Origin: Natribaculum luteum
GTDB taxonomy: Archaea > Halobacteriota > Halobacteria > Halobacteriales > Natrialbaceae
Length of the DNA stretch: 64,000 bases
Direction of reading: 5' to 3'
Assembly (NCBI RefSeq): GCF_023008545.1
Contig: NZ_CP095397.1
Span: forward strand, 1,426,001-1,490,000
Shown here: in pieces, positions 1-64,000 of the stretch
How positions within the stretch are numbered: the first letter of the stretch is position 1
Layout of the letters: every line of letters begins with the position of its first letter
Program-made: the position numbers and the translations under genes
Notes under the pieces: generated by a model
What the model saw: only the letters and a program-made list of their open reading frames with translations
Database searches by the model: none
Told to the model about the DNA's origin: nothing

Positions 1-1461
1 CCGATCCTGGGACCCACGGAAGAGATCGACGGCCTCTGGTGGGCGCTTGCGATCTGGGTCACCCAGTCCGGCGGCGCGGGGAACCTCGTCGCCCACTGGA
101 TGGAAGACGGCGTCCCCCGCCTCGACGGCGAGCGCGTCGACGCGACGCCCGCGCACGTCTCGCGGTTCCAGCCCCACGCGGGGTCGCAGGCGTACACCCG
201 AGGCCGGGGCGCACAGCAGTACCAGGAGGTCTACCAGCTGATTCACCCGCGCGAACAGCCCCAGGGACAGCGCTCGCTCCGCCGGAGTCCCTTCTACGAC
301 CGCCAGAAAGAACTCGGTGCGGAGTTCTACGACGCGGGCGGCTGGGAAGTGCCGCAGTGGTACGAGACCAACGAGGCGCTGCTCGAGGAGTACGACGTGC
401 CCGACAGGCCGGACTGGCTCGACCGCAACTGGTCGAAAGCACAGGGCGTCGAACACCAGGCCGTCCGTGACCGCGTCGCGATGGTCGACATGACCACCTA
501 CACCGGGATCGAGGTGACCGGCGACGGCGCGACCGACCTCCTCCAGGGACTCCTGACGAACGACGTCGACGTCTCGCCGGGCCGGATTCGCTACGCGGCG
601 ATGTGCAATGAGGACGGGGGGATCCTCGCCGACGTGACGGTCGCACGGCTCGCGGCCGACCGCTATATGGTGTTTACGGGCGGGGGCAACTCCGCGACGC
701 TGCACTCGCGGTGGATCCGCGAGCACGCCCCCGACGACGGCTCCGTCTCGGTGACGACCCACGACTCGAGTATGTGCGGGATCGGCGTCTTCGGTCCCGA
801 GGCGCGAAACGTCCTGTCGTCGCTCGTCGAGGCCGACCTCTCGAACGACGCCTTCCCCTTCTACACCGCCCAGGAGACGTACCTCGAGAGCATCCCAGTG
901 ACGATGCTCAGGCTCTCCTACGCGGGCGAACTGGGCTGGGAACTGTACGCGCCGATGGAGTACGGCGCACAGCTCTGGGAGGCGATCGAAGACGCCGGCG
1001 AGGAGCACGGAATCGTCCCGATGGGCTGGGCGGCCCTCGACTCGACGAGCATGGAGAAAGGGTTCCGGCTGTGGGGAACCGACGTCACACCCGAGTACGA
1101 TCCCTACGAGGCCGGGATCGGCTTCGCCGTCGACCTCGAGACCGACTTCGTGGGCAAGGAGGCGCTGCTCGAGACTCGCGAGGCGGGGATCGACCGGCAG
1201 ATCACGCCGATCACGCTCGACGAACCCGGGGCCGTCGTCGACGCGGGCCACCCCGTGATGGACGGCGACGACGTGCTCGGCTACGTCGCTCGCGCGGACT
1301 ACGGCTACGCGATCGACGCCGGGATCGCCTACGCCTACCTGCCGGCCGAGTACGCCGAAGCCGGTCGAGCCCTCGAGATCAGCTACGAGAACGAACGTCT
1401 CCCGGCGACGGTGCGGGACGAACCGCTGTTCGATCCCGACCGCGAGAAGATGCTCCGCTGA
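1..1461 (+). CDS. C-terminal part of an FAD-dependent dimethylglycine/sarcosine dehydrogenase-like protein (FAO_M plus GcvT domains), 5' end outside the window
   Basis: The frame is open from base 1, so only the last 486 codons are visible and the FAD-binding N-terminus is missing. The visible part starts in the oxidoreductase domain (PILGPTEEIDGLWWA), continues through a central section with QLIHPREQPQGQRSL and then a full aminomethyltransferase (GcvT-type) fold: EVTGDGATDLLQGLLTND, LSYAGELGWELY, MGWAALDSTSMEKGFRLWG and KEALLE. This order is that of dimethylglycine and sarcosine dehydrogenases, which demethylate N-methylglycines and pass the methyl group to a folate-type carrier. The exact substrate cannot be read from the sequence. 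It ends 4 bp before the ammonia-lyase gene, so the two are probably cotranscribed. A BCCT transporter, SHMT and RidA follow, which favours a role in betaine/dimethylglycine breakdown. Confidence 0.85.
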   Translation, partial: PILGPTEEIDGLWWALAIWVTQSGGAGNLVAHWMEDGVPRLDGERVDATPAHVSRFQPHAGSQAYTRGRGAQQYQEVYQLIHPREQPQGQRSLRRSPFYDRQKELGAEFYDAGGWEVPQWYETNEALLEEYDVPDRPDWLDRNWSKAQGVEHQAVRDRVAMVDMTTYTGIEVTGDGATDLLQGLLTNDVDVSPGRIRYAAMCNEDGGILADVTVARLAADRYMVFTGGGNSATLHSRWIREHAPDDGSVSVTTHDSSMCGIGVFGPEARNVLSSLVEADLSNDAFPFYTAQETYLESIPVTMLRLSYAGELGWELYAPMEYGAQLWEAIEDAGEEHGIVPMGWAALDSTSMEKGFRLWGTDVTPEYDPYEAGIGFAVDLETDFVGKEALLETREAGIDRQITPITLDEPGAVVDAGHPVMDGDDVLGYVARADYGYAIDAGIAYAYLPAEYAEAGRALEISYENERLPATVRDEPLFDPDREKMLR

Positions 1462-1465
1462 CGCC

Positions 1466-2692
1466 ATGAGCCAGGACTACCGGACCGTCGCGTACGAGGA
1501 CGTCGAGGCCGCCCGCGAGCGACTCGACGACGAGTCGGTCGTCAAGCACACGCCGGTCGAGCGGAGCACCTCGCTCGACGAACTAACCGGCGGCGAGGTG
1601 CACCTGAAGATGGAACACCTCCAGTGGACGGGCTCGTTCAAGACCCGCGGCGCGTACAACAAGATTGCCCAGTGTGCCGACGACGTCGATCGCGTCGTCG
1701 CGGCGAGCGCCGGAAATCACGCCCAGGGCGTCGCGCTCGCGGCGACCAAACTCGGAGTGGAGTCGACCATCGTCATGCCCCGGAGTGCGCCACAGGCCAA
1801 AGTCGACGCGACCCGAGACTACGGTGCAGACGTCGAACTCGTCGGGAGCGACTTCCGAGAGGCGATGGTCCACGCTCAGGGACTCGTCGACGACGACGCC
1901 GAGTTCGTCCACGCCTACGACGACCCGGCCATCGTCGCCGGCCAGGGAACCCTCGGGATCGAGATGTACGAGGACCTCCCCGACGTCGACACCGTCGTCG
2001 TCCCGATCGGCGGCGGCGGGCTCGTCTCCGGTATCGCCACCGCCTTCGCCGAACTGTCGCCGGAGACGCGCGTCGTCGGCGTCCAGGCCTCGGGTGCCGC
2101 GACCGTCCCGGACAGTCTCCAGAAGGGCACGCCCGTCTCGCTCGAGTCCGTCGACACCATCGCCGACGGCATCGCAACGGGCGGCATCTCGGAGCTGACG
2201 CTCTCGCTGATCGACGCGCACGTCGACGAGGTGGTCACGGTCACGGACGGCGAGATCGCCCGGGCGATCCTGCTGTTGCTCGAGCGGGCGAAGCAGGTCG
2301 TCGAGGGCGCAGGTGCGGCCTCGGTCGCTGCGGTCGTCAGCGACGAACTCGACGTGGACGGCGAGACGGTGATGCCGTTGCTCTGTGGCGGGAACCTCGA
2401 TATGACGATGCTACAGACAGTGCTCGTCCACGCGTTGACCGACCGCGAACAGCTGTTGCGACTGCGCGTGCGGATCGACGACCGGCCCGGCAAGATGCAG
2501 GAGATCTCGGGGATCATCGCCGAGCACAACGCCAACATCCAGACCGTCCGCCACGACCGGTCGGAACCCGAACTCGACGTCGGCGAGGCCTACCTCGTCT
2601 TCCAGATCGAGACCAGCGGCGCGGGACAGGCACGGGCGATCATCCGGTCGATTCGCGATCATGGCTACGAGGTCAGGCACGTCAACGCCTGA
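1466..2692 (+). CDS. ilvA: Threonine/serine ammonia-lyase (PLP-dependent) with C-terminal ACT domain
   Basis: This 408-aa protein is a fold-type II PLP enzyme that deaminates threonine to 2-oxobutanoate or serine to pyruvate. The Schiff-base lysine is K59 in GSFKTRGAYNK. The SAGNHAQG substrate loop lies near residue 81, the glycine-rich phosphate loop IGGGGL near 177, and CGGNLD follows. From about residue 330 an ACT domain (LRVRIDDRPGKMQEISGI) suggests amino-acid regulation. The length fits the single-ACT IlvA/TdcB type. The ATG lies 4 bp after the preceding stop, which points to an operon. Family knowledge cannot separate biosynthetic threonine use from catabolic serine use. The neighbouring demethylase, SHMT and RidA make serine deamination plausible (inference). 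The stop codon overlaps the left end of a palindromic repeat. Confidence 0.92.
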   Translation: MSQDYRTVAYEDVEAARERLDDESVVKHTPVERSTSLDELTGGEVHLKMEHLQWTGSFKTRGAYNKIAQCADDVDRVVAASAGNHAQGVALAATKLGVESTIVMPRSAPQAKVDATRDYGADVELVGSDFREAMVHAQGLVDDDAEFVHAYDDPAIVAGQGTLGIEMYEDLPDVDTVVVPIGGGGLVSGIATAFAELSPETRVVGVQASGAATVPDSLQKGTPVSLESVDTIADGIATGGISELTLSLIDAHVDEVVTVTDGEIARAILLLLERAKQVVEGAGAASVAAVVSDELDVDGETVMPLLCGGNLDMTMLQTVLVHALTDREQLLRLRVRIDDRPGKMQEISGIIAEHNANIQTVRHDRSEPELDVGEAYLVFQIETSGAGQARAIIRSIRDHGYEVRHVNA

Positions 2693-2776
2693 TACGGACT
2701 ACTGCAAGTCATTCCAGGTGCAACCGCGACCGTCCTGCGGTTGCACCGGTACATCGGCACAGCAGACCGTATGATA
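2690..2776 (+). repeat. Dispersed palindromic element, copy 1
   Basis: The left arm starts in the ilvA stop codon (TGATACGG) and the right arm ends CCGTATGATA, its near complement. Inside lies a strong stem, GGTGCAACCGC and GCGGTTGCACC around a 9-nt loop. The arms align with those at 28173, 44076, 57730, 61624 and 62759: consensus left arm about TCATACCGTCTGCTGTCCGT, right arm about GGTACAGCAGGCATTATCAC. No protein is encoded. Confidence 0.8.
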
Positions 2777-2906
2777 CTGCCTGCCGCACCCGTTTTCCGA
2801 AGACCGTCGGGCGAGTGTGCTGGAGAACGGAAACGACCGACGGTGCGAAACGCGTCCGTCGATGCGGGAAACGGTCGCGAACTCGGTACCGCCGGAAAAT
2901 TCTGCT

Positions 2907-2944
2907 GGTTCATTTAAAAATCACACAGGTGATGAACGTGAACC
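2907..2944. promoter_or_regulatory. Nested inverted repeats over a TATA-like sequence in the leader of the BCCT gene
   Basis: GGTTCA (2907-2912) and TGAACC (2939-2944) flank a second inverted repeat, ATCAC-ACAG-GTGAT (2920-2933). The AT-rich TTTAAAAA between them resembles a TATA box. It lies 146 bp before the BCCT start codon in an otherwise gene-free stretch (2777-3089). A regulator-binding promoter or a structured leader would both fit; the sequence alone does not decide. Confidence 0.4.
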
Positions 2945-3089
2945 TTGAAGCGGTGCTTTGTCAAGTATTATCGTGATGCCTAGTAACACGGTTGCTCGTG
3001 ACACGGAGGGGGTACAGTGCGATCCGGCCGCGCTCGCGGTCTATCGCTCGAGGGAACGCTGTATACACGACGGAAGACGGTGAGTTTCC

Positions 3090-4733
3090 ATGAGTGAATC
3101 AGATGCACGCGGTGCGATCGGCGAGTTCGTCGACGAACTCGACCACACCGTCTTCGGCATCGGGTTCGCGGTCGCGGCCATCGCCGTGGTCGCGTTCATC
3201 CTCAGACCCGACACCGCGTCGACGTACATGAACGACGCGAACGACTTCCTGTGGACCGCCCTCGGCTGGTGGTACCTGCTCGCGATGTTCGTCCTCGTCG
3301 TGTTTGTCGGATTCCTGATATTCGGCCCGTGGGGGAACATCAAACTCGGCGACGAAGACGAAGAGCCGGAGTTTACGTTCCTCGCGTACTTCGCGATGCT
3401 GTACTCGGCGGGGATCGCCGCCGGCATCGTCTTCTGGGGGCCTGCCGAGGCGATCTTCCACTACGACGCCGTCTCGCCGTTCGTCGGCGCGGAGTCACAG
3501 ACGCCGGCGGCCGCCGTCGGCGCGATCCAGTACACGTTCTTCCACTGGGGGATCTCGGCGTGGACGGCGTACGTGGTCATGGGCCTGCCCATCGCGTACT
3601 ACGCCTACCGCTACGACGCGCCGTTGCGCATCTCGACGGTGATCGCCCCGTGGATCGGCCTCGACAACCTCGATAGCCCGCTCGCGAAACTCATCGACAT
3701 CCTCGCGGTGTTCGCGACGATCGGCGGCGTCGCGACCACCCTGGGACTGGTCGGGAGCCAGTTCCTCGTCGGCGTCGAGTGGACTACCGGGACGAGCGTC
3801 GGCGACCTCGGGACGATCCTCGTGATCACTGGCCTCACCGTCGCGTTCACCCTGTCGGTCGCCCTCGGCGTCGAACGCGGCATTCGTCGGGTCTCGTACT
3901 TCAACATGGCCCTGTTCGCGGTGATGACCGTCGCGACCTTCCTGCTCGGGCCGACGACGTACATCATGTCGACCGGCACCGAGGCCCTCGGCGCGTACCT
4001 GAATCAGTTCGTCACGATGAGCTTCTACACCGGTGCCGCCCAGAGCGCGAGCGGGGGCGTCGCCGGCTGGGTCGGCGGCTGGACGATCTTCTACTGGGCG
4101 TGGTGGTTCTCCTGGACGCCGTTCGTCGGGCTGTTCATCGCCCGCATCTCGAGGGGTCGGACGGTTCGCCAGGTCGCCGTCACGGGCGTTCTCGCCTCCA
4201 CCGGCGTCACGATCCCCTGGTTCGCGACGATGGGCGGGACGGCCATCTTCCTGCAAAATAGCGGCCAGGCCGACATCCTCACCGTCGTCGGCAACCTCGG
4301 CGAGGCCGCGTCTGGCTACCCGCTGTTCGAGGCGCTCCCGCTCGGCGGGCTGTTGACGGCGATGTTCCTCGTGCTCGTGACGACGTTCCTCGTCACGTCG
4401 GCCGACTCCTCGACGCTGGCACTGGGAATGCTCACCACTGGCGGCGCGGAACGGCCCTCGACGATCAACCGCGTCATCTGGGGCTTTCTCATCGGTGCGC
4501 TCGCGTCGCTTCTGATGGTCACCGGCGGCGTCGACGCCCTGCAGGCGGCCGCCATCATCACCGGCGGCCCGTTCTCGGTCGTCGCGGTGCTCGCCGTCGC
4601 GTCGATGGCCGTCTCCTTCGGCCGGCGACGCGCGCTGTTCCTCCGCGAGGAAGACGGCGTCGACCTCCCCGGCTCGAGCGGTGTGATCGGCCGCGAACCC
4701 GAGGTCGCGGGCGAGCCACAGGACGACGACTGA
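3090..4733 (+). CDS. BCCT-family transporter (betaine/choline/carnitine type)
   Basis: This 547-aa integral membrane carrier has the usual twelve or so helices and a charged C-terminal tail. The family signature is present in GGWTIFYWAWWFSWTPF. Segment FHWGISAWTAY (W153, W158, Y161) keeps the tryptophan/tyrosine spacing of the aromatic cage that holds trimethylammonium groups in characterised BCCT carriers. The glycine segment of helix 3 reads AGIAAG instead of the common GMGIG, so substrate or ion coupling may differ. BCCT carriers import betaine, choline or carnitine for osmoprotection or nutrition. Placed between a dimethylglycine-dehydrogenase-like gene and glyA, this one could feed a betaine catabolic route (inference). 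The start ATG is 20 bp downstream of TATACACGACG and follows a long leader with inverted repeats. Confidence 0.93.
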   Translation: MSESDARGAIGEFVDELDHTVFGIGFAVAAIAVVAFILRPDTASTYMNDANDFLWTALGWWYLLAMFVLVVFVGFLIFGPWGNIKLGDEDEEPEFTFLAYFAMLYSAGIAAGIVFWGPAEAIFHYDAVSPFVGAESQTPAAAVGAIQYTFFHWGISAWTAYVVMGLPIAYYAYRYDAPLRISTVIAPWIGLDNLDSPLAKLIDILAVFATIGGVATTLGLVGSQFLVGVEWTTGTSVGDLGTILVITGLTVAFTLSVALGVERGIRRVSYFNMALFAVMTVATFLLGPTTYIMSTGTEALGAYLNQFVTMSFYTGAAQSASGGVAGWVGGWTIFYWAWWFSWTPFVGLFIARISRGRTVRQVAVTGVLASTGVTIPWFATMGGTAIFLQNSGQADILTVVGNLGEAASGYPLFEALPLGGLLTAMFLVLVTTFLVTSADSSTLALGMLTTGGAERPSTINRVIWGFLIGALASLLMVTGGVDALQAAAIITGGPFSVVAVLAVASMAVSFGRRRALFLREEDGVDLPGSSGVIGREPEVAGEPQDDD

Positions 4734-4795
4734 CGCCTACCGCCTCGTACCGATTCTTCACAAACGTTTTGCCTGCGTGACGTGTCCAACGAGCC

Positions 4796-5338
4796 ATGAA
4801 ACGACGGGCGTACATCGCCGCGTCGGGAGCCGGAACGATCGCGCTCGCCGGCGCACTCGTCGGATTTTCGCGTCCGTCTCTCCGCGCCGCGTTCCACGGA
4901 CCACGCGGCGTGGACCTGACGATCGATCGGGATCGCGACGGCAACTCGCCGCTCGAGGTGTCCGGAACGCTGGTCGACGACGAGGTGACCGTCTCGAGCC
5001 CCGCCCGTCTGCGCCTCGCGGTGCGAAACCGGGGCGACCGCGACGTCGACTACGGAACCGGCGTGCCGCCGCCGCTGGGCGTCCTCGCGGCCGGCGGCGC
5101 GACGCTCTGGACGGACGCCTACGTCGAGAGCGAGCACGTCGACGGCAGTCGGCTGTTACGAACCGTGACCAGCGTCGACGACGTCGGCCTCGTCCAGCCG
5201 GTCCGGGCGGGCGAGACGGTCGACGAGACCTACGCGTTCGCCGCGTCGCCCGGCGAGTACCGCGTCTCGAGACACGGCAACCCGTTCGAACTCGACGGAG
5301 TCGGCTACGCTGTCACGCTACGGGTCTTCGAGAAGTGA
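4796..5338 (+). CDS. Predicted exported, membrane-anchored haloarchaeal protein of unknown function
   Basis: The 180-aa product starts MKRRAYIAASGAGTIALAGA, a basic N-terminus with twin arginines followed by a hydrophobic stretch to about residue 25. That looks like a Tat-type signal or a membrane anchor. There is no lipobox cysteine. The remainder (about 35-180) is rich in beta-forming residues with RLAVRNRGDRDVDY and AGETVDETYAF, reminiscent of extracellular Ig-like domains, but I recognise no family. It follows the BCCT gene by 62 bp on the same strand, with AT-rich TTCACAAACG about 30 bp upstream, so it may have its own promoter. The neighbour on the 3' side is convergent (usp). Confidence 0.7.
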   Translation: MKRRAYIAASGAGTIALAGALVGFSRPSLRAAFHGPRGVDLTIDRDRDGNSPLEVSGTLVDDEVTVSSPARLRLAVRNRGDRDVDYGTGVPPPLGVLAAGGATLWTDAYVESEHVDGSRLLRTVTSVDDVGLVQPVRAGETVDETYAFAASPGEYRVSRHGNPFELDGVGYAVTLRVFEK

Positions 5339-5406
5339 CGAGCGCCCGGTGACGAGCGTGCCGTCGCGACGGTACCGGATCGGTCGCCGCCCACCGACCG
5401 CTCGAG

Positions 5407-5847
5407 TCACTCGAGTTTCGCCTGTCTGATCGACAGTACGGGAACCCCGGCGGTCCTGACGACTCGCTCGGCGACGCTGCCGAGGATCACGTCGCCGACG
5501 CCGTCGCGACCCTGGGTCCCCATGACGATCGCATCGACGTCTGCCTCCTCGGCGTAGTCGACGATCTCCTCGTGGGCCTTCCCGCTTCTGACGGCGCCGA
5601 CGCCCTCGAGTCTGCGCTCGTCGGCCATGGCGACGACCTCGTCGGTCACGTCCTCGCCGTAGCGTTTCCACTCGTCGTGTTCCGCAGCCTGGGCCATCGA
5701 GTCGGAGGGCAGTGCCGTCACCCTGGACTCGACGACGTACAGCGCGTGGACCGTCGCGCCGAGTTCCGCCGCGAGGTCGACGCCGTGTTCGGCCGCGTTC
5801 TGTGCTTCCGTGCTTCCGTCGGTCGGAACGAGTATGCTGTCGTACAT
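5407..5847 (-). CDS. Universal stress protein (UspA family)
   Basis: The product begins MYDSILVPTDGSTEAQNAA and has about 146 residues. The ATP-binding USP signature appears near the C-terminus as GTQGRDGVGDVILGSVAERV (G-2x-G-9x-G-S/T type), followed by PVLSI. Proteins of this family bind ATP and modulate stress responses; no specific role can be read here. An in-frame ATG three codons upstream (5856) would add MET. I prefer 5847 because GGAG sits 4 nt before it and MYDSILVPTDGS is the canonical family start. It follows glyA by 23 bp on the same strand and is probably cotranscribed with it. Confidence 0.9.
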   Translation of the reverse strand: MYDSILVPTDGSTEAQNAAEHGVDLAAELGATVHALYVVESRVTALPSDSMAQAAEHDEWKRYGEDVTDEVVAMADERRLEGVGAVRSGKAHEEIVDYAEEADVDAIVMGTQGRDGVGDVILGSVAERVVRTAGVPVLSIRQAKLE

Positions 5848-5870
5848 GGTCTCCATTTCGTATCGGTGGT

Positions 5871-7115
5871 TCAGTCGTAGATCGGATGCTCTGCACAGAG
5901 TCGCTCGACGTCCGCCCGTACCTCGGCGCGAACGTCCTCGTCTTCCGGCGCGTCGAGGACGTCGACGATGCAGTGGCCGACCCGTTCGATCTCCTCGGGA
6001 CCGAACCCGCGAGTGGTCAGCGCGGGCGTGCCGATCCGAACGCCGCTGGTGACGAACGGGCTCCGGGTCTCGCCCGGCACCGTGTTCTTGTTGACGACGA
6101 TGTCGACTGCCGAGAGCGCCTCCTCGGCGTCTTTGCCCGTCAGGTCCGGGTGGGAGTCCCGGAGGTCGACGAGCACGAGGTGTTTGTCGGTGCCGCCGGA
6201 GACCATCGACAGGCCGCGCTCGCGGAAGACGTCCGCCAGCACCGTCGCGTTCTCGACCGTCCGCTCGGCGTACTCCTCGAAATCGGGGGTCAGCGCCTCC
6301 GCGAAGCCGACGGCCTTCCCCGCGACGTTGTGCAACAGCGGCCCACCCTGGCTGCCGGGGAACACCGCCGAGTCGACGTCGTCGGCGTACTCCTCGTCGC
6401 ACATGATGATCCCGCCACGCCCCGCGCGGATCGTCTTGTGCGTGCTCCCGGTGACGAAGTCGGCGTGGGCGACCGGACTCGAGTGGACGCCCGCCGCCAC
6501 CAGCCCCGTGATGTGGGCGATGTCCGCTAGGTTGTAGGCGTCGACTGCGTCGGCGACCTCGCCGATCCGCGCCCAGTCGAACTCGCGGGGGTACGCCGAG
6601 GAGCCGCTGACGATCAGGTCGGGGTCGAACTCGCGGGCCTGCGCCTCGAGGTCGTCGTAGTCGACGTAGCCCGTCTCGGGGTCGACCTCGTACTGTTCGA
6701 CCTCGTAGAGCTGTCCGGAGAAGTTGACGTGGTGGCCGTGACTGAGGTGGCCGCCGTGGGTGAGATCCAGCGAGAGGATTCTGTCGCCCGGCTCGAGGAC
6801 GGCGAAGTAGACGCCCATGTTCGCCTGTGTGCCCGAGTGGGGCTGGACGTTGACGTGGTCTGTCCCCCACAGCTCTTTCGCCCGGTCGATCGCGAGTCGC
6901 TCGACTTCGTCGACGTACTCGCAGCCGCCGTAGTAGCGCGCCCCGGGGTAGCCCTCGGCGTACTTGTTCGTCAGGACCGTCCCCTGTGCCTCGAGGACCG
7001 CTTCGGAGACGTGGTTCTCCGAGGCGATCATGCCCAGCGTCGACTCTTGTCGATCGCGTTCGCGTTCGACGGCGTCGGCGACCGCCGGATCGACCTGTTT
7101 GATATGGTCTGTCAT
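5871..7115 (-). CDS. glyA: Serine hydroxymethyltransferase
   Basis: This 414-aa PLP enzyme interconverts serine and glycine with a folate-type C1 carrier. Visible features are the N-terminal LGMIASENHVSEAV, NKYAEGYPGARYYGG, NVQPHSGTQAN, the PLP-lysine segment VTGSTHKTIRAGRGG, and SGVRIGTPALTTRGF near the C-terminus. The length matches bacterial/archaeal SHMT. Start MTDHIKQVDP was chosen over a TTG nine codons upstream because it matches the family N-terminus. The usp gene follows on the same strand. With the demethylase, ammonia-lyase and RidA genes nearby, it could turn glycine from N-methylglycine breakdown into serine while using released C1 units (inference). Confidence 0.96.
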   Translation of the reverse strand: MTDHIKQVDPAVADAVERERDRQESTLGMIASENHVSEAVLEAQGTVLTNKYAEGYPGARYYGGCEYVDEVERLAIDRAKELWGTDHVNVQPHSGTQANMGVYFAVLEPGDRILSLDLTHGGHLSHGHHVNFSGQLYEVEQYEVDPETGYVDYDDLEAQAREFDPDLIVSGSSAYPREFDWARIGEVADAVDAYNLADIAHITGLVAAGVHSSPVAHADFVTGSTHKTIRAGRGGIIMCDEEYADDVDSAVFPGSQGGPLLHNVAGKAVGFAEALTPDFEEYAERTVENATVLADVFRERGLSMVSGGTDKHLVLVDLRDSHPDLTGKDAEEALSAVDIVVNKNTVPGETRSPFVTSGVRIGTPALTTRGFGPEEIERVGHCIVDVLDAPEDEDVRAEVRADVERLCAEHPIYD

Positions 7116-7297
7116 ACCGATACCATCGAGGAATCCACGCAAGTATCTTGATCACAGGTAATCGACCCGTTCAAAAGACGGTCGTCCGACCGGTTGCCGG
7201 CCGACGCCGCGCTCCCCGGGCTCGCGCCGACTTAATACTCTGTATTGTCACAGGTCCTGATTTACACGTTTACGTACTGCAACATACATTCGCACTC

Positions 7298-7678
7298 GTG
7301 AAACGAACCATCAGCACCGACGACGCTCCAGCCGCGGTCGGCGCGTACAGCCAGGCGACCGTCGCGAACGGGCTCCTCTTCACCGCCGGACAGCTCCCGC
7401 TGACCCCCGACGGCGACCTGCTCGAGGACGCGTCTGTCGCCGAGCAGACCCGCCAGTGTCTCGAGAACGTCGAGGCCATCCTCGCGACCGAAGGACTCGA
7501 CCTCTCTGCTGTCCTCAAGGTGACGGTATTTCTCGACGACATCGAGGACTTCGAGGAGATGAACGAGACGTACGCGAGTTTCTTCGACGAGCAGCCGCCG
7601 GCCAGAAGCGCGGTCGAAGTCGGGAACGTCCCGAAAGGTGCTGCCCTCGAGATCGAGGTCGTCGCGGCGACCGAGTGA
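7298..7678 (+). CDS. ridA: RidA family 2-iminobutanoate/2-iminopropanoate deaminase
   Basis: The 126-aa protein matches the RidA/YjgF fold throughout: GAYSQATVANGLLFTAGQLP near the N-terminus, NVEAILATEGLDLSAVLKVTV in the middle, and the C-terminal PPARSAVEVGNVPKGAALEIE, which includes the conserved arginine that binds the substrate carboxylate. RidA hydrolyses the reactive enamine/imine products that PLP ammonia-lyases release from threonine and serine. Finding it 4.6 kb from the IlvA-type enzyme is functionally coherent. The start is GTG; an upstream in-frame ATG at 7148 would pass through promoter-like DNA. TTTACACGTTTACG at 7261-7274 is a likely TATA region. Confidence 0.93.
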   Translation: MKRTISTDDAPAAVGAYSQATVANGLLFTAGQLPLTPDGDLLEDASVAEQTRQCLENVEAILATEGLDLSAVLKVTVFLDDIEDFEEMNETYASFFDEQPPARSAVEVGNVPKGAALEIEVVAATE

Positions 7679-7682
7679 CCGC

Positions 7683-7880
7683 CTACCCTCCCTTGATGAG
7701 CCGCAACACGGTGACGTGGTCGGTCTCGACCGGCTGATCCTCGGGGACGGGCCGACCGTCGACGAGGACGCTCACCTCGTGGGGGCTCAACTCGACCTCG
7801 GCCAGCAGGTCGGCGTAGGTCGGTGCCTCGAGGTCGACCTCGTGGGTCCCCTCGCCTTTGACGTCGACGGTGACGCGCAT
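7683..7880 (-). CDS. samp2: Ubiquitin-like small archaeal modifier protein SAMP2
   Basis: A 65-aa beta-grasp protein ending in LRLIKGG. The exposed C-terminal di-glycine is what the E1-like enzyme UbaA adenylates, and a SAMP2-type ending of this form is known in haloarchaea. The middle SPHEVSVLVDGRPVPEDQ also matches that family. SAMP2 can be attached to target lysines and also serves as sulfur carrier for tRNA thiolation. The gene is too short to have a safe upstream start; ATG at 7880 gives the expected length. It is convergent with ridA with only 4 bp between the stops, and lies downstream of the bactofilin-like gene on its own strand. Confidence 0.9.
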   Translation of the reverse strand: MRVTVDVKGEGTHEVDLEAPTYADLLAEVELSPHEVSVLVDGRPVPEDQPVETDHVTVLRLIKGG

Positions 7881-7960
7881 GGCCGTCCTTGCTGGCGACG
7901 GGACTTGAGCGCGTCGCTCGTGGCCGCCCGAACCAGGTCCGCTCGAACGACCGACCCGTC

Positions 7961-9040
7961 TCAGTCCACCGTCGTCCCCTCCGATTCCGCTGCTTCGGGA
8001 GACGTACGGCCCCGCCGCCTGCGCCCGTACAGCCCCATCGAGAGCGCGCCGAAGCCGAGCAGGAAGATCAGGAAGTTGAGAAGTCCGCCGACGATGGGGA
8101 TCTGTGCGAGGATCGCCCCGCCGAGGAGCCCGACGACGAGCGCGAGCCACCGGTTGTCGAGGCTGGCGTACGAGAGCAGCCACGCCGCGACGGCGAATCG
8201 GCCGTAGACGATCCCGACCCAGATCAACAGCGCGAAGACGAACGCGCCGACGAACGTGATGGGGATGCCGACGATCGTGATCGCGATCGCGGCCAGCAGG
8301 ATGGGGATTCCCACGAGCACGCCCAGGCCGACCAGTCCCGACCGAACCGGGTCGGTCGCCACGCGGTCGGCGACGGCGGCCGAGAACCGCGGGAACAGCC
8401 CGAGTAACGCCACACCGAGCAGCAGGTTCAGAACGAACGTGTAGACGGCAAACAGCCAGCCTGCGATCGGCTGAATCGTCGGTGCCACGTCGATTCCGAG
8501 CGTCGCATCGCGCGTGATCTCGCCCGCGACGGCGTCGGTGTTGCCCTCGAGCGAGCCCGCATACCGGAGGTCGCCACCGATGGTCGCGTTGTCACCCAGG
8601 ACGATCGTCTCCGCGCCGATCGCCGCGTCGTCCTCGATCGCCCCGTCGATCTCGACGTGTCCCGTGCTGGCCTGCAGCGACCCGCCGATCGTCGCGCCCT
8701 CCGCGACGACGATGTTCCCGGCTGCGGTGTTTACGTCTCCGCCGACGGTGCCGGTGATCTCGAGGTTGCCGGAGGCGGTCTCGACGTCACCGCCGACGTC
8801 GCCGTAGATATAGATGTTGCCGGCGGCGGCACTGACGTCGCCGGTGACGGTCCCGCGGACGATCACGGTCCCGGCGAGGGCGTTGATCTCGTCGACGGTC
8901 TCGCCTTCCTCGACGACGACGGTGCCGCCCGCGTTCGCCCCCGACTGCGCCAGCGCCGTGCCGGGGACGGCGCCGAGCACGATGGTGGCGACCACGACGG
9001 CGACAGCGATCTGCTGGGTCGTGCTTCTCGAGCCGTTCAT
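7961..9040 (-). CDS. Bactofilin-like (polymer-forming beta-helix) protein with four-helix membrane domain
   Basis: The 359-aa product has a signal peptide (residues 1-32, ending ALAQSG). Next comes a beta-solenoid of short repeats (GTVIVRGTVTGDVSAAAGNIYI, DVGGDVETASGNLEI, and so on, to about 180) of the bactofilin/polymer-forming type. From about 195 there are four or more hydrophobic helices (LFAVYTFVLNLLLGVALLGLF, VGLGVLVGIPILLAAIAITIVGI, LALVVGLLGGAILAQIPIVGG and others) and a basic acidic-tailed end. Such proteins are common in haloarchaea; an envelope or scaffold role is inferred only. A TATTTAAT box on the minus strand (9064-9071) lies 24-31 nt before the ATG and supports the start. Confidence 0.85.
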   Translation of the reverse strand: MNGSRSTTQQIAVAVVVATIVLGAVPGTALAQSGANAGGTVVVEEGETVDEINALAGTVIVRGTVTGDVSAAAGNIYIYGDVGGDVETASGNLEITGTVGGDVNTAAGNIVVAEGATIGGSLQASTGHVEIDGAIEDDAAIGAETIVLGDNATIGGDLRYAGSLEGNTDAVAGEITRDATLGIDVAPTIQPIAGWLFAVYTFVLNLLLGVALLGLFPRFSAAVADRVATDPVRSGLVGLGVLVGIPILLAAIAITIVGIPITFVGAFVFALLIWVGIVYGRFAVAAWLLSYASLDNRWLALVVGLLGGAILAQIPIVGGLLNFLIFLLGFGALSMGLYGRRRRGRTSPEAAESEGTTVD

Positions 9041-9125
9041 ACGCCCTCCTACGCTCTATACGGGATTAAATATGTATGCTGACTAACACGTCCTGTGAAC
9101 GTATTTCTCTGCGGACTATCGTGTG

Positions 9126-9189
9126 CGTCTACAGGTCCATACGGCACCTGCAGACGTGGTCAACAACCCCGACTCTCGAGGGTCGGGGT
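9126..9189. other. Two adjacent stem-loops in a divergent promoter region
   Basis: CGTCTACAGGT (9126-9136) pairs with ACCTGCAGACG (9146-9156) with one mismatch. ACCCCGAC (9166-9173) pairs perfectly with GTCGGGGT (9182-9189). The pair sits between the divergent bactofilin-like gene and rfcS (gap 9041-9327). A structured small RNA or a regulatory site is possible; nothing else was seen in the gap besides TATA boxes. Confidence 0.4.
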
Positions 9190-9296
9190 ATCGCCTCGAC
9201 CGTCCATGAAGCAGTCGACGTCCGCCCGAGGCCGGATCGATCTCCGCTCGAGTCCGGCCCGCGAATCGGACCCTCGAGGACGATCGTTCTCGGGGA

Positions 9297-9303
9297 ATTT
9301 ATC
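9297..9303 (+). promoter_or_regulatory. TATA box of rfcS
   Basis: ATTTATC ends 25 nt before the ATG at 9328. That spacing implies a leaderless or nearly leaderless transcript, and it decides the start against the in-frame ATG at 9076. Confidence 0.65.
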
Positions 9304-9327
9304 ACTCCGAGGAGTCTGTCTCACAGT

Positions 9328-10317
9328 ATGAGCGAGGCCGACGCCGAAACCGCGGAGCCTGCGGGGGGCCGATCCGGGATCTGGATCGAAAAGTATCGTC
9401 CGGAGGGGTTAGACGACGTCAAAGGCCACGAGAACGTCGTCCCCCGGCTGAAACGCTACGTCGAGCAAGACGACCTGCCCCACCTCATGTTCGCGGGGCC
9501 GGCTGGAACCGGTAAAACGACCGCAGCCCAGGCGATCGCTCGCGAAATCTACGGCGACGACTGGCGAGAGAACTTCCTCGAGTTGAACGCCTCAGACCAG
9601 CGCGGCATCGACGTCGTTCGCGACCGGATCAAGAACTTCGCCCGCTCGAGTTTCGGCGGCTACGACTATCGGATCATCTTCTTAGACGAGGCCGACGCGC
9701 TGACCAGCGACGCCCAGTCCGCGCTGCGCCGGACGATGGAGCAGTTCTCGAACAACACCCGTTTTATCCTCTCGTGTAACTACTCGAGTCAGATCATCGA
9801 CCCGATCCAGTCGCGGTGTGCCGTCTTCCGCTTCACCCAGCTGTCGGACGACGCCGTCGAGGCCCAGATCCGGGAGATCGCCGCCGAGGAGGGGATCGAA
9901 CTGACCGACGACGGCGTCGACGCGCTGGTCTACGCCGCCGACGGCGACATGCGGAAAGCGATCAACGGCCTGCAGGCTGCCGCCGTCATGGGCGAGACCG
10001 TCGACGAGGAGGCCGTCTTCGCCATTACTGCCACCGCCCGCCCCGAGGAGGTCGAGGAGATGGTCGAACAGGCGATCGCGGGCGACTTCACCGCCGCTCG
10101 TGCGACCCTCGAGACCCTGCTTACCGACCGCGGACTCGCCGGCGGCGACGTCATCGACCAGCTCCACCGCTCGGCCTGGGAGTTCGACCTCCCCGAACAG
10201 GCCACCGTCCGGCTGCTCGAGCGTCTTGGCGAGGTCGACTACCGAATTACGGAGGGTGCGAACGAACGGCTGCAACTCGAGGCGATGCTCGCGTCGCTCG
10301 CGCTCGAAGACGAGTGA
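9328..10317 (+). CDS. rfcS: Replication factor C small subunit (clamp loader ATPase)
   Basis: This 329-aa AAA+ ATPase loads the PCNA sliding clamp with RfcL. Walker A is GPAGTGKT at 57-64, the Walker B/DEAD box is IIFLDEAD at 117-123, and the RFC-specific SRC motif is at 162-164 (QSRCAVFRF). The N-terminal RFC box reads WIEKYRP. The C-terminal collar region (about 225-329) is helical, as in the family. The start [11 protein letters not shown] is fixed by the TATA box at 9297. It is convergent with the sensor kinase gene, 4 bp apart. Confidence 0.97.
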
Positions 10318-10321
10318 GCTG

Positions 10322-12322
10322 TTAGTGGTCGCGGCTCCGCCGCTGGTCGTCTTCGAGGTCCGCAGAATCCACCGCGTCGGTCTCTACGCCCCGGATCTCG
10401 AACCGAGCGCCGCCATCGTCGCCGTCTGTCACCTCGACGGTCCAGCCGTGTGCGTCGACGATCTCCTCGACGATGCTGAGCCCCAGTCCGGTGCCGTCGT
10501 CGGCGGTCGTGTATCCGGAGTCGAAGACAGCGTCCCGCTCGGCCGCTGGAATCCCCGGTCCGTCGTCGGCGACGAAGAAGCCGCCCTCGGTCGCACCGAG
10601 CCGGACGGTGACGGCGTCGTCGCCGTGGTCGGTCGCGTTCCGGATCAAATTCTCGAGGATCTCGATCAGTCGTGCCTTGTCGGCCTCGACGATGGCGTCG
10701 TTCTCGAGGACGAGTTCGGCGTCTCCGGTATCGACGGTGGCCCAGGCACGTCTCGCGACGTCGTGGACGGCGACGGGTTCGGTCTCGCCGATCACCGACC
10801 CCCGCCGGGAGAGCGCCAGGAGTTCGTCGATGAGCGAACGCATGCGTTCGTGTGCGGCCTCGACCTCGGCGACGTGTTCGTCGTCGCCGGTCTCTTTCGC
10901 CAGCTCGAGGTAGCCCCGGGCGACGTTCAGCGGACTGCGGAGGTCGTGGCTGACGATGCTGGCGAACTCGTCGAGGCGTTCGTTCTGGGCGGCGAGTTCG
11001 CGCTCGCGGCGCTTTTGCTCGGTGATGTCCGTGTAGATCGAGAACCCCTCGACGCCACGCTTGCCCAGCGCGAGCGGAACGACGTTGATCAGGAAGTCTC
11101 TGATGCCGTCGGCGGTCTGGCGACGGCTGACGACCTGGAGACACTCGCCGGCCAGTAGCGTCTCGTTGAGCTGTCTGGCCTCGTCGTCGAGATTCGGCGG
11201 CACGACGTACTCGTCGACGTTCTCGTCGAGCACCGCCTCGCGATCGTAGCCGAATGCCTCCTCGAAGGCGTCGTTTACGTCGCGGACGACGGCGTCGCCG
11301 TCGACGAACTCGTATCGGACTGTGGGGTCCGGGACGTTGTCGAACAGCGCCGAGAGTCGGTCGCGCTCGGAGACGAGCGCCGCCTCGGTCCGGAGTCTGG
11401 CGACCGTTTCGGTGACGTGGGCGACGAGCGACTCGACGAGTTCGAGCGCCGCGTCGTCGAACGCGTCGGGGCCGGCGGTGACCGCCTGGAAGACGCCGAC
11501 CTCGCCGATCGGGACGCTGACGATCGACCAGGGGCCACCGTCGGTTTCGACGAGTGCGGACTCCCTGACGTCGTCGACTAGCACTGACTCGCCGGTCTCG
11601 AGCGTCTCCGCTGCGAGATCGTGGTCGTCCTCGAGTGGCCACGACCGGTCGCAGTCGCCCACGGCCGACGCCCGCGTGACGAACTCGCCGTCGTCGTCGG
11701 TCAGCACCCGACAGCAATCGAACGCGAGACAGTTCTCGGCGGTCGCGACGGCCCGGTCGTACAGTTCGGCTTCGTCTGCTGCAGCGACGATCTGGACGGT
11801 CGCCTCGTGGAAGTCGAGCACGCACTCTCTGCGATCGCGACGTCGCTGCTTCGATCGCCGCTCGTGGTTCTCCAGCGTCGCCGCCACCTCGGCCGAGTCG
11901 TCCGTGACGGCTTCCGCGTCCGTCATGCCCGGCCCGGCGGTGAGTCCCCCGTCGTCGCCTGTGGCGTTGCACATCCAGGCGATTTCGTCGGCCAGGTGGG
12001 CGACTGCCGCCTCGCCCTCGCGACGAACGTAGCCGTCGATTCCGTCGGTCGCCCTGGCCGCTTTCGGACTGTACGCAGCGTCCGTGAACAGGACGAGCGG
12101 TTTCGACCCGCACGCGTCGACCACCTCGAGCAAGTGTGCGCCGTCGGCGGTCGTCGGCGTTTCGGCGAAGACGACGCAGTCGACGGCGGGAACGCACTCG
12201 TGGACCTTCGCCAGGGAGACGGCCGGTTCGACTGTGAGGGTCGATCCGGCCCGCTCGAGTGCGGTCGCTCCCTCGTGGGCGTCCTCGTGCGACGCGGCGA
12301 CGTACAGGACCGTTTCGGTCAT
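10322..12322 (-). CDS. Sensor histidine kinase with degenerate receiver-like, GAF and PAS domains
   Basis: The 666-aa protein is cytosolic, with no membrane segments. Residues 1-120 look like a receiver-type domain (TVLYVAASHEDAHEG, LVLFTDAAYSPKAA). A GAF domain spans about 170-320 (YDRAVATAENCLAFDCCRVL, WSIVSVPIGEVGVFQA) and a PAS domain about 325-440 (LSALFDNVPDPTVRYEF, GFSIYTDITEQKRRE). The HisKA dimerisation helix follows, with phospho-acceptor in FASIVSHDLRSPLNVARGYL near residue 457. The catalytic domain has N-box NLIRNATDHG, G1 DDGPGIP and G2 GTGLGLSIVEEI. This layout is typical of haloarchaeal bat-like sensor kinases. No response regulator gene is adjacent, so the partner is unknown. 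The ligand cannot be inferred. Confidence 0.93.
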   Translation of the reverse strand: MTETVLYVAASHEDAHEGATALERAGSTLTVEPAVSLAKVHECVPAVDCVVFAETPTTADGAHLLEVVDACGSKPLVLFTDAAYSPKAARATDGIDGYVRREGEAAVAHLADEIAWMCNATGDDGGLTAGPGMTDAEAVTDDSAEVAATLENHERRSKQRRRDRRECVLDFHEATVQIVAAADEAELYDRAVATAENCLAFDCCRVLTDDDGEFVTRASAVGDCDRSWPLEDDHDLAAETLETGESVLVDDVRESALVETDGGPWSIVSVPIGEVGVFQAVTAGPDAFDDAALELVESLVAHVTETVARLRTEAALVSERDRLSALFDNVPDPTVRYEFVDGDAVVRDVNDAFEEAFGYDREAVLDENVDEYVVPPNLDDEARQLNETLLAGECLQVVSRRQTADGIRDFLINVVPLALGKRGVEGFSIYTDITEQKRRERELAAQNERLDEFASIVSHDLRSPLNVARGYLELAKETGDDEHVAEVEAAHERMRSLIDELLALSRRGSVIGETEPVAVHDVARRAWATVDTGDAELVLENDAIVEADKARLIEILENLIRNATDHGDDAVTVRLGATEGGFFVADDGPGIPAAERDAVFDSGYTTADDGTGLGLSIVEEIVDAHGWTVEVTDGDDGGARFEIRGVETDAVDSADLEDDQRRSRDH

Positions 12323-12484
12323 CCGTGTTGGTTCCTCGAGAGCGGTGTGTTCGATCTTACCGATACGGAGGCAATCTACTTTAATAATTTATCGTATTCG
12401 AACAATGAACTTGGCCCGGACTCGAGGGGCCGGCTCACACCCGTTCTGACGTCGTCGTCGACCCGCCGATCGCCGTGGTCGATC

Positions 12485-13009
12485 TCACGCGTTTATCGAC
12501 CAGATCATGTAGTTAAGCAGGGTCGCGAAACCGACCCACAGCAGGTACGGAACGAGGAGGACGGCCGCCAGCCGATCGACGCGGGCGAACGCCGCGATCG
12601 TCGCGGCGACGAGGACGAACAGCACGGCGACGATGCCGAGCGCGAGAAGTGGTTCCTGCAGCGTGAAAAAGGTGGGCGTCCAGGTGACGTTGACGGCCAT
12701 CTGCACGACGAACGCACCGAGTGCGATCCTGACCGCACGTCGCTCGAGTCCTCGCCGATAGACCAGGTAGCACGCGACGCCCAGCAGCGTAAAGAGAATC
12801 GTCCAGACGACGCCGAACAGCCAGCCGGGCGGGTAAAACGCCGGCTTCTCGAGCGCCCGGAACCACGCCGAGTTCGGACCCCCGAGGAGGGCGGGTGCTG
12901 CACCGACGGCGTTGACGCCGACGACGAACGCGATCGCGGTGAGAACCTCGCGCCATCTCGGACGGCTCGAGTCTACATCGCCGGCGTGAGCGGATTCTTG
13001 CGATCCCAT
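12485..13009 (-). CDS. tspO: TspO/MBR family membrane protein
   Basis: A 174-aa five-helix membrane protein of the TspO/peripheral benzodiazepine receptor family. Diagnostic features are WFRALEKPAFYPPGWLFGVVWTILFTLLG (proline/tryptophan loop and helix 2), NVTWTPTFF in helix 3, and the ending ATLLNYMIWSIN. Family members bind porphyrins or cholesterol and are linked to tetrapyrrole transport or stress; the haloarchaeal role is not established. Start MGSQESAHAG at 13009 was chosen because it gives family length and upstream codons read as low-complexity arginine-rich shadow sequence. The gene diverges from alaS across a 186-bp gap. Confidence 0.9.
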   Translation of the reverse strand: MGSQESAHAGDVDSSRPRWREVLTAIAFVVGVNAVGAAPALLGGPNSAWFRALEKPAFYPPGWLFGVVWTILFTLLGVACYLVYRRGLERRAVRIALGAFVVQMAVNVTWTPTFFTLQEPLLALGIVAVLFVLVAATIAAFARVDRLAAVLLVPYLLWVGFATLLNYMIWSINA

Positions 13010-13195
13010 CACGAGAGCGTACGTCGACCACGACCGTAGTCGTTGGCCCCGACTCGAGTGCCGCCTGCGTCTTCCCGGCCGCCGGCGGCATCCAGCGGAC
13101 GATCGTCGGTGAATCGACGCCTTGCACGGCGAGACGCCCGCGTTCGGGTCTCCGTCCCGGAACTGTTTTACCCGCTGCATGGTCATGTGAGTCTA

Positions 13196-15970
13196 ATGAG
13201 CGAACTCGAGGAAGAGTACCGCCTCGACTATTTCGAGGAGGAAGGCTTCGAGCGAAAGGAGTGCTCGAAGTGTGGCGCGCACTTCTGGACGCGCGATCAC
13301 GACCGCACGACGTGTGGGGAACCGCCGTGTGAGGACTACAGCTTCATCGACAACCCGGGGTTCGACGACGAGTACAGCCTGGAAGAGATGCGCGAGACGT
13401 TCCTCTCGTTTTTCGAAGAGCACGACCACGAGCGCATCGACCCCTACCCCGTCGCGGCGAACCGCTGGCGCGACGACGTCCTGTTGACGCAGGCGTCGAT
13501 CTACGACTTCCAGCCGCTCGTCACGAGCGGGGAGACGCCGCCGCCGGCGAACCCGCTGACCATCTCGCAGCCCTGTATCCGGATGCAGGACATCGACAAC
13601 GTCGGCAAGACGGGCCGACACACGATGGCCTTCGAGATGATGGCCCACCACGCGTTCAACACGCGCGAAGACGCCGACGAGGAGTACGCCTACGAGGGCG
13701 AAGTCTACTGGAAGGACCGCACCGTCGAACTCTGTGACCGCTTTTTCGACTCGCTGGGCGTCGACCTCGAGGAAGTGATCTACATCGAGGACCCGTGGGT
13801 CGGCGGCGGCAACGCGGGGCCGGCGATCGAGGTCATCTTCCGGGGCGTCGAACTCGCCACGCTCGTTTTCATGTCGATGGAGCAGGATCCCGACGGCGAG
13901 TACGAGATGAAAGACGGCAACCGCTACAGCCCGATGGACACCTACATCGTCGACACCGGCTACGGGTTAGAGCGGTGGACGTGGGTGTCCCAGGGGACGC
14001 CGACCGTCTACGAGGCCGTCTACCCCGACGCGATCGAGTTTCTGAAGGACAACGCCGGACTCGAGTACACCGACGAGGAGGAGGCGCTGCTCCACCGCGC
14101 CTCGAAGCTCGCGGGCTACATGGACATCGACGAGGCCGAGGACATGGAGACCGCCCGCGGTGACATCGCAGACCGCCTCGACGTCGACCGCGAGCGACTC
14201 GAGGAACTGATGGAACCCCTCGAGGACATCTACGCCATCGCAGACCACTGCCGGACGCTGGCGTACATGTTCGGCGACGGCATCGTCCCCTCGAACGTCG
14301 GCACCGGCTACCTGGCGCGGATGGTTCTCCGGCGGACGAAACGGCTCTGTGACAACGTCGGCGTCGACGCGCCGCTTGACGAACTCGTCGACATGCAGGC
14401 CGAACGCCTCGAGTACGAAAACCGGGACACGATCCGCGACATCGTCCGCAACGAGGTCGAAAAGTACCGCGAGACCCTGGAGCGTGGCGGCCGTCGCGTC
14501 GAACAGCTGGCCCGGGAGTACGCCGAACGCGGCGAGGCGATCCCGACGACCGAACTGATCGAACTCTACGACAGCCACGGCATCCAGCCGGACATGGTCG
14601 AGGAGATCGCGAGCGACGTTGGCGCGGACGTCCAGGTGCCGGACGACTTCTACAGCCTCGTCGCCGAGCGCCACGACACCGCCGGCGAACTCGAGGTGGA
14701 CGAAGAGAGCGAAGACGAACGGTTCGAGGACCTCCCGAAGACGGAGAAACTCTACTACGACGACCAGCAGCGAACCCAGTTCGAGGCGGTCGTCCTCGAC
14801 GTCTTCGAGCGCGAAGACGGCTACGACGTCGTCCTCGATCAGACGATGTTCTACCCCGAAGGCGGTGGCCAGCCCGCAGACCGGGGGACGCTCTCGACCG
14901 ACGAGACGACCGTCGACGTTCGCGACGTCCAGATCGACGACGACGTCATCCTCCACCGGACCGACGAGCCGCTGAGCAAAGGCGAGTTCGTCAACGGGCA
15001 GATCGACGCTACCCGCCGTCGCCAGCTGATGCGCCACCACACGGCCACCCACGTCATCATCCACTCGGCCCGGCAGGTCCTCGGCGAGCACGTCCGACAG
15101 GCCGGTGCCCAGAAGGGTGTCGAGTCCTCGCGGATCGACCTGCGCCACTACGAGCGCATCTCTCGAGAGGACGTCAAACGGATCGAACGCGTCGCAAACG
15201 GCATCGTGATGGAGAACACCTCCGTCAGCCAGGAGTGGCCCCACCGCCACGAGGCCGAGGCCGAACACGGCTTCGACCTCTACCAGGGCGGCATTCCGCC
15301 GGGGACGAACATCCGGCTGATCCACGTCGCCGAAGACGTCCAGGCCTGCGGTGGCACCCACGTCGCCCGCACCGGCGACATCGGCGCGATCAAGATTCGC
15401 TCGACCGAGCGCGTCCAGGACGGCGTCGAACGCATCACCTTCGCCGCCGGCGACGCCGCGATCGAAGCGACCCAGCGCACCGAAGACGCCCTCTACGAGG
15501 CCGCAGACGTCTTAGACGTCTCGCCCGAGGAGGTCCCCGAGACCGCAGAACGGTTCTTCGAGGAGTGGAAGGATCGGGGCAAGCAGATCGAGGACCTGAA
15601 AGAACAGCTCGCGGCGGCCCGTGCCGGTGGCGGCGGTGGCGGCGAGGAGGTCGACGTCGGCGACGCGACCGCGGTGGTCCAGCGGATCGACGCCGACATG
15701 GACGAACTCCGTGCCACGGCGAACGCGCTGGTCGACGACGGCAAGATTGCCGTCCTCGGCAGCGGTGCCGACGGTGCCCAGTTCGTCGTCGCCGTCCCCG
15801 ACGGCACCGGCGTCAACGCCGGCGAGGTCGTCGGCGAACTCGCCCAGAAAGTCGGCGGCGGCGGCGGCGGCCCGCCGGACTTCGCACAGGGTGGCGGCCC
15901 CGACGTCGAGGCGCTCGACGACGCCCTCGAGGAGGCACCCGACGTGTTGCGGCAGGTGCTGAACGCGTAA
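13196..15970 (+). CDS. alaS: Alanyl-tRNA synthetase, archaeal type
   Basis: This 924-aa class II synthetase charges tRNA-Ala. The archaeal N-terminal zinc-binding extension ([23 protein letters not shown]) precedes the catalytic domain with [18 protein letters not shown] (motif 2 region) and [20 protein letters not shown]. The editing domain carries RHHTATH and CGGTH metal-binding motifs near residues 615-725, followed by a coiled segment and a glycine-rich C-Ala domain ([38 protein letters not shown]). Start [13 protein letters not shown] was chosen over an upstream in-frame ATG because CTGTTTTACC (TATA-like) lies about 30 nt before it. Size and domains are complete. Confidence 0.98.
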
Positions 15971-16070
15971 GCGTTCGCGAGTTCTTCTCCGGTATCGGTT
16001 CCGATAGCGTGTTATTGCGACGGAGATCTCGAGCCTTCTCATCACCCATCAAGAGGCGCGATAGATTCGA

Positions 16071-16382
16071 TCAGAGCAGGCGGTCTCGGATGCGCTGCTC
16101 GATCCCCTCGACATCCTCGAGCCCCCCGAGATTCTCGAGGAACCGATCCATTTCTCGGAGACTCTCCTCCGTGAGGACGCCCTCGCGAGCGACACGGCCG
16201 AGGCTGATGAACAGATCCACTTTGGCGACGTCGACGTCGAGAGCTATGACCTTCGAAACGATGGTCTCGTCGTCCCGATCGTCGAGGCGGACGAACGCCG
16301 GAGGGACTCCTCGCAGTAACGTCGAGACCATCAGCTCGTCGGCAGCGGCATCCGCAGGGACGTCCTCGAGCATCGCCATCAT
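16071..16382 (-). CDS. Small protein of unknown function in the toxin island
   Basis: A 103-aa acidic, mainly helical protein with repeated D/E pairs and a helical tail (LTEESLREMDRFLENLGGLED). I recognise no family. Its ATG overlaps the stop of the upstream gene (ATGATGG over TGA), so translation is probably coupled to the 16379-16957 gene. Given that context, an immunity or regulatory partner, or a remnant of such a gene, is possible, but nothing in the sequence proves it. The 100 bp between it and the convergent alaS carries no gene. Confidence 0.55.
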   Translation of the reverse strand: MMAMLEDVPADAAADELMVSTLLRGVPPAFVRLDDRDDETIVSKVIALDVDVAKVDLFISLGRVAREGVLTEESLREMDRFLENLGGLEDVEGIEQRIRDRLL

Positions 16383-16957
16383 GAATGCGGCGGGATCATC
16401 GGGATCGTCTCGATCTCCCAGCCCTCGAGCTGTTCTCGGTCCGTCAGCCCATCACCGGTCGTGTCGATCCGGGCGGGGTGGTGTTCGGCGTAGATGACCC
16501 ACGCGTGCAGTTTCGTCTCGTTGTCCTCCTGGAAGACGCGATAGTTGATGTCGACCGTCTCGTTGTCGCGGATGCCGTCGCCGCTCGTATCGAGGGCGAT
16601 CGGATCGAGCTCGAGTGACTCACCGACGACGTCGACGTCCAGTTCGACCGACTTCGGCCAGCCGCTGGACACGGAGACCACGTGACCGGAGAACTGGTGG
16701 TCAGTGTAGTCCTGTGGCTCGTCTGGATTGGGCTTGATCCCGACATCGGTTTCGACTGCCCGTTCAACGGCAGTCGGCAGCGCTGGATAGAAATCTATCT
16801 CACAGCGTTCGCCGATTATTGACTCGGAAGCGTGCATGTCCGGGTCGAAGCACCCGAGCTCGACAGACGCCGCCTGCAGGACGACCCGTTGTTCGTAGAT
16901 AGTTCCCTGATACTCACAGTGTGGGGGGATATCTACGATATTTGCCTCGATCGCCAT
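16379..16957 (-). CDS. Chimeric protein: unknown N-terminal domain joined to a TSP3-like fragment of the neighbouring toxin gene
   Basis: The 192-aa product has two parts. Residues 1-105 (MAIEANIVDIPPHCEYQGT, CEIDFYPALPTAVERA) resemble no family I can name. Residues 106-185 (ALDTSGDGIRDNETVDINYR, HHPARIDTTGDGLTDREQ) carry two calcium-binding TSP3/EF-like DxSGDGxxD motifs and are almost identical to a segment inside the pseudogene at 17552-20206. The underlying DNA, 16411-16631, matches 19555-19775. The protein stops eight codons after that match ends in EGWEIE. It has no signal peptide. It looks like a product of recombination between cassettes. Expression is possible: an AAATAAGG box lies about 27 nt before the ATG and the downstream gene overlaps it. 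Confidence 0.6.
   Translation of the reverse strand: MAIEANIVDIPPHCEYQGTIYEQRVVLQAASVELGCFDPDMHASESIIGERCEIDFYPALPTAVERAVETDVGIKPNPDEPQDYTDHQFSGHVVSVSSGWPKSVELDVDVVGESLELDPIALDTSGDGIRDNETVDINYRVFQEDNETKLHAWVIYAEHHPARIDTTGDGLTDREQLEGWEIETIPMIPPHS
16411..16631. repeat. 221-bp direct repeat, copy 1 (partner at 19555-19775)
   Basis: The stretch aligns without gaps to 19555-19775 (offset 3144 bp), with roughly 15 mismatches by hand count, about 93% identity. Both copies encode the same TSP3-like toxin segment on the minus strand. Mismatches cluster at the 16580-16625 end. Confidence 0.85.
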
Positions 16958-17024
16958 GGATTGTGTGGTTCACCTTATTTCCGTCCACCTTTACCGTTAT
17001 CTTCCCAAAGATCTGTCTATTCTA

Positions 17025-17552
17025 CTAATTTGTATTGTTATTCTCGTTCTCGTGTTTGTGTTCCATCAGTTGCTCAAGAGCATCCTCCATCTCAGAAATA
17101 GTATCTGTCTCCTCGAGTTGTGGGTTGTACTCTGTCAGACATTCCACCAATTGGCTCCCGGCCCTCTCAACGGCTGAGATGAATTCATCAGTCGTGGTGG
17201 TTGCTGTGTTGACTAGTTCGGGATATTCATCCGGATTCTCGACTGCTTCCCAAATTAACCGATGAGAGAGTTCCACGGTCGTCTCGTCAACAGGATTAAG
17301 TACCAGATACGAGGGTCCGTTGTGGTTGATGACCGTCTGTCGTTCACCGTCAAGAACAGCAATACTACTATCAACTATTCGGAACACAAAATCCGAGACC
17401 CACGTTGGCAGATACTCGTCTGCATTTCCAACCAGATATCGATCGTTGGCACTAATTCGGACACCACCGATCGGATCCGGATTACCATTTTTGATCGACG
17501 CTCGGAACTCATCGTCGTCCCGGAATTCTATTTTTATAGTAGTGTTATCCAT
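17025..17552 (-). CDS. Putative immunity protein for the adjacent nuclease-like toxin domain
   Basis: A 175-aa acidic protein starting MDNTTIKIEFRDDDEF, with a beta-rich first half (GGVRISANDRYLVGN, PTWVSDFVFRIVDS) and a helical C-terminal half ending in NENNNTN. I recognise no family. The ATG overlaps the stop codon of the toxin frame (TGATG), so the two are translationally coupled. A small gene directly downstream of a C-terminal toxin domain is the usual place for an immunity gene. The immunity role is inferred from position only. The DNA is clearly more AT-rich than its surroundings, which suggests horizontal origin. The start at 17552 is preferred to a GTG/ATG seven codons upstream because of the overlap. 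Confidence 0.55.
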   Translation of the reverse strand: MDNTTIKIEFRDDDEFRASIKNGNPDPIGGVRISANDRYLVGNADEYLPTWVSDFVFRIVDSSIAVLDGERQTVINHNGPSYLVLNPVDETTVELSHRLIWEAVENPDEYPELVNTATTTTDEFISAVERAGSQLVECLTEYNPQLEETDTISEMEDALEQLMEHKHENENNNTN

Positions 17553-20206
17553 CAGATCCACCCCTCGTTCCATTTTTCAACAGCAGTTCCAGTCTCAGGA
17601 TATGCTGTTTCTATTGATCCATCCTGTTTTACCACGACGCGCATCCGTTCAATTCCTTCTTGAGGGACCGGCGTAAGCATATATTCTGTTTTCCCGATAG
17701 CACTACCACCCGAGGAGTCACCGCTTTTAATAGCTTCGTAGATTAGGTCATCAATTTCGTTTGTTGTCATTTTATTTGGTAATGTTTTCCCCTCTATTTT
17801 TTGACCTACTGGCCAGAAGCTTGTTATTCCATCTTCAGAGACTGCATCTTTTCCCACTCCCTGGATATGGCGTTGTTCAATATGTCTCCATCCAAAGTCA
17901 CTAGTGCCCTGTTCAAGCCATCTTACGTCACCATCTCTTTTTACGATAACATTCGTTCCATGTATATTTCCTTCTTCGGCGACGTGAAGTATATTGGCTG
18001 GTTCCAGATCAGGATCAATATTTCGGTATTGGCGTGCATCAGTACCACGATTGACGTAGACATCTGTCATCCGGTTCGTCGTCATCTGATCCTGATCGAG
18101 CAACCGACGCACATCGCCTGCAGTGTCCAGTTCATCGACGAACGCCCGTGCCGCACTCGGATCCGAGCTCTTCGAGAGGCGTGCCGCGAGCGCTGCCTGC
18201 TCGCTCGAGGACAGGTCCTCGAGGTGACGCAGGTCCTCGTCGAGGTGGTCGAAGGCACGCTTAATGCCGCCGGCGGTATCGATACCGTGATCGTCACGGA
18301 GGTGTCGCGCCACAGTCGGTGCATCGACGTGTGGTGTACCGCCGTCGGTGACGATCCGATACGTGATTTTTCCGGTTGTCGTCTCCGGCCCATCGAGCTG
18401 ACGAAGACCTCGAGCGGTGTCGATGTTGTCTCCAGCGTCGTCGAGTACGTGGCGGAGGTCGTCGGCACTCGAGACGCCTTTCAGCGTACCCTTCGATCCG
18501 ACGAGGAATTCGACGACGAGATAAGTGGTGTACCCCTCGTACCAGCCCGCGGCGAACTGGCAGTAGTCGGACGTGGGTTGATCGTCGTCGAGGTACTGGT
18601 CTGTACAGTACGTGACGTCTCCAGTCGGTGAACCAGTCGGCGACTGCTCCGGATTGTCTTGTGCCTGGGTTCGGTGGACGTTCGCACCCATGTTTCGCGC
18701 AACCTGAACCCAGAATTCAGCGTCAGATCTGGTGGGGTCTTGCTGGACTGCAAGGTACTCCTCGGTGAACGCCGTGACTGCCTCGGCCAGTTGCTCGGGA
18801 TCGCCGACGAGCAACCGAACGAAATCAGGGACCTCTGCTGCACCGTGCGTAAGTCCCGAAACAGTGCCGAGATCCCGCTGGTCCATCCAGGAGTATTCGG
18901 TAGCTACCCTGCCGGCGATCGACCGTTCGGTTTGGACGATCTCGGTACCGGTGTTTCCGACCGCATCTTCGGTCGTTACATCGGTTTCTGCCCCACGGAA
19001 CTCTGTCAGTACTCGCTCGCCTTCGGCATAAAACGAGATATCGCCCTCCCGAACGGGCGAGACAGATGGATAGGTTTTCGCGAACTCCGTGACTCCAGAT
19101 TGCTGTAGTTCGACACGGTCGACACCAAGTGAATCTACCACGAGGAGATCGAACTCGTAGACGTAGCCAGGCCGGTCGACATCAACCGACGGGGTCTCGA
19201 CCCCGTCCCACCCGACACTGAAACCTCCCTCGACGTCGAGGTTGCCTTTGGTCAGCCGGCGATTAAACTCGAGGAGGTGTGCTTCAGGCGGTGTCGTCGT
19301 GAAGACTGTCGGATCTTCCTCGGGACGATAGAGTGCCTCGACGTCGGAAATGCCGTCGGCGACCGTAGCGGTGCGTTTGGGATCGGTGCCGAGGTCGTGT
19401 TCCTCGAGGTCGGTTAGTCCGTCACCGTTCGTATCGGATACCAGTGGATTCGCAGAGACGCTCCGCGAGTCGAAATACGAGGACGTAGCACGATCATCGT
19501 CTGAAATGAGCGGTGCCATCAATTCTTGTGCATCTTCGTGATCGTCGACGACCTCGATCTCCCATCCCTCGAACTGTTCTCGGTCCGTCAGCCCATCACC
19601 GGTCGTGTCGATCCGGGCGGGGTGGTGTTCGGCGTAGGTGACCGACGCGTGCAGTTTCGTCTCGTTGTCCTCCTGGAAGACGCGATAGTTGATGTCGACC
19701 GTCTCGTTGTCGCGGATGCCGTCGCCACTCGTGTCCAGCGCGATCGGATCGAGGTTCAGCGGTTCGCCGACGACGCCGGGTTCGCCGGTCGGCATCGCCA
19801 GGTCCATCTCCGCAACCCGGTCGGGAATGCCGTCGCCGTTGGTGTCCTCGAGGTCGACGCCGGTCTGGTTCTCGGCGACCCGCTCGAAGGTGTCGGGCAG
19901 GTCGTCGGCGTCCTGGACGTGATAGAAGTCACCACCGGTAATGCCGGCGATCTCCCGGAGTTCGTTCTCGTCGATGCCGCCGCCGACGCCGATGGTGCTG
20001 ATCTCGACGTCGCGCTCGGCGGCCGTTTCGGCGATACCGATCGGGTCCGGTCCACGATTGGTGTAGCCGTCGGACAACAAGATGATCGTCTGGGAACGGT
20101 TGTCCCAGCCGTTGCGCCCGAATTCGCGAGTGCCGCCTGTAGCACAGAACCCGTATTCGTCGACCTGCAGGCGTTTAGATCGTCGATGCTCGAGGTCGGC
20201 CGAGCG
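17552..20206 (-). pseudogene. Truncated and frameshifted VWA/TSP3 surface protein with a C-terminal nuclease-like toxin domain
   Basis: From 20080 downward there are 842 open codons starting in the middle of a von Willebrand A domain (LLSDGYTNRGPDPIG, ISTIGVGGGIDENELREIAG). TSP3-like repeats follow (DTNGDGIPD, DTSGDGIRD, DTTGDGLTD, DTNGDGLTD), then about 450 residues without recognised domains. The final about 130 residues contain GWRHIEQRHIQG, TSFWPVG and a terminal GSIETAYP. That pattern resembles BECR-fold RNase toxins (family knowledge; not proven). In 20081-20206 the preceding VWA piece (STNTGSVLQAALA) is in frame +1, while FGRNGWDNRSQTIILLSDG is in the downstream frame, so an indel separates them. 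Nothing further upstream survives: the GATase stop is at 20207, so signal peptide and MIDAS motif are missing. The 3' part is AT-rich. Confidence 0.75.
19555..19775. repeat. 221-bp direct repeat, copy 2 (partner at 16411-16631)
   Basis: This is the copy inside the toxin pseudogene, same orientation as copy 1. It encodes the first two intact TSP3-like motifs after the VWA remnant. It is probably the donor, because its flanking sequence continues into a longer TSP3 array while copy 1 is cut off. Confidence 0.85.
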
Positions 20207-20926
20207 TCAGGTCGACGCGTCGTGGTCGCCGTCGGTCGCGGCCGTCGACGGTCGCACCTCCCGGACGTACTCGAGGAAGTTCTCGAAGACGAGTTTCGCC
20301 TGACCGGTCCGGGCGTGATTCTCGGCGGTGATGCTCTCGAGGACGCGCTGCTTGCGGTCCTCGTCGAACTCCTTGCGCTGGACCAGTTCGCGGGCCGTCT
20401 TTCGATCGTACTCGGGATGAAACTGGACGCCGAAGACGTGGTCCTTTCGGAAGCCGTGGTTCGAGTACTCGTTCGTCGCGAGCGGGTCGGCCCCCGGCGG
20501 GAGCGTCGCGACCTCGTCCTGGTGGGAGGTGAACGCGACGAACCGCTCGTCGATCCCCTCGAACAGCCGCGAATCGCCGACCTGCTCGATCTCGCTGTAG
20601 CCGATCTCGTAGGCACCCATGTCACAGACGGTGCCCCCGAGGACGTCGGCCAGCAGCTGGTGGCCCCAGCAGACGCCGAGACACGGGAGTCCGCGATCGA
20701 TCGCGCCGCTCACCCACTCTCTGGTGGGGGAAATCCATGCCTCGTCGTCGTAGACCGACGACCGTGAGCCCGTGACGGCGACGGCGTCGAAGTCGAACGT
20801 CTCGGGCGTGTGGCCGGCGGTGGCGTCGAACTCCGCCAGCGAGGCGTCGAGTTCGCGCCGAAAGTTCCGCGTCGTGTTCGCGTCCTCGTGGGCCGCGTTG
20901 AGGACGGCGATTCGGGGTCGACTCAT
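20207..20926 (-). CDS. Class I glutamine amidotransferase (GuaA-like type 1 GATase)
   Basis: A stand-alone 239-aa GATase. The nucleophile elbow is CLGVCWGHQLLAD, where the second Cys is the catalytic one. The His-Glu pair is FGVQFHPEYD. The GSRSSVYDDEAWI oxyanion/glycine loop precedes the elbow. Such stand-alone GATases hydrolyse glutamine or related gamma-glutamyl compounds; no synthetase domain is present, so the acceptor is unknown. Start MSRPRIAVLNAAHED at 20926 was chosen because the N-terminal strand begins there and upstream codons are shadow sequence. Its stop directly abuts the remnant of the toxin pseudogene, so the island's 5' junction is here. Confidence 0.9.
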   Translation of the reverse strand: MSRPRIAVLNAAHEDANTTRNFRRELDASLAEFDATAGHTPETFDFDAVAVTGSRSSVYDDEAWISPTREWVSGAIDRGLPCLGVCWGHQLLADVLGGTVCDMGAYEIGYSEIEQVGDSRLFEGIDERFVAFTSHQDEVATLPPGADPLATNEYSNHGFRKDHVFGVQFHPEYDRKTARELVQRKEFDEDRKQRVLESITAENHARTGQAKLVFENFLEYVREVRPSTAATDGDHDAST

Positions 20927-21023
20927 CACACGTTTCTGATGGCTCCGTGAAAATAGACCTTCCGCCCGGTGTCGGCGTTGCCGCGAGCCGCGAGCGCGGC
21001 GGCGGCCGAAGCCGGTCACGTCG

Positions 21024-22217
21024 TCAGGATGGCGCGTACCGTCCGTCCTCGTCACGACGGAACCGTTTGCCCGTCTCGAACCAGCCGTCGACGAACGCGC
21101 CACCGTCGCGGTCGACACTCGAGTCCACAGCGTCGTCACCGTCGCCGATACTGGCAGGACTTACGTACCCGTCGGCGACGACCGGTCCCGACAGCTGCAG
21201 GCGTCCCTCACCCGCGCCCTCGAGGACGCCATCGTCGACGAGTCGCGCCTCACAGCCGAGAACCGGCCGGAAACGGGTCTCGTCGACGCCCGCTAACGGC
21301 TCCGTCAGGGCGTTTGGACACTCGAGGAAACCACGGGCGCGAGTCAGTGGAACGCCTCGTTCGCGAAACGCCTCGTGGATCTCGTCGTCGACGGACGTTT
21401 CGCTGATGGCCCGCGAGACCGACCCGAGCCCGTCGTCGAACCCGCGAGCGGCGAGTTCCCGGAACTCCACGGCTCGTCCGACGAGCAGGGTCGCGTCCTC
21501 CTGGCGGATCGCCTCGAGTGCGTCGCCGGGATCGAACGCCCGGTCGAGCAGGATCGTCCCGCCGACGTAAAGCAGCGGGAGTGTGACCCGGAACAGCCCG
21601 TCGAACGTCGACAGCGGGAGGAAAAGCGGCACGCGATCGGTCCGACCGAGCCCCCACGTGGCAGCGCTCGCGATGCAGTTTCGCTCGACGGTCTCGCGGG
21701 AGAACGCGACGACCGGGGATCCACCGTCGTCGTGCAGGTAACACAGCGGCCCGTCCTCGCTTGCGGTGGCCGTTTCGGGAGCGACCCCCGTCGATTCGTC
21801 CACCACGACGTCGTCGAACGTGGCCGTCGCTTCTCGAGACAGCGCCCGAACCAGGTCGCGCTGGGCCGGTTCGTGGACGACGAGGTCGGGATCGATTCGG
21901 TCGATCGGGTCGCCGACGGTCGCAGGCGTCGACCGGTGGGAGAGCGGCGCGAACGTCACACCGAGTCGATGGCAGGCGAAAAACAGGGCGAGTGAGGCGA
22001 CCCGGTTCCGGCTGACGACGCAGACGACGTCGCCGGCACCGATTCCCGTTGCTACGAGCCCGGTCGCGACCCGGTCGGCGAGGGCAGCGAGTTCGGTATA
22101 CGAGACTCGCGTCCCGTCGACCGTCTTCGCGGATGCGTAGAATCGTGACTCCGAGACGTCGACGATCGCCGTTCGATCACCCCACAACTCCGCCCGACGC
22201 CGGATCGAGAGTGTCAC
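21024..22217 (-). CDS. Shortened AMP-binding (acyl-CoA synthetase-like) protein, possibly inactive
   Basis: The 397-aa product follows the N-terminal domain of the ANL adenylation superfamily: VSYTELAALADRVATGL, AGDVVCVVSRNRVASLALFFACHRLGVTFAPL, FLPLSTFDGLFRVTLPLLYVGGTILL and a terminal DGWFETGKRFRRDEDG that corresponds to the (Y)TGD region. Two key parts are wrong. The ATP-binding P-loop, normally rich in T/S/G followed by PK, reads YLHDDGGSPVVAFS. The C-terminal lid with the catalytic lysine is missing, because the protein stops right after the TGD-like motif. It may bind an acyl ligand or be a decaying paralogue. It starts at ATG 22217 and shares the strand with the hydrolase gene upstream, 43 bp away. 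Confidence 0.8.
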   Translation of the reverse strand: MTLSIRRRAELWGDRTAIVDVSESRFYASAKTVDGTRVSYTELAALADRVATGLVATGIGAGDVVCVVSRNRVASLALFFACHRLGVTFAPLSHRSTPATVGDPIDRIDPDLVVHEPAQRDLVRALSREATATFDDVVVDESTGVAPETATASEDGPLCYLHDDGGSPVVAFSRETVERNCIASAATWGLGRTDRVPLFLPLSTFDGLFRVTLPLLYVGGTILLDRAFDPGDALEAIRQEDATLLVGRAVEFRELAARGFDDGLGSVSRAISETSVDDEIHEAFRERGVPLTRARGFLECPNALTEPLAGVDETRFRPVLGCEARLVDDGVLEGAGEGRLQLSGPVVADGYVSPASIGDGDDAVDSSVDRDGGAFVDGWFETGKRFRRDEDGRYAPS

Positions 22218-22260
22218 GACTCGAGCTACGACGTCCCGCTACGTAGTAGTGTAGCAGGAT

Positions 22261-23046
22261 CTACTCCTCGAGTGCGTGCTCCTCGAGAAAGCCCACGATC
22301 TGGTCGTTTACCTCGCGAGAGCGCTCGACGAACGAGAGGTGGCCTGCGCCCTCGAGGGGCTGGAACTGCCCGCGTGGGAGCTGCTCGGCGAGCGTTCGGC
22401 CCGACTCCGGCGGGACGAGGTCGTCGTCGGTTCCGTGAAAGACGAGCGCAGGCTGGGTCACCTCGAGTCCCCACGCCGTCGCGTCGAACGACTCGAGAGC
22501 GGCGGTCTGTGCCTCCCATCCCTCGCGGGTCGCGTCGCCGTCGGCTCGCCAGTCGACGATCCCCTCGAGGAGGTCCTCGGGCTGTTCCGCGAGGAAGTCA
22601 GCCGAGAGGACGCCCTCGAGCGAGGCACGGAGTGCGTCGCGATCGTCCAGCGGTGCGTAGAGCGGGTCGAGGTCGAAGTCGTCGCCACGCGCGCCGGCTC
22701 CGAACAGCGTCAGCGTCTCGACCCGCGTCGAGGTCCGGGCGGCCTCGAGGGCGACGGCACCGCCGAGGCCAGCGCCGACGACGTGGGCGTTTCGCGCCCC
22801 GACGTCGGCGAGGACGGCTTCGAGGTCGGCTGCGAGCGTCTCCAGGTCGTACGGGCCTGGTGGGGCGTCCGATCTGCCTGTCCCACGAGGATCGAAGACG
22901 ACGACATCGAATGGGCCGGCGAGGGCGGCATGTTGCCACCCCCACGACCAGCCGCCGAGACCGGCCTCGGGGACGAACGCAACGGGATCGCCGTCACCGG
23001 CGGTCTCGTAGTACAGCGAGACGGATCCGTTCGAGGCTGTCGGCAT
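22261..23046 (-). CDS. Alpha/beta hydrolase fold protein lacking the nucleophile serine
   Basis: A 261-aa alpha/beta hydrolase: VSLYYETAGDGDPVAFVPEAGLGGWSWGWQ (oxyanion region), VVVFDPRGTGRSDAPP, acid residue in HGTDDDLVPPE, and histidine in GAGHLSFVERSREV. The nucleophile elbow, expected as G-x-S-x-G, reads VVGAGLGGAVAL, so the serine is replaced by glycine and normal ester hydrolysis is unlikely. Related haloarchaeal proteins may share this change, but I cannot check. It starts MPTASNGSVSLYY at 23046, the only start that matches the family N-terminus. It lies upstream of the truncated adenylation gene on the same strand; the pair could be an operon. Confidence 0.85.
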   Translation of the reverse strand: MPTASNGSVSLYYETAGDGDPVAFVPEAGLGGWSWGWQHAALAGPFDVVVFDPRGTGRSDAPPGPYDLETLAADLEAVLADVGARNAHVVGAGLGGAVALEAARTSTRVETLTLFGAGARGDDFDLDPLYAPLDDRDALRASLEGVLSADFLAEQPEDLLEGIVDWRADGDATREGWEAQTAALESFDATAWGLEVTQPALVFHGTDDDLVPPESGRTLAEQLPRGQFQPLEGAGHLSFVERSREVNDQIVGFLEEHALEE

Positions 23047-23475
23047 AGTCGACTCGAGGAGTTCGTTCGGGACGACGGTTTCGGTTCCACTCGAGCGTTC
23101 CCTCCTCGGTGGTGCCGTTCGACCGGAGAAAAGCGGCGACCGGACCGCTCGAGCGCCGACAGGAAGACGCTCTCGCGGTCGCTGGCAGGTGGGCCGGGCG
23201 GCCTGCGTACTCCCTGCGTTCGCGCGAGGGCGGCCCGTCGCGGGTCGTGTACCCCTACCCACAGACAGGCATACTGTTATTAGTTATCATATAACATAAT
23301 ACTGTCGGCGAGTGATAAGATCTGCGAAAAACGATCGATGGCCGGTCGACGGACGTCACCGGCGATATCTGACGTTCGACGGTGACGAGATACGACTGCG
23401 TCCGTGTGACGTTCCAGAACGATCGTCGTCTTCGAACGCGAGTCTTTTTCACCTTTCCAGTTTCAGAACCTACCC
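23047..23475. other. Gene-free divergent region with an AT-rich palindrome
   Basis: No convincing gene was found in these 429 bp. GTTAT-CAT-ATAAC (23283-23295) lies in an AT-rich patch (23272-23305). AGTCTTTTTCAC at 23440-23451 is the likely gcdH promoter, 25-35 nt before its ATG. Confidence 0.5.
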
Positions 23476-24639
23476 ATGCTCGACTACGTGCAACTCGAGG
23501 CCGACCTCGACGAAGAGGAACGGCTGATCCGCGACACCGCCCGCGAGTTCGTCGACGAGGAGGTCCGCCCGGAGATCGGCGACCACTTCGAAGCGGGTAC
23601 GTTCCCAACCGAGCTGATCCCGGAGATGGGCGAGATGGGGTTTTACGCGCCGAATCTCGAGGGGTATGGCTCGCCGAACGTGTCGGAGACGGCCTACGGG
23701 CTGTTGATGCAGGAACTCGAGGCGTGTGACTCGGGGCTGCGTTCGATGGCGTCGGTGCAGGGCGCACTGGTGATGTATCCGATTCACGCCTTCGGCAGCG
23801 AGGACCAGAAAGAAGAGTGGCTGCCGAAACTGGGTGCGGGCGAGGCGGTGGGCTGTTTCGGGCTGACCGAACCCGAGCACGGCTCGAACCCGTCGGCGAT
23901 GGAGACGCGGGCCGAACGCGATTCCGACGGCTACGTGCTCAACGGCTCGAAGACGTGGATCACGAACTCGCCGATCGCCGACGTCGCCGTCGTCTGGGCG
24001 AAAGACCACTCGAGCGAGGGGTCTCCGGTGCGGGGTTTTCTGGTCGAGACCGACCGCGACGGCGTGACGACCAACAAGATCGACGAGAAACTCTCCTTGC
24101 GCGCGTCGATCACGGGCGAGATCGGCTTAAACGACGTGCGCGTCCCCGAGGAGAACGTCCTGCCGAACGTCGAGGGCATGAAGGGGCCGCTGTCGTGTCT
24201 CACACAGGCCCGCTACGGCATCGCCTGGGGCGCTGTCGGCGCGGCGCGAGACTGCTTCGAGGAGGCACGGCAGTACGCGACGGATCGCGAGCAGTTCGGT
24301 GGGCCGATCGCACGTTTCCAGCTCCAGCAGGAGAAACTCGCGGAGATGGCGTCTCAGATCACGCTCGGCCAGCTCCTGGTCCACCGGCTGGCGGACCTCA
24401 AGGAACGTGGTGACCTCCGTCCACAGCACGTCTCGCTGGCGAAACGCAACAACGTGCAGATGGCCCGCGAGCAGGCCCGCGTCGCCCGCGAGATGCTCGG
24501 CGGCAACGGCATCACTACGGATTACTCGCCGATGCGCCACCTCGCGAACATTGAGACCGTCTACACCTACGAGGGGACCCACGACATCCATACGTTGATT
24601 CTGGGTCAGGATCTCACCGGTATCGCGGCCTTCGAGTGA
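23476..24639 (+). CDS. gcdH: Acyl-CoA dehydrogenase, glutaryl-CoA dehydrogenase type
   Basis: A 387-aa flavoprotein. It matches the glutaryl-CoA dehydrogenase branch closely: RSMASVQGALVMYPIHAFGSE, GCFGLTEPEHGSNPSAMETRA, GSKTWITNSPIADV, PEENVLPNVEG, ARYGIAWGAVGAA, AREMLGGNGI and TYEGTHDIHTLILG, where the glutamate of YEGT is the catalytic base. In that branch the enzyme oxidises and decarboxylates glutaryl-CoA to crotonyl-CoA, in lysine/tryptophan or aromatic catabolism, and passes electrons to ETF. Substrate assignment by motif similarity is good but not proven. It is monocistronic here. Its 3' end is duplicated just downstream. Confidence 0.9.
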   Translation: MLDYVQLEADLDEEERLIRDTAREFVDEEVRPEIGDHFEAGTFPTELIPEMGEMGFYAPNLEGYGSPNVSETAYGLLMQELEACDSGLRSMASVQGALVMYPIHAFGSEDQKEEWLPKLGAGEAVGCFGLTEPEHGSNPSAMETRAERDSDGYVLNGSKTWITNSPIADVAVVWAKDHSSEGSPVRGFLVETDRDGVTTNKIDEKLSLRASITGEIGLNDVRVPEENVLPNVEGMKGPLSCLTQARYGIAWGAVGAARDCFEEARQYATDREQFGGPIARFQLQQEKLAEMASQITLGQLLVHRLADLKERGDLRPQHVSLAKRNNVQMAREQARVAREMLGGNGITTDYSPMRHLANIETVYTYEGTHDIHTLILGQDLTGIAAFE

Positions 24640-24735
24640 CGAAGCTGGCTCGAGAGACGGCGCGATCCGGTGAGTTGGCCGGTATCGCGGCCTTCGAGTG
24701 ACGAGGTCGGCTCGAGAGACGGCGCGATCCGGTGA
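24617..24735. repeat. Imperfect tandem duplication of the gcdH 3' end
   Basis: A 57-bp block (24617-24673) containing the last gcdH codons, the stop and 34 bp beyond recurs at 24679-24735, a 62-bp period. Only a few positions differ (AAGCTG against AGGTCG). The second copy again reads GIAAFE-stop, in a frame with no gene attached. This is a recent local duplication. Confidence 0.9.
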
Positions 24736-24762
24736 CCGTTGCCCACTCGAGTCTCCGATCCG

Positions 24763-25761
24763 TTAGAGCGTTTCCGTTTCGTCGAACAGGTCGCGAACGT
24801 CCTCGAGGCCGCCGTCTGCCGACAGCGCGAGCGCCAGTTTGATCCGGGCTTTCCACGGCTGGAGGTCGCCACCCGGGATCGCGCCCGCCTCGCGGAGCGT
24901 CTGCCCGCCGCCGGGACCGCCGTACAGTCCGGCCGTCGTCCCGGCGTGACAGCGGGAGGTGAGCACGACGGGAACGCCCTCGTCGATCGCCGACTCGAGG
25001 GCGTCGCCGAGCGCGCCCGTCGTGTTGCCGAGTCCGGTACCCGCGACGACGACGCCGTCGACGCCGTCCTCGAGTGCGCGCTCGACTTGCCGTCCGTCGA
25101 CGCCCATCGCGTTCGTGACGAGTTCGACGCGAACGTCGCCGTCGACTCTCGCACCCGGAACCGACGCCGAGTAGCTCCGTGGCTCCCGGAGGAACCGGAC
25201 GCCGTTCGGCGTGAACTCGGCGACCGGGTTCGCGTCCGGCGATTCGAACGTTTCGAGTTTGCTCGTGTGGCCTTTCACGACCCAGCGGGCGGCGTGGACG
25301 GCGTCGTTGAACGCGAGGTACGCGCCGTTTTGAAACCGCTCGTGGGCGGCGGCACGGACCGCCGCGAGGAGGTTCGTCGGTCCGTCGGTTCCCAGCTGGT
25401 CGAACGGTCGCTGTGCGCCCGTGAAGACGACGGGGAGGTCTACCTCGCAGGCGAGGTCGACGTAGTACGCCGACTCGGCCATCGTGTCGGTCCCGTGGGT
25501 GACGACGACGCCGTCGGCCCCGTCCTCGGCGGCGCGTTCGACGGCGTCGACGATCTTCCCGGCGTTCTCGAAGTCCATCTGGAAGCCCGAGACCTGACAG
25601 ACGTCGACGACGTCGATCTCGGCGTGGTCGGCGATCTCGGGGACTGCCTCGACGAGGTCGTCACCCGACTCCGAGGGCGTCTTCCCCGACTCGTCTGCCT
25701 CGTCTGCGGACGTGCTCGCGATCGTACCGCCGGTGCTGACGATCCTGACGTGCGGTGGCAT
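24763..25761 (-). CDS. L-asparaginase (type I/II asparaginase-glutaminase family)
   Basis: The 332-aa protein carries both family signatures: RIVSTGGTIAST at residues 6-17, with the nucleophilic threonine, and VVVTHGTDTMAESAYYVDL near 90-108, with the second Thr-Asp pair. A lysine of the catalytic set is in VVKGHTSKLETF. The C-terminal half contains GVDGVVVAGTGLGNTTG and VVLTSRCHAGTT. It hydrolyses asparagine to aspartate and ammonia. GatD, the archaeal amidotransferase relative, carries an extra N-terminal domain and is about 80 residues longer, so that reading is disfavoured. ATG at 25761 fits the family start; the long upstream extension is shadow sequence. Confidence 0.9.
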   Translation of the reverse strand: MPPHVRIVSTGGTIASTSADEADESGKTPSESGDDLVEAVPEIADHAEIDVVDVCQVSGFQMDFENAGKIVDAVERAAEDGADGVVVTHGTDTMAESAYYVDLACEVDLPVVFTGAQRPFDQLGTDGPTNLLAAVRAAAHERFQNGAYLAFNDAVHAARWVVKGHTSKLETFESPDANPVAEFTPNGVRFLREPRSYSASVPGARVDGDVRVELVTNAMGVDGRQVERALEDGVDGVVVAGTGLGNTTGALGDALESAIDEGVPVVLTSRCHAGTTAGLYGGPGGGQTLREAGAIPGGDLQPWKARIKLALALSADGGLEDVRDLFDETETL

Positions 25762-25964
25762 ACGAGAGCCCTCGAGTCGAGGCGACAAGTGTCTGTCCAG
25801 TTCGGCGAATCGCTCGCCACAGTTCACGCCACCGCTCGGAACTGCTCGAGTAGGTGATCTGTTTCTCTCGCTCGAGGCGTCGGCTGCCGATATCAACACC
25901 CTCATGGCCTCGCCCGCATGACGGATAGGTGAACTGCCGCGACGCGACGACCGGCGGGTGACCC

Positions 25965-27137
25965 ATGCGCTGGAGATACAGAGAGACCGTTCTCACGCTG
26001 AGTACGCTGGCCTTCTTCGCGACGATGGTCGCCAGACTGGCGATCAGCCCGGTCGTGCCGGCGATCACCGACGAGTTCGGCATCTCGAACACGGTGATCG
26101 GAATCTCGCTTACGGGGCTGTGGATGTTTTACTTCCTCTCGCAGTTTCCCAGCGGCGTGTTCGCCGACCGGTACGGCGAACGATCCGTCATTCTCGTCTC
26201 CGTCGGCGGGACCGCGCTCGCGAGCCTGCTGCTCGCGCTCTCCCCCGTCTTTCCCGTCTTCGTGCTCAGTACCGTCGTTCTCGGTGCCTTCGCCGGGCTT
26301 CACTACAGCGTCGCGACCACGCTACTGACGCGCATCTACGACGACATCGGCACCGCGATCGGGGTCCACAACAGCGGTGGGCCGGCTGCCGGACTCGTCG
26401 CGCCGGTCGTCGCGGCGTGGATCGGCGTCCGGTACGGCTGGCGGCTCGCGATCGCGATCGGCGTCGCCACCGCCGTTCCCATCTTCGTCCTGTTCGCCTG
26501 GCGCGTCCGCCCGACCGAGCCGCGCCGCCCCGACCAGCCGATGCGCGAGCGGTTCGAACTCGAGTCGGTCCTCGAACTGCTCTCGCGGCCGAAGATCGCC
26601 TTTACCGTCTGTCTGGCCGTCGCCGGGGCGTTCGTCTGGCAGGCGACTGCCTCGTTTCTCCCGACGTTTCTCGTGGACCACCGCGGCCAGGCGGAGACGA
26701 CCGCCGGCGTCGTCTTCTCGGCGTACTTCGTCGTCCAGGCGATCACGCAGGTCGGCGTCGGCGCGGTGTCAGACCGGTACGGACGCGATGTCGCGACTGC
26801 AGGCTGTATGATCCTCGCCGCGTCCGGGTTCGTCCTGTTGATCGCCGTTCCTGGCGTCCTTGCGGTCGGGGCCGCCGTCTTGCTGATCGGCACGGGCCTT
26901 GGCTGGGGCGCGGCGCTGTTGCCCCGGTTCATGGACGAACTCTCCGAAGCCGAACGCGGGGCCGGCTTCGGGCTCGTCCGAACCGTCTACGGCGTCGTCG
27001 GCTCTGTCGGTTCCGTCGCGACGGGGTTCGTGGCGGACGTCTTCGGCTGGGGCGTCTCCTTCGGCGTCCTCGCGACGCTGCTCGCGCTCGCGTTCGTCGC
27101 TCTCGTCGTGAACCGGGCGTTCTCGCTCGGTTACTGA
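25965..27137 (+). CDS. Major facilitator superfamily transporter
   Basis: A 390-aa carrier with twelve predicted helices. Motif A between helices 2 and 3 reads GVFADRYGERSV, with a weaker copy between helices 8 and 9 (GAVSDRYGRDVATAG). The proline/glycine-rich motif C-like segment is HNSGGPAAGLVAPVVAAWIG. Helix starts include VLTLSTLAFFATMVAR and WMFYFLSQFPSG. The substrate cannot be predicted. The ATG follows a 200-bp promoter region shared with the divergent asparaginase gene. It ends in a 7-bp overlap with the convergent DCC gene. Confidence 0.92.
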   Translation: MRWRYRETVLTLSTLAFFATMVARLAISPVVPAITDEFGISNTVIGISLTGLWMFYFLSQFPSGVFADRYGERSVILVSVGGTALASLLLALSPVFPVFVLSTVVLGAFAGLHYSVATTLLTRIYDDIGTAIGVHNSGGPAAGLVAPVVAAWIGVRYGWRLAIAIGVATAVPIFVLFAWRVRPTEPRRPDQPMRERFELESVLELLSRPKIAFTVCLAVAGAFVWQATASFLPTFLVDHRGQAETTAGVVFSAYFVVQAITQVGVGAVSDRYGRDVATAGCMILAASGFVLLIAVPGVLAVGAAVLLIGTGLGWGAALLPRFMDELSEAERGAGFGLVRTVYGVVGSVGSVATGFVADVFGWGVSFGVLATLLALAFVALVVNRAFSLGY

Positions 27138-27520
27138 CCCTGCGACTCGCGACACGCCGGCGGCTCCCGGTGAAAGAGTCGTCCGAACAGCGCCCGGTGG
27201 TCGGCGACCTGTCGGTACAGCGGTTCGCGAACGCGCTCGTGACCGGGCAGCCGACGGAAGACCGCGACGGCGTACCGCGAGGGTGACTCGAGTCGCGAGA
27301 GGGTCTCCTCGATCGCCTCGCCACAGGAGTAGACGGCGTCGTCGGTCAGCAGGTGCGCACACTCCTCGTAGTCCGTCGGCAGGCGGGCGCGCTGGTCGGG
27401 CGTGAGTTCGGAGAAGCCGACGAGTTCGAACTCGCCGCGAGCGACGGCGTACTCCGCACTCCACGTACAGAAGCCGCAGTCGTCGTCGTAGACTAGCCGC
27501 GGCGAATGCTCGCGTCCCAT
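27131..27520 (-). CDS. DCC1-like thiol-disulfide oxidoreductase family protein
   Basis: A 129-aa protein of the DUF393/DCC family, named after the N-terminal D-x-x-C-x-x-C motif: LVYDDDCGFCTWSAEYA, residues 9-25. The rest, including FSELTPDQRARLP, VYSCGEAIEETLSRL and VFRRLPGHERVREPLYRQVADHR, matches the family pattern of a thioredoxin-like fold. The physiological partner is unknown. Start MGREHSPRL at 27520 puts the motif at the usual distance from the N-terminus. The last 7 bp overlap the end of the MFS gene on the other strand. Confidence 0.88.
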   Translation of the reverse strand: MGREHSPRLVYDDDCGFCTWSAEYAVARGEFELVGFSELTPDQRARLPTDYEECAHLLTDDAVYSCGEAIEETLSRLESPSRYAVAVFRRLPGHERVREPLYRQVADHRALFGRLFHREPPACRESQGQ

Positions 27521-27590
27521 ACCGAACGAACGGGCCGGGAATCCAAAAGCGCCCGTCTCGCTCGAGGCGACGGCAGCGTCGCTGGCGGAT

Positions 27591-27956
<366 letters not shown>

Positions 27957-28172
27957 AGACATTTTTGCCATCACGGTGGCGATTCCCGGAGACGCGTCTC
28001 TGCCGATCTCGAGTACCTACCGTTCGAGAAGTAGGTAGTACCTGCCGTCGAACGTCGGTCGACGATCGAAAATACGGCCAGACCCACTCGAGTCACCACG
28101 CCGTCGAACTACCGTGCTGACGTCCCGTCAGCGAGGACGGAGAACGTACCCTGCGGGCGATCCACTCTCTTC

Positions 28173-28256
28173 GTAACGCCTGCTGTCCGTCGTTCTCGGC
28201 GCAACCGCCGGCCAGCTTGCGGTTGCGCCGAGAATAGGTACAGCAGGCATTATCAC
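28173..28256 (-). repeat. Dispersed palindromic element, copy 2
   Basis: Left arm TAACGCCTGCTGTCCGTC, right arm GGTACAGCAGGCATTATCAC, with central stem TCTCGGCGCAACCGC and GCGGTTGCGCCGAGA. TCA in the right arm is the stop codon of the minus-strand gene at 28253. It is the most regular copy, with a stem of over 25 bp. The rest of the gap after ferredoxin (27957-28172) shows only a T-rich terminator. Confidence 0.85.
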
Positions 28257-28417
28257 TCGGCGCGGTCGACGTCGACCTGCTCTTTGAGCGCCTCGAGCCC
28301 GTCGGCCTCGGCGAGTTCCTGCAACCGCTCGCGGAAGTGTTCCTCACAGAGACCGACTCTGATACCCTCGGATTCAGCAGCGAAGGCGGCCTCGCGGTCG
28401 CAGTAGTGGCAGTTCAT
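28253..28417 (-). CDS. Small conserved haloarchaeal protein with N-terminal CxxC (DUF6757-like)
   Basis: A 54-aa protein read directly from the sequence: MNCHYCDREAAFAAESEGIR at the N-terminus, VGLCEEHFRERLQELAEADG in the middle, and a helical KEQVDVDRAE end. The cysteines C3, C6 and C28 with H31 could bind zinc. I believe it belongs to DUF6757, a family of this length in haloarchaea, from memory only. The ATG at 28417 is followed by good coding bias. Its stop codon lies inside the right arm of a palindromic element. Function unknown. Confidence 0.75.
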   Translation of the reverse strand: MNCHYCDREAAFAAESEGIRVGLCEEHFRERLQELAEADGLEALKEQVDVDRAE

Positions 28418-28484
28418 ACCATTCCATAGTTGGTGAACCGGTTTGAACCCTCCGCTATCGGACGGCGCTACCGTCAGGCGTGGG

Positions 28485-28606
28485 TATAGTGCCCGGTGAA
28501 AGTCGTCGCGTACCCGATCACGAACATCGACAGCCAGCCTCGGTCTCGTTACCGAGGCTGGCCGCTTGGCTGTGATCGGGTGTAAATCGTTTCAACGGGT
28601 ACTATA
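28485..28606. repeat. 122-bp nearly perfect palindrome (MITE-like)
   Basis: Ends are TATAGTGCCCGGTGAAAG and TTTCAACGGGTACTATA. Inside, CCCGATCAC pairs with GTGATCGGG and CAGCCAGCCTCGGT with ACCGAGGCTGG, around a 6-nt loop CTCGTT. The pairing covers almost the whole length, with small bulges. It contains no ORF. The right end overlaps the stop codon (TAG, 28602-28604) of the PHP gene. Confidence 0.85.
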
Positions 28607-29372
28607 ATTCGAGCCGTCGGTACGCCGCCTCCGAGAGGCCGGCGAGGCCGAGTCGATCGTCGTGGGCGTCGCTGCCGCCGGTGACGAGCAGTCCGTTGCG
28701 GTCGATCGCCCGCTCGATCGGTTCGCAGTCGACGTCCCGGTCGTAGGCGTAGTGGCGTTCGACCGCGTCGAGGTCACTCGTTAACTCGAGTGCGCGCGCC
28801 GGGTCGCGGTACCGCAGCGGGTGGGCGAGCGAGACGACAGTGCAGGCCTCCGAGAGGACGCGTCGTCCTCGCTCGAACGACGGGACCTCCTGTGGTACGT
28901 AACAGGGCTCGCCGAACCCGATGAGCTGGTCGAACGCGTCCTGGTAGTCGTACCCTGACTCGGGGTGGTCGGCGATCGCTCGCGCGACGTGTGGCCGGCC
29001 GAACCCCGGCTCCACGTCGACCTCGAGATCGATCCCCAGCCGATCCTCAACGCAGTCGACGATCGTGCGACCGCGTTCTTTCCGATTTCGCTGGACATCT
29101 TCGACCGTCCGTTCGAGCGCAGCCGTGGGTGTGACGCCGTAGCCGAGCAGGTCCACCCGATCACCTTCGGGAGGCTCGACGCGGAGTTCGATCCCGTGGA
29201 CGATCGTCACGCCGTCGCGCTCGACGACCGGGTCCGAGAGCGGCTGCAGCCGATCGTGATCTGTGAGTGCGACGACCGAGACGCCGGCGCGCCGCGCCGC
29301 GTCGGGGACGTCCTCGAACTCGAGCGTGCCGTCCGACCGGGTCGTATGGACGTGGAGATCGGCGTAGGGCAT
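28602..29372 (-). CDS. PHP domain metal-dependent phosphoesterase
   Basis: The 256-aa protein starts MPYADLHVHTTRSDGTLEFED, with the first PHP metal motif HVHTTRSDG at 7-15. Other metal ligands appear in VALTDHDRL (residues about 34-42), GIELRVE, RPHVARAI, SLAHPLRY and a C-terminal GGSDAHDDR. This is the layout of YciV/RNase AM-like PHP proteins, which hydrolyse 3',5'-nucleoside bisphosphates or short RNA. The substrate here is unproven. Start at 29372 is set by the motif position. Its 3' end is overlapped by the 122-bp palindrome. Confidence 0.9.
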   Translation of the reverse strand: MPYADLHVHTTRSDGTLEFEDVPDAARRAGVSVVALTDHDRLQPLSDPVVERDGVTIVHGIELRVEPPEGDRVDLLGYGVTPTAALERTVEDVQRNRKERGRTIVDCVEDRLGIDLEVDVEPGFGRPHVARAIADHPESGYDYQDAFDQLIGFGEPCYVPQEVPSFERGRRVLSEACTVVSLAHPLRYRDPARALELTSDLDAVERHYAYDRDVDCEPIERAIDRNGLLVTGGSDAHDDRLGLAGLSEAAYRRLEL

Positions 29373-29494
29373 GTTCGTCTCGAGCGTCGGACACCGTATA
29401 GCCGTTATCACTCGAGCGTGCTGTCACGGCCCATTCTAGGACGATTAAGGGAAGAAAGGACACTCCCAGTCCTAAAGAACGTCTATGGACAATG

Positions 29495-29502
29495 TTTATA
29501 AT
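29495..29502 (+). promoter_or_regulatory. TATA box of the DUF5789-like gene
   Basis: TTTATAAT lies 25 nt before the ATG at 29528. It shows that the frame start at 29492 is upstream of transcription and not a real start. Confidence 0.7.
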
Positions 29503-29527
29503 TATCGTTCACGACTGTTCGCGTGTA

Positions 29528-29815
29528 ATGCTGCTCAATGGCACCGGCGAGGTCATCGACGACCACGAGTACCCTGCGACTACCGAGGAACTGATCGAGA
29601 CGTGCGGCGAGCACCGTCTCGAACTCCCGAACGGGACCGAAACGGTCGAAGAGGTACTCGGCCGCCTCGAATCCGAGACGTTCGAGTCGCCGGAAGACGC
29701 CCGCTTTGCGGTCTACTCCGCGGTGAGCGACAAGGCCGTCGGCCGCGTCGGCTACAGCGACCGCGACCCGACGCCGCTCGGGAGCCCGTACGCCCCCGAC
29801 GCGATGTCGTTCTAG
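29528..29815 (+). CDS. Conserved haloarchaeal protein (DUF5789-like)
   Basis: A 95-aa acidic protein: LLNGTGEVIDDHEYPATTEEL, LELPNGTETVEEVLGRLESE, FAVYSAVSDKAVGRVGYSDR and DPTPLGSPYAPD. I recall this pattern as DUF5789, confined to halophilic archaea. A small alpha/beta fold is likely; no function is known. It is leaderless, with the TATA box at 29495. A T-rich run (CTCTTTTCATT) follows the stop. The gene is isolated, between a divergent PHP gene and a convergent DUF5784 gene. Confidence 0.8.
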   Translation: MLLNGTGEVIDDHEYPATTEELIETCGEHRLELPNGTETVEEVLGRLESETFESPEDARFAVYSAVSDKAVGRVGYSDRDPTPLGSPYAPDAMSF

Positions 29816-29924
29816 GCGTCTCGTCTCTTTTCATTGGCCGAACCGATCGTCCCGATAGCTGCTGCTCGTGCGTGCGGTTTCGCCCGTCTTGACGGCTCGA
29901 GTGCCTGCTCGTACTTGGGCAGTA

Positions 29925-30932
29925 TCAGTCGACGAACTCGATCGCGTCGGCTAGCTCGAGTGGCACCGATCCCTTGCTGTAGCCCTCGACTCGCCCGTTC
30001 GGTCGGGCGCGGTAGACGACGGCCGGCCGGTGACGGACGTCGGGTCGTTCGTCGCGGACGGCGGCCCAGGCGTCGTCACGGAAACTCGAGCAGTCGACGA
30101 ACAGGGTCGCGCCGCCGCCGTGTTCGGCGAGCTGGCCGTTAGTCTTGGTCTCGGCGGTGTCCCGGACGGCGGCCACGGGACCGGCGGCGGCGCGGTTCGC
30201 CGGCGGCTGGGGGCGCGTGACCTCGACCAAGACGTTCGTCTCGTCGTCGGTCGCCCGGAAGTCGAGCGAGTGTCCGGTCGTCACCTCGATCTCGGGGACG
30301 ACGTCGTAGCCCGCGTCGACGAGGACCTTCGCCGCGACGAACTCGCCCATCGCGGCGCTCATGCGCACGCGGTCGACGTGGTCGCTGGTGCCGAGTTTCC
30401 CCGACATGACGTGTCGGTACTCGTCGAGTGTGCCGGTCGAGAGGAACTCCTCGAAGAAGCGAGTCGCCTCCCGGCGGCCGGCGTCGGGGAAGCCGGCGGC
30501 GTGCTCGCGAAAGAACGCCCGGGTCGACTCTCGGCCGTCTTTCGACATGAACACGGGGAGGAAGTACCACGAGAGGTGCGGGTAGTCTGCAAGCCACGGG
30601 TCGCCGTCGTGGAGGTCGGCGAGCAGTTCGCGCTGGGCCCATCTCGAGACGTGGTAGGGAATCTCACGCCAGCCGTACTTGTCGGTCTTCCAGAGCGCAC
30701 TCGGCGTCTCGGTGTTGCCCATCCAGTAGGCCTCGTCGTCCCGGCGGGCGAACAGCGCGACGTCGCCGTTTTGCATCTCGAAGCGGTGTGTCTCCCACCC
30801 ACCGTTGACGTCGAACTGGGGGGAGACGGCGCGTGCGCCGATGTTGCTCCGGAGCGGCTGGAGAATCTCTCGTCGAACCCGTTGCTCGCTCCACGACTGG
30901 GGCGAGTATCGAAAGCGAAGCGGCCGTGCCAC
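29925..30932 (-). CDS. Conserved haloarchaeal protein with a possible PD-(D/E)XK core (DUF5784-like)
   Basis: The 335-aa protein starts at GTG (VARPLRFRYSPQSWSE). Segments such as DVALFARRDDEAYWMGNTETP, SWYFLPVFMSKDGRESTRAF and GKLGTSDHVDRVRMSAAMGEF match the DUF5784 pattern I remember from haloarchaea. The C-terminal region VVPEIEVTTGHSLDFRA followed by TNVLVEVTRP has the E-D-ExT spacing of a nuclease-like PD-(D/E)XK fold. The next segment, VAAVRDTAETKTNGQL, would fit the helix after it. A nuclease activity is inference only. Reading further upstream would run through the promoter of the neighbouring gene, so the GTG at 30932 is preferred. Confidence 0.8.
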   Translation of the reverse strand: MARPLRFRYSPQSWSEQRVRREILQPLRSNIGARAVSPQFDVNGGWETHRFEMQNGDVALFARRDDEAYWMGNTETPSALWKTDKYGWREIPYHVSRWAQRELLADLHDGDPWLADYPHLSWYFLPVFMSKDGRESTRAFFREHAAGFPDAGRREATRFFEEFLSTGTLDEYRHVMSGKLGTSDHVDRVRMSAAMGEFVAAKVLVDAGYDVVPEIEVTTGHSLDFRATDDETNVLVEVTRPQPPANRAAAGPVAAVRDTAETKTNGQLAEHGGGATLFVDCSSFRDDAWAAVRDERPDVRHRPAVVYRARPNGRVEGYSKGSVPLELADAIEFVD

Positions 30933-31038
30933 GGTCGTTCGTAGGCACGGCGGCGTGATACGTCTTCCGTCCGTGCACGCATCATGAACAACCGTTACAT
31001 TGATAAGCGCTAGCTTCCAATCTATGGGTGTATCTACC

Positions 31039-31212
31039 ATGTCAATGGGTGCCTATGACGAAGACGAACACGAGCGCCGTGAGAAACAGGCCTCGAAAGT
31101 CGACACCGACTTCGACGACGAGCGGACGATCTATCACGGGAAAGTCGAGTACGACTCCGGCGACTCTGCAGAGGCGCTCCTGAACAAGTTCGAGGAGATC
31201 AAGTCGAACTAG
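31039..31212 (+). CDS. Small conserved haloarchaeal protein (DUF5786-like)
   Basis: A 57-aa very acidic protein: MSMGAYDEDEHERREKQASK, then DFDDERTIYHGKVEYDSGDS and AEALLNKFEEIKSN. This matches DUF5786 as I remember it, a family of this exact length in halophiles. Function unknown. An ATG five codons upstream (31024) is also possible, with TTGATAA at 31000-31006 as TATA-like sequence. I chose 31039 because the family begins MSMGAYDE. The stop codon TAG overlaps the stop of the convergent membrane-protein gene through a shared CTAG. Confidence 0.85.
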   Translation: MSMGAYDEDEHERREKQASKVDTDFDDERTIYHGKVEYDSGDSAEALLNKFEEIKSN

Positions 31213-31910
31213 GTGCCGATTTCTCGTCCCTGCGTGCGTACGGAAAGCACCGTCGCTGCAGTCACTGCCACGACGTGGCCGACGAGCGCCACCAGTAACA
31301 CCGGCTGGTCTGTGACGAACGGCACCAGCAGCAACTGCGTGGCGGCGAAGACGACGTTCAGTGCGTCGACGCGCCGGTAGCGACGCGTCGTCTCGGCGTC
31401 GAAACTGTACGAGACCGCCCGCCAGACGCCGGTCACGCTCGCCCACCAGCTCGCACCGATGCGATAGACGAGATCCCAGCAGACGAGCAACGTCACGTAG
31501 ACGACGGCGATCGGCGGCTCGGGGCCGAACAGGGTGACCACGAGCGACTCGCCGGTGGTCCGCGGATCGTAGACGAACAGGTACGTGACGAACGCGACGT
31601 ACGCCAGCACGCCGAGGACGACCTCGAGTCCCGACCCGAACAGGAGTCGCCGGTACGTCGTCGGCATCGGAAGCGTGCGCACGGTCCGGCTAAACCGGAG
31701 CATGAGCCAGCTGCCGGTGACGGCAACCACGACGGCGACCGTCCCCGCGATCGCCGCCGTCCAGAGGTCGTAGATCGCCGCGAGCCCCAGGATAATCCCC
31801 TCGAACGCGACGAACTGGATCGCGAGTGCGACCCGTTCCGAGACGTCGACGCCGGGGATCGCACCGACCATGCTCTCGTAGACCCACGTCTCGCCGTACT
31901 CGACGTCCAT
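31209..31910 (-). CDS. Polytopic membrane protein of unknown function
   Basis: The 233-aa product has about six hydrophobic helices (VALAIQFVAFEGIILGLAAIY, IAGTVAVVVAVTGSWLMLRF, GLEVVLGVLAYVAFVTYLFV, PIAVVYVTLLVCWDLVYRIG, DALNVVFAATQLLLVPFV, LLVALVGHVVAVTAATVLSV). The N-terminus MDVEYGETWVYESMVGAIPG is soluble. No catalytic motif is visible and I recognise no named family. Its ATG overlaps the stop of the upstream NAD(P)-binding gene (TGATG), so the two are translationally coupled and may act together. Confidence 0.8.
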   Translation of the reverse strand: MDVEYGETWVYESMVGAIPGVDVSERVALAIQFVAFEGIILGLAAIYDLWTAAIAGTVAVVVAVTGSWLMLRFSRTVRTLPMPTTYRRLLFGSGLEVVLGVLAYVAFVTYLFVYDPRTTGESLVVTLFGPEPPIAVVYVTLLVCWDLVYRIGASWWASVTGVWRAVSYSFDAETTRRYRRVDALNVVFAATQLLLVPFVTDQPVLLVALVGHVVAVTAATVLSVRTQGREIGT

Positions 31911-32854
31911 CAGCGACTCGAGTCCGCTGGCGGTCGCTCGAGTTCGCCGACGCCGCCCTCGGCGGCCGATCGTTCCTCGCGGACGCGACGAACCGCCGTC
32001 TCGAACGGCGTCAGCTCCACGGGAACGAGCCGCTCGATTCGCGAGTCCGTGACGACGACCGGGTTCTCGAGTCCCTCGATCAGCGGGTGTGCGACCGACG
32101 CGGGGACGTCGGTGACGAGGTCGACCCAGTAGGCGGACAGTCGGGGAGACAGCACGGGAACCGGAACGATCAGCGGCGCACGCCCCTCGAAGATGCGAGC
32201 GACCGTGACCAGCATCTCCCGGTAGGTGAGCACGTCGGGACCGCCGATCTCGTAGGTCTCACCCGCAGTCTCCGGGACGTCGAGGATGCCGACGAGGTAG
32301 GCGATCACGTCGTCGACGGCGATCGGCTGACACGGCGTCTGCACCCACCGCGGCGTCACCATCACCGGCAGTCGCTTGACGAGCTGGCGGATCATCCGGA
32401 AGCTCGCGCTCCCGTCGCCGACGACGATCGCAGCCCGGAGGACGGTGAGTTCTGCGGTTCCGTCCGCGAGGATCGCCTCGACCTCGCGGCGCGAGCGGAG
32501 GTGTTCCGAGAGCCGGTCGCTGTCGTCGCCGAGCCCGCTGAGGTAGACGATCCGGTCGACCCCGGCCGCACTCGCAGCGCGCTCGAAGTTGTGTGCCGCC
32601 CGGCGGTCTCGCTCTTCGAACCCCGCGCCGCTACCCATCGAGTGGACGAGGTAGTAGGCGACGTCGATCCCCTCGAGGGCGTCCTCGAAGCTCCCCGGCT
32701 CGAGCAGGTCGCCCTCGAAGACGGTCACGTCAGCTGGCGGCTCGTAGCGTTCGGCGTCGCGGACGAGGACCGACACGTCGCGACCGGCCGCACAGAGTTC
32801 GGGGACGAGTCGGCTTCCGACGAAGCCGGTCGCGCCGGTGACGAGCGTTCGCAT
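31910..32854 (-). CDS. NAD(P)-binding Rossmann-fold protein (NmrA/atypical SDR type)
   Basis: A 314-aa protein with the dinucleotide-binding motif TGATGFVGSRLVPEL at 6-20. It continues with VTVFEGDLLEPGSFEDALEGIDVAYYLVHSMG, an atypical-SDR pattern with HSMG near the usual catalytic site. FERAASAAGVDRIVYLSGLG, VLRAAIVVGDGSASFRMIRQLVKRLPVM and the C-terminal substrate part with YEIGGPDVLTYREML follow. Such proteins include quinone/complex I assembly-like reductases and NAD(P)H sensors. The substrate is unknown. It is coupled to the membrane protein at 31209-31910 by a TGATG overlap. Confidence 0.88.
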   Translation of the reverse strand: MRTLVTGATGFVGSRLVPELCAAGRDVSVLVRDAERYEPPADVTVFEGDLLEPGSFEDALEGIDVAYYLVHSMGSGAGFEERDRRAAHNFERAASAAGVDRIVYLSGLGDDSDRLSEHLRSRREVEAILADGTAELTVLRAAIVVGDGSASFRMIRQLVKRLPVMVTPRWVQTPCQPIAVDDVIAYLVGILDVPETAGETYEIGGPDVLTYREMLVTVARIFEGRAPLIVPVPVLSPRLSAYWVDLVTDVPASVAHPLIEGLENPVVVTDSRIERLVPVELTPFETAVRRVREERSAAEGGVGELERPPADSSR

Positions 32855-32912
32855 ACCACGGCTAGGACACGCGTAGTCTTAAACAGGGGCTCGTCTGCCG
32901 ACGGCGACGCCG

Positions 32913-33812
32913 CTATCGGGACGACCGATCCGTTACGGCGTCCCATCCGGGCGTCGTCGGTGCGCCGCGGTCGTCTTCGATTCGCGTCGCCAGGTCGGAA
33001 TCTGGCGATTCGCCGTCGTCGCGGCGTCGCTCCCACTCGCAGATTGCCTCCCTGGCCCACGAGTCGGCCGCGAGCGCCCGTTCTTTCGCCCGCTCGTAGT
33101 GGTCGTCGGAGATCGCGAGCGTCCCGGGGCTCGAGGCGGCGGCGACGGCGACGAACTCTGCGCGGTCCGTTGCGGTCGACGCACCGCGGGCGATCCGGTC
33201 GACGACGCCTTCGAGGTCCGCGGGTCGAGGGTGGGTGAACACTTTACTCCCGATCGCCTGCCGACCGAGCAAGAGCCCGTCGGTCTCTCTGGGATCGGCG
33301 TCGCGAAGGCGGTCGCCGCCGAAGGCGTCCTCGACGCGCTCGCACTCGGTCTCCTGCTCGAGTGCGAGGTTGTGGGCGGGGTAGTCCGCACACTCCGCCG
33401 GGTAGCGATCGTCGTCGTGGATCCGACACTGCAGCGTCGTCGGATCGAGGAAGACGCAGGTCGGGAGCCACGACTCCGTCTCCCGGTCGAACGGTGCGAC
33501 CGGCTTCGGGGGCTTGCGGAGGCCGACGAAAAAGGCCGGCCGGCCGGCGATCGTCGCCACCCGTCGGCCGTCGATCTCGAGACCGTCCTCGTCGTCGGCC
33601 GCGTTCCACAGCCGTGGCGTCAGCGCGTCGGCGAGGCCCGTCTCGAGGAACGCTCGAACTTCGTCGCGAGCCAGCGGGACGAGGTTGTGCGTCTCGTCGA
33701 GGGGATCTCGTGGCCCACGGCGTTCGTGATCGATCGCCTCGCGTCCCTCGGCTGCGAGGAGCGGCCGCCAGTCGATACAACACCCTGCACAGCCCTCGCA
33801 GTGGACGTCCAT
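32913..33812 (-). CDS. YkgJ family cysteine-cluster protein
   Basis: The 299-aa protein begins MDVHCEGCAGCCIDWRPLL, a C-x2-C-x2-CC cluster, with later cysteines in WLPTCVFLDPTTLQCRIHDD and PAECADYPAHNLAL. This is the YkgJ/FliB-like metal-cluster pattern (zinc or iron-sulfur). The C-terminal about 130 residues, beyond the family core, are specific to haloarchaea. Function unknown. Start MDVHCEGC at 33812 places the cluster at the very N-terminus as in relatives. An oppositely transcribed small gene starts 80 bp upstream, so this is a divergent promoter pair. Confidence 0.87.
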   Translation of the reverse strand: MDVHCEGCAGCCIDWRPLLAAEGREAIDHERRGPRDPLDETHNLVPLARDEVRAFLETGLADALTPRLWNAADDEDGLEIDGRRVATIAGRPAFFVGLRKPPKPVAPFDRETESWLPTCVFLDPTTLQCRIHDDDRYPAECADYPAHNLALEQETECERVEDAFGGDRLRDADPRETDGLLLGRQAIGSKVFTHPRPADLEGVVDRIARGASTATDRAEFVAVAAASSPGTLAISDDHYERAKERALAADSWAREAICEWERRRDDGESPDSDLATRIEDDRGAPTTPGWDAVTDRSSR

Positions 33813-33891
33813 GGTTCGTCGTACGATTGACACCTCCTTAACGTCCACGCAACGGGGAACGCCTTTCACCGCTCGAGACCGACACTCGCAC

Positions 33892-34128
33892 ATGGCAAAG
33901 CAGTCCTGCGACGGCTGTGGCCGAACGATCTCGGTCGCCGGCGGCATCGCCAACATCTGGACGTTCGGCCGGAACGCCGGGAGCGAGACCACGGGGATGA
34001 CCCTCGAGTTCGAGGACGGGACGAGCTATCTGCTGTGCTTTCCGTGCATCGAGTCGCTCCCGGAGCACCCGACCGCCGACGACGTCGACGCGCTCGAGCC
34101 GTACGATCCGGACGAGGAGTCGGTCTAG
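33892..34128 (+). CDS. Small CxxC protein conserved in haloarchaea (DUF7561-like)
   Basis: A 78-aa protein: MAKQSCDGCGRTISVAGGIA, ANIWTFGRNAGSETTGMTLE, and YLLCFPCIESLPEHPTADD. The two CxxC pairs (C6/C9 and C49/C52) probably bind one zinc ion. It looks like the DUF7561 family I remember. Function unknown. Its stop lies 2 bp from the end of the convergent tRNA-like gene, so the two transcripts meet there. Confidence 0.82.
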   Translation: MAKQSCDGCGRTISVAGGIANIWTFGRNAGSETTGMTLEFEDGTSYLLCFPCIESLPEHPTADDVDALEPYDPDEESV

Positions 34129-34130
34129 GC

Positions 34131-34217
34131 GGAAGGGGTGGGATTCGAACGCCACGAGGCCGGAGGCCGCCGTGGGCCAGGTGGCACCACGGTGCTCTAC
34201 CACTGAGCTACCCTTCC
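34131..34217 (-). tRNA. Irregular tRNA-like gene, candidate anticodon GCC (Gly), possibly a pseudo-tRNA
   Basis: On the minus strand, the acceptor stem GGAAGGG pairs with CCCTTCC, the D arm is GCTCAGTGGTAGAGC and the T loop is TTCGAAT. An anticodon stem CCGTG/CACGG holds GTGCCA, which gives U33 and a GCC anticodon. The piece has three oddities. The anticodon loop is six bases too long (GCC-ACCT-GGC can pair further). A 14-nt GGCC-TCC-GGCC hairpin replaces a short variable loop. The T stem has one extra base (GTGGCG against CCCAC). Length is 87 nt and no CCA is encoded. It does not look like any standard haloarchaeal tRNA I know, so it may be intron-bearing, foreign or decayed. Confidence 0.55.
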
Positions 34218-34346
34218 GTACGCGAGTCCGTCGGCGGAGTTCGTATTAGTAATCGACCTGTTACTCGCCCGGTAGGCAGCGACTTCGGCTGGCGGATTCG
34301 TACCTCGCGGCGGTCGATTCGACAGCACTCGAGACGGTCCGCAGGC

Positions 34347-34352
34347 TTTAGG
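34347..34352 (+). promoter_or_regulatory. TATA box of the XPD-like helicase gene
   Basis: TTTAGG ends 25 nt before GTG 34378. This spacing supports 34378 over the in-frame GTG at 34366. Confidence 0.45.
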
Positions 34353-34377
34353 GTGTCACCAGTCGGTGCATCGAACG

Positions 34378-36147
34378 GTGAATCCCGAGCGGATCTTCGA
34401 CGAGTTTCCCGCGCCGAGCTATCGCGGCAATCAGGAAGCTGCCCTCCGTGACATCCGTGATGCCTTCCTCGCGGGTAACGACGTCGTGCTGGTGCGTGCG
34501 CCGACCGGGAGCGGCAAGTCTCTCCTGGCCCGGGCAATCGCGGGCTGTGCCCGGCGAATCGACGACGCCGAACCCAGTGAGGCGACGGGTGCCTACTACA
34601 CGACGCCGCAGGTCTCGCAACTGGACGACGTCGCGAGCGACGACCTGCTGGCCGACCTGAACGTCATCCGCGGGAAGTCGAACTACACCTGCATCCTCCC
34701 CGGCGAACTCGACACGCCGGTCAACCAGGCCCCCTGCGTGCGAGAACGCGGCTACGACTGCTCGGTCAAACACCGCTGTCCGTACTTCTCCGACCGGGCG
34801 ATCGCCTCCAACCGATCGATCGCGGCGATGACGCTCGCGTACTTCATGCAGACGGCCGGCAGCGAGGTGTTTCGCAAGCGCGACGTGGTCGTCGTCGACG
34901 AAGCCCACGGGCTGGCGGAGTGGGCCGAGATGTACGCGACGATCCAGCTCGGTCCCCGGACCGTGCCGTTCTGGGACGACCTCCGGATTCCCGACGTCGA
35001 CGGCGTCGACCGTGCCGCTCGCTACGCCGAGAACCTCGCCCAGGTCTGTACCCGACGCAAAGACGACCTGCTCGCACAGGATCAGCTCACCCCCGCCGAA
35101 GTCCGCGAGCGCGACCGCTTGCAGGAGCTCATCGGCGAACTCGAGTGGTTCGTCTCTGACTATCGCGACCCCGAGAGTCCGACGACGTGGCTCGTCGACC
35201 AGGCCGATCCCCCGGCCGACGACGAGGGTGGCCCGCTCACGATCAAACCGATGGACCCAGAGCGATACCTCCAGCACACGGTCTGGGATCGCGGCAACAC
35301 GTTCGCGCTGCTGTCGGCGACGATCCTCAACAAGGAGGCGTTCTGCCGGCAGGTCGGGTTGAACCCGGCGACCGTCGCTCTCGTCGACGTCGGGCACACG
35401 TTCCCGGTCGAGAACCGGCCGCTCTACGACGTCACGCAGGGGAAGATGACCTACGAGCACCGCGACGAGACGCTCCCGAAAGTCGCCCGGACCGTCGTCC
35501 GGATCATGCAGACCCACCCCGACGAGAAGGGACTCGTTCACGCTCACTCCTACGACATCCAGGAGCGACTCGCCACGCTGCTGTCCGACTTCGGCGTCGG
35601 CGAGCGAATCCGAACGCACAGTCGCGAGGATCGAGACGACGCCCTCGAGGCCTGGAAAGCCACCGACGACCCCGACGTCTTCCTCTCGGTGAAAATGGAG
35701 GAGGCGCTCGACCTGAAAGGCGACCGCTGTCGGTTCCAGGTCCTCTGTAAAGCGCCGTTTCTCAACACCGGCGACTCGAGAGTCGCCCACCGCCTCGAGC
35801 AGGGCCAGTGGGCGTGGTACTACCGGACGGCGCTTCGGACCGTGATCCAGGCCTGTGGCCGCGTGATCCGCGCGCCGGACGATTACGGTGCCACGTACCT
35901 CGCGGACTCGAGTCTCCTCGATCTCTTCGAGCGCGCACGAACGGACATGCCCGACTGGTTCGCACAACAGGTCGACTGCACGTCCAAACCGGACCTGCCG
36001 GCGTTCGACCCACGAGCGGCACTCGGAGGGCCGACGTCCGGAAACGACGAACCGAGCGAGAGCGACCGGGTCGCGTCGCGTCGCCGACGGTCACGTCGAT
36101 CGTCGCGCTCGAGTCCACTGGCAGACGTCTGGGAGACGGACGGGTAG
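34378..36147 (+). CDS. XPD/DinG-type superfamily 2 DNA helicase with Fe-S cluster cysteines
   Basis: The 589-aa protein begins (GTG) VNPERIFDEFPAPSYRGNQE. Walker A is RAPTGSGKSLLARA near residues 45-58, and the DEAH box is VVVVDEAHGLAEWAE. Between them, cysteines in NYTCILPGEL, QAPCVRERGYDCSVKHRCPYF fit the four-cysteine 4Fe-4S cluster of XPD/FancJ/DinG helicases. Motif III is ALLSATIL and the C-terminal helicase motif VI is RTVIQACGRVIRAPDDYG. It unwinds DNA 5' to 3' in repair or replication restart. The C-terminus is an arginine/serine-rich tail. The gene is alone in its transcription unit. Confidence 0.92.
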   Translation: MNPERIFDEFPAPSYRGNQEAALRDIRDAFLAGNDVVLVRAPTGSGKSLLARAIAGCARRIDDAEPSEATGAYYTTPQVSQLDDVASDDLLADLNVIRGKSNYTCILPGELDTPVNQAPCVRERGYDCSVKHRCPYFSDRAIASNRSIAAMTLAYFMQTAGSEVFRKRDVVVVDEAHGLAEWAEMYATIQLGPRTVPFWDDLRIPDVDGVDRAARYAENLAQVCTRRKDDLLAQDQLTPAEVRERDRLQELIGELEWFVSDYRDPESPTTWLVDQADPPADDEGGPLTIKPMDPERYLQHTVWDRGNTFALLSATILNKEAFCRQVGLNPATVALVDVGHTFPVENRPLYDVTQGKMTYEHRDETLPKVARTVVRIMQTHPDEKGLVHAHSYDIQERLATLLSDFGVGERIRTHSREDRDDALEAWKATDDPDVFLSVKMEEALDLKGDRCRFQVLCKAPFLNTGDSRVAHRLEQGQWAWYYRTALRTVIQACGRVIRAPDDYGATYLADSSLLDLFERARTDMPDWFAQQVDCTSKPDLPAFDPRAALGGPTSGNDEPSESDRVASRRRRSRRSSRSSPLADVWETDG

Positions 36148-36311
36148 AACTTGTTTCCGTACCGTCCGTCGACGATCCGTATGATGGGGGATCAGGGAAC
36201 AATCGGGGACCGTCGATGCCACGCCTGCCGTGTAGACGAATCCGCTCGACCGTGAATTATCTATGCTCCGATATCTGTTTCACGCTGTGCAACAGTTCCG
36301 CCGTGCCGTCG

Positions 36312-37109
36312 TCAGTCGGACGTGATCGCGGCGTCGGCCGTGACCCGCGTGGCGCTCTCCCGGAGGCGCTGGTAGCAGTCCGTCGCCCACGCCCGCAGGT
36401 CGGGATCCGTGCTCTCGACGACGGCGACCAGTCGCCGCCGGTCGTCGTACGCGCCGAGAAAGACTCTCTCGCCGTAGATCGTCGTTCCCATCGACGGCGT
36501 CTCGTCTGTCGCGTACAGTTCGTAGTTGTCGAACTCGAGCGACTCGCGCAACTGTCTCGGATACTGGTCGGCTACCGCCCGCAACGTCGCGTTGCTGATG
36601 ACGAGTTTTACCGTCGTCTCCCCTCGAATGATCGGCTCGTGGACGTCGATGAACTGGCGGGTGATGACCGGCGTCACGCCGTAGAACTCCTCGCCGTCGG
36701 CCGTCGCGAGTCCGTCGGCGTACCGCTCGATCGGCCGGTGGGGGTTCTCGTCGCTTTCTGTCTCGAGGCGCGCCCCCTCGAGCCACTCGAGTTCGATCTC
36801 GGGAGCGTCGTCGACGCCCTCGAGGAACGCCTCGAACCGGTCGAGCGTTCGAAACCGACGCCTGGCGTCCTGGTACGTCTCGAGGGCGAGATCGCCGGTT
36901 CCGGTGATGGCGTACCCGTCGTCGACTCGCCGGACCCAGCCCCGGTCGACGAGTTCGTTGAGCGTCCGGTGGACAGTCGTCCGCGAAGAACCCGTGTGAG
37001 CGACGAGGTCGGCGGGCTGGGCAGGTCCCGTCGTGAGCCGCTCTATGAGGGACGTTCTGACGGGCGATCCGGCGAGGAATCCGATGTCGCGGTCCGGTTT
37101 TTTGCTCAT
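36312..37109 (-). CDS. Winged-helix transcriptional regulator with FilR1-like ligand domain
   Basis: The 265-aa protein starts MSKKPDRDIGFLAGSPVRTSL. Residues 8-75 form an ArsR/IclR-like winged helix (ADLVAHTGSSRTTVHRTLNELVDRGWVRRV). Residues about 110-260 match the middle domain of FilR1-type haloarchaeal/methanogen regulators (EEFYGVTPVITRQFIDVH, VKLVISNATLRAVADQYP, MGTTIYGERVFLGAYDD). It probably senses a small molecule; target genes are not identifiable here. The start at 37109 is the family start. The 200-bp upstream region carries a possible degenerate palindromic repeat. Confidence 0.85.
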   Translation of the reverse strand: MSKKPDRDIGFLAGSPVRTSLIERLTTGPAQPADLVAHTGSSRTTVHRTLNELVDRGWVRRVDDGYAITGTGDLALETYQDARRRFRTLDRFEAFLEGVDDAPEIELEWLEGARLETESDENPHRPIERYADGLATADGEEFYGVTPVITRQFIDVHEPIIRGETTVKLVISNATLRAVADQYPRQLRESLEFDNYELYATDETPSMGTTIYGERVFLGAYDDRRRLVAVVESTDPDLRAWATDCYQRLRESATRVTADAAITSD

Positions 37110-37153
37110 AGGTCGACATTTCTCAACGACTGAATAAATCGTTGTGATCTGGT

Positions 37154-37236
37154 TGATACGGACGGTTGTCGTCTCGTTCCAGTGATTGCGTATCTGTGTC
37201 CGCGAGGGCCGGGACACAGGTACACCCATTCGTCTG
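37154..37236. repeat. Possible degenerate copy of the dispersed palindromic element
   Basis: TGATACGGAC at 37154 and CGTTCC match the left arm. CTGTGTCC (37194-37201) and GGGACACAG (37211-37219) form a stem, followed by GTAC as in other right arms. The outer right arm is not recognisable, so membership is uncertain. Confidence 0.35.
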
Positions 37237-37386
37237 ACGTCCAGCCACGGTGAGCCGTGAGTTCCAGCTACATCTCACGCGAGATCGGTGAGACACCCCA
37301 CAACGAGTAGGACTGAACGGAGGCGCTCGTCTTCGCACTGTCAGCGTAGCCACTCCCGATCGTAATGAACGCTACCGCGACGCTGG

Positions 37387-37473
37387 TCAAAAGAGATACG
37401 AGGCGGACCAGGCGACCATCGAACTCACCATCAGCGCGGCAAACAACAGGGCGATGATCTGGTTTCTGTCCAT
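37387..37473 (-). CDS. Very small membrane protein (28 aa)
   Basis: Reading the minus strand from ATG at 37473 gives MDRNQIIALLFAALMVSSMV and AWSASYLF, then a stop. It is one hydrophobic helix preceded by a short polar N-terminus. Single-helix micro-proteins of this form are found in haloarchaea but often unannotated. No family is known to me. The region is a 514-bp gap between regulator and CTERM genes (37110-37623) and has no larger gene. The minus-strand DNA upstream of it is GC-rich and I see no convincing TATA box. Confidence 0.45.
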   Translation of the reverse strand: MDRNQIIALLFAALMVSSMVAWSASYLF

Positions 37474-37623
37474 ACATTCCGTTTCGCCGCCGGCAGTATG
37501 AATCCCACGGTGGGCGACGCTCCGGCTGCCACTCGAGTGCCGCCACGGCGCTAGCGGCGACCGCCGTGATTCTGCCGCCTGCCACCACGGTCGGACGGCC
37601 CGGAAACCCGTGGTGGCTGACCG

Positions 37624-38394
37624 TTATCGTCGCCGGTAGACGACGCCGGCAAACGACAGCAACGCGATCAGCGCTCCGCCGATCTCGAAGCCGGGCATCG
37701 GCGACCCGTCGCTTTCGCCGTCCGTTTCGGACTCGTCGTCGGTGGACGCGACAGTCGTCTCGTTGGTCCGTTCGCTCTCGCCGTCAGATTCGTTGCCGCC
37801 GGTCGACTCGTTGCTGGCCTCGTCGTCGGAACCGTCGTTCTCCGCATCCGGCTCGTCGTCTCGTTCGCTCTCGTCCGCGTCCCTGTCGTCAGGCTCTCCG
37901 CTCTCACCGTCGTCGCTCTCCTGTCCGCCCGGCAGTCCGATCGGTTGCCCCTCGTCGCTGTCGTTCTCCTCGTCGGGATCGTCTGCTGGCACGTCGCCGA
38001 CGGACAGATCGAGTTCGGTGATCGTGCCTGCTTCCCACTCCGCCGTCGCGTCGACCTGCTGGCCGTCCACGTAGAACGTGATCTCGGCTCCTGCGTCGCT
38101 TTCGTCGCCGCTGACGACGAGCTTCTCTGCAGTCGCACTCGAGTCGCCGTAGCTGCCGTTTTCCGTCGTCGTGCTGGCGCGCTCTTCACCGTCGATCATC
38201 GCGACGACCTCGGTGCCGTCCGGCGCGAGCTCGCCGTCGACGTACACGTCGCCGTAGAACGCCGCCGGCGGTGCTGGCGGCCCGTCGTCACTCGCCGCGA
38301 CTGGCGAGCCAGCGACGCCCGCCACCACGACCGCCGCGATCGCGATCACCGCAACTACCCTTCGCAGGCCGTTCGATCGGTTTCGTTGGATCAT
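37624..38394 (-). CDS. PGF-CTERM sorting-domain surface protein
   Basis: A 256-aa secreted protein. Residues 1-34 are a signal peptide (RRVVAVIAIAAVVVAGVAGSPVAAS). A small beta domain covers about 40-130 (FYGDVYVDGELAPDGTEV, AEITFYVDGQQVD). A long low-complexity D/E/S/N linker follows, a likely glycosylated stalk. The C-terminus PMPGFEIGGALIALLSFAGV plus VYRRR is a PGF-CTERM tripartite signal for archaeosortase A: PGF motif, hydrophobic helix and basic tail. After processing it should be lipid-anchored at the S-layer. It lies 36 bp downstream of the giant subtilisin-family gene on the same strand, which suggests cotranscription. Confidence 0.9.
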   Translation of the reverse strand: MIQRNRSNGLRRVVAVIAIAAVVVAGVAGSPVAASDDGPPAPPAAFYGDVYVDGELAPDGTEVVAMIDGEERASTTTENGSYGDSSATAEKLVVSGDESDAGAEITFYVDGQQVDATAEWEAGTITELDLSVGDVPADDPDEENDSDEGQPIGLPGGQESDDGESGEPDDRDADESERDDEPDAENDGSDDEASNESTGGNESDGESERTNETTVASTDDESETDGESDGSPMPGFEIGGALIALLSFAGVVYRRR

Positions 38395-38430
38395 GTGTTG
38401 TGTCGTACGAAAAATGGTGTTCTCGAGTCG

Positions 38431-41400
38431 CTAGCCCGCGATAGGTGCGGTGACAGTGACCTTCGGCGACGGATCGTCGCTCGCGAGTCGCTCCCGCTGT
38501 GCTTCGACGACGGCGTCCTCGCCCATCGGTCCACCGACGAACCGCTCGACGAACAGTTGCCTGAGAGCGTCTTCCGTCGCCGTCTCGACGAGGTCTCGGT
38601 GTTCGGCCGGCGCGTCCTCGAGGATCGCCGTCGCCGTCTCGTTGAGAGCGCGTCGTGGATCGTCGCTTTTCTCGAGTGCCTGCTCGAGGTCGTGGAAGAC
38701 GACCTGCGAGAGCGTCGCTTCGACGACATCGCGGTCTCGCTGGTCGGCTCGCTCGAGGATGTCCTCGACGGACGTGTTTTCGCTGTCGGCGTCGGCGAAC
38801 TGGTCGTCGACGCCGAGACGGTCGTACAGGTCGTCGACCGTCGGATCGGCACCGATGCGTGCGGGCATCGTGCCGTCGGTCTCGCTGTAGACGAAGTAGC
38901 CCTCGAACGCACTGACGGTCGGACTCTCGTCGTCACCGAAGACGTAGGTTCCCTCGACGCCGCTTGCGGGGCCGAGCTGACCGTCCGGCTTCTCGAACAT
39001 CGACATCAGTAGTCCCGGCTCGAACGAGCCGACGCCGTAGGCGTCGTCGGCGCTTCCGTACACCGGTGCCGAGACGAAGTTCCACCCCTCTTCGATCGAG
39101 TACTGGGCGGGACCCGGCGGCACGTTCTCCGGGCTCTGGAAGTCGAGTGTCAGCCTGGTGTCGGTCTCGGCGACGACCAGCATCGCGTTCAGCGACGCGA
39201 CCGTGTCGTTGCCGGTGAGCATCGACCACGACTGCGACTCGGCGTCGAAGCCGTAGATCGCGCCTTCGAAGTCGTCGTCGACCATCTCGCTGATCGGCGT
39301 CTCGGACGGTCCGGGGACGCCGACGGCGTACGTTTCGCCGCCCTCGAGGCGGAGGTCGACGCCGATCTCGCTGGTCTCTCCGGGTGTCGTTTCGAGGTCG
39401 TCCGGCGTCGTCGTGAGGAACGGCTGGTAGACGACGCTGCCGATCTCGCCGTCGACGACCGCGATCGACTCGTTGCCGGTGCGATCGCCGACGAAGTTCA
39501 GTCGGGCGTCGATCGCGCCCGGTTCGTCGGTGTAGCTGCCGTCCGTGACGTCGGTCAGCGCGTGGAACGGCACCGTCGATCCGGAGAGGTCGTTGTAAGT
39601 CAACGCGGCGATGTCGCTCGCGTCGAAGCCGCTGTAGGCGTCGAACGCGAACCCGTTCTCCGCGGCGAAGGTGTTGTTGGTCGCCGTCACGCTCGGGCCG
39701 CTGTCGACGAACAGTCCCGACGTGGCGTTCGCGACGTTGTTGTCGCTGACGAACAGGTCGTACCCGAGGATGCTACTCGTCCAGATCGCCGCGTCGGCAC
39801 CGTCGATGCTGTTGTTGACGATGCGACTCTCGCCGCTCATCCAGTCGACGTAGATGGCGTCGGCGTCGACGCCGGCGAGGTCGTTGTTCGCGATCGTCAC
39901 GTCTCCTGTGCCGTCCGTGTGGATTCCGGGCGTGTTCGCCGCCAGCCCGGAGAGATCGCTGTCGGCGATCGTGACCTTCTGGGAGTTGTCCATCCGGACG
40001 CCGTCGAACATGAAGCTCCCGGCGTCGCCGATCGAGACGTTCTCGATCGTCACGTTCGTCGCCGGCCCGCCGTTCCAGTCCGTGCCGACGACGGTCGAGG
40101 CGTCGTAGCCGACGACGTTCTCGACGTGGACGTCTGAGACGCCGGCGTCCAGAAAGATGCCCGTGACGCCACCTGCTTTCACGTCGGTCGCGGAGAACCC
40201 GCTCGCGCCGTCTCGAACCTCGATCCCGTGGAAGATCGGTTCGTCTGCCGACCCGTTGTCGACGTTGACCGTGAGGCCGTCGACGTGCACGTCGTCGCCT
40301 TCGACCATCATCACCTGGCCGCTCGTGCCGTCGCCGTCGTAGTTGACCGTCGGAGTCGCGTTTTCGGCTGCGCGAACCGTCACGCCGTCGGTGTCGACGA
40401 CGACGGCTGCGCTGCCGACTCCGTCGTAGTCGGTGTCGTTCTCGTCGTACGTCCCCGCTTCGACGACGATCTCGCCGCCTTCCTCGACGATGTAGGCTGC
40501 TTCGGTGAGCGTCTCGACGTCGCCGTCGCCGCCGGCGTCGACGTCGAGCGTGTCGCCCTCGTAGACGGCCGTCGGACCGGTCGTCAGCGTCGTCTCCTCA
40601 CCGTCGCCGGTGACGAACGTGTGATCGAGCGAGAGCGTCCCGGCGTCGGCGTCGTCGGCGACCTCGACGCGAATGTCGTACTCGCCGGTCTTCGACGGAT
40701 CGTAGGCGCGCCACTCGCCGAAGGCGTTGATGGTGTCGCCGACGTACAGCGTCAGGTCGTCCTCGTCGATCGTACTCTCCTCGGCGACGTCGACTTTGAC
40801 TTTCTCCAGGTCCTCGACGGAGACCGTCGCCGTGACGCTCTCGCCGGGGTCGACCTTCTCCGGCTGTCCCTCGAGTGGGACGACCGGCGGTGCGTCGCTC
40901 GCGTACTCGACGGCGTTCGCGAGAATCTGGTCGGCGTCGTCGGCGAGCATCGACTGGTCGACGAACGGACCGATGCCCAGCGAGGACGCCAGCACCGTTC
41001 GACTGAACGGGTCGGCCGCGAGACCGGTTCCGGAGGGCGCAGTCGCACCTTGCGTCTGCACCGTCGCGAGATCGGTCCCGTCGTAGATCCCCTCGTAGTC
41101 GTCGAAGTAGCTGTGGAAGCCACCGAAGAAGACGATCGGTGCCGGCCGACTGACCGTGATCGTCTCGCCTTCTTCGGCGACGCCGTCGAGGATCTCGTGG
41201 TCGGTCTCGACGGTGTAGGTGACGTCGGGTGCGCCGAACGTCGACGCTGCGCCCGCAGTCCCCGGATCGCCGATCGCTTCCGACTGGTCGGCGATCGCGT
41301 TGCTCGCGTCTCCGTACTGGTCGAGGAGGATCACACCGGTCTGTGGCTCGTTCGTCGCCTCGACGAACGACTCGGCGAGTTCGTCGTCGCCGTCGAAACT

Positions 41401-43632
41401 CTGGACGACGTAGACGTCGTACGCCTCGTCGTCGACGGCCGACAGCAACTCGTCGGTCTCGATCAGTTCGACGTCGAACCGCGGGTGAACGGTTTGCTCG
41501 AGGTACGACTCGAGCTGGGCGCCGTACGCGCCGTCGGGCGCGTCGACGACGGCGACGTCGGTGAACTCCCCGACGACGTAGGTCGGGCCCGTCGTCACCG
41601 TCGTCTCGTTGCCCAGTCCCGAGAGCGTGTGCGTCAACTCCACGTTGCGCGTCGCGTTCTCGCTCGCCTCGACGGTAACGGTCAGTTCGCCGGTGTAGGG
41701 ATCGTCGAACTCGACCGGCTCGCCGAACGTCGCCGACGTGCCGTCGACCTCGAGCGAGAGGTCTCCCTCGTAGTCGCCGCCTGCCTCGATCGTCGCCGAC
41801 TCGAGGTTCGCGACCTCGGCGGTGACGGTAAACTGCTGACCGCTCTCGATCGAGTCGGGCTGGTCGGCCAGCACGCGCGCGTCGAACGCATCGGCGAGCG
41901 TGACGTTCTTCTCGGTGACGTTGTCCTCCTCGACGGTGACGGTCGTCGTCACGCGCTCGTAGCCGAACGCGTCGATCGTCACGTCGTACTCGCCGGGGGC
42001 GGCCCGGTGGAAGTACGTGCCGTTCTCGCCGGTCGTCCGTGGAACGCCGCCGAGGACGACCGTCGCGCCTTCGATCGGCTCTCCGTGCTCGTCGGTCACC
42101 GTTCCCTCGACGCCGCTGTCTGCGGCGACGCGGTCGGTGGCGGCCTTGGCGTCGACGATGCCGTGGCCGTATCTGACGTCCTGATCGTCGTCTTCGCCGT
42201 CTGGTTTCCAGGCGGTCTCCTCGAGGCTCGTCTTGACCAGTTCGGTGTCCGGCTCGTCGGCCGACGCCGAGAGCATCAACGCGATGGCTCCCGAGGCGTG
42301 CGGGGCCGCCATCGACGTCCCAGAGAAGGTGTCGTCGTAGCCGCCTCCGGGAACCGTGCTCTTGACGTTGACGCCGGGGGCGGCGACGTTCGGCACGACG
42401 TACTCGTCTGGCCACTCGTCAGGTGCGTCTGACCCCCAGGCGGATTCGGTCTCGATGCGTTCGCCACTCGAGAAGTCGGCGATGTCGGCGTCTTCGTTCG
42501 ACGCGCCGATGGCGAACGCCTCGTAGACGTTCGCCGGGGAGCCACTCGATCCCTCGCCGGTGTTGCCGGACGAGGAGACGACGATCGTTCCGGCTTTCTC
42601 GGCGTTCCGGACGGGTTCGATCATCTCCGCGTAGTAGCCGTTTGCACCGAGACTCATCGAGATGACGTCGGCGTCTTCGTCGACGGCCCACTCCATGCCG
42701 GCGATGATCTGGGCGAACGAACCGGAGCCGCCGTCGAGCACCTTCCCGTGCATCAGGTTGGCTTCGGGCGCGACGCCGACGTACTCGCCGCTCGCGTTCC
42801 CGCCCGCGACCGTCCCCGAGGTGTGGGTGCCGTGTTCGGCGGAGTCGTACGGCTCGCTGTCGACCTGGTTCCCGTCACCGTCGAACTCTGCCCAGCCACC
42901 CGGGTAGGTAGGGTCGTCCGGGTCCTCGGTGTAGAGGTCGATGTCCTGATGCGACGCGTCGACGCCCGTGTCGAGGACGGCGACGTTCGCGCCAGCGCCC
43001 ATCGTGTCGTACTCGTCCCAGACGGCAGTGGCGTTGATCTGCTCGAGGCCGTAGGTCGTGTTGTATTCGGCACTCGAGACGTCGGCCACGGGTTCGGGAA
43101 CTTCGACTTCGAAGTTCGCGTGTACGCTCGTGACACCCTTCTGGGCGACGAGTTCTCGAACGTCGACCTCCCCGGTGTCGAGCTCGAGGAGAACGGCGTT
43201 TGTGAGCCAGAACTGCTGTTTTAGCTCGACGCCGTCGGTCGACTGGGCGTAGTCGACGACGGGCTGTTGGGACTGTTCGGCGTGTGTCTGCAGCTCGTCG
43301 ACGACCGCCTCCGTGGACGCGGTCGTGGCGAGCGGCAACTCGAGTTCTTCGACGCGAACGACGACGTCGACGGTGCCGTTGGCGTCGACCACCGCGTCGT
43401 CGACGGTCGCCCGATCCGACCCGATCGACCGATCGGTGCTCGAATTCGATTGCTCGGTTATCGCGTACTGTTCGTCAGTCGTGGAGGGGACATTCGATAG
43501 CAGGTCCGGTGTCGTCTCTCCGCCCGACGATCCGGTCGCCCCTGCGACGGGGGCCATCACGGAGGTGATCATCAGGGCGGCGATCACCAGCGCTATGGCT
43601 CGAATGGCCTCGTCTCGTCGTTCGTTGCTCAT
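38431..43632 (-). CDS. Giant secreted subtilisin-family (S8) serine protease with beta-helix and accessory domains
   Basis: The 1733-aa product has a Sec signal peptide (residues 5-32, AIALVIAALMITSVMAPVAGA) and a propeptide-like region to about 190. The S8 catalytic domain has D in VAVLDTGVD (about 220), H in SAEHGTHTSGTVAGG (about 266) and S in FSGTSMAAPHASG (about 438). A carboxypeptidase-regulatory-like domain follows (GTVTDEHGEPIEGATVV, about 500-580). Next come Ig-like repeats, a Rossmann-like stretch (YDVYVVQSFDGDDELAESFV) and a right-handed parallel beta-helix of the NosD/pectate-lyase type (about 1080-1390). A C-terminal domain with YSIEEGWNFVSAPVYG closes the protein. No membrane anchor or CTERM signal is present, but the next gene carries one. 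Start MSNERRDEAIRA at 43632 leaves the signal peptide intact. Substrate unknown. Confidence 0.93.
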   Translation of the reverse strand: MSNERRDEAIRAIALVIAALMITSVMAPVAGATGSSGGETTPDLLSNVPSTTDEQYAITEQSNSSTDRSIGSDRATVDDAVVDANGTVDVVVRVEELELPLATTASTEAVVDELQTHAEQSQQPVVDYAQSTDGVELKQQFWLTNAVLLELDTGEVDVRELVAQKGVTSVHANFEVEVPEPVADVSSAEYNTTYGLEQINATAVWDEYDTMGAGANVAVLDTGVDASHQDIDLYTEDPDDPTYPGGWAEFDGDGNQVDSEPYDSAEHGTHTSGTVAGGNASGEYVGVAPEANLMHGKVLDGGSGSFAQIIAGMEWAVDEDADVISMSLGANGYYAEMIEPVRNAEKAGTIVVSSSGNTGEGSSGSPANVYEAFAIGASNEDADIADFSSGERIETESAWGSDAPDEWPDEYVVPNVAAPGVNVKSTVPGGGYDDTFSGTSMAAPHASGAIALMLSASADEPDTELVKTSLEETAWKPDGEDDDQDVRYGHGIVDAKAATDRVAADSGVEGTVTDEHGEPIEGATVVLGGVPRTTGENGTYFHRAAPGEYDVTIDAFGYERVTTTVTVEEDNVTEKNVTLADAFDARVLADQPDSIESGQQFTVTAEVANLESATIEAGGDYEGDLSLEVDGTSATFGEPVEFDDPYTGELTVTVEASENATRNVELTHTLSGLGNETTVTTGPTYVVGEFTDVAVVDAPDGAYGAQLESYLEQTVHPRFDVELIETDELLSAVDDEAYDVYVVQSFDGDDELAESFVEATNEPQTGVILLDQYGDASNAIADQSEAIGDPGTAGAASTFGAPDVTYTVETDHEILDGVAEEGETITVSRPAPIVFFGGFHSYFDDYEGIYDGTDLATVQTQGATAPSGTGLAADPFSRTVLASSLGIGPFVDQSMLADDADQILANAVEYASDAPPVVPLEGQPEKVDPGESVTATVSVEDLEKVKVDVAEESTIDEDDLTLYVGDTINAFGEWRAYDPSKTGEYDIRVEVADDADAGTLSLDHTFVTGDGEETTLTTGPTAVYEGDTLDVDAGGDGDVETLTEAAYIVEEGGEIVVEAGTYDENDTDYDGVGSAAVVVDTDGVTVRAAENATPTVNYDGDGTSGQVMMVEGDDVHVDGLTVNVDNGSADEPIFHGIEVRDGASGFSATDVKAGGVTGIFLDAGVSDVHVENVVGYDASTVVGTDWNGGPATNVTIENVSIGDAGSFMFDGVRMDNSQKVTIADSDLSGLAANTPGIHTDGTGDVTIANNDLAGVDADAIYVDWMSGESRIVNNSIDGADAAIWTSSILGYDLFVSDNNVANATSGLFVDSGPSVTATNNTFAAENGFAFDAYSGFDASDIAALTYNDLSGSTVPFHALTDVTDGSYTDEPGAIDARLNFVGDRTGNESIAVVDGEIGSVVYQPFLTTTPDDLETTPGETSEIGVDLRLEGGETYAVGVPGPSETPISEMVDDDFEGAIYGFDAESQSWSMLTGNDTVASLNAMLVVAETDTRLTLDFQSPENVPPGPAQYSIEEGWNFVSAPVYGSADDAYGVGSFEPGLLMSMFEKPDGQLGPASGVEGTYVFGDDESPTVSAFEGYFVYSETDGTMPARIGADPTVDDLYDRLGVDDQFADADSENTSVEDILERADQRDRDVVEATLSQVVFHDLEQALEKSDDPRRALNETATAILEDAPAEHRDLVETATEDALRQLFVERFVGGPMGEDAVVEAQRERLASDDPSPKVTVTAPIAG

Positions 43633-44075
43633 GTCTCGATTGCGTCGACACGTATTCTCTCGGGAACGTGTCACGCAAACCAACTGTCCACACTCTCTTA
43701 CTTAATATATGTAGAATTTACAACCAGTTGTACTATATCTCTATCCGAATCGATCACCTCCTACAAACGATGAAGGAGCCACTAGCTATGGCTATAGGTA
43801 ATAGCTTCTTCTCTCGATATTTGTTTATAGATAAAAGCTAATACTGTAATACGACTCAGGCAAAATACAAGCAATCAGATGTTAAATACAGGCGATAATA
43901 TTAGACTTCTTTAGGTTTCCGACTTCGATACGGGTTCAACCGAAGTATCTACAATCGTTACAACGTTTATTCGTGACCGCATTGCCGGCTTTTTCATCAT
44001 GTGTTACACTTTCCTCTCGCCGTAACTCGAACACGTTCGCGCCACGCTCGACCCCGCCCGCCGGATGGGTCCGGT
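43633..44075. other. AT-rich gene-free promoter region of the giant protease
   Basis: No gene was found. TACAAC-CA-GTTGTA (43719-43732) is a perfect 6-bp inverted repeat, next to CTTAATATAT (43701-43710), a candidate TATA box. AGCTAT...ATAGCT (43784-43806) and short AT-rich runs (to 43920) follow. The composition is clearly lower in GC than the flanks. Confidence 0.5.
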
Positions 44076-44159
44076 CATACCGTCTGCTGTTCGTCAGTCC
44101 CGGCACACTCGCCGGACAGTTCGGGGGTTTCGAGAAACAGGGAACAGCAGGCAGCATCA
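44076..44159 (-). repeat. Dispersed palindromic element, copy 3
   Basis: Left arm TCATACCGTCTGCTGTTCGTC, right arm GGAACAGCAGGCAGCATCA. The inner part has CCCGGCACACTCGCC and GGACAGTTCGGGGG, a weaker stem than in copies 1 and 2. TCA at the right end (44157-44159) is the stop codon of taw2. Confidence 0.8.
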
Positions 44160-45278
44160 GTCGACGCGAGCGTCTACGACGACGTGTGCCACGCCCGCGC
44201 TGTGGCTCTTGACTCGTCGCTTCTCGAGTACCTCGAGCGAGCGTCCCGCCGCGTCGACGGCGGACTCGAGTCTGGCGAGCGGCCGGTCCCACAGCTGCGA
44301 CTCCGGCGTCGCCTCGTGGTAGTGGAGGACGCCGCCGGACGTGAGTGCCTCGAGTGCGTGGTCGAGAAACTCGTGTGCTTCGTCCGTGCGCGTACCGTGG
44401 CCCGTCTCGTCGGTACCGTCGGCACTGCCGTAGTAGCCCATGACGACGCGGTCGGCCTCGAGGTCGCTCGCGAGGTCGCGACAGTCGGCCCGGTAGGCGT
44501 CGACTCGCTCGCTGACGTCGTTGAGCATCGCGTTCTCGAGGAGATATCGGAACGCAGTCGGGTTGATCTCGGTCGCCGTCACCCGCGCGCCGGCGCGGGC
44601 CATCGGCAGTGTGAAGTAGCCGATGCCGGCGAACATGTCGAAGACGTGCTCGTCGTCGGCCGTCGTCTCGCCCATGCGGACGCGCTCGGCCTGATTGCCC
44701 GGCGAGAACATGACGTTCGCGGGATCGAGAGCGTAGCGTGTCCCGTGTTCCGCGTGGATCGTCTCGGTGTCTCGCTCTCCCGCGACGTGTCGGCGCTTGG
44801 GTTCCCGATACGTCCCCGACTCGCCGTCGTTTTCGATCCCCTCGTCCGCGAGTACGGCGTCGGCCTCCCCGTGGAACTCGAGCAGCGCCTCGCCCAGTGC
44901 CGTCTCGTCGGGACAGTCGTCGGGAATCCGCACGAGGACGACCGAGCCGATCACAGCCCACGACCCGGGAACCGCCTCGAGGTCGTCGTCGCTCCAGCCG
45001 CGCTCTCTGAGGACGTCCTCGAGGTCTCTGGTTCGGAAGTCGGGGTCGATCTGCCTGATCACCTCGCGAACGCGGGTCTCGCTCGGCGGTTCGCTCACCG
45101 GCAGGGCGACGGTCTCGGAGTCGTACTCGCGGACGCGTCTCGAGTCGTCGTAGACGCCCTCGGTCCGCAGGGACTCGATGGCGGTCTCGGAGCGTCGTTT
45201 CTCGACGACGGCAGCCAGCGGCGCGTCGGCCTCGCCCGCGAGCGACGGCGCGGGGGCGTCGTCCTCGCGCTCACGCAT
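44157..45278 (-). CDS. taw2: tRNA wyosine-pathway aminocarboxypropyltransferase (Taw2) / Trm5-like methyltransferase-fold protein
   Basis: The 373-aa protein has an archaeal Trm5/Taw2 layout: an N-terminal part (residues 1-150) with PGSWAVIGSVVLVRIPDDC and a C-terminal Rossmann-fold domain with SAM-binding VFDMFAGIGYFTLPMARAGA and VTATEINPTAFRYLLENAMLND. The active-site region reads DRVVMGYYGSADGT, of the MGY type of Taw2, not the NxP type of Trm5. Taw2 transfers an aminocarboxypropyl group from SAM to 4-demethylwyosine at position 37 of tRNA-Phe. The start overlaps the end of nmd3 by 8 bp, so the two are translationally coupled. The stop codon lies in a palindromic element. Confidence 0.8.
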   Translation of the reverse strand: MREREDDAPAPSLAGEADAPLAAVVEKRRSETAIESLRTEGVYDDSRRVREYDSETVALPVSEPPSETRVREVIRQIDPDFRTRDLEDVLRERGWSDDDLEAVPGSWAVIGSVVLVRIPDDCPDETALGEALLEFHGEADAVLADEGIENDGESGTYREPKRRHVAGERDTETIHAEHGTRYALDPANVMFSPGNQAERVRMGETTADDEHVFDMFAGIGYFTLPMARAGARVTATEINPTAFRYLLENAMLNDVSERVDAYRADCRDLASDLEADRVVMGYYGSADGTDETGHGTRTDEAHEFLDHALEALTSGGVLHYHEATPESQLWDRPLARLESAVDAAGRSLEVLEKRRVKSHSAGVAHVVVDARVD

Positions 45279-46401
45279 CGGTCTCGGTCTCGTCGGGCAA
45301 CACGTGGAGTCCGGCGCGACTTTTCAGCACGGGGACGGTCTCGGTGTCCGGGTCAAAGTAATCCGGCCGTGCGACGGTCTTGGCCTGGTAGGTTTCGGGA
45401 TCGAGCACCTGCACGGCGTTCTCGTCTTCGACGGTGACGACGGACGTCTCGACGGCGTCCTCGAGCGTGCCGAGTCGTCTCGCGTCCGGGGAGTTCCCCT
45501 CCTCGTAGCCTGCCTCGTACCGCTCGCCGGTCGTCACCCGGGTTCCCTTGAGATTGCCGTGGGCGCTGCGGACGAGCACGGGGCCGTCCCCGTCGTCTCG
45601 CAGGTCGATCACGTCGCCCGGCGTGTACGGTGGCAGGCGGACGGCGAACGTCACGCGGTAGACCTCGTTGCCGTCTTCGTCCTCCGTGACGAGGGTTTCG
45701 GCGTCGGTGACGGTGCCGCCGAACTCCTCGACCATCTTGTTCGCGATCTTCTTGCCGATCTTGTTGGTCGAGACCTTGATGTTCAGCCCCTCGTCGACCT
45801 CGCCGACCTCGGTGACGAAGGCGTTGCGATCGCCCGTCGCTTCCATGTCGGCGACGACCTGGTTCGCGATCTCTCGCGCCCGGTCGGTCTCCTCGGTCGT
45901 CGGGGTGCGGTCCTCGGCGCGAATCTGGACGATGCTGGCGTAGTAGTCGCCCGCGATCCGGCCACATCGGGTGCAGGTCTGCCGGGAGATCTTCACGGGT
46001 ATCGTCACCTGCTCTTCGACCGGCGTCCCGCGGACCACGCCGGTGAAATAACAGTGCATCCGGATCGTGTTCTCGTCGACCTCCTCGGGTTCGACCTGCC
46101 AGGCGACGTCGTCGACGTCGACGTGCACGCCGAGGGCCTGGCTCACCTCCTCGATCGCGACGTCGGTGTAGTCTTTCGCGCCGACGTCGACCCAGCGGTT
46201 GCCGCGGTAGACCGCGCCACACTGCGAACAGACGCGGACGTCGATCCGCTCGGGCGCGTCGACGAACTCGAAGTCCTCGAAGTAACAGGCGTCACAGAGG
46301 TCGACCTCAGCACCCGGTCGCAGCGGGTCCGACGCGCCGCTCTCGGTGCGGTCGGGCACCGGATCACCACAGCGAGGGCAGAACGCACGCGACTCAGTCA
46401 T
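45271..46401 (-). CDS. nmd3: NMD3-family ribosome biogenesis factor
   Basis: The 376-aa protein starts MTESRAFCPRCGDPVPDRTE. The N-terminal zinc-ribbon has CPRCG (residues 8-12), CDACYFEDFEF, CSQCGAVYRG and CTRCGRIAGDYY, the four CxxC pairs typical of Nmd3. EIANQVVADMEATGDRNAF and STNKIGKKIANKMVEEFGG (core), then GDVIDLRDDGDGPVLVRSAHGN (OB/SH3-like) follow. Archaeal Nmd3 binds the large ribosomal subunit near the subunit interface; no nuclear export role applies. It forms an overlapping pair with taw2. Start at 46401 gives the zinc-ribbon at the family position. The upstream 471 bp carries ORB-like motifs. Confidence 0.95.
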   Translation of the reverse strand: MTESRAFCPRCGDPVPDRTESGASDPLRPGAEVDLCDACYFEDFEFVDAPERIDVRVCSQCGAVYRGNRWVDVGAKDYTDVAIEEVSQALGVHVDVDDVAWQVEPEEVDENTIRMHCYFTGVVRGTPVEEQVTIPVKISRQTCTRCGRIAGDYYASIVQIRAEDRTPTTEETDRAREIANQVVADMEATGDRNAFVTEVGEVDEGLNIKVSTNKIGKKIANKMVEEFGGTVTDAETLVTEDEDGNEVYRVTFAVRLPPYTPGDVIDLRDDGDGPVLVRSAHGNLKGTRVTTGERYEAGYEEGNSPDARRLGTLEDAVETSVVTVEDENAVQVLDPETYQAKTVARPDYFDPDTETVPVLKSRAGLHVLPDETETDA

Positions 46402-46478
46402 TACCCACGGTACGTGACCGATCGAGTTAAGCGACCCGTTCGCTCGAGCGCTATGCAGTACCACGGTTTCGTGCGAAA

Positions 46479-46804
46479 TCTCCACACGAAACGCAGGGGT
46501 CCGATCGCATCCCAATTCTCACCCGCGGAAAACTCCACCCGAAACGAGGGGGTTGCGGCCACGGTACACGGCAGGTCGTCCCGTCGGCCGTGAGCGTCGC
46601 CGACTCGAGTTTGTGGTCGCTCGAGACGGCCACGTATCGCGGTTTTTGCTCGAACGAACTGATCGTGGAACGAGTCGTCGCCGTCGCCGTCGGCTCCGGA
46701 ACCGATCGGTCGAGAGACGAGTCTGACGGTCGTCGGACGGTTCACGGGTTCGACCTCGTCAGACGGAGCCGCGTGGGGTGGTCTCCACGCGAAACGACGG
46801 GGGT
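46479..46804 (+). other. Three ORB-like direct repeats (candidate Orc1/Cdc6-binding sites)
   Basis: TCCACACGAAACGCAGGGGT (46481-46500), TCCACCCGAAACGAGGGGG (46534-46552) and TCCACGCGAAACGACGGGGG (46784-46803) share TCCACxCGAAACGxxGGGG in the same orientation. The layout, a TCCA-xx-GAAAC core followed by a G string, is that of archaeal origin recognition boxes. TTTCGTGCGAAA (46468-46479) abuts the first. No orc1/cdc6 gene is in the window. No gene was found in 46402-46872. Confidence 0.55.
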
Positions 46805-46872
46805 CCGGATCGTCGCCCCGAGTGGCGGTCGCTTCGGCGACACTTATCCCGCCTCGGCACGTATCGTCGCCT

Positions 46873-47763
46873 ATGGAGTGGCAGACGGACTGGGGATTGC
46901 GGTTTCGGATGTTCCTGACGATGTTCCTGCTGTTCGCCCTGTTCATCGTCTTCGCCGGAGTGATCACCGCCTACGTCGATGGCGGCCTGTTCGTCTTCGC
47001 GCTGCTGTTCGCGAGCTTCTCGTTCGTCCAGTACTACTTCAGCGACACGCTCACCCTCCGGAGCATGGGCGCGAAGACGGTCTCGGCCGACGAGTACCCC
47101 CAGCTGCACGCGTCGATCGAACGGCTCTCCCAGCAGGCCGACCTGCCGAAGCCGAAAGTCGCCGTCGTCGACAGCCGGGTGCCCAACGCGTTCGCAACCG
47201 GTCGCAACCAGCGCAACGCCGCCGTCGCGGTGACGACGGGGCTGATGCAGACGCTCGACCGGGAGGAACTCGACGGCGTCCTCGCGCACGAACTCTCGCA
47301 CGTGAAAAACCGCGACATGATGGTGATGACGATCGCCTCGTTCCTCTCGACGATCGCGTTCATGATCGTCCGCTGGGGCGCGTTCTTCGGCGGCGGCCAC
47401 GGTCGCGGCGGCCGTAACGGCGGCGGTGGTGGGATCGTCGTCGCGATCCTCGTCTCGCTGATCGTCTGGATCGTCAGCTACCTGCTGATCCGGGCGCTCT
47501 CGCGGTACCGCGAGTTCGCCGCCGACCGCGGGGCCGCCGCCATCACGGGCCGACCCTCGGCGCTCGCCTCCGCCCTGCTGAAGATTTCCGGGGAGATGGA
47601 CAAGGTCCCGAAAGACGACTTGCGCGAGGAAGCCGAGATGAACGCCTTCTTCATCATCCCGATCAAGTCCGGCGTCGTCGGTCGGCTCTTCTCGACCCAT
47701 CCCTCGACCGAACGCCGGGTCGACCAGCTCCGCCAGCTCGAGCGCGAGATGGAAGCCGCCTGA
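46873..47763 (+). CDS. htpX: HtpX-like membrane metalloprotease (M48)
   Basis: The 296-aa protein starts MEWQTDWGLRFRMFLTMFLL. Two N-terminal helices (about 10-60) are followed by the M48 domain. The zinc-binding motif HELSH is at 139-143 (LAHELSHVKNRD). Further features are PNAFATGRNQRNAAVAVTTGL, two more helices around a GGGHGRGGRNGGGGG loop, the third zinc ligand in YREFAADRGAAAI, and the C-terminal FSTHPSTERRVDQL. HtpX degrades damaged membrane proteins at the cytoplasmic face. The start at 46873 is chosen over 46822 because the family N-terminus begins there. pspAB follows 39 bp downstream. Confidence 0.95.
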   Translation: MEWQTDWGLRFRMFLTMFLLFALFIVFAGVITAYVDGGLFVFALLFASFSFVQYYFSDTLTLRSMGAKTVSADEYPQLHASIERLSQQADLPKPKVAVVDSRVPNAFATGRNQRNAAVAVTTGLMQTLDREELDGVLAHELSHVKNRDMMVMTIASFLSTIAFMIVRWGAFFGGGHGRGGRNGGGGGIVVAILVSLIVWIVSYLLIRALSRYREFAADRGAAAITGRPSALASALLKISGEMDKVPKDDLREEAEMNAFFIIPIKSGVVGRLFSTHPSTERRVDQLRQLEREMEAA

Positions 47764-47802
47764 TACGGATCGTATTAAGGAACTGCACCCGTCAGTGGAC
47801 CT

Positions 47803-48417
47803 ATGGGACTGCTCGACGGACTCCGTGCCGTCCTCGGCATTCGCGCCGAGACGGACGCCAGCCGCGACGCCGACCCCGAGGATCTCTTCGGGATGAGCAC
47901 CGCCTATCTCACGATGGGAGCCGACCTCGGCTACGACTTCGCCGGGGCCGGGGCGCTGTGTTTCGCCGGCGTCGACTCGAGCGACTTCGCCGAAACCGTC
48001 GACGACGTCGAGGCCATCCTCGAAGCCGGCAGCGAGGAAACTGGCAGCACGTTCTCGCTGACCGAGGACGACCACGGCTACCACTGGGTCGTCATCGAGG
48101 ACGACGATCCCGAGGACCTGATCACGAGCCTGCACTTCGCCGCCGACACGTTCATCGAGCGCGGCTACGGCTCGCGACTGCTCGCCGCCGTCTTCGCCTT
48201 CGAGAAGCCGGACGACCCCGATGGACGTGCCTACTGGATCTACTCGTTCCGTCGCGGCGCGTTCTACCCCTTCGCACCCCGCTCCGGTCGGAACCGCGAC
48301 TCGAGCGCCGAGTTCAAACTCGAGTCCGTCCTCGACGGCGAACTCGAGGTCGAACCGGAGAAGGAGTACTGGTACCCGCTGTGGCCGAGCGCGAGCGGCC
48401 GTCACCCCTGGGAGTGA
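47803..48417 (+). CDS. pspAB: PspA-associated protein PspAB
   Basis: A 204-aa soluble acidic protein: MGLLDGLRAVLGIRAETDAS, STAYLTMGADLGYDFAGAGA, LCFAGVDSSDFAETVDDVE, YHWVVIEDDDPEDLITSLHF, SRLLAAVFAFEKPDDPDG and AYWIYSFRRGAFYPFAPRSG. I recall this as the PspAB family, found next to htpX in many archaea and actinobacteria and linked to the phage-shock envelope stress response. Function is unproven. The start has a CGTATTAAGG TATA-like box at 47771-47780, 22-31 nt upstream, inside a short palindrome (ATACGGATCGTAT). Even so, it is close enough to htpX to be cotranscribed as well. Confidence 0.78.
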   Translation: MGLLDGLRAVLGIRAETDASRDADPEDLFGMSTAYLTMGADLGYDFAGAGALCFAGVDSSDFAETVDDVEAILEAGSEETGSTFSLTEDDHGYHWVVIEDDDPEDLITSLHFAADTFIERGYGSRLLAAVFAFEKPDDPDGRAYWIYSFRRGAFYPFAPRSGRNRDSSAEFKLESVLDGELEVEPEKEYWYPLWPSASGRHPWE

Positions 48418-49155
48418 TCACTCGTCGATCGTGATGGTCGTCGTCCACTCGAACTCGAGTGCCTCGAGTCCCGGCCCCTCGATCTCGCAGGTTGCGAGTA
48501 GCGACTGGGTGCTCGTCGTCTCGCCGGTCCACGTGGCGTAAAAGCCGCCGCCGTCGCCGACTCCCGTGCCGTCGGCCCGCGGTGCGACGGTCCCGCCCGC
48601 CGTGGGGAACTCGACTCGCGGTGTCGCCACGTCGAACACCCCGATTCCGACCGCGGCCGAGCCGTCACGTCCGGCGTCGCCCGCCGGTGCGTACTGTCCC
48701 ATCGAGAACTGATCGGTCGAAAGAGCCACGCCGGTTTCGATCCGCTCGACCGTCGGCCCGTCGGCGGTCGGCCGAACACCGCTCCAGAACCAGAGGTTGT
48801 ACGTCCGCGTCTCACCGCTCGCCCGGGCCGGGTTCTCGTAGACTGCGAGCAGGTGGTCCGTCTCGAGTGACCCCTCGTCGACCGTCTCCGCGTACCCTCC
48901 GCCGACCAGCTCGAGTCCGTGGTCCGGTTCCGTCATCGCCGTCCCCCAGACGCCGTGCTCGCCGTAGTCGGCGATCGACTCGTCGATTCGCGCCGTCGTC
49001 TTCTCGGGCGATCGGAGCTCGCTGCCGGTCACCGAGTGCGTCTCGTCGACGACGTCGCTGGCGGCCAGCGGATTCTCGAGGCAGCCGGCGAGACCGACGA
49101 CGCTGCCGGTCGCGACGACGATGGTCTGGAGGGCTCGTCTGCGGGTGCCGTTCAT
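48418..49155 (-). CDS. Predicted Tat lipoprotein of unknown function
   Basis: The 245-aa protein begins MNGTRRRALQTIVVATGSVV and GLAGCLENPLAAS. A twin-arginine segment (RRRALQT) and a lipobox cysteine in LAGC fit a haloarchaeal Tat-exported lipoprotein. The mature part has AMTEPDHGLELVGGGYAETV, TRTYNLWFWSGVRPTADGPT and FYATWTGETTSTQSLLATCE, a beta-sandwich-like extracellular protein. No family is recognised with confidence. Start MNGTRRRAL at 49155 preserves the signal; the upstream ATG would not. It is convergent with pspAB (stop codons touch) and divergent from radA. Confidence 0.85.
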   Translation of the reverse strand: MNGTRRRALQTIVVATGSVVGLAGCLENPLAASDVVDETHSVTGSELRSPEKTTARIDESIADYGEHGVWGTAMTEPDHGLELVGGGYAETVDEGSLETDHLLAVYENPARASGETRTYNLWFWSGVRPTADGPTVERIETGVALSTDQFSMGQYAPAGDAGRDGSAAVGIGVFDVATPRVEFPTAGGTVAPRADGTGVGDGGGFYATWTGETTSTQSLLATCEIEGPGLEALEFEWTTTITIDE

Positions 49156-49357
49156 CGGCTCTATTTCTGGATTGCTGATAGTTAAACTATCGCAGTCGAG
49201 GATAGTCACCCAGTGTGATTCGACGACCGAACCGTCCCGCTCGAGCGGCGACAGATCGACTCGCGCCGCTCGTCTTCCTATCTAAAGGTGCCCGTTCGCC
49301 TCGAGATGATCCCCTCGCCACCTTGCACTTTCACTTTCACTCCCCTGTTAACGAGGC

Positions 49358-49365
49358 TTTATATG
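49358..49365 (+). promoter_or_regulatory. TATA box of radA
   Basis: TTTATATG lies 22-30 nt before the ATG at 49388, giving a leaderless or very short-leader transcript. Confidence 0.75.
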
Positions 49366-49387
49366 GTGTCCGGCGCAACGACCGACC

Positions 49388-50419
49388 ATGGCAGACGTAG
49401 ACCTCGAGACCCTCCCCGGCGTTGGACCGGCGACAGCAGACAAACTTCTCGACGCGGGCTTTGACTCCTTCCAGAGTCTGGCCGTCGCGTCCCCCTCCGA
49501 ACTGTCGAACACCGCTGACGTCGGCGAGTCCACGGCAGCGGACATCGTCAAGGCCGCTCGCGACGCCGCCGACGTCGGCGGCTTCGAGACCGGCTCGACG
49601 GTCCTCGAGCGACGGAACAAGATCGGCAAACTCTCCTGGCACATCGACGAGGTCGACGACCTGCTCGGCGGCGGGATCGAGACCCAGTCGATCACCGAGG
49701 TGTACGGCGAGTTCGGTGCGGGCAAGTCCCAGGTCACCCACCAGATGGCCGTCAACGTCCAGCTCCCCAAGGAGGTCGGCGGGCTCCACGGCAGTGTCAT
49801 CTTCGTCGACTCCGAGGACACGTTCCGCCCCGAGCGCATCGACGACATGGTCCGCGGGCTTCCCGATGAGGCGATCGAGGCCGCCCTCGAGGACCGCGAG
49901 ATCGAGGGCTCGCCGGACGACGAGGAGGCGATGGGCGAACTCGTCGACGCCTTCCTCGAGAAGATCCACGTCGCGAAGGCGTTCAACTCCAACCACCAGA
50001 TGTTGCTGGCGGAGAAGGCGAAGGAACTCGCGAGCGAACACGAGGACGGCGAGTATCCCGTCCGCCTGCTCTGTGTCGACTCGCTGACCGCCCACTTCCG
50101 TGCGGAGTACGTCGGCCGTGGCGAACTCGCCGACCGCCAGCAGAAGCTCAACAAGCACCTCCACGACATCGACAAGGTCGGCAACCTCTACAACGCCGCC
50201 GTCATCGTCACGAACCAGGTCGCGTCGAACCCCGATTCGTTCTTCGGCGACCCGACCCAGCCCATCGGCGGGAACATCCTGGGCCACAAGTCGACGTTCC
50301 GGATCTACCTCCGCAAGTCCAAAGGCGACAAGCGGATCGTCCGCCTCGTCGACGCGCCGAACCTCGCCGACGGCGAGGCGGTCATGCGCGTCCAGGACGA
50401 GGGGCTGAAGCCGGAGTAA
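49388..50419 (+). CDS. radA: DNA repair and recombination protein RadA
   Basis: The 343-aa archaeal RecA/Rad51 homologue performs strand exchange in homologous recombination. It has an N-terminal helix-hairpin-helix domain ([16 protein letters not shown], residues 9-24), the interface FETGS at 66-70, Walker A GEFGAGKS at 107-114 and Walker B LLCVDSLT. The long [23 protein letters not shown] segment and the DNA-binding loops in [15 protein letters not shown] and [20 protein letters not shown] are present. The sequence is complete and typical. It is monocistronic with a strong TATA box. Continuing 139 bp downstream holds no further gene. Confidence 0.98.
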
Positions 50420-50558
50420 CCCGAGCTACGCCGTCCTCGTCGCGGCAAAGCGCGATCCGACGAAATTGGAAGCGAACCGACTGGAAACGGCCGAAACCGA
50501 CGTGAACGGACCCCGCCACCGAAGCCACGCGACTCGAGCACTCCGTCCCGTCTCCGGG

Positions 50559-50954
50559 TCAGCGCTCGAGTGCCTCGAGTGCCGCCCGCCGGTTCTCGAC
50601 GACGCCCTCGATTCGGTCTTTCTTGTCCTCCGGATCCTCGAGTCCCTCCAGCCAGTAGATCGCGCTGTAGAACGCCACCAGGCGGCCGATCTCTGCCTCC
50701 GTGAGTAGCCCGAGGTCGGCCGCTGCGGATTCGTAAATCACGGGCTCTTCGACGCGTTCAGTGACGCGCTCGTAGCTGCCGTCGGCGACGAACTCGTCTA
50801 CGTACTCGTAGGCCTGCAGTTCCTCGAGGAACGCTCGCCGGAGTCGGCGGGTGGCGTCGCGTTCGCGCTTCCAGTAGAGGAGGTACGAGCCGGCTGCCGT
50901 GGCGATCGCACCGACGATCGCGCCGAGCACGAAGCCGACGGCGGTGTCGACCAT
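50559..50954 (-). CDS. Membrane-anchored protein of unknown function
   Basis: A 131-aa protein with one N-terminal helix (MVDTAVGFVLGAIVGAIATAAG, SYLLYW) and a cytosolic, charged helical domain (RRLRRAFLEELQAYEYVDEF, LLTEAEIGRLVAFYSAIYWL, EDKKDRIEGVVENRRAALEA). The pattern of a short anchor and a helix bundle resembles small haloarchaeal anchored proteins, but I cannot name a family. It is a single gene, with radA on the other strand 139 bp away and sufU upstream on the same strand 71 bp away. Confidence 0.72.
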   Translation of the reverse strand: MVDTAVGFVLGAIVGAIATAAGSYLLYWKRERDATRRLRRAFLEELQAYEYVDEFVADGSYERVTERVEEPVIYESAAADLGLLTEAEIGRLVAFYSAIYWLEGLEDPEDKKDRIEGVVENRRAALEALER

Positions 50955-51025
50955 ACGGACGTCATGCGAGACCGACGGGTAAGCGTGTGGCCGGCGACGA
51001 AAACGCGAGCGACTTCAGCGGAAAA

Positions 51026-51448
51026 CTAGTCTTCGGTCGTCGTCGTCTTCTCCTTGTCGAGTTCGCCGCGATAGATCTCCGCGCCGTCCTGTGCGACCTT
51101 CTCGGCCAGCACGGCGCATTTGACCCGCATCGGCGAGATGTCGACGCCGAGCATGTCGATGACGTCGTCGCGATCCATCTCGAGCAGTTCGTCGACGGTC
51201 TTGCCCGCGAGTTTCGTCGAGAGCATGCTCGCCGAGGCCTGGCTGATCGCACAACCGTCCCCGGAGAAGGCGACGTTCTCGATCGTCTCTCCGTCGTCGG
51301 CCAGACGGATGTCCATGCGAATCTCGTCGCCACACATCGGGTTCTCGCCGACGTGGCTGAACGTCGGATCCTCGAGTTCCCCGTAGTTGCGGGGGTTCTT
51401 GTAGTGGTCGAGGATCTGCTGTCGGTACATGTCCGAGCCAAGTCCCAT
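51026..51448 (-). CDS. sufU: Iron-sulfur cluster assembly scaffold/sulfurtransferase SufU
   Basis: The 140-aa IscU/SufU-type protein has three conserved cysteines: GENPMCGDEIRMDI (C42 region), AFSGDGCAISQASASML (C68 region) and SPMRVKCAVLAEKV (C113 region). The insert between the second and third cysteines is typical of SufU, which accepts sulfur from the SufS desulfurase through zinc-ligand exchange. The N-terminus MYRQQILDHYKNPRNYGEL is canonical. An alternative start at MYRQ (51430) exists; I used MGLGSDMYRQQ at 51448. The sufS gene is 0.6 kb upstream on the same strand, with a small membrane-protein gene between. Confidence 0.93.
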   Translation of the reverse strand: MGLGSDMYRQQILDHYKNPRNYGELEDPTFSHVGENPMCGDEIRMDIRLADDGETIENVAFSGDGCAISQASASMLSTKLAGKTVDELLEMDRDDVIDMLGVDISPMRVKCAVLAEKVAQDGAEIYRGELDKEKTTTTED

Positions 51449-51584
51449 CGTTGAACACACGTAAGGAAGTGTGCTGTAAAAGGATTCCGGGGCAAGTAGC
51501 GACACGCGTACCTGCGGACGGTCGTGCTTCGCGACGACGGTCGACAAAAATGACCAACGGTCCGGTCTCCGAAACGGCGACCAG

Positions 51585-51887
51585 TTACGTCGGTCGATCT
51601 CGCTCGCGTGGTCGCTGGGTAGTCGGCGAACGATCCGTCACCTCCTGGTCGACGGGCGGGTGCAGGAACACCGCGTCGGCGATCGCAGTGAGGCCGACGA
51701 CGGCGGCCAGGGCGAGCGCCCAGGCCAGCGGAACACCCGCCACGTGCGCGACGACCAGCGCAACCGTGAACGCAAGCGGTACGATCCCGAGAACGAGATC
51801 GTATCGGGTCGCCGCGGTGAGAACGTCGACCAGGGTCTCGAACGGGTCCCTGTCCGTGCCGGGACGACCGATGGTTCTCTCGTGCAT
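51585..51887 (-). CDS. Small two-helix membrane protein of unknown function
   Basis: A 100-aa protein starting MHERTIGRPGTDRDPFETLV with two hydrophobic segments close together (RYDLVLGIVPLAFTVALVVA, LAWALALAAVVGLTAIADAV), ending in a proline/arginine-rich cytosolic tail. No family is recognised. Start 51887 is preferred to a further ATG at 51950 because the N-terminal extension is not hydrophobic and the putative promoter (ATAACGTGTTAG at 51931-51942 on the plus strand) overlaps it. It lies between sufU and sufS on the same strand but has its own spacing of 114-136 bp. Confidence 0.7.
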   Translation of the reverse strand: MHERTIGRPGTDRDPFETLVDVLTAATRYDLVLGIVPLAFTVALVVAHVAGVPLAWALALAAVVGLTAIADAVFLHPPVDQEVTDRSPTTQRPRERDRPT

Positions 51888-52001
51888 CGTTCTCACCTCG
51901 GCGAGGGAACGTACGACTTCCACGCTGAAGAATAACGTGTTAGATTCCACGAGAGGGGCTAATACCCCCTCTGCAGTCGCAACCGGCCGTCTCGACGGAA
52001 G

Positions 52002-53249
52002 TCAGGCGAACAGCGTCCGCGCGTCCTCGAGCGCCTCGACGAGCGCGTCGATCTCCTCGCGGGTGTTGTAGACGTAGAAGGACGCACGAGCCGACGCGGC
52101 GACGCCGAGTTTGTCGTGCAGCGGCTGGGTGCAGTGGTCGCCGGCGCGGATCGCGACGGCGTGGTCGTTCAGGATCGAGGTGAGGTCGTGGGCGTGGACG
52201 CCCTCGAGGTTGAAACTGACCAGGCCGCCTCGCTCTGGTCCCGGTTCGGGGCCGTAGATCTCGACGTCGTCCTCGGCGGCGAGTCGGTCGTAGGCGTACT
52301 CGGTCAGGGTCTCCTCCCTGTCGCGAACCCGCTCCATGCCGATCTCCTCGAGGTAGTCGACGGCGGCGTGGAGGCCGACCGCCTCGGCGATCGGCGGCGT
52401 CCCGGGTTCGAACTTCCAGGGAACGTCGCCCCACGTGGAGTCCTCGAAGGTGACCTTTCGGATCATGCCGCCGCCGTAGTGGTAGGGCTCGAGGGCCTCG
52501 AGGATGTCGGCTTTCCCGTACAGACAGCCGATGCCGGTCGGTCCGACCATCTTGTGACCGGAGAAGGCGTAGAAGTCGGCGTCGATTTTCTCGACGTCGA
52601 CCGGCCGGGTGGGGACGGCCTGTGCGCCGTCGACGAAGATGTACGCGTCGTGGTCGTGGGCGATGTCGGCGAGTTCCGAGACGGGATTTACCGTCCCGAG
52701 GGTGTTCGAGACGTGGACGACGCTCACCATGGCGGTGTCGTCGGTGATACACTCGCGAGCGTGGTCCATGTCGAGTCGGCCGGTCTCGTCGACCCGGACG
52801 TACTTGACGTCGGCACCCGTTCGCTTCGCGATCTGCTGCCAGGTGACCAGCGAGGCGTGGTGTTCCATCTCCGTCAGCACGACCTCGTCGCCAGGGCCGA
52901 GTTCGGACAGCCCCCACGAGTACGCGATCAGGTTCTCCGATTCGGTGGTGTTCTTGGTGAAGACCATCTCCTCGCGGCCGCCGCTCGCCCCGACGAACTC
53001 GGCGACCCGGTCGTGGGCGTCCTCGTAGGCGACCGACGCTTCCTGGCTCAGGTGGTGGATGCCACGGTGGACGTTCGCGTTGTACCGCCGGTAGTAGTCG
53101 CTCATCGCCTCGACGACCGGCTCTGGCGTGTGGGTCGTCGCCGCGTTGTCGAGGTAGACCACCTGCTTGCCGTCTACCTCCCGCTCGAGGATCGGGAAGT
53201 CCGTCCGGATCCGCTCCACGTCGAGATCCTCGACGTCCTGTTGACTCAT
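52002..53249 (-). CDS. sufS: Cysteine desulfurase SufS
   Basis: The 415-aa PLP enzyme removes sulfur from cysteine as a persulfide for Fe-S cluster building. Features are IRTDFPILEREVDGKQVVYLDNAATTHTP (N-terminus and PLP-site start), YYRRYNANVHRGIHHLSQEA, FTKNTTESENLIAYSWG, the PLP-lysine segment FYAFSGHKMVGPTGIGCLYG, and the persulfide cysteine in VAIRAGDHCTQPLHDKLGV. The length and short active-site loop are those of group II SufS. The sufU gene downstream encodes its usual sulfur acceptor. Start MSQQDVEDLDVERI fits the family. Confidence 0.96.
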   Translation of the reverse strand: MSQQDVEDLDVERIRTDFPILEREVDGKQVVYLDNAATTHTPEPVVEAMSDYYRRYNANVHRGIHHLSQEASVAYEDAHDRVAEFVGASGGREEMVFTKNTTESENLIAYSWGLSELGPGDEVVLTEMEHHASLVTWQQIAKRTGADVKYVRVDETGRLDMDHARECITDDTAMVSVVHVSNTLGTVNPVSELADIAHDHDAYIFVDGAQAVPTRPVDVEKIDADFYAFSGHKMVGPTGIGCLYGKADILEALEPYHYGGGMIRKVTFEDSTWGDVPWKFEPGTPPIAEAVGLHAAVDYLEEIGMERVRDREETLTEYAYDRLAAEDDVEIYGPEPGPERGGLVSFNLEGVHAHDLTSILNDHAVAIRAGDHCTQPLHDKLGVAASARASFYVYNTREEIDALVEALEDARTLFA

Positions 53250-53352
53250 TACTGGCTAGGAAGAACCGCAGACAAAACACTCCTTCGGTCGCGGCCGTTT
53301 GGATGGGAAAGACCGGTCGACGACCGATCGCTCGCTGTTCGAGCCACACCCC

Positions 53353-54195
53353 TCACTGCGTGACTTCGATGACTCGCGCCCCGCAGTCGTCGCAGGTGAT
53401 CGCGTAGACCTCGTGTGCCCGACAGCACGATTCGACGGTTTCCTCGCCGATCGAAATCTCCCCCTCGCAACTCGGGCATCGCTCGACGAACACCCGGAGA
53501 CTGGCGACGAGCTGGCTCTGGGTCTCGAGCGGGAACGTCTCCCAGTCGGCCAGCCGCGTCTCGAGGACGTCGAACCCGGCGAGGTCGGCCAGCAACGCGG
53601 CGTCGGACTCCCAGCGGCCGGCGCGACGACCGTCGACAGTCACGAAGACGTGACTCTCCAGGTCGCGGTGTCGAACCCGCTCGGGATCGATGTCGAAACG
53701 GTCAGCGAGTTGTTCCTGTCGGTCGCCGCCTCGCAAATCGTCGATCCGCGACCGGAACTGCTCGGCGACGTCGTCGGCGAGACAGAGGTCGGTCCCGTCG
53801 ACGCAGTCGGCGACGACGCCGGCCTCGAGGAGCACTCGCTCGGGATCTACGTCCTCGTCCTCGACGGCGTCGGTGGCGTCTCGCTGACGCTCTTGGGTCG
53901 CCCGCTGGTCGACGGCGGGTGAGGCGGGTGCCTTCTCGAACTTCGCCAGCAGCCACTCCGGGAAGTAGCGTTTGGTCAGCGTGGGCGTGCCGGGGACGAG
54001 GTAGCCCCGCAGGTAGATTGCGAGCAGGGAGACGAGGCCGACGACGATCCCCAGCGGCGGCGAAACGACCGCGGTGACGATCGCGAGGGCGACGGCGATC
54101 GCGACGTTGACCACCGTACACGGCGGGCACCTGTTTTCACCCGTGTACTCCGGCCGTCGAAATCGATCGATCGTGCGTGACAGTCTCGATTGCAT
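53353..54195 (-). CDS. Membrane protein with C-terminal zinc-ribbon-like domain
   Basis: The 280-aa protein has a basic N-terminus (MQSRLSRTIDRFRRPEYTGE), a CPPC pair, and two helices (VVNVAIAVALAIVTAVVSPP, LGIVVGLVSLLAIYLRGYLV). A long cytosolic domain follows, with DPERVLLEAGVVADCVDGTD and ESHVFVTVDGRRAGRWESDA. Near the C-terminus, CPSCEGEISI and AITCDDCGARVIEV form two CxxC pairs, likely zinc-binding. I recognise no named family. Start at 54195 avoids an arginine-rich upstream extension. No neighbour suggests a role; the divergent 54313 gene is on the same strand 118 bp upstream. Confidence 0.78.
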   Translation of the reverse strand: MQSRLSRTIDRFRRPEYTGENRCPPCTVVNVAIAVALAIVTAVVSPPLGIVVGLVSLLAIYLRGYLVPGTPTLTKRYFPEWLLAKFEKAPASPAVDQRATQERQRDATDAVEDEDVDPERVLLEAGVVADCVDGTDLCLADDVAEQFRSRIDDLRGGDRQEQLADRFDIDPERVRHRDLESHVFVTVDGRRAGRWESDAALLADLAGFDVLETRLADWETFPLETQSQLVASLRVFVERCPSCEGEISIGEETVESCCRAHEVYAITCDDCGARVIEVTQ

Positions 54196-54312
54196 ACTGC
54201 TTGCGAGGACGCGAGCCGACAAAATTCCCGTGGTCGTTCGCGGTCGCGCGTGGCCTTGCACTGGTCCGTGACGGCTCGTCCGGCTTTCGTCCAGTCGATC
54301 GCGTTGGCGCGC

Positions 54313-55071
54313 TCACTTCGAGCGGAGTTCGGAGATCACCGACGGCTGTGTCCGTCGGAGTAGCAGTTCGGCGTACCGCGCCTGGAGCCACGCCAGCCCG
54401 TTGAACAGGTGCAAGACGACGATTCCCACGACGACGCCGACGATCGAGACGACCAGCGCATCCCCGAGCGAATCGGCGTAGTTCGAGATGACTTCGCCCC
54501 CGGCGACCGTGATCGTCGAGGAGACGTCGACGGCCCACTCGTCGTGCTGGTAGGCGATCTCCGGGACGACCTCGATCGGATTGAGGACGTGGATGCCGAT
54601 CTGCTCGTTCTGGTAGTGAAGCGGTGCGGTCACGAGCGTGAACGTGACCGAGAGGCCGGTGACGACGACGACGAACGTCCCGATACCGATGAAGAACCTG
54701 GAAAAGAGGAAGACGAGCCCTCTCCACGGCCCGAGATCGAAGACCAGTCGCCACGCACGTTTGCGAAGGTCCTCGGGCGGTGCCGACGTCGGTATCTCTG
54801 CGTCGAGCAGGCTCGAGGCGAGCCACCGCTCGAGGGCGGTCAACTCGATCACGACGAACTGCATGGTGAGCAGCATCGGAATCCCGACGAGGAGGACGAC
54901 GAGGGCGGCCGACGTGATCCCCCCTGCGACCAGGAACACGAAGTACGCGAGGCCGAGCGGGAACGCGAGCGAGAGATACAGCAGGCTGTAGTACGTCTGT
55001 TTGCGGACGACGACTCCGACGAACCAGCGACAGGTCCGGCGGAAGTCGCCTGCGAGTTCGCTTGCGCTCAT
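54313..55071 (-). CDS. Membrane protein with a putative sensor domain (PF13796-like)
   Basis: The 252-aa protein has five or six hydrophobic segments (TYYSLLYLSLAFPLGLAYFV, GITSAALVVLLVGIPMLLTM, LVFLFSRFFIGIGTFVVVVT, GDALVVSIVGVVVGIVVLHL). An intervening loop with YQHDEWAVDVSSTITVAG is probably outside. The layout FPLGLAYFVFLV...ALVVLLVGIPMLL is that of the 'putative sensor' domain (PF13796) used by actinobacterial histidine kinases and also found alone in haloarchaea. No kinase domain is attached here. It precedes a small DUF7521-like gene on the same strand. Confidence 0.75.
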   Translation of the reverse strand: MSASELAGDFRRTCRWFVGVVVRKQTYYSLLYLSLAFPLGLAYFVFLVAGGITSAALVVLLVGIPMLLTMQFVVIELTALERWLASSLLDAEIPTSAPPEDLRKRAWRLVFDLGPWRGLVFLFSRFFIGIGTFVVVVTGLSVTFTLVTAPLHYQNEQIGIHVLNPIEVVPEIAYQHDEWAVDVSSTITVAGGEVISNYADSLGDALVVSIVGVVVGIVVLHLFNGLAWLQARYAELLLRRTQPSVISELRSK

Positions 55072-55216
55072 TCGACCTCACCTCGCAATCTGCCGGCTGT
55101 TCGTCGCTCGAGGTGTCGGCACGCGTCCGTCTCGCGACCGTCTGTGGACGCGGCGAGGATCGCCCCTCGTTTCGCCTGGAACGGGCCGGGACCGGTTCCG
55201 GGGTGACAGTCGGCGG

Positions 55217-55570
55217 TCATGGTCGATCTCGAGGTCGCGATCGGTTCGGTCGCTTGAACGAGCGGACGATGGCGAGGAGTCCGAGCAGGTGACAGGCGGT
55301 GATCGAGAGCAGCACCTGCGCGTCGGTCGCCGACAGCAGCAAGTCGATCGTATACGAAAGGACGAACGGAACGGTCGTGAGGAAGACGACGCCGATGGCG
55401 AGAAATAGCATCGGCCGGCTGTCGTTGCGGACGTAGCCGCGGTAGGCCGTCCACGCGACGATCGCGCCGAGGATCGCGCTGGCTGCTCCCACGAGGAAGA
55501 TCGTCGTCCACTCGTCGAACGTGGCCGTGGCTGCCACGGATCCGGCGGTAGTCCTCGCGTCGACGTTCAC
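55217..55570 (-). CDS. Three-helix membrane protein (DUF7521-like)
   Basis: A 117-aa protein starting with GTG (VNVDARTTAGSVAATATFDE). It has three membrane helices (IFLVGAASAILGAIVAWTAY, PMLFLAIGVVFLTTVPFVLS, LLSITACHLLGLLAIVRSFK) and a basic end. The core (AWTAYRGYVRNDSRPMLFLAIGV) is paralogous to the gene at 55749 (ANRAYRGYRRASDPALLWLALGI). I recall this family as DUF7521. GTG is the only start that excludes a low-complexity N-terminal extension. Function unknown; it is associated with a winged-helix regulator, which fits a regulated envelope response. Confidence 0.75.
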   Translation of the reverse strand: MNVDARTTAGSVAATATFDEWTTIFLVGAASAILGAIVAWTAYRGYVRNDSRPMLFLAIGVVFLTTVPFVLSYTIDLLLSATDAQVLLSITACHLLGLLAIVRSFKRPNRSRPRDRP

Positions 55571-55748
55571 GACTCCCACCTCCACTTCCCTAACCTCACA
55601 TTCACCTCCACTTCTGGTCTCGAGGCCGTCGGACGTCCACAGCGCCCGTGACGGCCCGCGACGACGGAGCGAATGAGGGGGATCGCACTGCCGTCGCCGT
55701 CTGCCGTCGTGGTCGTCATCGTAGTTGGGGTCATCGGTATAGTCGTGA

Positions 55749-56063
55749 TCACGGTCGTCCGTACACCGCATAGAGAATCGCCGCGAGGCCGACGATCTCG
55801 CTGCCGGTCGCGGCGACCGTCGTCAGCAACTGGGAGGTGTCGGTCAACGTCGGTACCAGGAATCGGACGACGGTCGGAACGGCTGCGAGTAGCGTGATGC
55901 CGAGTGCGAGCCAGAGCAACGCCGGATCGCTCGCTCGTCGGTACCCACGGTAGGCCCTGTTCGCGATCCACAGCGCGACGACGAACGCGACCGCCCGGCC
56001 GAGAAGCACGAGCACGGCGGCGGTTTCCGCGCTTGTTCCCGTCTGCAGTGGTGTCCAGTCCAT
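55749..56063 (-). CDS. Three-helix membrane protein (DUF7521-like), paralogue of the previous
   Basis: The 104-aa product starts MDWTPLQTGTSAETAAVLVL. The three helices are AVLVLLGRAVAFVVALWIAN, ALLWLALGITLLAAVPTVVR and LTTVAATGSEIVGLAAILYA, ending AVYGRP. It lies directly after the winged-helix gene. A GTG at 56072 that overlaps the regulator stop (GTGA) would add MIA; both starts are coupled to the regulator. Pairing of DUF7521 with an HTH gene recurs in haloarchaea as I recall. The 178 bp up to the next paralogue shows no gene. Confidence 0.75.
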   Translation of the reverse strand: MDWTPLQTGTSAETAAVLVLLGRAVAFVVALWIANRAYRGYRRASDPALLWLALGITLLAAVPTVVRFLVPTLTDTSQLLTTVAATGSEIVGLAAILYAVYGRP

Positions 56064-56068
56064 GGCGA

Positions 56069-56410
56069 TCACAGATCCTCGAACAGCCGGGTGAACCGAT
56101 CCGCGGGGTCTTCTTCGCGACGTCGAACCTCGAGATCCATCTCGCCGTCGGCCACTTCGATCGCCACGCGCTCGAGTCGCGTACTGTACACTTTGTAGTG
56201 ATGCCCGTCCGGGTCGAGTTCCTGGTAGGACTCGACGAAGTCTCGCTCCTCGAGGCGGTCGATTCGTCGATAGATCGTCGGCGGCGACGCATCACAGCGC
56301 TCGGTAAGTCGATCGACGGACATCGGTTCGTCGCTCGCTTCGATGAGGATCGACCTGGCGTACTCGTCTTCGAGTAACGCGAGTATCTCGTCTTCCTCAT
56401 CGTCTGTCAT
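56069..56410 (-). CDS. Winged-helix transcriptional regulator
   Basis: A 113-aa ArsR/HTH_20-type DNA-binding protein: MTDDEEDEILALLEDEYARS, MSVDRLTERCDASPPTIYRR (recognition helix at about 40-60), DRLEERDFVESYQELDPDGH (wing), then RREEDPADRFTRLFEDL. It is upstream of, and coupled to, the DUF7521 genes, so it probably controls them. A TATA box TTTATATTAT on the minus strand (56431-56440) lies 21-30 nt before the ATG; this excludes the alternative start at 56449. Confidence 0.9.
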   Translation of the reverse strand: MTDDEEDEILALLEDEYARSILIEASDEPMSVDRLTERCDASPPTIYRRIDRLEERDFVESYQELDPDGHHYKVYSTRLERVAIEVADGEMDLEVRRREEDPADRFTRLFEDL

Positions 56411-56589
56411 CTTCTCGTTAGTATGGACAGATAATATAAAAGCACCCACAGTTTCTCCCGGTGAAACCGTGGGTTCGGGCCATTATCGTCTCCTCTCGCG
56501 GCACTCGAACCCCCGGCTGATGACTGCGATCGGAACTGACGGACCGGAGAAACGGTCTGGCGACGTCACCGACGTCCCCGTCTCGGATC

Positions 56590-56892
56590 CTAGTACATCC
56601 GTAACAACTGCGCGTGACGTGTCGACCCCACCTCGAGGACGTTCGCCTCGTCGACGAAGCCCTCCCGGACGGCCAGTTCGACGGCGTCGGTACCGACGAT
56701 GTTGGCGACCGTCGCCCGCGAGAGGCTGTCGACGACGACGCCGTCGTCGACCTCGTCGCCGCCGTAGAACTCCTCGGTGACGGTCAGCGAGACCTCGCCC
56801 TCCTCGAATGTCTCGCCTAAAATCTCGCTGTCACAGACGGCGACCAACAGCCCTTCTTCGGTTTCGCGCTCCTTGACGAGCATTCGGCTCAT
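56590..56892 (-). CDS. DUF424 family protein
   Basis: The 100-aa protein starts MSRMLVKERETEEGLLVAVC, then LGETFEEGEVSLTVTEEFYGG, LSRATVANIVGTDAVELAVR and FVDEANVLEVGSTRHAQLLR. This is the DUF424 signature, an archaeal family linked in other genomes with translation genes. No function is known. Its ATG overlaps the stop of the TPR gene (ATGA), so the two are translationally coupled. An internal ATG (MLVKERE, 56883) would also fit the family, but the overlap favours 56892. Confidence 0.88.
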   Translation of the reverse strand: MSRMLVKERETEEGLLVAVCDSEILGETFEEGEVSLTVTEEFYGGDEVDDGVVVDSLSRATVANIVGTDAVELAVREGFVDEANVLEVGSTRHAQLLRMY

Positions 56893-57650
56893 CCCTGAAG
56901 TTGCTCTCGCTGCTCGACGAGTTCTTCCTCGGCACGTTCTCGCATCTCGTTTGCCTCCTCGGCGAGCTCTTCGGCCTCGTCGTACTCGCCGAGTTCCTCC
57001 AGGATCTCGGCTTTCTCCTCGAGTACCTTCGCGTTGCGCATGCCGAGTCGGATCGTGTTGTCGATGCAGTGGAGGGCGTCCTCGACCAGACCACGCTCGG
57101 AGAGGAAGAACGCGCGGTTGAACCAGCCCTCGGCGAACCGCTCGTCGATCTCGACGGCCCGTTCGGCGTGCTCGAGTGCCTGTGCGGTCTCGCCGAACTC
57201 CCAGAGCGCGTAGGCGAGGTTCGTCTCCGCCGTCGCGGCGTGTTCGCTCGAGTCGTCGATCTGCAGCGCCTCGCGGTGTGCACCGATCGCCTCGTCCCAC
57301 TCCTCGAGTTCGGCGTGGGCGACGCCCTTGTTCACCCACGCCTCCTGCTCGAGGTCGTCGGCGGCGGCGAATCGGGCGGTTCGTTCGAACGCCTCGGTCG
57401 CCTGCTCGAAGCGATTGATCTGCATGTAGTTGAGGCCGACCTCGAGCAGCTCTCCGGCGTCGACGTCGTCGAGTGCGACGTTGCGCTCGTCGAGCAAGTC
57501 GGTCACGACGCGGGAGTCGACGGGGTCGACCTTCGCGGGGTCGACGCCCAGCTCCGGCGGGTCGAGGTCGAACTCGTCGTAGGGATCGTCGAAGCCGGCA
57601 CCTTCGGAGAACTGGTGCTCGTGGTCGCGATCGCCCTCTCGTTCGGTCAT
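56889..57650 (-). CDS. Tetratricopeptide repeat protein
   Basis: The 253-aa acidic protein has an N-terminal disordered segment (residues 1-65) followed by TPR units: LLEVGLNYMQINRFEQATEAFERTARF, WVNKGVAHAELEEWDEAIGAHREALQI, ETNLAYALWEFGETAQALEHAERAVEI, WFNRAFFLSERGLVEDALHCIDNTI, and a partial unit to about 230. A coiled-coil tail ends in EEELVEQREQLQG. TPR arrays mediate protein-protein contacts; the partner is not identifiable. It is coupled with the DUF424 gene. The start at 57650 begins the acidic N-terminus. Confidence 0.88.
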   Translation of the reverse strand: MTEREGDRDHEHQFSEGAGFDDPYDEFDLDPPELGVDPAKVDPVDSRVVTDLLDERNVALDDVDAGELLEVGLNYMQINRFEQATEAFERTARFAAADDLEQEAWVNKGVAHAELEEWDEAIGAHREALQIDDSSEHAATAETNLAYALWEFGETAQALEHAERAVEIDERFAEGWFNRAFFLSERGLVEDALHCIDNTIRLGMRNAKVLEEKAEILEELGEYDEAEELAEEANEMRERAEEELVEQREQLQG

Positions 57651-57729
57651 CGACGCGAAATTGGGCCGCGTCCCGGTTAAGGTCTGCGCTCGCGACCCGT
57701 CGGATCGCTCGAGCGGATCGCCTCTCCGA

Positions 57730-57818
57730 TCATACGGTCTGCTGTCCCTCGTTTTCGCAGCGACCACCCGCCGGGACGCGGTCGCTGCGGGACGGACGTC
57801 CAGCGGTCCGTACAGGAT
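57730..57818 (+). repeat. Dispersed palindromic element, copy 4
   Basis: Left arm TCATACGGTCTGCTGTCCCT and central stem CGCAGCGACC and GGTCGCTGCG match the family. The right arm (CCAGCGGTCCGTACAGGA) is diverged. It lies between the divergent TPR and thpR genes, and the TAGCTTCAAGG just after it is where the thpR promoter is expected. Confidence 0.75.
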
Positions 57819-57850
57819 AGCTTCAAGGAACCCGACGGCGAACGTCCGCT

Positions 57851-58408
57851 ATGCGTCTATTCGTCAGCGTCGACCTGCCGCCGGAGCTGACGGAGCCGGT
57901 CGCACGGCTCCAGGAGGAGTTCGCCGACGCCAGCGGGCTGAACTTCACCGATCCCGAGCAGGTCCACGTCACCCTGAAGTTTCTCGGCGACGTTGAGGAG
58001 GCGCAACTGCCGGAGCTGACGCGCGAACTCGAGGCCGCAGTCGCCGACGCCGACGTCGACCCGTTCACCGCCAGGTTCGGCGGACTGGGCGTCTTCCCCG
58101 ATCTCGAGTACATCCGCGTCCTCTGGCTCGGGGTCGAGGAGGGCAGCGAGGAGCTGACGTGCCTCTACGAGGCGATCGAGGACCGGACGACGGCGATAGG
58201 GTTCGATCCGGAGAGCCACGATTTCACGCCCCACGCCACCCTCGCGCGGATGCAACACGCCGGCGGGAAAGAGCTGGTCCAGGAGCTCGTCACCGAGCGA
58301 GCGCCGACGGTCGGCGAGACGGTCGTCGAGGAGGTTCGCCTGACCGAGAGTACCCTCACCGACGAGGGCCCGGTCTACTCGACCGTCGAGTCGTTTCCAC
58401 TCGAGTGA
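57851..58408 (+). CDS. thpR: RNA 2',3'-cyclic phosphodiesterase (LigT/2H family)
   Basis: The 185-aa protein has the two HxT motifs of the 2H superfamily: QVHVTLKFLG (H40/T42 region) and TPHATLARMQ (H132/T134 region). The N-terminus MRLFVSVDLPPELTEPVARL is the ThpR standard, and the C-terminal VEEVRLTESTLTDEGPVYS completes the fold. It opens 2',3'-cyclic phosphates in RNA or seals tRNA halves in the reverse reaction. Start at 57851, just after a palindromic element. It is not part of the downstream translation operon, which has its own TATA box at 58475. Confidence 0.94.
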   Translation: MRLFVSVDLPPELTEPVARLQEEFADASGLNFTDPEQVHVTLKFLGDVEEAQLPELTRELEAAVADADVDPFTARFGGLGVFPDLEYIRVLWLGVEEGSEELTCLYEAIEDRTTAIGFDPESHDFTPHATLARMQHAGGKELVQELVTERAPTVGETVVEEVRLTESTLTDEGPVYSTVESFPLE

Positions 58409-58506
58409 GCCCCGCGCGCGGCGAAACCGTCGACGACGGCTCCGACGGGTCGGTGCTCGACTGAATGGACAAGATTTTAAGCCAGCGTGGGTTACGTCCG
58501 CCCACT

Positions 58507-58659
58507 ATGGGCAAGAAGTCGAAGGCCAAGAAAAAGCGCCTGGCCAAACTCGAGAACCAGAACAGCCGCGTTCCGGCCTGGGTCATGCTCAAGACCGACA
58601 TGGACACGCAGCGAAACCCCAAGCGGCGCAACTGGCGACGCAGCGACACTGACGAATAA
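58507..58659 (+). CDS. rpl39e: 50S ribosomal protein L39e
   Basis: A 50-aa basic protein ([20 protein letters not shown], then [28 protein letters not shown]) that lines the ribosomal exit tunnel. Length and sequence are standard. TTTTAA at 58475-58480 lies 27 nt before the ATG and marks a leaderless operon start. An in-frame ATG at 58465 would add an unnatural extension. Its stop TAA overlaps the ATG of L31e (TAATG), so the two are coupled. Confidence 0.97.
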
Positions 58660-58937
58660 TGAGCGCAAGTGACTTCGAAGAACGGGTCGTAACGGTACCG
58701 CTTCGCGACGTCAAGGCGGGGGCGAACCACGAGGCCGCCAACCGCGCGATGACGATCGTCCGCGAACACCTCGCAAAGCACTTCGCGGTCGACGAAGACG
58801 CGATCAGACTCGACCCCTCGATCAACGAGGCCGTCTGGTCGAACGGTCGGTCCAACCCGCCACGGAAGCTCCGCGTCCGCGCGGCCCGCTTCGACGAGGA
58901 GGGCGAACCGGTCGTCGAAGCCGAGTTCGCCGAGTAA
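58659..58937 (+). CDS. rpl31e: 50S ribosomal protein L31e
   Basis: The 92-aa protein starts [20 protein letters not shown] and includes [20 protein letters not shown], as in L31e. It has the usual length and an acidic end typical of haloarchaea. The start overlaps the L39e stop (TAATG) and the next gene (aIF6) follows 1 bp after the stop, so the three are one operon. L31e sits on the large subunit near the exit site. Confidence 0.97.
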
Positions 58938-58938
58938 C

Positions 58939-59604
58939 TTGCTACGCGTCTCCTTCGCCGGCTCGGCGTACGTCGGCGTCTTCGCGCGTGCTACCGACGA
59001 CTACGTGCTGGTTCGCCACGACGTCGACGACGACATCGTCGCCGACCTCGAGGACGAACTCGAGGCCCCCGCCGTCTCGACGACGATCGGCGGCTCCTCG
59101 ACGGTCGGCGCGCTCGCGACCGGCAACGAGAACGGGCTGCTCGTCAGCAGCCGCATCCTCGAGTACGAACGCGAGCGCCTCGAAGAGGCGGTGGACCTCC
59201 CGATCGTCGAACTGCCTGGGAGTATCAACGCCGCCGGTAACGTCGTCCTCGCGAACGACTACGGGGCGTACGTCCATCCCGACCTCCCACGGGAGGCGGT
59301 CCAGGCGGTCAAAGAGGCGCTCGAGGTCCCCGTCGAACGGGGCGACCTCGCGGGCGTCCGAACTGTCGGGACCGCGGCGGTCGCCACGAACTCGGGCGTG
59401 CTCTGTCACCCGAAGGCGACCGACGAGGAACTGGACTTCCTCGAGGACGCACTCGACGTGCGAGCCGACGTCGGCACGATAAACTACGGTGCGCCGCTGG
59501 TCGGGTCGGGACTGATCGCGAACGACGCGGGATACGTCGTCGGGGAGGACACGACGGGTCCGGAACTCGGCCGTATCGAGGACGCGCTGGGCTACCTCGA
59601 GTAG
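58939..59604 (+). CDS. tif6: Translation initiation factor aIF6 (anti-association factor)
   Basis: The 221-aa protein begins at TTG ([20 protein letters not shown]) and contains [20 protein letters not shown]-like segments and repeats of the five-bladed propeller, e.g. [20 protein letters not shown] and [20 protein letters not shown]. It binds the large ribosomal subunit and blocks joining with the small subunit. The TTG start is set by the single-base distance to the L31e stop and the family N-terminus. The sequence is complete. Confidence 0.95.
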
Positions 59605-59692
59605 TACTGCCGGCCGACGCGCCACTCGAGTTTCTGGGACGCCATCGAACGGGAAGGGAACATTCTTCCGATTGCCCAACGGATGGGTAGAC

Positions 59693-59869
59693 ATGAATCA
59701 GTACACCGTCACCGGTCGGTTCAAGAATCGCGACGGCTACGCGGAGTTCGAGACGGCTCTCGAGGCCGAAAACGAAGACGTCGCCCGCGAGCACGTCCTC
59801 TCACAGCTCGGCAGTCGCCACGGACTCAAACGGACGCAGATCGATCTCTCGGAGGTCGAAGCACGATGA
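59693..59869 (+). CDS. rplX: 50S ribosomal protein L18Ae (LX)
   Basis: The 58-aa protein (MNQYTVTGRFKNRDGYAEFE, TALEAENEDVAREHVLSQLG, SRHGLKRTQIDLSEVEAR) is the archaeal LX/L20e type. Its stop TGA overlaps the start of pfdA (ATGA). It lies 88 bp downstream of the aIF6 gene, which is close enough for one transcript. The ATG at 59693 gives standard length; upstream ATG at 59672 does not. Confidence 0.95.
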   Translation: MNQYTVTGRFKNRDGYAEFETALEAENEDVAREHVLSQLGSRHGLKRTQIDLSEVEAR

Positions 59870-60336
59870 GCAGCCAGCAAGAACTCCAGGCACTCTCCCA
59901 GCAGCTCCAGGAGATCCAGGGCCAGATCGAAGAACTCGAGGAAACGGTCGAAGCTATCCGTAAAGAACAAAGCGAGGTCGACGAGGCGATCGAAGCGATC
60001 GAGACTCTCGAGAGCGGGTCGGTCGTCCAGGTTCCGCTCGGCGGCGGTGCGTACCTCCGTGCGGAAGTCGAGGACATCGACGAAGTGATCGTCGAACTCG
60101 GTGCCGACTACGCCGCCGAGTTCGACGAGGACGACGCCGTCGACGCACTCGAGAACAAGAAGGATCGACTCGACGACCGAATCGAGGACGTGACCGAGGA
60201 GATTTCGGAACTCGAAGCCGAGAGCGCCCAGCTCGAACAGCAGGCCCAGCAGCTCCAGCAGCAGGCGATGCAACAGCAGATGCAGCAGATGCAGGGCCAG
60301 GGCCAGGGTCCGGGTCAGCAGGACTCCGACGAGTAA
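59866..60336 (+). CDS. pfdA: Prefoldin alpha subunit
   Basis: The 156-aa protein has two long coiled-coil helices (about 5-50 and 100-140) around a beta-hairpin region with VVQVPLGGGAYLRAEVEDID. It ends in a glutamine/methionine/glycine-rich tail (QQMQQMQGQGQGPGQQDSDE). Prefoldin hands unfolded proteins to the thermosome. The ATG overlaps the LX stop (ATGA), and ftsY follows 6 bp after its stop; all are one operon. Confidence 0.95.
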   Translation: MSSQQELQALSQQLQEIQGQIEELEETVEAIRKEQSEVDEAIEAIETLESGSVVQVPLGGGAYLRAEVEDIDEVIVELGADYAAEFDEDDAVDALENKKDRLDDRIEDVTEEISELEAESAQLEQQAQQLQQQAMQQQMQQMQGQGQGPGQQDSDE

Positions 60337-60342
60337 GGCCCC

Positions 60343-61572
60343 ATGTTCGACAGTCTGAAGGAGAAACTCGGGAGCTTCCGCAAAGACGTCGAGGAGACGG
60401 CCGAGGAGAAAGCCGAACCCGTCGACGACGAAGAACTCGAGGAGGAGGAACTCGAAGCGGAGGCAGAACTCGAGGAGGAGTCGCTCGAGCCGGCGACGGA
60501 AGCCGACGAAGACGCCGTCGAGTCCACTGCAGAACCCGCCGAAGATGTCGGGGAATCCACCGACGCCGACGAGCCCACGGCAGAACCCGACGAGGACCCG
60601 TCGGCAGGCGAGGTCGTTGCGGCCGCAGAACGGGCGGACTCCGAAGAAGACGAGGGGGAAGCCGAGGAGAACAACTCCACTGGCTTCGGTCGCAAGGCGA
60701 AGTCGCTCGTCCGCGGGAAGTTCGTCATCGAGGAAGAGGACCTCGAGGGGCCGCTGCACGAACTCGAGCTCGCCTTGCTCTCGAGCGACGTCGAGATGTC
60801 CGTCTCCGAGGAGATCATCGACAACATCCGCGACGAACTGGTCGGCGAGACCCGGAAGTTCACCACGTCGACGGGCGACGTCGTCGAGGAGGCGCTTCGC
60901 GACGCCATTCTCGACGTGATCAGCGTCGGCCAGTTCGACTTCGACGAGCGCGTGGCGATCGAGGACAAACCACTGGTAATCGTCTTTACCGGTGTCAACG
61001 GCGTCGGCAAGACGACGTCGATCGCGAAGCTGTCGCAGTATCTCGAGGAACGTGGCTACTCGACCGTGATGGCAAACGGCGACACCTACCGTGCGGGGGC
61101 CAACGAACAGATCCGCGAACACGCGGAGGCACTCGACACGAAACTGATCGCCCACGAACAGGGCGGCGACCCCGCCGCGGTGCTGTACGACGCCGTCGAG
61201 TACGCCGAGGCCAACGACGTCGACGTCGTCCTCGGCGATACGGCGGGTCGACTCCACACGAACGAAGGGCTGATGGACCAACTCGAGAAGATCGGCCGCG
61301 TGGTCGACCCCGACATGACGCTGTTCGTCGACGAAGCGGTGGCGGGCCAGGACGCTGTCAACCGCGCCCGTGAGTTCGACGACGCCATCGCGATCGACGG
61401 TGCGATCCTCACGAAAGCCGACGCCGACTCCAACGGTGGCGCGGCGATCTCGATCGCCCACGTCACTGGCAAACCCATCCTCTTTCTCGGCGTCGGCCAG
61501 GAGTACGACGACATAGAGCAGTTCGATCCCGAGCAGATGGCGGATCGATTGCTCGAGACCGACGAGGAGTAA
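60343..61572 (+). CDS. ftsY: Signal recognition particle receptor FtsY
   Basis: The 409-aa GTPase has a very acidic N-terminal domain (residues 1-110, typical of halophilic FtsY), an N domain, and a G domain with P-loop GVNGVGKTTSIAKL near 217-230. Further G motifs are DTYRAGANEQIREHAE, DTAGRLHTNEGLMDQLEKI and LTKADADSNGGAAISI. It binds the ribosome-nascent-chain-SRP complex at the membrane and drives co-translational targeting. ffh is 1.5 kb downstream on the same strand. A palindromic element starts 52 bp after the stop. Confidence 0.97.
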   Translation: MFDSLKEKLGSFRKDVEETAEEKAEPVDDEELEEEELEAEAELEEESLEPATEADEDAVESTAEPAEDVGESTDADEPTAEPDEDPSAGEVVAAAERADSEEDEGEAEENNSTGFGRKAKSLVRGKFVIEEEDLEGPLHELELALLSSDVEMSVSEEIIDNIRDELVGETRKFTTSTGDVVEEALRDAILDVISVGQFDFDERVAIEDKPLVIVFTGVNGVGKTTSIAKLSQYLEERGYSTVMANGDTYRAGANEQIREHAEALDTKLIAHEQGGDPAAVLYDAVEYAEANDVDVVLGDTAGRLHTNEGLMDQLEKIGRVVDPDMTLFVDEAVAGQDAVNRAREFDDAIAIDGAILTKADADSNGGAAISIAHVTGKPILFLGVGQEYDDIEQFDPEQMADRLLETDEE

Positions 61573-61623
61573 CGCGCTCGACCTGCGATCCGTTTTCTCG
61601 CTCCCGTCGCTCGCTCGGTCACT

Positions 61624-61702
61624 CGTACCGATAGCTGTGAGTCTGTCCCGACGCAACCGCGAACCGGCTTGCGGTTGCGTCGGCAACCACTCTCATTATC
61701 AC
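61624..61702 (+). repeat. Dispersed palindromic element, copy 5
   Basis: Left arm CGTACCGATAGCTGTGAGTC, stem CCGACGCAACCGC and GCGGTTGCGTCGG, right arm ending CTCATTATCAC as in copy 2. It lies 52 bp after the ftsY stop. The remainder of 61573-61940 shows no gene; AATTACCCC at 61911-61919 is the likely TATA/BRE zone of tusA. Confidence 0.75.
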
Positions 61703-61940
61703 TTGCCTATCGAGGACGAATCTGTCTCGCGTTCTCCCGCAGAGTATTTTCCAATATTAGCAATACTATGCGGTGGGTTGGACGGCCATCATTCGCCGTA
61801 CACCCGTCAAAACAGCTCGTCAGAATCGTATTGGTCTCGACCACTGTCTCAGGAAGTCCGATTCGAGATCGAGATCGCTACGCTTATGGCGTCGTGTTTG
61901 TATTGTACAATTACCCCAATTCACAACACGGGTACGAACC

Positions 61941-62186
61941 ATGAGCAAGGAATTCGACATCGCAGATTCGCTCGACGTAAAGGGTGCAAGTTGTCCGATG
62001 CCGGTCGTCCGGACGAAGCAGGCGATCGACGACCTGGCAGCAGACGAGGTCCTCGAGGTCGTCGCGACCGACTCCGGGAGCATGAGCGACATCGAGGGCT
62101 GGGCCGACGGCACAGACGGCGTCGAACTCCTGGACCAGGAGGACGGCGACGGCGTCTACAAACACTACGTGAAGAAACTCGAGTAA
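61941..62186 (+). CDS. TusA/SirA-like sulfur-transfer protein
   Basis: The 81-aa protein starts MSKEFDIADSLDVKGASCPM. The CPMP motif (C18-P-M-P) followed by VVRTKQAIDDLAADEVLEVV is the sulfur-accepting site of TusA-family proteins. The ending VYKHYVKKLE completes the small alpha/beta fold. It probably carries persulfide sulfur in relay to the DsrE protein encoded 37 bp downstream. Target pathway (tRNA thiolation, sulfite or other) is not known. Confidence 0.88.
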   Translation: MSKEFDIADSLDVKGASCPMPVVRTKQAIDDLAADEVLEVVATDSGSMSDIEGWADGTDGVELLDQEDGDGVYKHYVKKLE

Positions 62187-62223
62187 ACGCCAGCAGCGTT
62201 CTCCCACTTCCACACTCCGACCC

Positions 62224-62688
62224 ATGTCCGAAACCGACGACACGCAGCAGCAGGAATCGACCGACGACAGTTCGATGACGCTCATCGTCCGCGTCGACGC
62301 GTACGACCAGGTCATCACGCCACTGGCATACGCCTACCTCGGCTCGGCCGTCTACGACGAGGTGAACGTCCTCTTCGTCAACTGGGCGGTGCGACTGCTC
62401 TCCGAGGACGGCCTCGAGGATCGCCTCTCGCCCGCCTCCGCAGATCGGGGGATGACCCTCGAGGAGGTGAAAGCGAGCGTCGAGGCGGGTGGCTTCCCGC
62501 CGGAACTCGACCAGATCGTCGCCGAACTCGGCGCTGCCGACGAGGTCAACCTCTACGGCTGTAGCCGCGCCGCCCGCGTCTTCGACGTCCCCGAGGAGAA
62601 GCTGATCCCCGAGGCCGACGGCATCGAGGGCGCGACCTGGTTCCTCACCGAGAAGGCCGAGACCGCCGACCTCTTCTTGCAGTTCTGA
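62224..62688 (+). CDS. DsrE family sulfur-relay protein
   Basis: A 154-aa protein with an acidic N-terminal extension (MSETDDTQQQESTDDSSMTL), then the DsrE/DsrF fold: YDQVITPLAYAYLGSAVYDE, VNVLFVNWAVRLLSEDGLED, MTLEEVKASVEAGGFPPELDQ and a conserved cysteine in EVNLYGCSRAARVFDVPEEK. DsrE-like proteins with this cysteine accept sulfur from TusA. The pair is therefore a likely operon. The N-terminal extension before the fold is halophile-style. Confidence 0.88.
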   Translation: MSETDDTQQQESTDDSSMTLIVRVDAYDQVITPLAYAYLGSAVYDEVNVLFVNWAVRLLSEDGLEDRLSPASADRGMTLEEVKASVEAGGFPPELDQIVAELGAADEVNLYGCSRAARVFDVPEEKLIPEADGIEGATWFLTEKAETADLFLQF

Positions 62689-62758
62689 GGTCGACGGCTC
62701 CCTGCTACAGTGGACGGATCGACGCACCGCCTTCCGACGACGTTCTCCTCGACCGACT

Positions 62759-62842
62759 CGCACCGTCTGCTGTCCGTCAGTTCCCGAACAGCCGCGACTC
62801 GTCCAGCGGTTTTCGGGACACAGGTATCGCAGGCAGTCTCAC
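62759..62842 (+). repeat. Dispersed palindromic element, copy 6
   Basis: Left arm CACCGTCTGCTGTCCGTC, stem TTCCCGAACAGCCGC and GCGGTTTTCGGGA, right arm GGTATCGCAGGCAGTCTCAC. It begins 71 bp after the DsrE stop. The rest of the gap to ffh (62843-63027) has TTTAA at 62998-63002, 26-30 nt before the ffh ATG, a probable TATA box. Confidence 0.8.
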
Positions 62843-63027
62843 GCGATCATTTCGCTCGCCACCAGGGCGTCGATTTCGGCGATAGCGTGACGACCCGCTG
62901 TCCGTTCTCGAGTCGTAGACGAGCGTCCGTCTGACCGGTTGTCGTCACCGGCCGTGCCTTCGGCCGCCGATTCGCGAACAGCAGTCTAGATAAAGCCTTT
63001 AACGCCGTCGCCCCGTACATCGAGCAA

Positions 63028-64000
63028 ATGGTACTCGACGATCTCGGAAGTTCTCTCCGAGGCACCCTCGACAAACTTCGCGGGAAGTCCCGCATTTCGG
63101 AAGAAGACGTCGAGGAGGTCGTCAAGGAGATCCAGCGGTCGCTACTGCAGGCCGACGTCGACGTCTCGCTCGTGATGGAGCTGTCGGACTCGATCAAAGA
63201 ACGCGCACTCGAGGAAGAGCCGCCAGCGGGGACGCCGGCGCGCGATTTCGTCTTGCGCATCGTCTACGAGGAACTGGTCGATCTCATCGGCGAGTCGACC
63301 GAGCTGCCACTCGAGGAACAGACTATCCTGCTGGCTGGACTGCAGGGGTCGGGGAAGACGACGTCCTCGGCGAAGATGGCGTGGTGGTTCTCGACGAAGG
63401 GGCTCCGTCCGGCAGTGATTCAGACGGACACCTTCCGTCCCGGCGCGTACGACCAGGCAAAGCAGATGTGCGAACGGGCGGAGGTCGACTTCTACGGCGA
63501 CCCCGACGCCGACGACCCCGTCCAGATCGCCCGCGACGGCCTCGAGGCGACCAGCGAGGCGGACGTCCACATCGTGGACACCGCCGGCCGCCACGCCTTA
63601 GAGGACGACCTGATCGCGGAGATCGAGGAGATCGAGTCGGTCGTCGAACCCGACACCTCGCTTCTGGTCCTCGACGCGGCGATCGGGCAGGGCGCGAAAG
63701 ACCAGGCCCAGCAGTTCGACGAGTCGATCGGCATCGACGGCGTCGTCATCACGAAACTCGACGGAACCGCGAAAGGTGGCGGTGCGCTGACGGCGGTCGA
63801 CCAGACCGACTCGTCGATCGCCTTCCTCGGCACCGGCGAGGAGGTCGAGGACATCGAACGCTTCGAGCCCAACGGCTTCATCTCTCGGCTGCTCGGCATG
63901 GGAGACCTGGGCCAGCTCGCAGAACGCGTCGAACGCGCGATGGAGCAGACCCAGGTCGAAGAGGAAGACTGGGACCCCGAGGACATGCTCAAGGGCCAGT
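63028..64000 (+). CDS. ffh: Signal recognition particle 54 kDa protein (Ffh/SRP54), 3' end outside the window
   Basis: 324 complete codons are visible before the window ends. The N domain [20 protein letters not shown] is followed by the GTPase domain: P-loop [13 protein letters not shown] near 104-116, [35 protein letters not shown] and [16 protein letters not shown]. The start of the linker ([18 protein letters not shown]) is present; the methionine-rich M domain that binds 7S RNA and signal peptides lies beyond 64000. It works with FtsY in co-translational targeting. The ATG is set by the TATA box at 62998. Confidence 0.97.

Follow-up and report, generated by a model that had tools for sequence, protein, structure and literature searches.

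The window, that is, the whole 64,000-nt stretch of DNA that was analysed, carries a PHP-domain gene and, downstream of it on the same strand, a DUF6757 gene. Between the two lies a 122-bp palindrome that reaches into the 3' end of the PHP gene (Table 1). Read in frame, the gene enters the palindrome as GAA TTA TAG and takes its stop codon from it.

Table 1 Features of the PHP-DUF6757 locus, of the 122-bp element and of other repeats in the window and its genome
Feature	Position	Strand	Remarks
PHP-domain gene	28602-29411	-	TAG stop at 28602-28604 supplied by the element
DUF6757 gene	28250-28417	-	Downstream neighbour of PHP; pair also adjoining in element-free relatives
Palindromic MITE with both TA target copies	28485-28606	+	122 bp; bounds of the first-pass annotation
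Element proper	28487-28604		118 bp; boundary placed from an 84-bp relative whose empty site is exact
Putative TA target duplication, left copy	28485-28486		Placed by analogy with other copies whose empty sites are exact
Putative TA target duplication, right copy	28605-28606		Placed by analogy with other copies whose empty sites are exact
Outer inverted repeat, left	28485-28501	+	TATAGTGCCCGGTGAAA
Outer inverted repeat, right	28590-28606	-	TATAGTACCCGTTGAAA
GTCG, degenerate GTCA box	28502-28505	+	15 nt from the end of the element proper
AAATCG box	28584-28589	+	15 nt from the other end of the element proper
Middle stem	28512-28522	+	Partner 28571-28581; DNA fold
Central 12-bp stem with 6-nt loop	28533-28562	+	Loop 28545-28550; extra hairpin of the 122-bp subfamily
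Third family (TACGG..CCGTA), copies	2693-2771, 28174-28252, 44078-44156, 57733-57812		Exact 3-bp TNA repeat at 2693 and 44078
Second family (TACT..AGTA), many copies	Loci L241-L264 and L296-L325		Own genome; mostly 107-108 bp
Direct repeat	16409-16634, 19553-19778		226 nt, 93% identical

The first-pass annotation had described a near-perfect palindrome with the ends TATAGT and ACTATA, a 6-nt loop, no coding capacity and an overlap with the PHP stop codon. The coordinates, ends, loop and named arms were all recovered from the sequence and its fold. The stop codon, on the minus strand, does fall inside the element end, and 122 bp leaves no room for a transposase gene. The hairpin is far more stable than shuffled sequences: the DNA fold of positions 28480 to 28611 has an energy of -39.9 kcal/mol, the shuffles average -18.0 (z -9.0), and none of 200 shuffles folds as well. 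Near perfection, in contrast, did not hold: the palindrome is imperfect and gapped, with ungapped arm matches at 28 of 61 positions overall and at 15 of 17 in the outer part. Its small size, the missing transposase gene and the terminal inverted repeats are those of a MITE.

Occupied and empty sites at the PHP-DUF6757 junction

A matching PHP region was found in 30 genomes. Of these, only the window's own genome and the other genome of its genus (G001) have the element at the junction, G001 at the same site. Joined by one TA, the window flanks gave an alignment spanning the junction for 12 of 28 loci from outside the genus (66-76% identity); no such alignment was obtained for the remaining 16. 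BLAST of the element against these 28 loci found no copy at the junction, and the single match (G021) lies more than 1 kb away from it. The restriction to two genomes of one genus indicates an old insertion that has been inherited. The emptied site of the window copy reads GTAA and not CTAG, and a base-level alignment with relatives was unobtainable. An insertion beside the PHP stop codon in the ancestor of the genus would have provided the new in-frame TAG, and the window copy has since been passed down vertically and is probably decaying.

The location at the PHP 3' end, between two co-directional genes, would also suit a terminator or a regulatory 3' structure that is conserved with the PHP gene, and the minus-strand RNA of the element folds strongly as well (z -9.1; 0 of 200 shuffles as good). 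Such an origin is nevertheless very improbable, given the 12 aligned relatives without the element at this junction and the absence of any BLAST match there in the 28 loci. Moreover, copies elsewhere occupy unrelated sites, and between the two genus members the element diverges more (about 87% identity, 4 bases missing) than the surrounding 1351 bp (94%). Rfam gave no match on the element; two matches within 28000-29000 lie outside it and far under the gathering scores (E 0.058 and 0.79). The element is thus neither unique nor merely a PHP 3' UTR, the two outcomes that the first-pass annotation had set against mobility: 2 of the 30 PHP regions are occupied, 12 relatives align empty and copies exist elsewhere. 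A 3'-UTR or terminator origin was rejected on the empty junctions and the scattered copies. A secondary effect of the hairpin on the PHP-DUF6757 mRNA is possible.

Related copies and their target sites

A DNA search of the window's own genome returned no further copy of the 122-bp element. Matches at E 0.01 were obtained in 20 of the 61 genomes searched, the own genome included. At least 14 full-length copies, 80-87% identical and with the same ends, lie between unrelated flanks in one of these genomes (G021). Several copies at unrelated sites, as in a MITE, are thus found in relatives, and one by DNA search in the own genome. Many other genomes match over part of the element only, mostly its end, and such loci usually hold an 84-bp sister form. 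Among 125 distinct two-ended elements in 187 loci, 94 measure 84 bp and 12 measure 122 bp. The ends of the 84-bp form occur 62 times forward and 65 times in reverse in a single genome (G018, at most 2 mismatches; backwards control 0 + 0). An exact end-pattern scan of named genomes returned 75 stretches, in haloarchaea only (Natrinema, Natronorubrum, Natronosalvus, Natronolimnohabitans and others). Plasmids carry the family as well: 54 of 72,556 records match the 84-bp form (E up to 1) at 284 places, and 48 cover at least 80% of its length. The family has spread in the past. Of the many near-identical copies expected at the outset, the number was borne out by related copies in other genomes; near identity to the 122-bp element and further own-genome copies by DNA search were not.

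A covariance model was built from 55 elements and applied at E 1e-4 to 194 sampled genomes of the class. It matched in 84 of these genomes and in 29 of 65 genera, the per-genome counts being lower bounds. Its sole match in the window is the element at the PHP junction. At E 0.01 the own genome gave 35 rows, corresponding to 34 places; 29 of these were classified besides the window element, as 7 TATAGT-type copies, 20 TACT-type copies, 1 TACGG-type copy and 1 partial match. Since 20 of the 29 have TACT-type ends, the model is not specific to the TATAGT family. What the census records is a palindromic repeat class, a second related family included, that is widespread in haloarchaea.

Copies of the 84-bp form can be very similar within a genome. 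In Halomicrobium mukohataei (G098, named by its coordinates), 16 copies were compared, with a median of 1 and a maximum of 3 mismatches in 84. In four orthologous pairs shared with G147, 2 of 336 element bases are changed versus 51 of about 1600 flanking bases; this contrast was set aside as evidence because the copies were chosen from the best-scoring matches. In another genome (G020; L061, L063, L064), paired 84-bp elements lie a few bases apart with N between them, either as tandem copies or as an assembly artefact.

The insertion could be read exactly in a Halomicrobium coding gene, which is interrupted by the 84-bp form in G098 and G147 and uninterrupted in Halomicrobium sp. LC1Hm (G087). 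Each of the two interrupted genes is longer by a net 82 bp, and hence the sequence TAGT...ACTA went into a TA that was doubled in the process. A further copy is nested in another repeat; at the corresponding position, 4 of 6 paralogous repeat copies have a single TA. The first-pass annotation had pointed to empty sites and target duplications as a check; empty sites were found in the 12 relatives at the PHP junction and, exactly, at the orthologous site in Halomicrobium, where the 84-bp copy has a 2-bp TA duplication. For the family, then, the duplication is TA, as read from related copies. The TA is preceded by C at 86 and followed by G at 90 of 124 element sites. CTAG is present at 67 of 129 element sites versus 21 of 1076 TA sites of the window (binomial p about 4e-78, the sites not being independent; the 124- and 129-site sets differ by filters). 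A preference for CTAG within a TA target is that of a MITE mobilised by IS630.

Two pairs of loci share site and flanks between two species. In L340/L372 the elements have opposite orientations (6 mismatches as reverse complement, 33 forward), from either inversion in place or independent insertion. In L349/L404 the elements are of different subtypes (16 mismatches, with matching changes at both ends), so that either one site was used repeatedly or one element replaced the other.

The 122-bp hairpin is best read as a gene-less mobile element of the TA-inserting kind that is now decaying. The non-autonomous mobile element proposed in the first-pass annotation is supported by the related copies, the empty sites, the TA duplication and an IS630 element with matching ends.

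Putative partner transposase and alternative movers

IS630-family elements of 1056-1059 bp in several genomes have the same ends as the MITE, which provides the transposase with matching ends that had been looked for; ends in common with an autonomous transposon are a further MITE feature. Domain searches with both ORFs of one copy gave matches to HTH_33 and related domains, to DDE_3 and to the NCBIfam IS630 model, and the catalytic ORF is 90-91% identical to annotated ISNma7 and ISNpe3 (plasmid relatives). Eight distinct IS630 end 13-mers were compared with 96 MITE ends: 4 are identical, 2 are one base off and the others are 2 and 4 bases off. As controls, 2 of 1750 other TA 13-mers came within one base, and random bases behind TATAGTA were identical in 44 of 5000 cases. 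C before and G after the element were seen in 8 of 11 distinct IS630 copies, three of the 11 having degenerate ends. In the own genome, all 4 matches to the ISNma7-type transposase are partial or contain stops, and the best one has a broken first ORF. The 21 DDE_3 matches of this genome include IS630-type transposases of other groups, and a TATAGT end was found in 1 of 6 extracted loci. On plasmid pNMAG02 of Natrialba magadii, ISNma7 apparently lies inside a MITE copy (L218:945-2003), with C before and G after it.

A cyanobacterial relative of IS630 is described as inserting at TA in vitro and duplicating the TA, and a preference of IS630 for CTAG is named in the title of a reference in the same paper (PMC2170065). 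Very probably, the element is a now decaying MITE that an IS630-family transposase of the ISNma7/ISNpe3 group, acting in trans, moved by cut and paste. A Tc1/mariner-type enzyme of this family, supplied in trans, would recognise two sites, the 15-bp ends and the box just inside them. By analogy with the IS630 relative, it would then cut and paste the element into TA, with a preference for CTAG, and leave the TA doubled. The window copy itself was presumably moved by an ISNma7-type transposase, of which the copies found in the own genome are broken.

The distribution of this transposase counts against its role as the mover. At E 1e-40 it was found in 41 of 194 genomes, 25 of them with model matches; 59 of the 84 model-positive genomes are without it, and 16 genomes have the transposase without model matches. 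The two sets of genomes overlap modestly (odds ratio 2.5; Fisher p 0.013 with kinship uncorrected), and the co-occurrence table is rough because the covariance model also matches the second family. Among element-rich or recent-copy genomes, an intact partner transposase is present in some and was not found in others. Five genomes with at least 23 model matches each and scores above 100 bits (G216, G075, G036, G009, G087) gave no DDE_3 gene at E 0.001, and Halomicrobium mukohataei has DDE_3 fragments only, despite its near-identical 84-bp copies. In element-rich genomes without intact DDE_3 the mover may have been lost, transient or another one.

Such genomes would suit a mover other than IS630, be it another transposase that reads the inner boxes or a single-strand mechanism acting on the hairpin, as in REP or IS200-IS605. 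Covariation across the whole hairpin points in the same direction. In 55 elements, 12 of 24 pairs are changed on both sides versus a shuffled mean of 8.8 (reached by 7 of 500 shuffles), 5 of the 12 in the inner helix, and 114 covarying cells compare with 35.1 after shuffling (0 of 500), a control that related sequences can inflate. The compensatory changes in the inner stem exceed what recognition of inverted ends needs. The boxes GTCATTG and TAAATCG stay mismatched in most copies, and the arms are therefore not simply copied onto each other. The opposite orientations at one site in two species would also fit a different mover, as would the recurrence of the inner box in families whose target duplication differs. 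We nonetheless regard it as unlikely, since the TA duplication is that of the IS630 relative studied in vitro (PMC2170065) and MITE-type ends flank IS630 genes in several genomes. IS605-type elements are, moreover, described as having neither inverted ends nor target duplications (PMC3119063). Assignment to IS200-IS605-type elements or PATEs fails on the inverted ends and the target duplication found here.

Other palindromic families and known systems

Two further palindromic families were compared with the TATAGT family. In the second, an exact 3-bp TNA repeat was found at 20 of 34 distinct own-genome sites, a 2-bp repeat at 5 and a 4-bp repeat at 0. Its end motif TACTRCYGGACAA occurs 94 times forward and 91 times in reverse in the own genome (at most 1 mismatch), against 15 + 21 for the reversed control. 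Aligned to the core of the first family, the second-family core scores 30; the best of 2000 plain shuffles scores 26 and the best of 2000 palindromic shuffles 28. The third family, 78-80 bp long, is the other palindromic family of the first-pass annotation. Among 31 candidate pairs, chance and overlapping ones included, 14 have a 3-bp direct repeat (13 TNA), 2 a 2-bp and 0 a 4-bp repeat.

The three families have an inner box in common. GTCA lies exactly 15 nt from the end of the element proper in 106/124 members of the first family, 28/31 of the second and 7/14 sampled members of the third; the corresponding counts for ATCG at the other end are 112/124, 11/31 and 4/14. In these counts the better orientation was taken, and the first-family set was gathered with a filter on the ATCG arm. 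Second-family copies found by their ends alone have GTCA at 15 nt in 18 of 19 cases (11 of 12 outside model matches), and at the other offsets from 11 to 24 it occurs twice in all. A similar box is located at the same place in the IS630 right end (ATAATTGCTCAC). The element had been called unrelated to the other palindromic family; the ends do differ, but 7 of 14 sampled members of that family share the GTCA distance, and the window copy itself reads GTCG.

A scan of 421 sequences, made up of the window and the loci, found no long end pair that could represent an autonomous partner of the second family and, for the third, three weak pairs of a chance-like kind. Plasmid searches with the consensuses of both TNA families showed no transposon ends among the matches listed (23 of 23 records and 40 of 145), which comprise whole elements and short or unrelated matches. 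The three families may tentatively be viewed as one modular system, in which ends and target duplications differ and the asymmetric inner box is retained at 15 nt, although we consider this somewhat less probable than not. In such a system, either a hitch-hiking core could swap its ends and thereby its transposase, or related transposases could all read one inner box, with divergence in the cleaved tip and in the target step. Differently ended families around one fixed-distance box make it testable how short elements exchange or share their transposases.

The proposed mechanism, that of an IS630-mobilised MITE, is ordinary, and no description of the TATAGT palindromic family was found in the open-access literature searched. 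The unexpected part is the inner motif at a fixed distance across families with unlike ends and target duplications. The elements provide precise insertion marks, can bring hairpins and stop codons into genes, and favour CTAG.

The bacterial Correia, ERIC and RUP elements have TA-type ends, and RUP is linked to IS630-Spn1. Compared by description, they resemble the haloarchaeal MITE in being short, with inverted ends and many copies, and differ in their bacterial hosts. Correia and ERIC are described as prokaryotic MITEs (PMC10969869).

Within haloarchaea, the MITEs and small mobile repeats (SMRs) of Haloquadratum walsbyi are likewise short repeats without a transposase (PMC3119063). The SMRs match the present elements in size (80-110 bp), prominent inverted repeats and high copy number, and some copies of the present family also lie inside other repeats. 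As far as they are described there, however, SMRs have neither a target duplication nor a transposon with related ends, both of which exist here. That the element is an SMR is therefore extremely improbable, and this assignment was rejected on the TA duplication and the IS630 element with shared ends. Some Haloquadratum MITEs are reported to have moved although an intact transposase was not found (PMC3119063), a mobility to which the near-identical copies without an intact transposase in Halomicrobium mukohataei can be likened.

The closest comparison is with ISNma7 of Natrialba magadii and ISNpe3 of Natrinema pellirubrum. At about 1059 bp, with a two-ORF transposase and an interior that is not palindromic, they are unlike the MITE. 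They share with it the TATAGTA ends (the first 13 bases being identical in several pairs), the TA/CTAG target and, 16-27 nt in from the right end, a similar box that agrees at 9 of 12 positions by eye.
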